A stretch of 26,417 bases of DNA from a virus. Location of the stretch: positions 1-26,417 of the IMG/VR virus record IMGVR_UViG_3300036985_001333. One strand, given 5' to 3'. The translations under genes and the position numbers were made by a program. The notes under the pieces were generated by a model. It saw only the letters and a program-made list of their open reading frames with translations, made no database searches and was not told the DNA's origin. Of the stretch, positions 1-26,417 are shown piece by piece (position 1 is the stretch's first letter; each line of letters opens with the position of its first letter).

Positions 1-33
1 CTAAATCGCGTCACAACTGTCGGTTCTTCATGA
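1..33 (+). CDS. 3' end of an upstream gene (partial)
   Basis: Frame 1 is open from the window edge and stops at a TGA (31-33), giving only the last residues LNRVTTVGSS. The TGA overlaps the ATG of the next gene as ATGA, the coupling signature used at many gene junctions in this window, so a real upstream gene probably ends here. Nothing can be said about its product. Confidence 0.35.
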   Translation, partial: LNRVTTVGSS

Positions 34-338
34 TCATTGACAACTTTATCTTGATTGCCAATGATTCTTATGAAGTTCGTGGAATTGCATTGGCTTATAG
101 CAATGCAAGATTTTGCATTAGTGAGTCGAAAGCATGTAATATTATTAATGCGTCGGCTCCTCGAATTTGCAACGCAGAGGGTCGAGAGAGGTGGATTTAC
201 CTGTTTAGGTCTATTCGAGATAAGGTTGATCCTAATCTTACTTACTCAAGTCTTAGTCAAGAAGTTTTGGATCGTGTCCAAAATCACGTTGGTTGGCATG
301 CTGTTGGTTCTTCTAACTCTCAAGGAGTTACTGTTTAA
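30..338 (+). CDS. Hypothetical protein, 102 aa
   Basis: I do not recognise this protein. It is 102 residues with no clear membrane segment, signal peptide or catalytic motif. A central stretch is rich in Arg and Trp (ICNAEGRERWIYLFRSIRDK). No Shine-Dalgarno sequence precedes the ATG at 30. The start is supported by the ATGA overlap with a stop in frame 1 at 31-33. The frame is also open to the left edge, so an earlier start cannot be excluded. It ends at a TAA that overlaps the next ATG by one base, so it is probably cotranslated with the downstream peptidase. Confidence 0.65.
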   Translation: MIIDNFILIANDSYEVRGIALAYSNARFCISESKACNIINASAPRICNAEGRERWIYLFRSIRDKVDPNLTYSSLSQEVLDRVQNHVGWHAVGSSNSQGVTV

Positions 339-1252
339 TGTGGGCTCCTACTTACCGTAAATTCCGTGATACTCTCACGTCGATGTGTCGTATTACCTCT
401 CCTCATGGCTGTGAGCCATATGTATGGCCTCATCTTCCTTCCCCACCTTCTGGCGGGGCTCCTGGCACTAGGGATGCTTATGAATATGGCGGAACTGAGA
501 TTGATAAGGATGGCAATTACATTGTCACTATTCCTGGAAAGGGTGTTGATATTCTGTGGACATCACACTGTGATACTGCAGATAGTTACCCGACTATTGT
601 CAATATGAAGTGGAATGGTGACATGCTGAAAACGGATGGTAAGACCATTCTTGGCGCAGACGACAAGGTTGGCTGTGCAATCATGGCAATGATGATCAGG
701 GCTGGCTGCCCTGGCACATATGCATTCTTTGCAGGAGAGGAGGTTGGTTGTGTGGGCTCATCGGCCTATGCAAGTAAGACTCGATTGTTGCAATACGATG
801 CCTGCATCTCGCTCGACCGCAAGGGATACGATTCTGTTATCACACATCAATGTGGTACTCGATGCTGTTCCGATGCTTGGGGTACTGAACTTGCCAAACT
901 GCTGTCAGATGCATCAGATGGGTATATTGATATGAGTGTCGATTCTACTGGTGTGTTTACAGATAGCCGTGAGTTCATCAATCTTGTGCCCGAGTGCACT
1001 AACCTATCGGTTGGTTACTTTATGCAGCACACACCATCTGAGCACACAAATGTAATGTTTGCGTATCAGTTGTGTTGTGCGCTTATTAAGGTTGTGAGCG
1101 GTGATGGTATTCCAGCTCCGCAACGCGATGTTACTATCGATGATGACGACGATACTGAATCATATGGCTCTCTAACCCGATGGTTAGCAAAGCGAAACAG
1201 GTCTATTGACAAGGATATGATGTCCGACGAGGACTGGAGGAATATGCTATGA
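338..1252 (+). CDS. M20/M28-like zinc metallopeptidase
   Basis: Probable cytoplasmic di-zinc amino- or carboxypeptidase (304 aa). Visible in order: a peptidase T-like start (MCRITSPHGCE, about 16-26), a metal-binding H77-C-D79 motif, GADDKVG (106-112) with the bridging Asp, AGEEVGCVGS (132-141) with the catalytic Glu-Glu pair at 134-135, the metal Asp D160 in SLDRKG, FTDSREF (207-213), and NLSVGYFMQHTPSEH with the C-terminal His (H231 or H236). All classical ligands are therefore present. The catalytic core ends near residue 255. It is followed by an acidic run (DDDDD, about 268-272) and a basic tail with no recognised domain. The start overlaps the previous stop and the end overlaps the sigma-like gene by ATGA. 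The peptide substrate is unknown. Family assignment is confident, subfamily (M20 versus M28/M42) is not. Confidence 0.82.
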   Translation: MWAPTYRKFRDTLTSMCRITSPHGCEPYVWPHLPSPPSGGAPGTRDAYEYGGTEIDKDGNYIVTIPGKGVDILWTSHCDTADSYPTIVNMKWNGDMLKTDGKTILGADDKVGCAIMAMMIRAGCPGTYAFFAGEEVGCVGSSAYASKTRLLQYDACISLDRKGYDSVITHQCGTRCCSDAWGTELAKLLSDASDGYIDMSVDSTGVFTDSREFINLVPECTNLSVGYFMQHTPSEHTNVMFAYQLCCALIKVVSGDGIPAPQRDVTIDDDDDTESYGSLTRWLAKRNRSIDKDMMSDEDWRNML

Positions 1253-1713
1253 AACAAATTCATTCATATGTTAGAACCGTTCTTAAAAGTAAAGGCGGTC
1301 GAAGTGACTACAACACAGTTGCTGATGTTGTGTCAGAAGCACTTAATGGTGCTATTGGTAAGAATGTCAGCCACGATGACCCTAAGTTTAGGGGCTTCCT
1401 GTTTATCTGCTGTCTTCGGTCTATTCAGCGCAATGGAAAGGCTCGCAAGTTTGATAGTGTTGCCAAGGCCCGCTCTAAGCAGTCACACGAGCCGTCTGCG
1501 CTTGATAACCTGATTCATGTAGAGGAAATGGATCGTGTACGGGCTGAGATCAGCAGGTTGCCCAAGTTTCTGCGGGATACCATGCTGCTCTTTCTTCAGG
1601 GTAAGGATGCGTATGAGTCTGCTGAGATTAGGGGAGTTAACCCCCAAACTATTCGGAAGGATCGGTGCAGGGCTCTCCACATGTTGCGAGCGGAGTTGAC
1701 CCAATCGACCTAG
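1249..1713 (+). CDS. ECF-type sigma factor-like protein
   Basis: Small protein (154 aa) with the architecture of an ECF-type sigma-70 protein. A region 2-like helix spans about 46-62 (KFRGFLFICCLRSIQRN, compare the family pattern fraWLy.IArN), followed by a variable linker. Region 4 spans about 96-150, with the LP..LRD opening and a helix-turn-helix around 119-145 ending in RKDRCRALHMLRAEL. Sigma region 4 reads the -35 element in known members. Region 2 is short and region 2.1 is weak, so it may instead be a DNA-binding regulator derived from a sigma factor. It overlaps the peptidase gene by ATGA and is the last gene before promoter A, so it may redirect host polymerase early in infection. 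That role is inference. Confidence 0.65.
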   Translation: MKQIHSYVRTVLKSKGGRSDYNTVADVVSEALNGAIGKNVSHDDPKFRGFLFICCLRSIQRNGKARKFDSVAKARSKQSHEPSALDNLIHVEEMDRVRAEISRLPKFLRDTMLLFLQGKDAYESAEIRGVNPQTIRKDRCRALHMLRAELTQST

Positions 1714-1714
1714 A

Positions 1715-1798
1715 TTAGGGATCTGTTAGGGTAGGGTCCTGTTAGGGTGTGATATACTGGACTCTAGTGTGAGGAACGAACACTAACTATAGTCTAAC
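1715..1798 (+). repeat. Short repeats flanking promoter A (TTAGGG/GTTAG upstream, CTAAC downstream)
   Basis: TTAGGG occurs at 1715-1720, 1726-1731 and 1742-1747. The last two lie in an exact 10-base direct repeat CTGTTAGGGT (1723-1732 and 1739-1748). Downstream of the promoter, CTAAC occurs at 1783-1787 and 1794-1798 and is the reverse complement of GTTAG. The promoter therefore sits between two upstream GTTAG and two downstream CTAAC copies. They could be operator half-sites, or pair in a read-through transcript. No function is proven. Confidence 0.5.
1750..1777 (+). promoter_or_regulatory. Phage RNA polymerase promoter A
   Basis: A 28-base stretch here is identical to 6277-6304, and its 19-base core TGGACTCTAGTGTGAGGAA recurs with one change at 15969-15987. 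All copies precede gene blocks in a genome encoding its own T7-type polymerase, which is the expected promoter behaviour. Aligning the core with the SP6 promoter (GACACTATAG) puts the start near the G at 1769. That start is an inference. It would drive the block from 1814 through the RNA polymerase gene. Confidence 0.8.
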
Positions 1799-1813
1799 AA
1801 GAGGATTATCTAT

Positions 1814-2029
1814 ATGGATATTGAGATGAAAGATCTAAACGTAGAAGTGGTTTATACAGACAAGAACGGTCGCGATTTGGCGGAAATGTACAACGTTCGT
1901 GCGTTTACAAACGAGGATGCCAAGAAATTGGTGTGCAATCGATTTCCCAAGGATTGTCCCGAAGCGACAGCGTTCTTTGTTCAGTTTATCTACAACATGG
2001 AAGTTAAAACTCCACTTAATGGAAGTTAA
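1814..2029 (+). CDS. Hypothetical protein, 71 aa
   Basis: First gene after promoter A. I do not recognise it. It is a small soluble-looking protein of 71 residues with mixed charge, no membrane segment and no catalytic motif. It has a good Shine-Dalgarno (AGAGGAT, about 1800-1806) seven to nine bases before the ATG. Its leader carries the two CTAAC copies. Position immediately after an early phage promoter is typical of small host-takeover proteins in T7-like phages, but nothing in the sequence shows a function. Confidence 0.75.
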   Translation: MDIEMKDLNVEVVYTDKNGRDLAEMYNVRAFTNEDAKKLVCNRFPKDCPEATAFFVQFIYNMEVKTPLNGS

Positions 2030-2031
2030 AC

Positions 2032-2148
2032 ATGCATTACAATGAATACATCCTGTGTGCGATTGCGTCAGTTATTTCAGGTGTCATGGGTCTGATTGTT
2101 GGTTACATGGCTGGATTTGATACCGAACCTCGTCGAAGCGACGATTAA
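2032..2148 (+). CDS. Small single-pass membrane protein, 38 aa
   Basis: A 38-codon frame begins two bases after the preceding stop and ends at TAA 2146-2148. The peptide has a short polar N-terminus (MHYNEY), one hydrophobic helix with small residues (about residues 7-28, containing two Met-Gly or Gly-Tyr pairs) and an acidic/basic tail (DTEPRRSDD). That layout fits an inner-membrane miniprotein with its C-terminus probably cytoplasmic. A GGAAG (about 2021-2025) lies seven bases upstream. It fills the space between two other genes exactly, which supports it being real. The function is unknown. Small holin-like or host-modulating peptides are possible. Confidence 0.55.
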   Translation: MHYNEYILCAIASVISGVMGLIVGYMAGFDTEPRRSDD

Positions 2149-2160
2149 CAAGGAATTAAC

Positions 2161-2790
2161 ATGTTTGATTTGATTGACATCTCTCTCCTGTCTAGCGGTC
2201 CCTATTCCATTGGCGATCAGGTATCTGTACCTCTTGTTGCCTATGCATCTCCTGCTGTTCGCATGAATGCAGCTGATATTATTATCAAGTGGGACAACAC
2301 CATCCTTCACTTTGATGGTATCGACAACTCCACTAATACCCTGCCTGCATTGATGTCGTTTCTTCCCGCCCCCAAGGGCTGGTATGGCGATCTCAGTGGA
2401 ATAAATGAGGTCATTCCCCCTGCTGATGGTGATGCTCTCTACTATTGGCTCTCGCCCCTGTGCGGCTGTGCCACCATGGTCGATGGCTTTGATACCATGA
2501 CGGTGTTCAAGTTTACGGTTGTGCAGTCGTTTACTACCACATATGTGAACTTTATCCCAGCATTGACCTATACCTCTTATCCTGAGGAAACTATTGTGTG
2601 GGGTACTAATGTGGGTGGGTGGCCTGTTACTGGCACCACAACCAATGCTACTATTATGGGCAATCAGTTTGATATTGACGGTGACCAGTTTGTAGGGTCG
2701 TCTGATCTTACCATTGTTCTTGCTGACTGGGATAAGTTTGGTACAGTCTATCTGTCTGGTGTTCTTGGGAACTGGGGGCCATGCCAATGA
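2161..2790 (+). CDS. Cohesin-like domain protein with C-terminal dockerin-like segment
   Basis: A 209-residue protein of two parts. Residues about 14-135 look like a cohesin-type beta-sandwich: an opening GDQVSVPLVAY, then an ADIIIKWDNTILHFDGID stretch resembling the Dp..L.f..v pattern of cohesins, then VFKFTVV. Residues 171-182 form a complete EF-hand-type calcium loop of the dockerin I pattern, with Asp at loop positions 1, 3, 5 and 12 (DIDGDQFVGSSD), followed by the helix DLTIVLADW. A second, degenerate half ends in GVLGNWGPC and lacks the Asp loop. There is no signal peptide. The Shine-Dalgarno is AAGGAA (2150-2155). In cellular proteins dockerin binds cohesin, so self- or host-protein binding is possible. 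The similarity to planctomycete secreted proteins is from memory of that style, not a search. Confidence 0.65.
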   Translation: MFDLIDISLLSSGPYSIGDQVSVPLVAYASPAVRMNAADIIIKWDNTILHFDGIDNSTNTLPALMSFLPAPKGWYGDLSGINEVIPPADGDALYYWLSPLCGCATMVDGFDTMTVFKFTVVQSFTTTYVNFIPALTYTSYPEETIVWGTNVGGWPVTGTTTNATIMGNQFDIDGDQFVGSSDLTIVLADWDKFGTVYLSGVLGNWGPCQ

Positions 2791-3005
2791 CAGACGTATT
2801 CTGTATGAAGAAACCCAATTTCAAGGGCGCGGATACCGAACAAGCGATCATCTCTGAGATGATTCGCTGGCTGCATGAGAGGGATTGTGCAGTAGTAGTT
2901 TGGACGAAAGAAGAATTGCGTGGAGTTGACCTATTTGATTTGGAAAGTGGAATGATCGAGTGGGGAAGTGAATCAATTGAAATGAACGTAGAAGAGGAGG
3001 ATTAA
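2787..3005 (+). CDS. Hypothetical acidic protein, 72 aa
   Basis: I do not recognise this gene. The product is small and acidic, ending in a run rich in Glu (NVEEED). It has one amphipathic helix around EQAIISEMIRWLHERD and a short beta-like CAVVVWT segment. The start at 2787 overlaps the previous stop as ATGA. An in-frame ATG at 2781 would add two residues, and both lie after a run of G (2774-2778). Acidic small proteins in this position of T7-like phages are sometimes DNA mimics or host enzyme inhibitors. There is no direct evidence for that here. Confidence 0.65.
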   Translation: MTDVFCMKKPNFKGADTEQAIISEMIRWLHERDCAVVVWTKEELRGVDLFDLESGMIEWGSESIEMNVEEED

Positions 3006-3007
3006 CA

Positions 3008-3283
3008 ATGGACGAATCCTATATGAAGATTCACCCAGATGACTGGCGTCAACTGTTAGGAGATATCGAACAGTTGCGCAAGGAGCGCGACGAACTCCTC
3101 AAACAGCGTTTCGAGGTAGACGAGGTAGAGGAAAATGCACGACGCCGAGTCGAGACAGCGTTTCGCTCAGAGCGCGACGAGGCGAGACGCGAAGTGTGCG
3201 AACTCACACTGCCATGTGAGGGTAGCCAGAAAGGCTATGCAAAAGGTCGGGGCTGGAACTGCTACAAGGAGGAGACACAATGA
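3008..3283 (+). CDS. Hypothetical coiled-coil protein, 91 aa
   Basis: A 91-residue, strongly charged protein. Residues about 12-65 form a long helical, heptad-like stretch of Glu, Arg and Leu (LLGDIEQLRKERDELLKQ and following) that should form a coiled coil. The C-terminus is Gly/Lys-rich with three Cys in the whole protein. The Shine-Dalgarno AGAGGAGG (2993-3000) is near ideal. The gene ends in an ATGA overlap with the next. The function is unknown. Confidence 0.72.
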   Translation: MDESYMKIHPDDWRQLLGDIEQLRKERDELLKQRFEVDEVEENARRRVETAFRSERDEARREVCELTLPCEGSQKGYAKGRGWNCYKEETQ

Positions 3284-3537
3284 AACAAATATCACCAGAC
3301 TACCTTATCGCATACAACAAGCGGGATGAAGCTATGGATAAGTACCGAGTAGCATGTTCTAATCTACCAGAATGCCAAGACTTTAACAATGCCGATAAAA
3401 TGAGAGATGCGCGACTTGCTGTTTATATAGCAGCGCGAGAGGCGTTGCCAGAGTTTGCAGAGGTAATGAGACTTGCAGCTCTCTTAGCAATAGAATATAA
3501 CAAAGGAATTTGGGATAAGGATAAGGAGACACAATGA
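3280..3537 (+). CDS. Hypothetical helical protein, 85 aa
   Basis: An unrecognised 85-residue protein, predicted mostly helical, with alternating Ala/Leu and charged residues (RDARLAVYIAAREALPEFAE) and no membrane segment. It has an AAGGAGG Shine-Dalgarno (3268-3274) and is joined to both neighbours by ATGA overlaps, so it is part of a tightly coupled run of small genes leading to the nuclease and polymerase. Confidence 0.7.
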   Translation: MKQISPDYLIAYNKRDEAMDKYRVACSNLPECQDFNNADKMRDARLAVYIAAREALPEFAEVMRLAALLAIEYNKGIWDKDKETQ

Positions 3538-3908
3538 AACTGCCTCCATGGGATGAACGTCGATTAGCTGTATGGCGCAGCCAGGGCATTAAAGGAATGA
3601 CAAGGGGCTTATTCCATCGACTTTGGATTGCCCAAAAAGGGCTATGTGCTATCTGTCAGGCTGTTCTATACACAGGATCTGCAGGACGGTCGGGCTATAC
3701 CCTAGATCACGACCATGAAACTGGAAAGGCTAGATCACTGCTGTGCCAAGGCTGCAATAAGCACGGAGCCCTTAAAGAAGGGGCTAACATCGACAATTGG
3801 ATCGGAACACAATACCACGATTATGTGCTACGACACAGAAAGAAGGTAACTGATGTGGAAGGATCTATCGGAGACGGAGAAGATCAGCCTGATGGCGGCG
3901 GAGGATGA
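3534..3908 (+). CDS. Recombination endonuclease VII-like (HNH/zinc) nuclease
   Basis: Resembles the T4 gp49 endonuclease VII family, which cuts Holliday junctions and branched DNA. Residues about 28-80 carry the signature: WIAQKGLCAIC with zinc ligands C38 and C41, the DHDH core at 58-61 (His/Asp catalytic centre), GKARSLLCQGCN with zinc ligands C71 and C74, and NKHGALKEG. At 124 residues it is shorter than T4 gp49 (157) and probably lacks the C-terminal dimer domain. The C-terminal tail (GDGEDQPDGGGG) is encoded in DNA that also encodes the RNA polymerase N-terminus in another frame. It likely acts in branch resolution before packaging, alongside RusA. Confidence 0.85.
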   Translation: MKLPPWDERRLAVWRSQGIKGMTRGLFHRLWIAQKGLCAICQAVLYTGSAGRSGYTLDHDHETGKARSLLCQGCNKHGALKEGANIDNWIGTQYHDYVLRHRKKVTDVEGSIGDGEDQPDGGGG

Positions 3909-6279
3909 TCGAGAGTTAAAAGGTATCGATGAAGGTGTTGCTAGATATCATCGATCAGCCGAGAACATGACACTATCCACACCACAGCGTAAGGCTGTAT
4001 TGTTGTTGATAGAGTCTGTTGCTCAGGCTATTAAGAATGATCAGGGTGTAATCACAAAGGGATTAGCCAGCCGAGGTCGCCCCAATACATGGGCTCCCGC
4101 CTATGTAACTATGTGCCCATACAAGTTAGCCTTGATTACACTGCATGTGTGCATTAAATGCGATGAGTCGCAGAAACTTACGGTGCGCGCCAGTGCGCTT
4201 GCAAGCCGAGTCAAACTCGAGCATGAACTTGAAGAAGTAATCCGAATTAATCAAGTGCGGTCTAAGGAAGAAAAAGGCTTTAAAAAGAACTTCTTAGACA
4301 AGATTATTGGAGATGATAAGAAGATCCGCAAGTTATTCAAGAAGATGACTGGTAGGTCGCTACAATGGGATATTACTCAACGACTAGGGCTGGGTACACG
4401 CCTGATCCAAGCCCTAGTATGCAGTAATACTGGGTGGTCTCTAGAGATCGGTTTTAAGGACAGTAAGTCGATCTACTTTATCAAGCAGTCAGATGAACTT
4501 AAAGAGTTACTGAGTGACTGGACATCAACAGCAGAGATTAGAATGCCATCTTTGCATCCTATGTCATGTCCACCCATTCCCTGGGTTCAATCAGGAACTC
4601 AAATCTTAGGTGGGTACAAATTCGGATGCGTTGAATGCATCAAATATGTGGGCGAATCGGCACAGCATAAGCCTAATCTTGACAATCACGACATCTCCTA
4701 TGTTCTGAGTGCAGTTAATGCAATTCAGAATGTCGAGTGGCGGATTGACACCGACACGCTAGCTCTAGCTGAGAGTATTATAAACTGCAACGACTCACGA
4801 TATGATTGCGTTATTCCGTCTGCTAGGCCCAAGCCGTGGTTAGACCCTATTGCAAAGGGATCGACTAAATCAGAGATCAAGGTTTGGAGACAGAAAAAAG
4901 ATACGGCTATTGCTGCATACTATAATTCGATTGGCGTAAGAATTGCCGCGAGTTTTGCCATTGCAGAGGCCCGCAAGTTTAAGACCAGCCCAGTATTCTT
5001 TGTGCACACGATTGACTGGCGAGGTCGTATCTACCCAGCTCCAACTGCATTAAACCCACAGGGTACAGATCTGCAGAAAGCCCTTATCAGGTATAATGAG
5101 CGCATTGCGCTTGGACCTAATGGGCTTCGACAGCTAAAGATTTGGGCGGCTGGCTGCGCTGGTATTGACAAGGTGTCGCTTAATGATCGTGTTAAGTGGT
5201 GGGATGACAATTGGGGTAATGATCCTGATACTGACAACAATATGCGTTGGGTTGAGTACGATGATCCCTTCCTATTCGTACAGGCAGCGCGTGAGATCAG
5301 GAATGCAATAGCAAGTAAAGATCCGCCTACTTTCATGTCTGATCTATCCGTATGCAAAGATGGATCACAGAACGGTTTGCAACACCTTTCTGCTATGGGC
5401 TTAGATGAAATTGGTGGATCGGCTGTTAATCTGCTTAATGGTACAATTCCACTAGACTTGTATGCAAGTGTAGCAGATTTGGTCCTAACATCAGTGATAG
5501 GAGATAGCGAAGCGAGCGTAGCTAGTGGTAAGGTTGTGGATGATTTCGATCAGCCTCTTCCGCCACTTGTTTGGGAAGAAGAGCTACAGCAACGCAAAAA
5601 GAGACGCTCCGTTGTCAAGCGATCCGTACTGGCGTATCCCTACGGAGTAACCAAGTCTGGTATGAGTAATGGTCTGCTAGAGGATGGATTCACGGATGAG
5701 TTGCAGGGGTCTAAGCATAAGAATGCTTGGTATCTGGCAGGCAAGATTGACGAGGCCGTGCGTGATGTAGTTGTGTCAGCGGCCAAGATTATGGATTGGT
5801 TTAGAAGTGTAGCCAACATCCTAGCTGATAGAGAACTTCCAGTAGAATGGATAGCACCATCAGGATTCCCTTGTTGCATGCGCTATCTTGTACAGGAAGA
5901 GAAGCGTATTAGTGTCAACAATGTAAAGTTGTCCATTAGAAGCGACACAAAGAAAATTAGCCCATCCTCCCAGGTACGGGGAGTAGTTGCTAATATTGTG
6001 CATTCATACGATGCAAGCCACCTGGTTGCAACATGCCATCGGATGGTGGAGCAAAAATACACTTCCTTTCACTTCATTCATGATTCGTATGGCTCTCATG
6101 CGGGTCATCTTGATTTTCTAGAATTAGCTCTTAGAGAGGAATTCGTTAAGATTTATAAGAACGATGTGCTTGGTGCCTTTTATGCTAATATAAAAGATAT
6201 TGTAGATATTCCTGAGCCACCAACCAAGGGTGATTTAGACATCGAAAAAGTACTAGAATCGTCGTTCTTCTTCTCCTGA
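3853..6279 (+). CDS. T7-type single-subunit DNA-directed RNA polymerase
   Basis: Transcribes phage genes from the phage-specific promoters A, B and C. All hallmark motifs are present. HTIDWRGRIYP is at 385-395. Motif A has the catalytic Asp D503 in CKDGSQNGLQH. Motif B has K589 and Y597 (RSVVKRSVLAYPYG, equivalent to T7 K631 and Y639). Motif C has D744 in HDSYGSH. At 808 residues it is shorter than T7 gp1 (883), and the C-terminus ends SSFFFS, recalling the aromatic FAFA foot of T7. The start at 3853 has a good AAGG (3844-3847) and overlaps the nuclease gene by 56 bases. An in-frame ATG at 3892 is an alternative. The stop codon TGA is the first triplet of the promoter B repeat. Promoter A lies upstream, so the gene may be autoregulated. 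Confidence 0.97.
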   Translation: MWKDLSETEKISLMAAEDDRELKGIDEGVARYHRSAENMTLSTPQRKAVLLLIESVAQAIKNDQGVITKGLASRGRPNTWAPAYVTMCPYKLALITLHVCIKCDESQKLTVRASALASRVKLEHELEEVIRINQVRSKEEKGFKKNFLDKIIGDDKKIRKLFKKMTGRSLQWDITQRLGLGTRLIQALVCSNTGWSLEIGFKDSKSIYFIKQSDELKELLSDWTSTAEIRMPSLHPMSCPPIPWVQSGTQILGGYKFGCVECIKYVGESAQHKPNLDNHDISYVLSAVNAIQNVEWRIDTDTLALAESIINCNDSRYDCVIPSARPKPWLDPIAKGSTKSEIKVWRQKKDTAIAAYYNSIGVRIAASFAIAEARKFKTSPVFFVHTIDWRGRIYPAPTALNPQGTDLQKALIRYNERIALGPNGLRQLKIWAAGCAGIDKVSLNDRVKWWDDNWGNDPDTDNNMRWVEYDDPFLFVQAAREIRNAIASKDPPTFMSDLSVCKDGSQNGLQHLSAMGLDEIGGSAVNLLNGTIPLDLYASVADLVLTSVIGDSEASVASGKVVDDFDQPLPPLVWEEELQQRKKRRSVVKRSVLAYPYGVTKSGMSNGLLEDGFTDELQGSKHKNAWYLAGKIDEAVRDVVVSAAKIMDWFRSVANILADRELPVEWIAPSGFPCCMRYLVQEEKRISVNNVKLSIRSDTKKISPSSQVRGVVANIVHSYDASHLVATCHRMVEQKYTSFHFIHDSYGSHAGHLDFLELALREEFVKIYKNDVLGAFYANIKDIVDIPEPPTKGDLDIEKVLESSFFFS

Positions 6280-6304
6280 TATACTGGACTCTAGTGTGAG
6301 GAAC
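6277..6304 (+). promoter_or_regulatory. Phage RNA polymerase promoter B
   Basis: An exact 28-base copy of the promoter A element (1750-1777), beginning on the TGA stop of the RNA polymerase gene and ending six bases before the exonuclease ATG. By the SP6-like alignment the start would be near 6296, giving a leader of about 14 bases. The GAGGAAC in the initially transcribed region doubles as the Shine-Dalgarno of the next gene. It should drive the replication block. Confidence 0.82.
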
Positions 6305-6309
6305 CACAT

Positions 6310-7050
6310 ATGCGTATAGCATTAGTAGACTCTGATATCGTTGCCTATAGGGCAGCAATTCTAACCGAGGCTGATGACTCCCCTGCACAGGCGGTGGAGT
6401 TGTCAGACCGTATCCATGACACATGGCTAGATGCGGCAGAGGCAGACATCCTGATACCCTGCATCACCCGTGGCAGTAACTTTAGGAACATCCTATGGCC
6501 TGCCTACAAATCAAATAGGAAAGACAAGGTACGCCCTCGACACTTGTCCCCCGTGTATGAACACATTATGAAACATCCAAATCTCAAGTATCACAGTGGA
6601 TGGGAAGCCGATGATGTTCTTGGCTTTATGCAAACAATGCCACTTGGGATGGATTTGATCATTGTGTCGATTGACAAGGATTTGGATCAGATTCCTGGGT
6701 GGCACTGTAATCCTGACAAGGAGGTCCGATATGAAGTCAGCATCGATGATGCAGATCTTTATAAATGGATGCAAGTCTTGTCGGGAGACTCTACAGATGG
6801 CTATGCTGGAATTGCGGGTATTGGTCAGGGCAAGGCAGGAAAGATTCTAGCTGATGTGTCGTTTGGAGACCGACAATCCGTTGTCGAGAGCGTGTATACT
6901 GGCAAAGAACTAGACACAACCTATTACAGTGCAATGTTAAAGTGCGCTGAAATAGTACAATACAGCAAGGACATCGAATGCGAGTTGTTATTGCAGGATT
7001 CGAGCGTGGATTCCACTCTCGTAACATTCCTGCGGTCGCTGCGGCGGTGA
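6310..7050 (+). CDS. 5'-3' exonuclease (T7 gp6/FEN-like)
   Basis: A flap/5'-3' exonuclease, 246 residues, likely removing RNA primers and degrading host DNA as T7 gp6 does. Metal-binding and fold motifs are intact: D7 and D9 (LVDSD), the helical-arch segment AYKSNRK (65-71), EADD (99-102), SIDKDLDQIPG (120-130) with three acidic ligands, and the H3TH DNA-binding motif SGDSTDGYAGIAGIGQGKA (158-176) with D160 and D163. It is the first gene after promoter B, whose GAGGAA supplies the ribosome site. The 3' end overlaps the next gene by 73 bases, so its last 24 residues are dual coded. In T7 the exonuclease follows the polymerase gene 5; here it directly follows the RNA polymerase. Confidence 0.93.
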   Translation: MRIALVDSDIVAYRAAILTEADDSPAQAVELSDRIHDTWLDAAEADILIPCITRGSNFRNILWPAYKSNRKDKVRPRHLSPVYEHIMKHPNLKYHSGWEADDVLGFMQTMPLGMDLIIVSIDKDLDQIPGWHCNPDKEVRYEVSIDDADLYKWMQVLSGDSTDGYAGIAGIGQGKAGKILADVSFGDRQSVVESVYTGKELDTTYYSAMLKCAEIVQYSKDIECELLLQDSSVDSTLVTFLRSLRR

Positions 7051-7352
7051 ACTTTCTTCGACAAGGAGGACTAGATTGTGTCAGTCCGATTGAACAAGAT
7101 GATCTCTTTATGTGGGATGACGGTCCTGATGACATTCGGCCTACTTCTGCATTTAGGAAACTAGCGTCGTTTAAAGATATCGAGGCCCTATTGGACCCTA
7201 ATACAACTTTAGTCACATTCTCAGGTTGGGAGACTTTTCCTGAAGCAATTGCTCTCAGAACTGTTGCCCAAGCATGGGGTATCCCAATTCGAGATATGCC
7301 CGATGTGGCTTTTACAAAAGGACAGATTGATGAATGTTCTGGTTATCGGTGA
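6978..7352 (+). CDS. DUF4406 / nucleoside 2-deoxyribosyltransferase-like protein
   Basis: The 124-residue protein fits the pattern of DUF4406, a Rossmann-like family related to nucleoside 2-deoxyribosyltransferases: an opening beta strand with MRVVIAG, a following ...N.PA.AAA...LRQ.G helix, C.SPIE with acidic residues, a DI.ALL segment, then TLVTFSGWE and A..LRTVAQAWGIPI (LpGWe.S.GA.lE..lA..lGl in the family). The Gly-Ala-x-x-Glu of active transferases is not clearly kept, so catalysis is doubtful. The start at 6978 has AAGGA upstream (6967-6971). It lies 73 bases inside the exonuclease gene, and the first strand needs this start. The gene overlaps the phosphoesterase by 23 bases. A nucleotide-salvage role is inference. 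Confidence 0.6.
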   Translation: MRVVIAGFERGFHSRNIPAVAAAVNFLRQGGLDCVSPIEQDDLFMWDDGPDDIRPTSAFRKLASFKDIEALLDPNTTLVTFSGWETFPEAIALRTVAQAWGIPIRDMPDVAFTKGQIDECSGYR

Positions 7353-7986
7353 TACGCACTGTCCTGCTATGCATCCTAATTATCTAGAATTTCTGCAAGA
7401 CATTCGTAGTAAATTCAAGTGTACTAAGATCGTTCATATTGGTGATGTTATCGACCACCACTGTGTGTCGTTTCATGACAAGCACCCTGACAGCACTGGT
7501 GCTGTAGATGAGTATGATAAGTGCTGTGATCAGACATACGAATTGTACAGGGCATTCCCTAATACAACCGTATGCATTGGTAACCACGACGCACGGGTTA
7601 ATCGTCTAGCCGCAAAGCAGGGCATTCCTGACTTGTATCTTAAAGCCTACAATGATCTGTATCTAACTAAGAAATGGAAGTGGGTACACAATGTTACCAT
7701 AGATGATGTCTACTATTATCATGGTGAGGGAGTCGGTGGAATGCACCCAGCATTCTCCGCTGCCAAGATGCGTATGCAGAATACAGTAGTTGGGCATTAC
7801 CATTCGTCATGTGGTGTTTGGTATCAAGCAGGTCCAAATGGAATCATATGGGGTATGAATGTTGGATGTGGTGTAGACCGCCACCATTTCTCTATGCAAT
7901 ATGGTGCGGCATTCCTTAAGAAACCAATTATTGCATGTGGCGTAGTCCAAGATGGATGCCCACATGTGGAGGTAATGACCCTTTGA
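7330..7986 (+). CDS. Calcineurin-like metallophosphoesterase
   Basis: A di-metal phosphoesterase of 218 residues. The ordered metal-binding motifs are all present: GDTH (7-10), GDVID (38-42), GNHD (84-87), the HGEG segment (131-134) and GHYHS (155-159). This is close to phage serine/threonine phosphatase or nuclease-type enzymes. The substrate (phosphoprotein, cyclic nucleotide or DNA end) cannot be told from sequence. I chose the ATG at 7330, with AGGA (7319-7322) upstream, because the first strand MNVLVIGDTH begins there. Longer frames from a TTG at 7249 would add an unrelated extension. The TGA stop overlaps the next gene's TTG. Confidence 0.9.
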   Translation: MNVLVIGDTHCPAMHPNYLEFLQDIRSKFKCTKIVHIGDVIDHHCVSFHDKHPDSTGAVDEYDKCCDQTYELYRAFPNTTVCIGNHDARVNRLAAKQGIPDLYLKAYNDLYLTKKWKWVHNVTIDDVYYYHGEGVGGMHPAFSAAKMRMQNTVVGHYHSSCGVWYQAGPNGIIWGMNVGCGVDRHHFSMQYGAAFLKKPIIACGVVQDGCPHVEVMTL

Positions 7987-8141
7987 ATCGATCTAATAAA
8001 GAGTGGGACATCACAATTCTTGCTATCACTAAGTCGGTCATCGAAAGCGGAGCACCTAAGGAAGAGTGGGAAGAGCGCACTCGTCTTGGTCTACGCATTT
8101 GGATGGGACTCGTAACCGCAGCTACAAAGGAGGCCAATTGA
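7983..8141 (+). CDS. Hypothetical protein, 52 aa (TTG start)
   Basis: A short unrecognised protein, acidic and helical (SGAPKEEWEERTRLGLRIWMGL). I chose the TTG at 7983 because it overlaps the phosphoesterase stop as TTGA and sits nine bases after a GGAGGT Shine-Dalgarno (7968-7973). An in-frame ATG at 7935 lacks a ribosome site and lies deep in the upstream gene. The stop in turn overlaps the TTG of the next gene. The function is unknown. Confidence 0.6.
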   Translation: MNRSNKEWDITILAITKSVIESGAPKEEWEERTRLGLRIWMGLVTAATKEAN

Positions 8142-8323
8142 GGAATAAGCACACTAATGATCTCGTTAAGATTTGTGGTAATGTAGAGACTATGGTCATG
8201 AATCTTGAAGATATGTCTATGAAAGACATTGATCAGCGTCTTTCAATCATCTATACTGCCCTCACCTCCGTTGTTGGAAAGATCCAAATGGAGAACGATA
8301 ATGTAAGCGGGGCCCTTGAATGA
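8138..8323 (+). CDS. Hypothetical protein, 61 aa (TTG start)
   Basis: A 61-residue unrecognised protein, basic at the N-terminus and helical with Met-rich, coiled-coil-like segments (NLEDMSMKDIDQRLSIIY). The start is inferred at TTG 8138, in a TTGA overlap with the previous stop and four bases after a very strong AAAGGAGG (8126-8133). The in-frame GTG at 8066 is unsupported. The end joins the next gene by ATGA. The function is unknown. Confidence 0.62.
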   Translation: MRNKHTNDLVKICGNVETMVMNLEDMSMKDIDQRLSIIYTALTSVVGKIQMENDNVSGALE

Positions 8324-8652
8324 CCATATCTGAAGTACGTCAGATGCTTAGTGTATGGCAGATTCGTCTTGGTCTAGGGGTTTGGAAGATCAAGGTTAAG
8401 TGGGGAAACCACGAGAATCAACACGGAGATGTAACATTTGATGTCCTGCATCGTACCGCTGTTATCACTGTAAATAAGCCTGAACGACTTCCACCCGAAG
8501 TGACTGTCCAATATGTTATTGTGCACGAACTTCTGCATCTTATTCTAGTTGAACTAGAACTAGTCGAAAAAGCTAAAGAAGACCAAAAAGACATGACGCT
8601 AGAGCGTGTCGTCAATCAACTCACAAACGCACTACTGGAGCGCAATAAGTAA
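8320..8652 (+). CDS. Zincin-like protein with HExxH motif
   Basis: A 110-residue protein with a zinc-metallopeptidase signature: H69-E70-L-L-H73 in VIVHELLHLILVELE, a preceding beta-strand region (WKIKVKWGN..., TAVITVN) and a downstream acidic helix with E95 as a possible third ligand (LERVVNQL). This pattern matches small phage SprT-like or M48-like proteins of unknown role. The length allows only the catalytic core. It could process a phage or host protein, but no substrate is evident. It is ATGA-coupled to the gene before and TAATG-coupled to the SSB after. Confidence 0.7.
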   Translation: MTISEVRQMLSVWQIRLGLGVWKIKVKWGNHENQHGDVTFDVLHRTAVITVNKPERLPPEVTVQYVIVHELLHLILVELELVEKAKEDQKDMTLERVVNQLTNALLERNK

Positions 8653-9209
8653 TGAATATCAAGCCTACTAACGGTAAGCCATCTATCTTCTGGTCCCCAA
8701 CCCTCAAGTCACCTCTTGGCTCTGCGCTTTTCGCTAAGTTGGAGGAGCCTGATGTCTTTAAGGGTGGTGATCCAACCTGGAAGATCACTCTGATCCTTGA
8801 TCCAACTCTTCCATCTACTAAGGCTTTCTACGATCAGGCTGAAGCCTTTGCAGCGGAGTTCTCTAAGTCGTGTGGTAAGACTGTTGAGTACTCATCTATT
8901 TTCCGAGCAGACAAGAATAGTGGTAGTCCAACGATTACTTTCAAGTCCAAGGCCAAGCAGGGAGACGACGGTAAGTTTGTTAAGATCCCCGTTGTCGATG
9001 GTAATAAGAACCCAACCAATGAACCATGGAATGGTGATCAATGCGTAGTGGCATTCAAGTTTGGTGGGTGGTCCTCGCCCTTTGGCGTGGGCATCAAGGC
9101 CTACCTGAGCGCGGTGCAGGTGGTCGCCAAGCGTCCAAAGGGAGTTTCGTCTGCTAATGCAGCCGATGTCTTTGACACCGCCGCGCCTCTTGAGGAGCTG
9201 CCGTTCTGA
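8652..9209 (+). CDS. Single-stranded DNA-binding protein (T7 gp2.5-like)
   Basis: A 185-residue protein resembling the gp2.5/DUF2815 type OB-fold ssDNA-binding protein. Support comes from the early SPTLKSPLGSALFAKLEEPD, the DPTWKITLILD strand, a K-rich FKSKAKQGDDGK loop, an FGVGIKAYLSAVQVV strand and an acidic C-terminus ending in Phe (PLEELPF). In T7 the acidic tail with terminal Phe contacts DNA polymerase and helicase. Here that tail is short but retains Glu-Glu and the Phe. It lies immediately before RusA and the primase-helicase and should coat ssDNA during replication. Confidence 0.85.
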   Translation: MNIKPTNGKPSIFWSPTLKSPLGSALFAKLEEPDVFKGGDPTWKITLILDPTLPSTKAFYDQAEAFAAEFSKSCGKTVEYSSIFRADKNSGSPTITFKSKAKQGDDGKFVKIPVVDGNKNPTNEPWNGDQCVVAFKFGGWSSPFGVGIKAYLSAVQVVAKRPKGVSSANAADVFDTAAPLEELPF

Positions 9210-9643
9210 TGGAAACCTACGTATACGACATCAACCCCGTGCCAGCCTCTCGGCCTAGGGTATCAAAGTACGGTACGTACTATCTTGCTACGTATCGAGA
9301 ATTTAAGAACAAGATGTTGGAACTCACCGCAATTAATCGGCACCCGATCCCATGGTCGGGGCCGCTTAGTGTAGAAGTGGTGTGTAATGTAAAGAAGCCA
9401 AAGACAACCGAGCGCACCTCCCCAAATGGGGATGTCGATAACTTTGCCAAGGCTGTGCTTGATTCCCTTAATGGAATCCTATGGGATGACGACGATCAGA
9501 TAATTGAGTTGAAAGCCAGTAAGCACTTTACAATCGATAACCCGAACATCATCGTTCGAGTAGGATCTTATGTCGAGCAAACTAGTGGAACGAGAAAGGT
9601 GCGGAAACTGTGCGTCAAGAGGACGCGACCTAAGCAGCGATAA
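9209..9643 (+). CDS. rusA: RusA family Holliday junction resolvase
   Basis: A 144-residue RusA-type endonuclease that cuts Holliday junctions as a dimer. Signatures: VPASRPRVSKYG (11-22) and the acidic active site GDVDNFAKAVLDSLNGILWDDDDQI (74-98), which carries the catalytic Asp residues D75, D77 and one of D93-D96, matching E. coli RusA D70, D72 and D91. The C-terminal basic tail (RKVRKLCVKRTRPKQR) is encoded in the 74 bases shared with the primase zinc-finger frame. It begins one base before the SSB stop ends (TGATG overlap). It is a functional alternative to T7 gp3, which I do not see here. Confidence 0.9.
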   Translation: METYVYDINPVPASRPRVSKYGTYYLATYREFKNKMLELTAINRHPIPWSGPLSVEVVCNVKKPKTTERTSPNGDVDNFAKAVLDSLNGILWDDDDQIIELKASKHFTIDNPNIIVRVGSYVEQTSGTRKVRKLCVKRTRPKQR

Positions 9644-11309
9644 TCTAGCTGTGTACGACGATGGCCATAAGTTCTGCCATTCGTGTGGTCATTACGAGCA
9701 TGGTACAACTATTAAGGAGTCTGTGAAATATATGAGCAATGTCGCCCTTCTCACGGGAGGAGATTTTAAAGATCTTACTCATCGTAAACTATCTAAAGAT
9801 ACATGCCGATTTTATGGCTACGAAACTGTAGCCGATGCTGAGGTTGCTAACTACTGGCGCAGCGGATCTATTGTTGGACAAAAGATTCGACGACCAGGTA
9901 AGAAGTTTTCTTGTAACGGTGACATGAGTCACCCCCCACTGTTTGGACAGCATCTGTTTAAGTTAGGTGGCAAGCGTCTAGTTATTACAGAGGGAGAGAT
10001 TGACTGCCTGACAATTGCTCAGGCGCAGGAATGCAAATGGCCTGTAGTCAGTCTACCAACTGGAGCAAGTGGAGCAGAAGCCGCTATCCGAAACAACTAT
10101 GAGTTTGTGTCGTCGTACTCAGAGATTATTCTCTGCTTTGACAACGATGATCCAGGACGCGAAGCAGCCCGTAAGGTTGCTGAGTGTCTGCCTCCTGGCA
10201 AGGCTAAGATTGTTACCCTTGGCCGCAAGGACGCTAATGAGATGTGGATGGCTGGAGAAGCTAAGGCTCTGATTACCGCATTGTGGGAAGCACAGGCTTA
10301 TCGACCCGATGGCATTCTCCATGTCAAGGACATTGCCAAGACAGATCACACCACCACAGAAGTATGGGAGTTCCCATGGCCTGTTCTCACCGACTTCCTT
10401 ATTGGACAGCGCGGTGGGGAGATTACCATGTGGACATCGGGAGCGGGATCTGGCAAGTCAACAATTATTCGTGAGTTGGCTATGCATCATCTATTCAACT
10501 GCCGTGCTGTTGGAATGATTATGCTTGAAGAGTCCCCGTCTGAGACTGTAGATGACATCGTTGCCCTGCTGCTTAACAAGCCAGTTCGTCGAACTATGGC
10601 ATTTAATGCATTGAATAGTCTTCGTGAATCAACTGGAAAGCCAGTAATTGCAGCTGATTTTGACGCATCACTAACCGATGACGAGTACACACATGCACGA
10701 AAAATCATTGACTCCCTCCCCCTGTACATCTACGACCACATGGGAAGCTCAGGATACGACAACCTCCTCGCAAGAATTGAGTACATGGCGGTCGGGTTGG
10801 GCTGCAAGGTGGTCATCCTCGACCACATCACAGCAGCTGTTGCTGGACTTCTCGCAGACGGGGACGAAGGCGGATCAGAGCGACTCGTAATTGACGATAT
10901 GATGAAGAAGTTGCGTTCTATTGTAGAGCGGACTGGTGTGCATATCGATGTTATCAGTCAACTGCGCAAGACCACTGGCAAGGGTTATGAAGAGGGTGCG
11001 CGCATCACTCAGCAAGATCTGCGAGGCTCTGGAAGCCTTGCGTCTGTTCCTAACACTATTATCGCACTGGAGCGCGACCGCCAAGATCCAGACCAGTATG
11101 CCGCCAACACCACTATTGTGCGTGTTCTGAAGAATCGCTTCACTGGGCAATCAGGCATCTCAACTGCACTACATTACGATTATCAGAGCGGACGTCTCCG
11201 CGAGGTCTCGTTTGCCATCAATGACGATGGTGAGATCATCTTCGATCCAAGTGCGGCACCTAAGTCAATCGACGCTGCCGCCGTCTTTAATATGGAATCT
11301 CTTTCATGA
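9570..11309 (+). CDS. Primase-helicase (T7 gp4-like)
   Basis: A bifunctional replicative primase and ring helicase, 579 residues. The N-terminal zinc finger has C11-x2-C14 and C36-x2-C39, the template-recognition module of T7 gp4. A Toprim primase core follows, with E141 in TEGEID and D191/D193 in CFDNDDPGREAA, then a linker. The DnaB-like ATPase has Walker A GAGSGKST (291-298), a LEESPSET segment, VVILDHI (Walker B) and LRGSGSLASVPNTIIALERD near the end. The start has AGGA (9563-9566). M55, in MSNVALL at 9732, has an AAGGAG (9714-9719) upstream and aligns with the T7 internal start M64 that yields the zinc-finger-less gp4B. The gene overlaps RusA by 74 bases. Confidence 0.95.
   Translation: MSSKLVERERCGNCASRGRDLSSDNLAVYDDGHKFCHSCGHYEHGTTIKESVKYMSNVALLTGGDFKDLTHRKLSKDTCRFYGYETVADAEVANYWRSGSIVGQKIRRPGKKFSCNGDMSHPPLFGQHLFKLGGKRLVITEGEIDCLTIAQAQECKWPVVSLPTGASGAEAAIRNNYEFVSSYSEIILCFDNDDPGREAARKVAECLPPGKAKIVTLGRKDANEMWMAGEAKALITALWEAQAYRPDGILHVKDIAKTDHTTTEVWEFPWPVLTDFLIGQRGGEITMWTSGAGSGKSTIIRELAMHHLFNCRAVGMIMLEESPSETVDDIVALLLNKPVRRTMAFNALNSLRESTGKPVIAADFDASLTDDEYTHARKIIDSLPLYIYDHMGSSGYDNLLARIEYMAVGLGCKVVILDHITAAVAGLLADGDEGGSERLVIDDMMKKLRSIVERTGVHIDVISQLRKTTGKGYEEGARITQQDLRGSGSLASVPNTIIALERDRQDPDQYAANTTIVRVLKNRFTGQSGISTALHYDYQSGRLREVSFAINDDGEIIFDPSAAPKSIDAAAVFNMESLS
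9714..9734 (+). promoter_or_regulatory. Internal ribosome site and start for a gp4B-like short helicase
   Basis: AAGGAG at 9714-9719 precedes an in-frame ATG at 9732 within the primase-helicase gene. Initiation here would skip the zinc finger (residues 1-54). T7 makes the short gp4B from the same relative position (M64), so the product would be a helicase-only form of 525 residues. The spacing of 12 bases is long, so efficiency may be low. Confidence 0.4.
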
Positions 11310-11506
11310 GTGATATGATTAAAATCCCTTCTCAGTTTCCTTCTTATAGTTCGTCTAATCAAAAGGTTCTTTTGATGCATGTAGACATTCTTAAGCATGC
11401 CGTTACGCAACTGCAGGAAATGGTTGTTGAGCAGGCCGTAAAGACTACCCAACCACCAGTTGTTACAAAGCCAGCGCGTCCAGTTGCTGGCAACACTAGC
11501 GTATAA
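11306..11506 (+). CDS. Hypothetical protein, 66 aa
   Basis: A small, unrecognised protein between helicase and DNA polymerase. The N-terminal half looks helical (QKVLLMHVDILKHAVTQLQEMVVEQAV). The C-terminal half is a Pro/Thr/Val-rich flexible tail (TKPARPVAGNTSV). It is ATGA-coupled to the primase-helicase, without a strong Shine-Dalgarno of its own. The location suggests a replication accessory role, but no motif supports one. A degenerate promoter-like stretch lies over its 3' end. Confidence 0.65.
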   Translation: MSDMIKIPSQFPSYSSSNQKVLLMHVDILKHAVTQLQEMVVEQAVKTTQPPVVTKPARPVAGNTSV

Positions 11507-11514
11507 AGTACACA

Positions 11515-11530
11515 CTTACAAAGGAGTAAG
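11515..11530 (+). promoter_or_regulatory. Hairpin presenting the DNA polymerase ribosome site
   Basis: CTTAC (11515-11519) pairs with GTAAG (11526-11530). The six-base loop AAAGGA holds most of the AAGGAG Shine-Dalgarno (11521-11526). The ATG at 11539 is 12 bases after it. The hairpin is small (5 bp), so it may tune translation of the polymerase or be fortuitous. Confidence 0.35.
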
Positions 11531-11538
11531 AGCTACCC

Positions 11539-13197
11539 ATGAAAACAGCTATCTTTGATCTTGAATCTGACGGTTTTATTAAGGATATGAAAAATATCTG
11601 GACAATCGTGGTAAAGGATATGTCCAACGGTGAGACAACAATCCATCATGATGCCCACTTGGCAATTGACCATCTTGATCAGTTTGATATGATCGTTGGT
11701 CATAATTGTATTATGTTTGATATTCCTGCTTTGCACAAGATTACTGGACGCAGGCCTAAGGCTCGCGTATATGATACTTGTGTTATATCTAGGCTTCTAT
11801 GGCCTGACCGTCTTGCTCACCCTGCGGGTGGATCTTCCCTTAAGAATTGGGGTAAGTTTCTAAATATGCCCAAGGGAGAGTTCTCTGACTTCAGTAAGTG
11901 GTCGCAATATATGGATACCTACTGTGTGCAGGATGTTAATATCACTGCCGCTGTCTTAGAATATCTTAATAAGTTTGCTGGTGCCTGTCCTATTGCAGTC
12001 CAGTTGGAACACGACACATGCAGGATCATTACCAAGCAAATCTACAACGGGTTTGGGTTTGACACTAAGAATGCTCAGTGTCTTCTAGCCGAGTTGGTGA
12101 TGGCCCAGGGTGAACTCACAGCTAAGTTACAGGAGGTGTTTCCTCCCAAGCTGATTCCAATGCGCACCAAAGTCAAGGAGATTCCATTCAATCCTGGCTC
12201 GCGTGACATGATCGCATCTAATCTTATTAAGAAGTATAAATGGAAGCCGACCGAGTTTACCGAGACTGGTAAGCCTAAGATCGACGAAACTATTCTATCT
12301 GAACTAAGCAAGAAATGGTACGAGTGTGCTATGCTGAACAACTATCTTCTCATTGAGAAGCGTATTGGTCAGCTTAACCAATGGCTCGAGTACGACCAAC
12401 AAGGTTGCATTCATGGTGGTGTAAACACGGGCGGTACCATCAGTGGACGCATGAGCCACTCTGAGCCTAACATGGCACAGGTGCCCCGCTGTGTATCACC
12501 TTTTGGTTACGAGTGTCGTTCTCTGTTTGGGCCCACACAACAAGGCTGGGTGCAAGTTGGTGCAGATGCGTCGGGCCTTGAACTCCGAATGCTTGCCCAC
12601 TATCTGGCTGAATACGACAACGGTGATTATGCTAAGATTGTGTGTGATGGTGATATCCATAGCCACAACCAAAAGATGGCGGGATTGACAACTAGAGATC
12701 AAGCCAAGACATTCATCTACGGTCTGTTGTATGGTGCAGGTAATGAAAAGATTGGTAAGATCATCGAAGGCACTAGTGTCGATGGCGGTCGTCTCAAAGA
12801 TTCGTTTAAGAAACAAGTACCAGCCTATCAAAAGCTGTTGAACCAACTCGAGTTTGTCGTCGCCAAGCGTGGCTTCCTTAAGGGGCTAGATGGTCGACCT
12901 CTTCCAGTGCGCTCTGCCCATGCAGCCCTTAACCTGTTGCTTCAATCAGCAGGAGCGGTTGTAATGAAGAAAGCGGTGTGTATTCTAGACAGCAATCTTC
13001 ATCTCAAGTATCCTGGACAATATGCATTCATGGCTAATATCCACGACGAGTGGCAGATTGAATGCAAGCGTTCTATTGCAGATGATGTTGGGACTATGGC
13101 CTGTAATTCCATTACCGAGGCTGGCCTTGGGTTCTCTATGCGGTGCCCACTCAAGGGCGAGTACAAGATCGGAAACAACTGGGCGGAGACTCACTGA
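11539..13197 (+). CDS. DNA polymerase, family A (T7 gp5-like)
   Basis: The replicative DNA polymerase with proofreading, 552 residues. The 3'-5' exonuclease is intact: Exo I D7/E9 (FDLESDG), Exo II D61 (HNCIMFDIP), Exo III Y128/D132 (YCVQDVN). The polymerase has motif A D343 (GADASGLELRMLAHY), motif B RDQAKTFIYG (386-395) with K390 and the nucleotide-selecting Y394 (T7 Y526), and motif C H502-D503 (IHDEWQ). The end (GEYKIGNNWAETH) closely follows T7. It is about 150 residues shorter than T7 gp5 (704). EVFPP is followed within about 15 residues by FNPGSRD, whereas T7 has the thioredoxin-binding insertion between those same anchors. A hairpin exposes the ribosome site. Confidence 0.96.
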   Translation: MKTAIFDLESDGFIKDMKNIWTIVVKDMSNGETTIHHDAHLAIDHLDQFDMIVGHNCIMFDIPALHKITGRRPKARVYDTCVISRLLWPDRLAHPAGGSSLKNWGKFLNMPKGEFSDFSKWSQYMDTYCVQDVNITAAVLEYLNKFAGACPIAVQLEHDTCRIITKQIYNGFGFDTKNAQCLLAELVMAQGELTAKLQEVFPPKLIPMRTKVKEIPFNPGSRDMIASNLIKKYKWKPTEFTETGKPKIDETILSELSKKWYECAMLNNYLLIEKRIGQLNQWLEYDQQGCIHGGVNTGGTISGRMSHSEPNMAQVPRCVSPFGYECRSLFGPTQQGWVQVGADASGLELRMLAHYLAEYDNGDYAKIVCDGDIHSHNQKMAGLTTRDQAKTFIYGLLYGAGNEKIGKIIEGTSVDGGRLKDSFKKQVPAYQKLLNQLEFVVAKRGFLKGLDGRPLPVRSAHAALNLLLQSAGAVVMKKAVCILDSNLHLKYPGQYAFMANIHDEWQIECKRSIADDVGTMACNSITEAGLGFSMRCPLKGEYKIGNNWAETH

Positions 13198-13832
13198 TGG
13201 TAGAATACATAATGCACATGGGTTCAGATGATACGGTGTGTGATGCGGCTCGTGTATCAATGGATAAGACAGCTGATATGTTTGATGTCAAACAGAATGC
13301 AAAACTTATCACCTATCTTGCCAAACACAACCATTGGAGCCCATTCTCACACGTTACCGTTCAGATGCGTTTTAACGCTCCTATCTTTATTGCCCGTCAG
13401 TTGCAAAAGCATCAGGTTGGATTCGCATGGAACGAGGTTTCTCGACGCTATGTATCCACGGAACCAAAGATGTGGTTCCCAAAGGAATTCAGGACCAAAG
13501 CCGATAACGTTAAACAAGGATCTGCTAATACAGTTCACCAACATAGTCATCTTTACCTAACGGACATGCATGCAGTATGCGACAAGGCACTCATGCTTTA
13601 TCAGGACATGATTGAGAACGGAGTTTGTGCGGAACAAGCTCGTGCTGTTCTTCCTCAATCAATGATGACAGAGTGGATCTGGACTGGAAGCCTATATGCA
13701 TGGTCTAGAATGCACAATTTGCGTATTGATCCCCATGCACAATCAGAAGTTCGAGACTACGCTGTTGATGTAGGTCGTGTTTGTTCTAATCTCTTTCCTA
13801 TCTCTTGGTCAGCACTTACGGAGGCCCATTGA
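13197..13832 (+). CDS. thyX: Flavin-dependent thymidylate synthase
   Basis: ThyX makes dTMP from dUMP using FAD, NADPH and methylene-tetrahydrofolate, here supplying DNA synthesis. The start at ATG 13197 overlaps the polymerase stop (TGATG) and has GGAG upstream. The 211-residue length fits. The ThyX motif region is IFIARQLQKHQVGFAWNEVSRRYV (about 63-86). The usual RHRxxSxNExSxRY is modified to KHQ-VGFAWNEVSRRY, with a Lys and Gln replacing the outer Args and one extra residue before the Asn. Variants of this kind occur in phage ThyX proteins, so activity is plausible. The C-terminal part has QARAVLPQSMMTEWIWTGSLYAW, typical of the family. It is TTGA-coupled to the kinase gene. Confidence 0.9.
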   Translation: MVEYIMHMGSDDTVCDAARVSMDKTADMFDVKQNAKLITYLAKHNHWSPFSHVTVQMRFNAPIFIARQLQKHQVGFAWNEVSRRYVSTEPKMWFPKEFRTKADNVKQGSANTVHQHSHLYLTDMHAVCDKALMLYQDMIENGVCAEQARAVLPQSMMTEWIWTGSLYAWSRMHNLRIDPHAQSEVRDYAVDVGRVCSNLFPISWSALTEAH

Positions 13833-14461
13833 TCATTATTGCATTTGCAGGACTTGCTCGCGGAGGTAAGACTACAGCCGCCAATGCTGTTCATCGTTTC
13901 TGTAAAGAACATGACATGGACCCCGTAATCTGTTCTTTTGCCGCTCCTATGAAAAAAGCGGCAGAACGACTAGGAATTGATAAAGAAAGAAATCCCACTC
14001 TTTATCGAACAACTCTCCAACGATGGGGTGAAACTCGTCGTGATCCTAAGTTTAGGCCAGGAAGAAGCGGTCCAGACTATTGGGTTAATCGGATTATTCA
14101 AGATCTTTTCAAGATGCAAAAAGATGAAAGAGCGCACCACGCCCTGTTGGATGAGCTAGGACTTCTTGAACATTTTAAAGAAAAGGTCGTCATCTTTGAC
14201 GACATGCGCTATCTAAACGAACTTAACATTATTAAACTGATTGGCGGCACAACCATATTTGTTGATGGTGCTAAACGTCTTACTGACGTTACCGCTTCGT
14301 GGCGACTGCACGAAAGCGAAGAAATGGCCATGCAGTATACGTTTGGAGATATGGAAGATTGCTTTGACTATTACATTACTAATAACGCACCAGAAGTAGT
14401 TTTTAATGCATTCGTGCAGGACATTACACCACTCTGGCTAGACATGGAGATTATGACATGA
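13829..14461 (+). CDS. Deoxynucleoside monophosphate kinase-like P-loop protein
   Basis: A P-loop kinase of 210 residues if started at TTG 13829. A Walker A motif GLARGGKT spans 8-15 right after the first strand (IIIAFAG). Later features fit phage dNMP kinases: an RWGETRRDPKFRPG basic segment and VVIFDDMRYLNEL, the Asp/Arg segment binding the monophosphate. GGAGG (13820-13824) sits four bases before the TTG, and the overlap TTGA with thyX supports it. A TTG at 13805 would extend it by eight residues without a ribosome site. With ThyX, it would push dTMP and other dNMPs toward dNTPs. It is ATGA-coupled to the fibre gene. Confidence 0.8.
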   Translation: MIIIAFAGLARGGKTTAANAVHRFCKEHDMDPVICSFAAPMKKAAERLGIDKERNPTLYRTTLQRWGETRRDPKFRPGRSGPDYWVNRIIQDLFKMQKDERAHHALLDELGLLEHFKEKVVIFDDMRYLNELNIIKLIGGTTIFVDGAKRLTDVTASWRLHESEEMAMQYTFGDMEDCFDYYITNNAPEVVFNAFVQDITPLWLDMEIMT

Positions 14462-15954
14462 TTTTTGATAGAATTCAACAAAGTGCAATTGTACAACTTA
14501 TCAAGAAATATGCATTTCCTCCCGATCAAAGTGTAACCACCGCAAAACTTGGTTATAATATGCGGGAAGCTATCCTTGATAGGACGGTATCTCGGGTCTT
14601 GTATACAGATGGTACCAGTGCTGGTACATGGCATTTTGCAACTGGAGCGGCTGGCGGTTTTTATGAGGGTAGTTATCAGCTTTTACCAGATATGATTGCC
14701 CTAGTTACAGATGTTGATACAACCAGAGGGGTCGCACATTTGCGTGCTGCTCCAGGATCAAATACTGGTACTGGAGGCGTTGGTTTAATTCTTGTGCGTG
14801 ACGGTCCTAAGATATTTCGCGCTAATGTCAAATATGATGGCACAGCAAATGCTGGAACTTGGGCATTTGTTGGTTTTAATTATCAACATACCACTGCAAA
14901 TCAACATATGGTTTGCTTTACATGCAATGGCACCAGTAATTGGTTTGCTACTATAATGGAAGAATTTGTTCTAATTAGTAGTGTCGATACTGGTGTTCCA
15001 GCGTCTGACTGGGCTGATTTGCAGATTCGTATTACAGAAACGGGTGCCGCATTTGAATTAATTGTTACAGATGAATGGGGTAATACCTCAGTAGATACTA
15101 CTTTATACACCCATCTATGGGTTGATGCAGCACTGGATAGTGTTCTATTAACAAATGTAGGTGCTTGTATTAGAAAGCGCGCGGCGGGTAGTGTCCAACA
15201 ACTGTATATTAAACAGATGTTTCTGCAGGATAATAGAGCAGAAGGAACGTATTCCAAACTTGGTCATACGCATTTATTGGATGAAATTACAGATTTTAAA
15301 GAAACAAAGATTTATATTGAAACAGATTGCAACGCTGCGGGTGAGTTTTCAACGTATAGTCTAAGTGGCGGATCTAACGTTTTTACCACAGCTGGTCTTA
15401 CTCATTGTAATGGCCATTGGGGTATTCTTAGGTGTGGAACAGCAGCCTCCGCTAGTTCAGTTGCTGGTATTGGAGCGGGAACTATTACAGATAGTGTTAT
15501 CTTTGGTACATATAAACATGAAACAACCGCAATTGTTTATATTCCTAATCTAAGTAATGCTACCAATCGATTTTATGTTGAACACGGTTTTAGTGACAAT
15601 CGTGGTGGAGTTCCAACAGATGCCGTAATGTTCTCTTATATTGATACTCAAATGGGAGGCAATTGGGCATGTTTGGCTTACAATAATACTGTTTTAACTG
15701 CCAAAGATAGTGGAGTACCTGTTGCAGCTTTAACTTGGTATAAACTTCGCGTAGTGGTCAATGTAAATGGATCATCCGAATTCTATATTAACGGTACTCA
15801 AGTAGCAACTACTACCGACTTTCCAGTTGGATCTGTCGGAACTGGATCGGCACGGGCTACAGCTAACGGCTGTACTATCCGAAAGACCGTAGGAGTCGCC
15901 GCTAGGAACCTAGACATTGACTACTATAATCTACAAATTGGCACCTCTCGTTGA
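14458..15954 (+). CDS. Tail fibre/lectin-like protein with duplicated beta-sandwich domains
   Basis: A 498-residue protein, poor in Cys and Lys and rich in Thr, Gly and Ala, typical of phage fibres or adhesins. Two similar domains (about 45-255 and 285-498) flank a central GHTHLLDEITDF (269-280), a His-x-His motif common in trimeric phage fibres. Matching points of the repeat are DTGVPASDWADLQIRI against DSGVPVAALTWYKLRV, and NVGACIRKRAAGSVQQLYI against TANGCTIRKTVGVAARNLDI. The fold looks like a ConA/LamG-type carbohydrate-binding sandwich. Its place before the late promoter, not after the internal virion genes as in T7, is unusual. It may be a receptor-binding protein; a host or surface-binding role outside the virion cannot be ruled out. 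Confidence 0.65.
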   Translation: MIFDRIQQSAIVQLIKKYAFPPDQSVTTAKLGYNMREAILDRTVSRVLYTDGTSAGTWHFATGAAGGFYEGSYQLLPDMIALVTDVDTTRGVAHLRAAPGSNTGTGGVGLILVRDGPKIFRANVKYDGTANAGTWAFVGFNYQHTTANQHMVCFTCNGTSNWFATIMEEFVLISSVDTGVPASDWADLQIRITETGAAFELIVTDEWGNTSVDTTLYTHLWVDAALDSVLLTNVGACIRKRAAGSVQQLYIKQMFLQDNRAEGTYSKLGHTHLLDEITDFKETKIYIETDCNAAGEFSTYSLSGGSNVFTTAGLTHCNGHWGILRCGTAASASSVAGIGAGTITDSVIFGTYKHETTAIVYIPNLSNATNRFYVEHGFSDNRGGVPTDAVMFSYIDTQMGGNWACLAYNNTVLTAKDSGVPVAALTWYKLRVVVNVNGSSEFYINGTQVATTTDFPVGSVGTGSARATANGCTIRKTVGVAARNLDIDYYNLQIGTSR

Positions 15955-15960
15955 CCCCCC

Positions 15961-15987
15961 CTAATTAGTGGACACTAGTGTGAGGAA
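15961..15987 (+). promoter_or_regulatory. Phage RNA polymerase promoter C (late)
   Basis: TGGACACTAGTGTGAGGAA at 15969-15987 matches 18 of 19 core bases of promoters A and B, with CAC instead of CTC. The eight bases upstream differ, so this is a sequence-divergent class. The core holds a perfect ACACTAGTGT palindrome. By the SP6-like alignment the start is near 15980. It precedes the virion genes and follows a run of seven C. Confidence 0.75.
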
Positions 15988-16002
15988 AGCCAATGTATAC
16001 CA

Positions 16003-16479
16003 ATGTATAGCCCCAATAGACTAGACTTTCTAGACCTTAAGGGATGGTACTCATGGACCCCCCTAATCCTAACGGGGTTTAGGCCAGTCCATGTAGGTCT
16101 CAAACTAGGTGATCTATACCTAGTCAGCTCTCGAGACGAACCGTCGTATTGGACGACATGGGACCTAGCAGAACCCATCATCACCCCATTTGTCGAGCAT
16201 TCGTTCGATCTAGGGGAACGACAATTTGACCCAGTATTGGTCACCATGTCGGGTGAGGGCCATATGGTCTCAAATGCACGTAGATTGTTCTTTACCGAAT
16301 TCGCCCATTATGGTGCGGACAGAGGTTTGTGGAAGTGGCGACCTCAGCGTACATCGTGCGTTGGGGTCGCCACAACCGTCATGAAGGCCATGGGGATACA
16401 CACCACCATGACCACATCTCAATGCCTATTCCACCAATTAAAGGAAATGAGCGGATTAGACATCCGACAGATCAAATGA
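16003..16479 (+). CDS. Putative permuted papain-like (NlpC/P60-type) cysteine hydrolase
   Basis: A 158-residue protein that begins the late transcript. The pattern suggests a circularly permuted NlpC/P60-like cysteine hydrolase: H30 in RPVHVGLKLGDLYLVSS (strand with the catalytic-type His), then a variable central part, then C119 in TSCVGVATTVMKAMGI followed by TSQCLFHQLKEM (family pattern C..lV...L...G...ltP..L...L). The third residue is not clear. Possible roles are cell-wall peptide cleavage during entry or release, or protein or lipid hydrolysis. No signal peptide or transmembrane segment is seen. A better-placed ATG at 15993, closer to GAGGAA, opens only a five-codon leader ending in TAG within the second copy of a 10-base tandem repeat. 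Function is tentative. Confidence 0.5.
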   Translation: MYSPNRLDFLDLKGWYSWTPLILTGFRPVHVGLKLGDLYLVSSRDEPSYWTTWDLAEPIITPFVEHSFDLGERQFDPVLVTMSGEGHMVSNARRLFFTEFAHYGADRGLWKWRPQRTSCVGVATTVMKAMGIHTTMTTSQCLFHQLKEMSGLDIRQIK

Positions 16480-16655
16480 AACAGCCCCCTAATTTCTCTC
16501 GAGAACAACTTGCATGGATGGAGTCGACATTTATCCCTGTAAAGGATACCCGAGGTATTGATCTTCGTGAGATTGATTTCCGATCTGGTCAATATTCGGT
16601 TGTCGTATCCATCAAGTCTATTGTAGAAAGGCAGTCTGGCAATGCCGTCACCTAA
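16476..16655 (+). CDS. Hypothetical protein, 59 aa
   Basis: A short unrecognised protein starting at ATG 16476, in an ATGA overlap with the hydrolase stop. The frame extends upstream to a GTG at 16329 but only inside the previous gene. The content is Pro/Asn at the N-terminus (MKQPPNFSREQLAWMEST) and a beta-like SGQYSVVVSIKSIVE at the end. It overlaps the next start by 14 bases. Its place before the portal suggests a small virion or assembly protein. That is inference. Confidence 0.55.
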   Translation: MKQPPNFSREQLAWMESTFIPVKDTRGIDLREIDFRSGQYSVVVSIKSIVERQSGNAVT

Positions 16656-17130
16656 AATCCCAAGGGGAAAAAGCGATGCTGAGATCGCACTAGAAGCCTC
16701 CCTTGAAAAAGATCGAGTAAAGTTTGAAAATGAAAAGCGACGATTTCTAGAGCATGTTGGCGCATATGAGACTATTGCCACTAATTCAGTTCAGGGGGCT
16801 CGGCACTCATTCGAATATGCCGATCAACTTCCTGGAGCTAATCCCAATGGTTCAGGTCTCTACATCCCATCCAGATTCAATCCCACCTTTGATCCCAGCA
16901 AATACGTCAATCAAGACCTATCAGGTTTTGCTGCCCCTAATCTTGGTTTGGGTGATCCGACATTTAGAGTCACTACTCCATTCCAGTCGTCAAACAGTAT
17001 GATTGGCAATATGTGGGGATCACAAATGCCGTGGCAAAGGGGTTGGTCCAGTAATGTGAGCCAAATGAGCCGAGGATTTGGATCAGCGGTTTGGAGGGGT
17101 CCTCGTAGTATTCTTCGGCGTATCTTCTAA
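16642..17130 (+). CDS. Hypothetical virion-region protein, 162 aa
   Basis: I do not recognise this protein. The N-terminal third is a charged helix (DAEIALEASLEKDRVKFENEKRRFLEH). The rest is low-complexity, rich in Ser, Asn, Gly, Pro and Phe, with several Trp and Arg near the basic C-terminus (SAVWRGPRSILRRIF). An AAAGG (16627-16631) lies upstream of the ATG. Similar small proteins before the portal gene in T7-like phages include tail-assembly and virion proteins (T7 gp6.7, gp7.3), but I see no clear sequence match. Confidence 0.6.
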   Translation: MPSPKIPRGKSDAEIALEASLEKDRVKFENEKRRFLEHVGAYETIATNSVQGARHSFEYADQLPGANPNGSGLYIPSRFNPTFDPSKYVNQDLSGFAAPNLGLGDPTFRVTTPFQSSNSMIGNMWGSQMPWQRGWSSNVSQMSRGFGSAVWRGPRSILRRIF

Positions 17131-17141
17131 AAGGAACAGTC

Positions 17142-18713
17142 ATGAAGGGTGAAATTCAAGAGGAATTCGAACGACTTGACAGTCGTCGAGTCAACAAACA
17201 TAATCGATCAGTTGACTGTTCCCGATTGACTGTACCTGGCTTGTACCCAGCAGACGGTTTCTCGGAGACTATGGAACTTCCAGATGTCTTCAGCAGTCTT
17301 CCAGCGCGTGGCGTAATGGCCCTTGCCAGTCGAATGGTTAGCGCAATCTATCCACTCAACCAAGCCCCATTCTTTAACTTTGAATTGGATCAGGCGTTTG
17401 TACCACAAGGTGCCGATCCTACCGAGACTATGTCTCAATTAACTCGCCTTGATCGCAAGGTCATGGAGAAGTTGGCTTCTACCAATCTTCGACAAGAGTT
17501 GTTTGTTCTATTCCAACATCTTATCATCGTCGGTGATGCTTTGTTTGAGATCATTGACGACTACGCATTTCGTGTTCACCGCCTAGATCAGTATGTCGTT
17601 CAGCGATATCCTGATGGGCGCGTCAAGCGAATCATTGTGCGCGAGTGGGTCGACCCTGAGGCATTGCCTGAGGGATGGCCAAAGATGAAGGAAGAATCCT
17701 ATGAAGAGTATGAAGGAAGTGGTCCCACCGATGACCATCGTCCATTCTACACTGAAATTGAGTGGGACGAAGACCTAAAGAAGTGGGAAGTCGAAAAGGA
17801 ATACTGTGGCGTTCTCGTTGATTCGGGATCGTATGACGTATGCCCTTATGTGCCTCAGGTATGGTCTCGAGTAGCTGGTGAAGACTACGGTCGATCACTG
17901 GTCGAAGAGCATATCGGAGACATTCGTACTCTCGAAGCACTTACTAAGTCTATTGTTGAAGCCGCTATAGCTAACAGCGAGTTTCGAGTTGGTGTCGACC
18001 CTACTGGTATTACGGAAGTCTCTGACCTCCAGGATACTGAAAATGGCGACTTCGTTGCAGCCCGTCAGGCGGATGTGTTTCCAATCCAATTGCTTAAGCA
18101 GATCGATCTAGGACCACTTGCCAGCGTCCGAAGCGATATCTCGCAACAGTTGGGTCGCACCTTCCTTCTGCAATCGTCTGTTCAACGAACTGGAGATCGC
18201 GTTACCGCAACTGAGATTCGTGAGGTTGCTCAGGAACTTGATCAGACTCTTGGAGGAATCTTCTCTGGACTCGCACGTGATATCCAGATCCCGATTGTTC
18301 GACGCACTCTCGTGTTGATGGGTCGTGACAAGTTGATTCCAAAGGAGATTCTGAAGTTGGTCGATGGTAAGGGACCACTTAACCTTAAGGTCCGTACTGG
18401 ACTTGAGGCCCTTAACCGTGAAGTAACCAACTCCCAACTTGCACAATGGGCAGCAACGGTCGGTCAGATGCAGGGTGTCCAGCCCTATATCGACTGGTAT
18501 GGTTGGGCTATTAAGTGGACTTCGTCGTTTGGTCTTGAGCCTGTGGGTCTTGTTAAGACTCCCCAGCAACTCCAAGACGAGCAACAGGAAGCCGCTCAGC
18601 AATCTATTAATCAAATGACTTCGGAACAAATGGTAAGTAGTCTTGGAGCCATGGCAGAAACAGGCACTAAGGCAGCAATGACTAATCCTCAACAGGGACA
18701 ACCTAGCCAATGA
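17142..18713 (+). CDS. Head-tail connector (portal) protein, T7 gp8-like
   Basis: A 523-residue portal protein, forming the ring at the capsid vertex for DNA packaging and tail attachment. It begins with the typical RR-containing N-terminus (ERLDSRRVNKHNRSVDCSRLTVPGLYP), followed by ARGVMALASRMVSAIYPLNQAPFF, a segment common in T7-like portals. It has a DYGRSLVEEHIGDIRTLE helix (about 252-269) and RTGDRVTATEIREVAQELDQTLGGIFSGL, a conserved late region. The C-terminus is Gln-rich (QQEAAQQSINQ..., QQGQPSQ). AAGGAAC (17131-17137) precedes the start. It is ATGA-coupled to the scaffold. Length is close to T7 gp8 (536). Confidence 0.95.
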   Translation: MKGEIQEEFERLDSRRVNKHNRSVDCSRLTVPGLYPADGFSETMELPDVFSSLPARGVMALASRMVSAIYPLNQAPFFNFELDQAFVPQGADPTETMSQLTRLDRKVMEKLASTNLRQELFVLFQHLIIVGDALFEIIDDYAFRVHRLDQYVVQRYPDGRVKRIIVREWVDPEALPEGWPKMKEESYEEYEGSGPTDDHRPFYTEIEWDEDLKKWEVEKEYCGVLVDSGSYDVCPYVPQVWSRVAGEDYGRSLVEEHIGDIRTLEALTKSIVEAAIANSEFRVGVDPTGITEVSDLQDTENGDFVAARQADVFPIQLLKQIDLGPLASVRSDISQQLGRTFLLQSSVQRTGDRVTATEIREVAQELDQTLGGIFSGLARDIQIPIVRRTLVLMGRDKLIPKEILKLVDGKGPLNLKVRTGLEALNREVTNSQLAQWAATVGQMQGVQPYIDWYGWAIKWTSSFGLEPVGLVKTPQQLQDEQQEAAQQSINQMTSEQMVSSLGAMAETGTKAAMTNPQQGQPSQ

Positions 18714-19504
18714 GCGAATCAGCAAAAGAAGAACCAATCGATCCAGAGATCGCGTTGGCAGACAAGTGGGCACGAACTAATCCTAATGAACTTCCGCCAC
18801 AATTCGGGGGTGACCCCGATAAGTTTATGAAGTCGTACAAGGAACAGCGTTCCGCGCTTACCAAGGCACAACAGGAGAACGCGCAACTTCGACAGGGTGT
18901 AGCCATCGTAGACAAGATTGTTAACGATGAACCAGTTGGCAAGATGCCAGACGCTCTAGTTATTCCATCTAAGCCAGTTGAAGCACCGTCTCCAACTCAG
19001 GATGAATGGGGTAAGTGGGGAACAGAGATTGACACAACTGGTGATATCACACCCCAAAGCCGCGAAGACATTAAGAAGCGTTTTAATATTCCCGATGAAA
19101 TCATCGATGGATATGTTCATGGTGTTGCAGCACGGCATAAGCAACATGCACAGATTGCCTCTGAGATCGTTGGAGGTTCTGAAGAACTCACTGGTATCAT
19201 CCAGTGGGCTCAAGAGAATCTTGACGACAATGAGCGGCAGGCTGTAAACTCTGGTCTCAGCAATATTGGATGGCAGAACGTTCTGCTAGGTCTTAAGGCT
19301 CGTCGATCACAAGCTAACGCCCACTCGGAACCTAAGACTAAGGTTCAAACTAGTTCGGGTATTTCAAATGGTATCAAGCCCTTTGCTTCACCAGCAGAGA
19401 TGACTGCCGCCATGCGAGACCCACGCTATAAGAACGATCCAGATTTCCAGGAGAACGTCTATGCACGTCTCCGCATTACAGGACACAGTAAGAATGATGT
19501 TTGA
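18710..19504 (+). CDS. Capsid assembly (scaffolding) protein, T7 gp9-like
   Basis: A 264-residue acidic protein between portal and capsid, where T7 gp9 scaffolding protein sits. It is predicted helical, with an N-terminal Glu/Asp-rich part, a coiled-coil-like SYKEQRSALTKAQQENAQLRQG (41-62), a central linker rich in Pro and Thr, a helical region around QAVNSGLSNIGWQNVLLGLKARR, and a C-terminal segment FASPAEMTAAMRDPRYKNDPDFQENVYARL. That last segment resembles the conserved capsid-binding end of scaffolds in podoviruses. It assembles the procapsid and is later released. It overlaps the next gene by up to 44 bases. Confidence 0.88.
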   Translation: MSESAKEEPIDPEIALADKWARTNPNELPPQFGGDPDKFMKSYKEQRSALTKAQQENAQLRQGVAIVDKIVNDEPVGKMPDALVIPSKPVEAPSPTQDEWGKWGTEIDTTGDITPQSREDIKKRFNIPDEIIDGYVHGVAARHKQHAQIASEIVGGSEELTGIIQWAQENLDDNERQAVNSGLSNIGWQNVLLGLKARRSQANAHSEPKTKVQTSSGISNGIKPFASPAEMTAAMRDPRYKNDPDFQENVYARLRITGHSKNDV

Positions 19505-20003
19505 CAAGATTAAGTCGTTTATCGCTTCGATTCCCCCACTCATGTGGATCGTATCGGTTATCATTACGTTTGGAATCATCACCACCGTCCTCAATGGATG
19601 CAACCTTGAATCAATGGTTGAGGTTAAGGTTCCTCCCGCAGTGAAGACAGCCATCAACATTCCACCCAATGATTTTGTTTCCCTCGAGGATGCAGACGCA
19701 GCATGGACTGATTGGCTTGCATATGTCAACAGTAATACTAAGAAGTTCGAGTCAGCGATTCATACCGCCAACGAGCGATATGCCGTGATCAAGCAGATCA
19801 CTGACATCGGAATGGCATCTCTCAACACGGCTGCTCCTGGTATCCCAGGTGGAACTGTGCTTTTGTCTGTTGCCTCTCTTCTTGGCGGTCTCTTCCTTAA
19901 GCGTCCTGGAGAGGATGCCCGAGTTGCGTTGGAGAAGGAAGCAAGTTATAATAAGGGCATGGAAGTGGCCGTCGAGCTACAGAATGCCGTAAAGACCACC
20001 TGA
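19461..20003 (+). CDS. Putative membrane protein or lipoprotein between scaffold and capsid
   Basis: A 180-residue protein with a strong hydrophobic segment (about 21-45) that ends in VLNGC (C47), close to a lipoprotein signal box (L-x-G-C). A middle region is polar and helical. A second weakly hydrophobic, Gly-rich stretch (GGTVLLSVASLLGGLFLKRPGE, about 129-150) follows, then a charged tail. Two starts compete. ATG 19461 has an ideal AGGAG (19449-19453) but overlaps scaffold by 44 bases. ATG 19494 with AGGA (19480-19483) overlaps by 11 and gives a more usual signal length. The gene has no T7 counterpart at this position. Membrane or lipoprotein character is seen; function is unknown, with holin, spanin or infection-channel roles unproven. 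Confidence 0.6.
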   Translation: MHVSALQDTVRMMFDKIKSFIASIPPLMWIVSVIITFGIITTVLNGCNLESMVEVKVPPAVKTAINIPPNDFVSLEDADAAWTDWLAYVNSNTKKFESAIHTANERYAVIKQITDIGMASLNTAAPGIPGGTVLLSVASLLGGLFLKRPGEDARVALEKEASYNKGMEVAVELQNAVKTT

Positions 20004-20124
20004 CATAGTTCGCTATGTCGGCCTATCGTATAATGATTACCCCGCTGCGCGGGAATGTAGGTATCGATCCCTACTGGGCCTTTGACCGAATCCTAGACCG
20101 TCCAGACCCCGCTCGTTGTGGGAC
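20002..20124 (+). other. Structured intergenic RNA (cloverleaf-like) upstream of the capsid gene
   Basis: The 187-base gap 20004-20190 between the membrane-protein and capsid genes holds several hairpins. H1 is GACATAG/CTATGTC (20002-20008, 20013-20019) with a TTCG loop, overlapping the stop. P1 is GGCCTA (20020-20025) with TGGGCC (20075-20080), six pairs including one wobble. Inside P1 lie CCCGC-TGC-GCGGG (20041-20053) and GTAGG...CCTAC (20057-20061, 20070-20074) with loop TATCGATC. The last abuts P1 directly, as a tRNA T-arm abuts its acceptor stem. H4 is CCCGC/GTGGG (20108-20122). The region downstream to 20190 is AT-rich with a seven-codon frame at 20155-20178. No T-run follows, so it is not an obvious terminator. 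Confidence 0.5.
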
Positions 20125-20190
20125 AATCACGTGACGATAATCAAAGAAGAGATCATGAACAGTTATAAATATAAGTAAGAGAAAAAAGAT

Positions 20191-21243
20191 ATGGCTTCTA
20201 CTAATCTCATTCGTTTTGGACAGAATCTTGGAACTTCGGGTACCCCTACCCCTTCCGATATGTGGCTTCCCGTTTATGGCGGAGAAGTTATTACGGCCTT
20301 TGAGGAATTTAATCAGTTTCTTCCAAAGGTTAATTATAAGACTATGACTAGCGGCAACACGATGAAGTTCCCCGCTGTTTGGAAGATTGGTTCGGAATAC
20401 CACGAGGCTGGTACCGAACTTCTCGGCCTTGATGTCGATACCAAGGAATACAGCATCTCGCTGGATGATCGTCCACTTGTTGCTCACTTTGAAGTAGATG
20501 ATATTGATTCGTCTATGGCGCACTACGATGCGCGCACTGAGTTGTCGCGTGAAACTGGCCGCGAACTTGCGCGTCAGATGGATCGTAAGATTGCCGCTCT
20601 TCTCCTTAACACTTCGCGTGTTGTTGTGGATACTGCTAACGTTAACGGCTTTCCCGCCTCTGGCCAAACTGGCGGCACCGCGTCTCAGACCGCAGGTGCT
20701 GGCCGCATTTCAGCGTTTGTTAACATCCAAAGCGATGTTACGGCAGTCAACGGTGATGCGCTTATTCAGGCTATTACCGCAATTAATATTAAGATGGATC
20801 AGAACGACATTCCATCTACTGAACGATGTTGCATTGTCAATGTTCCATTGTATTACAGCCTCCGTACCCTTGGAATGCCTACTTCTGGCGCACCCAGTAA
20901 CACTGGTGTTTGGGGCCGTAATGACGTCCGCACTGGTGGTCCTGGTATCGGTGAAGGTCAGGGTTATATGCAGCCAATCAACGTCCTTGGCGTTCCCGTC
21001 TATTGCTCTAACCACATTCCGTCTACCGATATCACTACTGGTCCTACCAAGTACCAAGGTAATTTCACCAAGACGGGTGGCATCATGTTCCACAAGAGCG
21101 CAACTGGTATTCTCCAGTTGCAGGGTGTTCAAACCGAGAAGTTCCGCGACGTGCGCCGTCAGTCCGACTTTATGGTGTCGAAGATTCTCATGGGCGGTGG
21201 CGCACTTCGTCCATACGCTGCATACGAAATCTGCGATGCGTAA
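20191..21243 (+). CDS. Major capsid protein (T7 gp10A-like)
   Basis: A 350-residue HK97-fold capsid protein, close in length to T7 gp10A (345). Supporting features: position after scaffold, the FEEFNQFLPKVNYKTMTSGNTMKFPAVWK N-arm/E-loop-like segment (about 37-65), the conserved FEVDDIDSSMAHYDARTELSRETGRELARQMDRKI region (99-133) typical of T7-like capsids, RCCIVNVPLYYSLRT (P-domain), and the C-terminal strand QTEKFRDVRRQSDFMVSKILMGGGALRPYAAYEI. No strong Shine-Dalgarno precedes the ATG; the leader is A-rich (AAGAGAAAAAAGAT) and lies beyond the structured intergenic RNA. An intrinsic terminator follows 30 bases after the stop. High expression is expected. Confidence 0.95.
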   Translation: MASTNLIRFGQNLGTSGTPTPSDMWLPVYGGEVITAFEEFNQFLPKVNYKTMTSGNTMKFPAVWKIGSEYHEAGTELLGLDVDTKEYSISLDDRPLVAHFEVDDIDSSMAHYDARTELSRETGRELARQMDRKIAALLLNTSRVVVDTANVNGFPASGQTGGTASQTAGAGRISAFVNIQSDVTAVNGDALIQAITAINIKMDQNDIPSTERCCIVNVPLYYSLRTLGMPTSGAPSNTGVWGRNDVRTGGPGIGEGQGYMQPINVLGVPVYCSNHIPSTDITTGPTKYQGNFTKTGGIMFHKSATGILQLQGVQTEKFRDVRRQSDFMVSKILMGGGALRPYAAYEICDA

Positions 21244-21270
21244 TTTAGTTCAATAAGTAATAACAAAAAT

Positions 21271-21297
21271 GGGGGGGAGGTAAAACTCCCCCTTCTT
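21271..21297 (+). terminator. Intrinsic terminator after the capsid gene
   Basis: GGGGGAG (21273-21279) pairs with CTCCCCC (21286-21292) around a six-base loop GTAAAA, followed by TTCTT. It stands where T7 places its T-phi terminator after gene 10. Partial read-through would lower expression of the genes downstream. Confidence 0.8.
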
Positions 21298-21314
21298 ATT
21301 AAAGAAAGACAAAC

Positions 21315-21704
21315 ATGCCTACTGCTGCTAATACTGTTAACGCAACCACGACTCGCACTGCCTACATGCCTGGTTTTCGTGGTCCCGCTACTTCCGATCA
21401 GTTTGTGACCGCCACTCTTGCCGCTGGCGCAGGTTCAACTGTATCTGGTCCTGTGGTCGAACCTGGTTCATACCCTGCCGTATTCCACATCTGTACTGCC
21501 CGTACTACTTTGCCGTTGAGTGGCATCTTCACGATGCATAGTCCCACTCTCATGTCCGCTCAGGTCATGACGGGTCTCACCAACGCTGGTACTGGGGCCA
21601 CGGCCAGTTACATCGATGTTACTGCCGTTGCTGGCGCGCTTGTGTTCACCCATGCAACTGCATCAAGCACGGCCACTACGATTACCATTACCCGAATTGG
21701 TTAA
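21315..21704 (+). CDS. Decoration-like virion protein, copy 1 (129 aa)
   Basis: A 129-residue protein rich in Thr, Ala, Gly and Ser with almost no Lys or Glu, predicted as beta-sandwich. It is paralogous to the gene at 21714: both show an AAGA..TV..P..E...YP..F core (about 36-57 here), then a G.F segment, an Ala-rich stretch and a C-terminal I.ITRI/YIRISRL strand. Between the capsid and tail tubular genes such small proteins are often head decoration or head-fibre proteins. The tandem pair is bounded by two terminators. The leader has a weak AAAGA-type ribosome site (21300-21307). No catalytic motif is seen. The decoration role is inferred from position and composition. Confidence 0.7.
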   Translation: MPTAANTVNATTTRTAYMPGFRGPATSDQFVTATLAAGAGSTVSGPVVEPGSYPAVFHICTARTTLPLSGIFTMHSPTLMSAQVMTGLTNAGTGATASYIDVTAVAGALVFTHATASSTATTITITRIG

Positions 21705-21713
21705 GGAGTAACC

Positions 21714-22106
21714 ATGGCTCAAACTAACGCAAGTCGAAACCCGTTTTCGACTATCGTACAGCCAGGACCTTTGGGTCATGGCCCCGCTGGAAGTAATGAA
21801 TACTTTGATATGACACTTACAGCCGCAGGAGCAACGGTAACTCTTCCTCCAATGGAGCTTGCTGCATATCCCTGTTCGTTTATGGTTGTTGGTACAAATA
21901 ATACTAACAAAGCAAACGACGGTGTTTTCTGTATTTTTAATGTTACTAGTCCTTCCCATCAAGGTTTTGTTGCATCAGCTGCTAATATTGCACTTGCAGC
22001 AGCCGCCAACGTAGTAGGTATTTTGCATAGTAGTGCTACAAAATCTATTACGCTGACTCCAGCAGCTTCTGGTGCTGAATTTTATATCCGCATCAGCCGT
22101 CTTTAA
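21714..22106 (+). CDS. Decoration-like virion protein, copy 2 (130 aa)
   Basis: The second member of the pair, 130 residues. It has an N-terminal arm (MAQTNASRNPFSTIVQPGPLGHGPAG shows Pro/Gly character) and a core DMTLTAAGATVTLPPMELAAYPCSF aligning with copy 1. A middle GVFCIFNVTSPSHQGF and an Ala-rich AANIALAAAANVVG follow, and it ends in the strand EFYIRISRL. The AAGGAG ribosome site (21705-21710) is much better than that of copy 1, so the two may be made at different ratios. Terminators flank the pair on both sides. It probably makes a beta-rich surface or fibre subunit, but this is inference. Confidence 0.72.
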   Translation: MAQTNASRNPFSTIVQPGPLGHGPAGSNEYFDMTLTAAGATVTLPPMELAAYPCSFMVVGTNNTNKANDGVFCIFNVTSPSHQGFVASAANIALAAAANVVGILHSSATKSITLTPAASGAEFYIRISRL

Positions 22107-22108
22107 AG

Positions 22109-22164
22109 TCCCTAAAAGGGAATTCGCTCCCGACCCCCATGTACGAAAGTACATGGGGGTTTTT
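22109..22164 (+). terminator. Intrinsic terminator with GAAA tetraloop after the decoration genes
   Basis: CCCCCATGTAC (22134-22144) pairs with GTACATGGGGG (22149-22159) over a GAAA tetraloop, followed by five T (22160-22164). It is an eleven-pair, very stable intrinsic terminator. Just upstream, TCCC (22109-22112) can pair with GGGA (22118-22121), or that GGGA can pair with TCCC at 22128-22131, giving two mutually exclusive small hairpins. Confidence 0.9.
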
Positions 22165-22181
22165 AAATTGAAAGGAAATCC

Positions 22182-22790
22182 ATGGGCGCACTTAGCAAAC
22201 TTGACGCTGTCAACCGTATCCTCCGAGCATCTGGAGAATATCCCGTCTCCACTCTTTCGGTAACTGGCTCCAACGACGTCACCCTTGCGGTGCAAACCTT
22301 GGACGAACTTACCCTGTATTGTCAGATGCAAGGTCTTAACTGCAACACAGTTGTAAAGACCGTTCTTCCTGACGCAAATGGTATCATTTATATTCCTGAT
22401 ACCACGCTGTCTGTTGATGTTTTTGGCAACGACATGAATCGGAATATTGTTCAACGTGGTCGCAATCCAACCTATCTATTTAATATTGATGACAATACTG
22501 ATGTATTTGAAATTGGTGTTGAGGTTAATATCAAGATTGTAGCCGCTCTTATCTTTGAGGATCTTCCAACCGCAGATCAGTTTGACATTACTGACCAAGC
22601 CGCTCGTATGTATCAGATGGCGACTGTTGGAGAGAAGGATCAAGACAGAATTCTCCAAGAGATCTCATTTAACTCTCGGGCGCGATCTCGTGCTGCTGAT
22701 ATGCGGTCGCGTGACATCAACGCATTTACATCTAACACAAAGAGCGAGTGGGCCTACATTGGAGCCCGTCGTCTTCGAGGACCATTCTGA
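22182..22790 (+). CDS. Tail tubular protein A (T7 gp11-like)
   Basis: A 202-residue tail tube/adaptor protein joining the portal to the nozzle. It starts with the characteristic LSKLDAVNRILRASGEYPVSTL (T7 gp11: LSAVNDILASIGEPPVSTL), has a central segment with DVFEIGVEVNIKIVAALIFEDLPTADQF (equivalent to T7 [20 protein letters not shown]), then the MYQMATVGEKDQDRILQEI helix and the C-terminal DINAFTSN region. AAAGG (22171-22175) precedes the start. It follows a strong terminator, so transcription must read through from promoter C. The stop overlaps the next ATG by one base (TGATG). Confidence 0.93.
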   Translation: MGALSKLDAVNRILRASGEYPVSTLSVTGSNDVTLAVQTLDELTLYCQMQGLNCNTVVKTVLPDANGIIYIPDTTLSVDVFGNDMNRNIVQRGRNPTYLFNIDDNTDVFEIGVEVNIKIVAALIFEDLPTADQFDITDQAARMYQMATVGEKDQDRILQEISFNSRARSRAADMRSRDINAFTSNTKSEWAYIGARRLRGPF

Positions 22791-24907
22791 TGATTCAACG
22801 CATTGTAATTCCAGATCTTACTGGTGGTGTTAGTCGTCAACCAGACAATCAACGATTTCCCAATCAGGTGGAGGAAGCCACCAATACTTTTCTCCATCTT
22901 GGTAAAGGAATTGAAAAACGGGCTGGATCTGAGTTTGTATTTGATATTAATAATATTGGTTCTGGTGATATTAAAATTCATTGGATTGAGCGTTCTAGTA
23001 CTGAACGCTATATTATGATGATTCATAATGATGCGACAACACCATTGCACATTAGAACCATCGGTGGAACAGCCTGCACAATTACTTACATTTCTGCTGC
23101 AGCGCAGAAAGCTTACCTAGCTACATCGACAGCCAATCTTCGAATGGTAACGGTTGACGATACAACTATTGTTGTTAATACCGACACAACCGTTACTCTT
23201 AACACCACTGTTACCCCACGTCTTTATCTTAGTACTGAGGTGGATACAGCTAATAACGCTCACAACAAAGCATCGTGGGAAGACTTTGATCTTCCTCCGA
23301 CTGTTGCTGGCGGTGCAAACTGGTACGCTCAGGGAGATGCTTTAGGCCACCCAGCTGGGTGGTATCAAGCTATTTCTACTGGATATCAACCGTGGTATCA
23401 ACGTGTACAGACACCAATGGCTAATTCAGCCATTCTTGATACCACCGCTCCACTGCGCATTGTACAAACGGGACCAACCGCCTTTACCGTATCTTGGTGC
23501 CCATGGATTCCACGGTACAGCGGAGACTCAGCTACTAACCCAGGGCCATCGTTTATTGGGAAGAAGATTACCGATGTATGTGTGCATCGTAATCGTCTTT
23601 GGTTCTCCGCTGGTGAGCATGTAGTTGGATCGGCTTCAGGCGATTTCTTCAACTTCTGGCTTGATTCTTACAGTACTATTATTGATAGTGATCCTATTGA
23701 TATTAAACTGTCATCTTCTCAGGTTACTAGTATTACTTGGATGATGCCATTCCGTCGTTGCATTGTTGTATTTACAGCAAGCAATCAGCAGTATGAGATC
23801 AGAGCCGAAGAGGCACTTTCCCCCACGACTGTTACTGTTATCCCATCTACGACCTACACTTCACCATCTGTAAAGCCAGTTGTTATTGGTTCTCAACTAT
23901 ATTGGACAGCCAATAAGGGACCCTGGTCACAGATGTACGAATACATCACCGATGAGGCTACCGCCCAGAGTGTTGTTCTTGATACTACCTCGCATGTAGA
24001 CGGTTTTATCCCCAGTGGACTTGCCGAACTTAAAGCCTCATCAGCCAATGATGTGTTGTTTGCAAGGTCTAATAGCAACGACATCTATGTTAATTTTATG
24101 TTCTGGCAGGGTGAGAAAAAGATCCAAATGTCTTGGGCAAAATGGAATCTATCCGATTCTCATTCATTGCTGGGTTTTAATGTAATAGACGATCATCTTT
24201 ATATGATCAGTCGAATCATTAGCGGAGCGTCTATTAATCGTTTCAGGGTTGAGAAAATGCCACTTAGGCATTCTGACGCACTCCCATCTTATACCCCTAG
24301 GTTGGATTGTAGATTTAATGTTTTTGGAACATCGTTTAACCCAGCTACTAAAAAGACATATTTTACGATTCCTTTCTGTGCACCAGATTTGGCTGAAGCA
24401 TTTCTTGGTTCAGCATGGGGAAATCAAGAGGGTGTTCGTTTTGATACCGAGTTTCAAACCCTAGCTGCTAGTTATACTCAGGTATGTTTAAATGGCAACT
24501 ATATGTCAGCAGCAGTAACATTTGGTCGACCATTTGATATGGAGATTCAACTGTCCAAGCAATATCTTAGAGATCAACAACAGGTTGCCGCTGTTGGATC
24601 ACTCCAATTAAAGCAGTGTTCTGTTCACCATCGTAACACAGGATTCTTTGACTTTGTTATTGATCCGCGTACTTCACCAGCCAGCGATAGGGTTTATACT
24701 TACACGGGTAAGGCTCTGGGATCGATTGGCTTTATCCTTAATCAAAATATCTTGTCTGACAAGGACAGCCAGAATTTCAAGGTCATGGGTTCGGCTGGGG
24801 CTGTCGATCTATATATTAGATCTGATAGTTGTGCTCCAGTCAACATTACTGGTCTAGAATTCTCAGTTGACTTTGTGCCATCCAAGAGAAGCGCAGCGAG
24901 TACATAA
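22790..24907 (+). CDS. Tail tubular protein B (T7 gp12-like nozzle)
   Basis: A 705-residue beta-rich nozzle protein of the short tail (T7 gp12: 794). The start at ATG 22790 gives MIQRIVIPDLTGGVSRQPDNQRFPNQVEEATNTF, which aligns with the T7 start (IKNLKGGISQQPD..RYPDQ) and carries the diagnostic GGxSxQPDxxRxPxQ motif. A GLQKRP-like GIEKRAGSEFV follows. Other typical elements are ITDVCVHRNRLWFSAGEHVVGSASGDFFNFW (about 258-288) and a long beta-strand C-terminus. GAGGA (22776-22780) lies upstream. The in-frame GTG at 22748 would extend it into tail tubular A without support. The protein contacts fibres and receptors during ejection. Confidence 0.93.
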   Translation: MIQRIVIPDLTGGVSRQPDNQRFPNQVEEATNTFLHLGKGIEKRAGSEFVFDINNIGSGDIKIHWIERSSTERYIMMIHNDATTPLHIRTIGGTACTITYISAAAQKAYLATSTANLRMVTVDDTTIVVNTDTTVTLNTTVTPRLYLSTEVDTANNAHNKASWEDFDLPPTVAGGANWYAQGDALGHPAGWYQAISTGYQPWYQRVQTPMANSAILDTTAPLRIVQTGPTAFTVSWCPWIPRYSGDSATNPGPSFIGKKITDVCVHRNRLWFSAGEHVVGSASGDFFNFWLDSYSTIIDSDPIDIKLSSSQVTSITWMMPFRRCIVVFTASNQQYEIRAEEALSPTTVTVIPSTTYTSPSVKPVVIGSQLYWTANKGPWSQMYEYITDEATAQSVVLDTTSHVDGFIPSGLAELKASSANDVLFARSNSNDIYVNFMFWQGEKKIQMSWAKWNLSDSHSLLGFNVIDDHLYMISRIISGASINRFRVEKMPLRHSDALPSYTPRLDCRFNVFGTSFNPATKKTYFTIPFCAPDLAEAFLGSAWGNQEGVRFDTEFQTLAASYTQVCLNGNYMSAAVTFGRPFDMEIQLSKQYLRDQQQVAAVGSLQLKQCSVHHRNTGFFDFVIDPRTSPASDRVYTYTGKALGSIGFILNQNILSDKDSQNFKVMGSAGAVDLYIRSDSCAPVNITGLEFSVDFVPSKRSAAST

Positions 24908-25440
24908 TGCCAATTACACCAGCCGTAGCAGTAGCATTGACAGCTGTGTCTGCTGCTGCTTCTTATGCTCAACAAAAACAAGCTAACGATAACGCAAAGA
25001 AGATTGCAGACTATCAAAACTCTCAGATGAATCTTGCGTATAAGAAGACCCTAGCGGTCTCTCAGGCGCAGGGTGAGATTGCCGCTGCACAGAAGCGAGA
25101 AGCCATCCAGAGTCGGTATGATGCCTATCGTGGTGCCACTATCGCTAGCGCAGCGGAACGAGGAACAGCAGACAGCCAGTCTTCTCTTGCTGCTATTAAC
25201 TCTCTTGGCTATCAGGCATCCCGCGAATCGGCCAAGACTACAATGGAACAACGTCTTAATCAACAGAATCTGTCTATTAGTTCTATGCCCCAGTGGCAAA
25301 TTAATAATTCTCAGAGTACTGTTCTTGCAGGTATTACGGGTGGAATGCAAGGCCTTAGCCTTGGTATGGGACTGTTGAATTCGCAACAGGGCCTGGATAT
25401 CAATCGCGCAACCGCTCGAGCGCATGGAGCTATTGTTTAA
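24907..25440 (+). CDS. Internal virion protein, T7 gp14-like
   Basis: A 177-residue Ala- and Gln-rich protein, close to T7 gp14 in length (196) and position. The N-terminus is a hydrophobic Ala/Val helix (ITPAVAVALTAVSAAASY, 3-20), which in T7-type proteins helps form the outer-membrane channel for DNA ejection. A long helix with Gln/Lys/Asn heptads runs about 21-75, and a C-terminal Gly-rich, mildly hydrophobic stretch is VLAGITGGMQGLSLGMGLLNS (about 139-159). The start overlaps the stop of tail tubular B, and the end overlaps the next gene, both TAATG type. Confidence 0.8.
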   Translation: MPITPAVAVALTAVSAAASYAQQKQANDNAKKIADYQNSQMNLAYKKTLAVSQAQGEIAAAQKREAIQSRYDAYRGATIASAAERGTADSQSSLAAINSLGYQASRESAKTTMEQRLNQQNLSISSMPQWQINNSQSTVLAGITGGMQGLSLGMGLLNSQQGLDINRATARAHGAIV

Positions 25441-26417
25441 TGCCTAAGGAAACACGACTTACTGGTGGGCCTGCCGCCCCTTCTCCGTCTACTTTTGGAT
25501 CTCAACCTATTCAACTTACTGATCCACGCTTTGTGGCTCAGACAAATGTAATCAACCCAGCCAATCAATACGAGGCATTGCGGAATATTCTTGGACTTGG
25601 TAGTAAGATTGCTGAGCAAGCAATCGACAGTCAAAACATTGAAATCAAGGGTATTCTATCTGTTGATGCTGCAATCAAAGCAGAGATTGAGCGCAATCGA
25701 ATAGAAGCAGTCCGTAAGGCTGCAGAGCAAGACCGAGCTCAGCGTGCCGCTGATAAATTGATTAGCGATAAGGTTCAATTGTCAATTGCCAACGCTGGTT
25801 CGACTCGAGAATCAGCTGAAAAGGCTAATGACATACCAGCATTGGAAACGCTGCGCTCTTCTCAACTAAATATTGCTGCTGATACTAACTTAACGCCAGA
25901 AGAACGAAATGCCGCTGTTCAGCAAGCTAGTATGGCTGGTACGGCTATTAAGGGACTTCAAAGCGGTGTTGTTAAAGATGTTGCCCTTACTAAAGAACTT
26001 GCCGCATATACTGTTGATCTAGCTGCCGCAAAAGCAGATGGCACTAAAGATGATGTCGTTCAACTTGTTAATAAAGCAAAAGAGAATTATAAGGATGCAC
26101 TAGAAAAGGGAGATATAGAAGCCACCAAGGCATGGGCTTCTGTAATTGCTGGTGTAAGCGATGAACCAAAGAGGTTTGACGCTGACGCGGCTCAGATTGC
26201 TAATCAGAAGAGGATTGAAGAAGACAGAATTCTTGCTAAAAATATTCAGGTAAGAAGTGAGAGTGACAATCTGGGACTTGCACGAGATACTGATAATCTC
26301 TTGATGCTTGTAGGTCAGAAGAATCTTTCGGGTGTTAAAGCTGTTAAAGATGGTGCTTCGGCCTATCTTAAAAATACTCCTCCAGAGGATGTATCTGGTA
26401 TTAATCGACACGAAGCG
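25440..26417 (+). CDS. Internal virion protein, T7 gp15/gp16-like (5' part, cut by window end)
   Basis: A frame begins at ATG 25440, overlapping the previous TAA, and stays open for 326 codons to the window edge. The visible part begins MPKETRLTGGPAAPSP, a flexible Pro/Gly arm, and continues as long helices with Ala, Glu, Gln and Lys, including KAEIERNRIEAVRKAAEQ and LTPEERNAAVQQ. This is typical of the internal core proteins ejected with the DNA. The protein order after gp14 fits gp15 or a fused gp15/gp16. It cannot be assigned more closely, and any lytic transglycosylase domain would lie outside the window. Confidence 0.75.
   Translation, partial: MPKETRLTGGPAAPSPSTFGSQPIQLTDPRFVAQTNVINPANQYEALRNILGLGSKIAEQAIDSQNIEIKGILSVDAAIKAEIERNRIEAVRKAAEQDRAQRAADKLISDKVQLSIANAGSTRESAEKANDIPALETLRSSQLNIAADTNLTPEERNAAVQQASMAGTAIKGLQSGVVKDVALTKELAAYTVDLAAAKADGTKDDVVQLVNKAKENYKDALEKGDIEATKAWASVIAGVSDEPKRFDADAAQIANQKRIEEDRILAKNIQVRSESDNLGLARDTDNLLMLVGQKNLSGVKAVKDGASAYLKNTPPEDVSGINRHEA

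Follow-up and report, generated by a model that had tools for sequence, protein, structure and literature searches.

The gene at positions 2161..2790 (+) encodes a 209-aa protein that we identify with high confidence as a phage version of a cohesin-dockerin protein secreted by Phycisphaerae, with regard to both its identity and its origin. Full-length homology demonstrates, at the level of sequence, its common descent with a bacterial family that is encoded beside planctosome-type genes. The gene lies on a 26.4-kb fragment (26,417 nucleotides, hereafter the window) of a T7-like phage, which carries genes for an M28-type peptidase, a T7-type RNA polymerase, a primase-helicase, a DNA polymerase, portal, scaffold, capsid, and tail. 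The T7-type RNA polymerase gene (3853..6279 (+), Pfam RNA_pol E 4e-82) places the gene block in a phage. Direct reading of the open frame at 2161-2790 confirmed the annotated 209-aa protein, with an ATG start and AAGGAA upstream. We consider it a real gene because a protein of the same length and 84% identity is present in another virus record, at a dN/dS of 0.07; further viral records contain relatives as well. The antisense ORF at 2077-2787 (-) lacks conservation in the 84% identical relative and was dismissed as a gene.

The initial annotation proposed a cohesin-like domain, which we assign to residues 1-166 (2161..2658 (+)) on the basis of an AlphaFold2 model, VIA-align, and the Pfam match of the relative L130. 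The model, built from an alignment of ten viral relatives, reached a pLDDT of 77.9 and a pTM of 0.72, with poor quality at residues 67-77 and 86-89; an earlier model from a two-row alignment (pLDDT 33) was discarded. The top PDB matches in Foldseek were cohesins, as were all 50 PDB entries listed by VIA-align (Z 9.8-14.6), the best being 6kgc_A with a Z of 14.6 and an rmsd of 2.2 over 136 residues. The structure search against cohesin and dockerin families that had been suggested as a check thus returned cohesins, and an outcome with no relation to either family was not seen. Matches in a viral structure library were at most 16% identical and mostly without names. Neither Pfam nor PHROGs gave a name to the window protein itself. 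Pfam PF00963 (Cohesin) did not match it, remained under the cut-off for the 84% identical relative (E 0.018), and exceeded the cut-off for L130 (25.6 vs 24.1 bits), one of the ten viral relatives. A phmmer match to an antibody chain (E 0.015) was dismissed as chance.

Residues 167-209 (2659..2787 (+)) form a dockerin-like tail, as indicated by the model helices, one-loop tails in Phycisphaerae, and a Pfam Dockerin_1 match with E 0.004. As annotated, the EF-hand-type calcium loop DIDGDQFVGSSD occupies residues 171-182 (2671..2706 (+), read directly) with Asp at positions 1, 3, 5, and 12; it is followed by DLTIVLADW, and the protein ends in GVLGNWGPCQ. In the model, this loop precedes helices at 180-188 and 190-203 and the terminal GNWGPC. 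The second calcium loop is deleted while the helices remain, and the window protein thus has one loop in place of the two EF-hand-like loops, each with a helix, that define type I dockerins. Shuffled versions of the window protein show the strict pattern DxDxDx6D in 0.7% of cases, so that the loop alone is moderate evidence and the homologues settle the matter. D171, D173, D175, and D182 are retained in the 84% identical relative, while the rest of its tail has diverged. Against PF00404 (Dockerin_1), the window protein scores 12.8 bits, under the cut-off of 22.9, and the relatives L134, L135, L136, and L137 lie over it. Two calcium loops are found in the phage members L130, L131, and L134-L136, and one-loop tails like that of the window in the Phycisphaerae loci L004, L005, and L026. 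Taken together, the relatives over the Pfam Dockerin_1 cut-off and the Phycisphaerae tails of the one-loop type substantiate the dockerin tail. In G003, a Phycisphaera MAG, we observed a one-loop tail with no Pfam cohesin and no Dockerin_1 match at 1e-4, which suggests that such tails may represent a tag type of their own.

The style of the protein had been taken as a hint of Planctomycetes (Phycisphaerae), and both tail loci and full-length homologues bear this out. A scan for the tail alone, run on 84,980 bacterial and archaeal species, each represented by a single genome, yielded 15 loci, of which 14 are titled planctomycetes and 1 a Deltaproteobacteria MAG; these six-frame searches are a sample of species, and taxon names are as in the record titles. 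The scan patterns were shaped by a third alignment row that we wrote in planctomycete style. The choice of patterns is therefore ours; the taxon spread is not built into the scan, since confirmation by tblastn used the window tail. The C-terminal matches were mainly planctomycete tails, with no unrelated folds among them, and the most similar locus (L005, 59% identity) belongs to a 'Phycisphaera' MAG. The Deltaproteobacteria MAG (L016) encodes a protein of repeated planctomycete-style dockerin units, which could reflect transfer or a binning error. The tail scan succeeded where a whole-protein genome scan gave no match. Profile searches within the class, order, and family concerned revealed full-length homologues in 21 of the 181 genomes of one family (E down to 8e-29), and those with complete 5' ends carry a signal-peptide-like hydrophobic leader directly before the starting point of the phage protein.

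The bacterial homologues sit in a conserved cluster beside genes for cohesin-domain proteins, and the clusters include cohesin, LTD, P_proprotein, and TSP3 genes. Near the homologue in L100, a 2,228-aa protein combines a Lamin Tail Domain, proprotein-convertase P-domains, and TSP3 repeats with a cohesin in the same frame. It matches the architecture of the 'anchoring' protein of 2,210 aa in the planctosome hypothesis, which also has a dockerin/HYR/cohesin 'adaptor' and is an in silico proposal rather than a demonstrated complex (PMC6461901). HYR adjoins the homologue in L106. Some of the Phycisphaerae homologues (L037, L041) have the same cohesin-like domain with a PEP-CTERM end in place of the dockerin, a hint that tails of the dockerin type may serve as tags for surface sorting. 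In the window, the gene block of the cohesin gene also holds an M28/M42-like peptidase (338-1252, phrog_4191), conserved in L126, L128, and L122; a link to the planctosome is conceivable, as the latter is thought to degrade peptides. The 181 genomes were also searched for shared DNA and spacers; all matches were short and weak, and the best of them, 35 bases at 89%, lies outside repeat arrays. We take the host to be a member of the Phycisphaerae, an assignment made from the gene family and not from a CRISPR match or culture.

What had appeared to be a single odd gene is indeed present, but it is no lone oddity: it belongs to a phage family that occupies several genomic positions. Relatives with or without a dockerin tail occur in ten other viral records, which are few and all from one collection. 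The closest, UViG 3300036978_000071 (G001), is the 84% identical protein, and its gene lies between primase-helicase and DNA polymerase, as does that of L137. In closer kin of the window phage (L123/L128 and L126), the gene precedes endonuclease VII and RNA polymerase, as in the window, and the proteins consist of the cohesin part only, with no dockerin tail. In L130 and L131, it is placed among clustered tail-fibre genes, with portal on one side of the cluster and scaffold on the other. The core genes of the window and of G001 are 25-44% identical, and the 84% identity of their cohesin proteins despite this distance shows that the gene moved between phages. A 74-aa gene that overlaps the cohesin gene (2781..3005 (+)) was exchanged too, as its 72% identical copy in G001, found by tblastn, lies before the RNA polymerase gene, elsewhere than the cohesin gene.

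The gene is under purifying selection. Between the window and G001, dN is 0.10 and dS 1.39, and constraint is strongest in the cohesin part (residues 24-118, dN/dS 0.014). In a tree that includes 31 bacterial rows, all ten distinct viral proteins group in a single clade (support 100/99); with this sampling, one old capture of the gene is the simplest reading, and later transfers may also have taken place. These data bear directly on the idea that the gene is passive cargo, recently picked up from a host and of no benefit to the phage. Its patchy distribution would suit this idea, as would the result of tblastn, in which none of 50,697 annotated phage records contained a relative; however, the overall dN/dS of 0.07, the single deep and branched viral clade, and the fixed place of the gene in several phages make it very improbable. 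Plasmids gave one insignificant match only (E 3), and none of the defence-system models matched.

In agreement with the initial annotation, the window protein has no signal peptide and begins at the first domain strand. A 38-codon ORF with a hydrophobic stretch was read upstream (2032..2148 (+)); it is in the frame of the cohesin gene, its stop codon lies 4 codons 5' of that gene, and it has no counterpart upstream of the gene of the 84% identical relative. All eight T7-like records begin directly at the cohesin domain without a signal peptide, and in L123/L128 the domain start is a TTG start with a ribosome-binding site. L134 and L135, which are probably larger phages as judged by ribonucleotide reductase and other genes, have clear signal peptides (MKKIMSAMFLLISLLCSSVAFSQ and MKTLMFLLSLFVITNVYGQ, respectively) before the cohesin domain; the leader was kept there and lost in the T7-like phages. 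Both phages also have a gene (L134:3050-3844, L135:7815-8699) for another protein that appears to be exported and may be a beta-barrel; it has no PHROG match. The signal peptides of L134 and L135, together with the place of the bacterial homologue in a surface-complex locus, would fit a cargo product that alters the surface complex of the infected cell, resulting in superinfection exclusion or changed peptide uptake. We regard this as rather unlikely, since leaderless forms such as those of all eight T7-like records would have to reach the envelope by another route, and a lytic T7-like phage has little time for rebuilding the surface.

The absence of a leader could instead point to a decoy inside the cell, the cytoplasm being one of three conceivable sites of action. 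Such a decoy would capture preproteins with dockerin tails or cohesins ahead of their export, or obstruct the route of surface assembly, and thereby keep receptors or other surface proteins from being displayed. The location of the gene ahead of that for RNA polymerase in the window, L123, L126, and L128 would be consistent with such a role. The initial annotation had placed the gene in an early block, and its position holds, but early expression is uncertain because a promoter-like repeat lies upstream. This 28-nt repeat at 1750-1777 (+) precedes the gene block 1814-3908; an identical copy (6277-6304) and a variant copy (15961-15988) likewise lie 5' of gene blocks. Within it, 26 nt (1751..1776) are identical at 26 of 26 bases at 6278-6303, with a variant at 15969 and no occurrence in shuffles. 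By its form and place, the repeat is likely a promoter of the phage's own RNA polymerase. The cohesin gene, 384 bases 3' of the first copy, may thus be transcribed after the polymerase has been made and not only early. The repeat core is also present in the near-identical phage L114; compared to this phage, a putative tail fibre of the window with an SO2946-like C-terminal and a laminin-G-like domain (14458-15954) shows more variation (88%) than the adjacent genes. The calcium level in the cytoplasm is normally low. As dockerins fold with calcium, as the larger phages retain a signal peptide, and in view of the tail-fibre location in L130/L131 and the phage-type candidate promoter, a decoy within the cytoplasm is unlikely.

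We tentatively favour a docking module that would act outside the cytoplasm, as a component of the virion (tail) or free in the lysate, although we rate this mechanism as somewhat short of probable. The cohesin face would bind the many dockerin-tailed proteins of the host cell, and the calcium-dependent tail, in members that have one, would attach to a cohesin belonging to the same complex at the surface; such docking would increase adsorption or keep particles close to new hosts. Several observations argue for docking: the cohesin part is the most constrained and the only part common to all members, the calcium loop is intact where the tail exists and suits an extracellular or lysate setting, and the gene adjoins tail-fibre genes in one phage group (L130/L131). 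In addition, eight host-type genomes contain 33-57 Dockerin_1 matches compared to only 2-7 cohesin matches. On the other hand, the window, G001, and L137 carry the gene away from their structural genes, and two relatives lack the dockerin tail. That the window protein binds a host partner is plausible; a general use of the captured cohesin by Phycisphaerae phages as a receptor-binding or tethering module for dockerin-tailed host proteins is possible, albeit doubtful.

The occurrence of related genes in several quite different phages indicates that phages took over part of the host's surface-assembly kit. The contacts within cohesin-dockerin pairs rank with the strongest noncovalent ones known between proteins. 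A family of phage genes that encodes both partners provides a handle on what planctosome-type complexes do and on host recognition by planctomycete phages, of which very few are known. The gene family can also serve as a host marker that shows which uncultured phages infect Phycisphaerae, and it is a source of compact cohesin and dockerin modules for binding studies. If the tethering reading is true, the protein-assembly code of the host would be the landing code of the phage.

The open literature that we searched contained no earlier report of native phage cohesin-dockerin genes. Among known systems, the closest are the secreted cohesin-like and dockerin proteins of Phycisphaerae, which share full-length homology (E down to 8e-29) and domain order with the phage proteins, and whose dockerin tail often ends in W-G-x-C as well. 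They have signal peptides and two calcium loops, whereas the window protein has no leader and one loop, and the phage proteins form a clade of their own. Cellulosomal cohesins and type I dockerins (6kgc, 1ohz, 2y3n) share the cohesin fold (Z 14.6), and the family dockerin profile matches 2y3n_B (E 2.9e-5); however, identity is ~12%, there is no enzyme or scaffoldin, and the two modules are joined in a single small phage protein. Work by Peer et al., listed among the references of PMC6461901, reportedly deals with noncellulosomal cohesin- and dockerin-like modules and, going by its title, with the three domains of life; such modules likewise stand outside cellulose degradation, whereas the genes described here form a phage family. 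Ig-like domains occur on phage capsids and tails, T4 Hoc being an example. A beta-sandwich that helps the particle to stick near its host would work alike in both cases, although the phage cohesin belongs to another fold family and may have a specific host protein as its partner.
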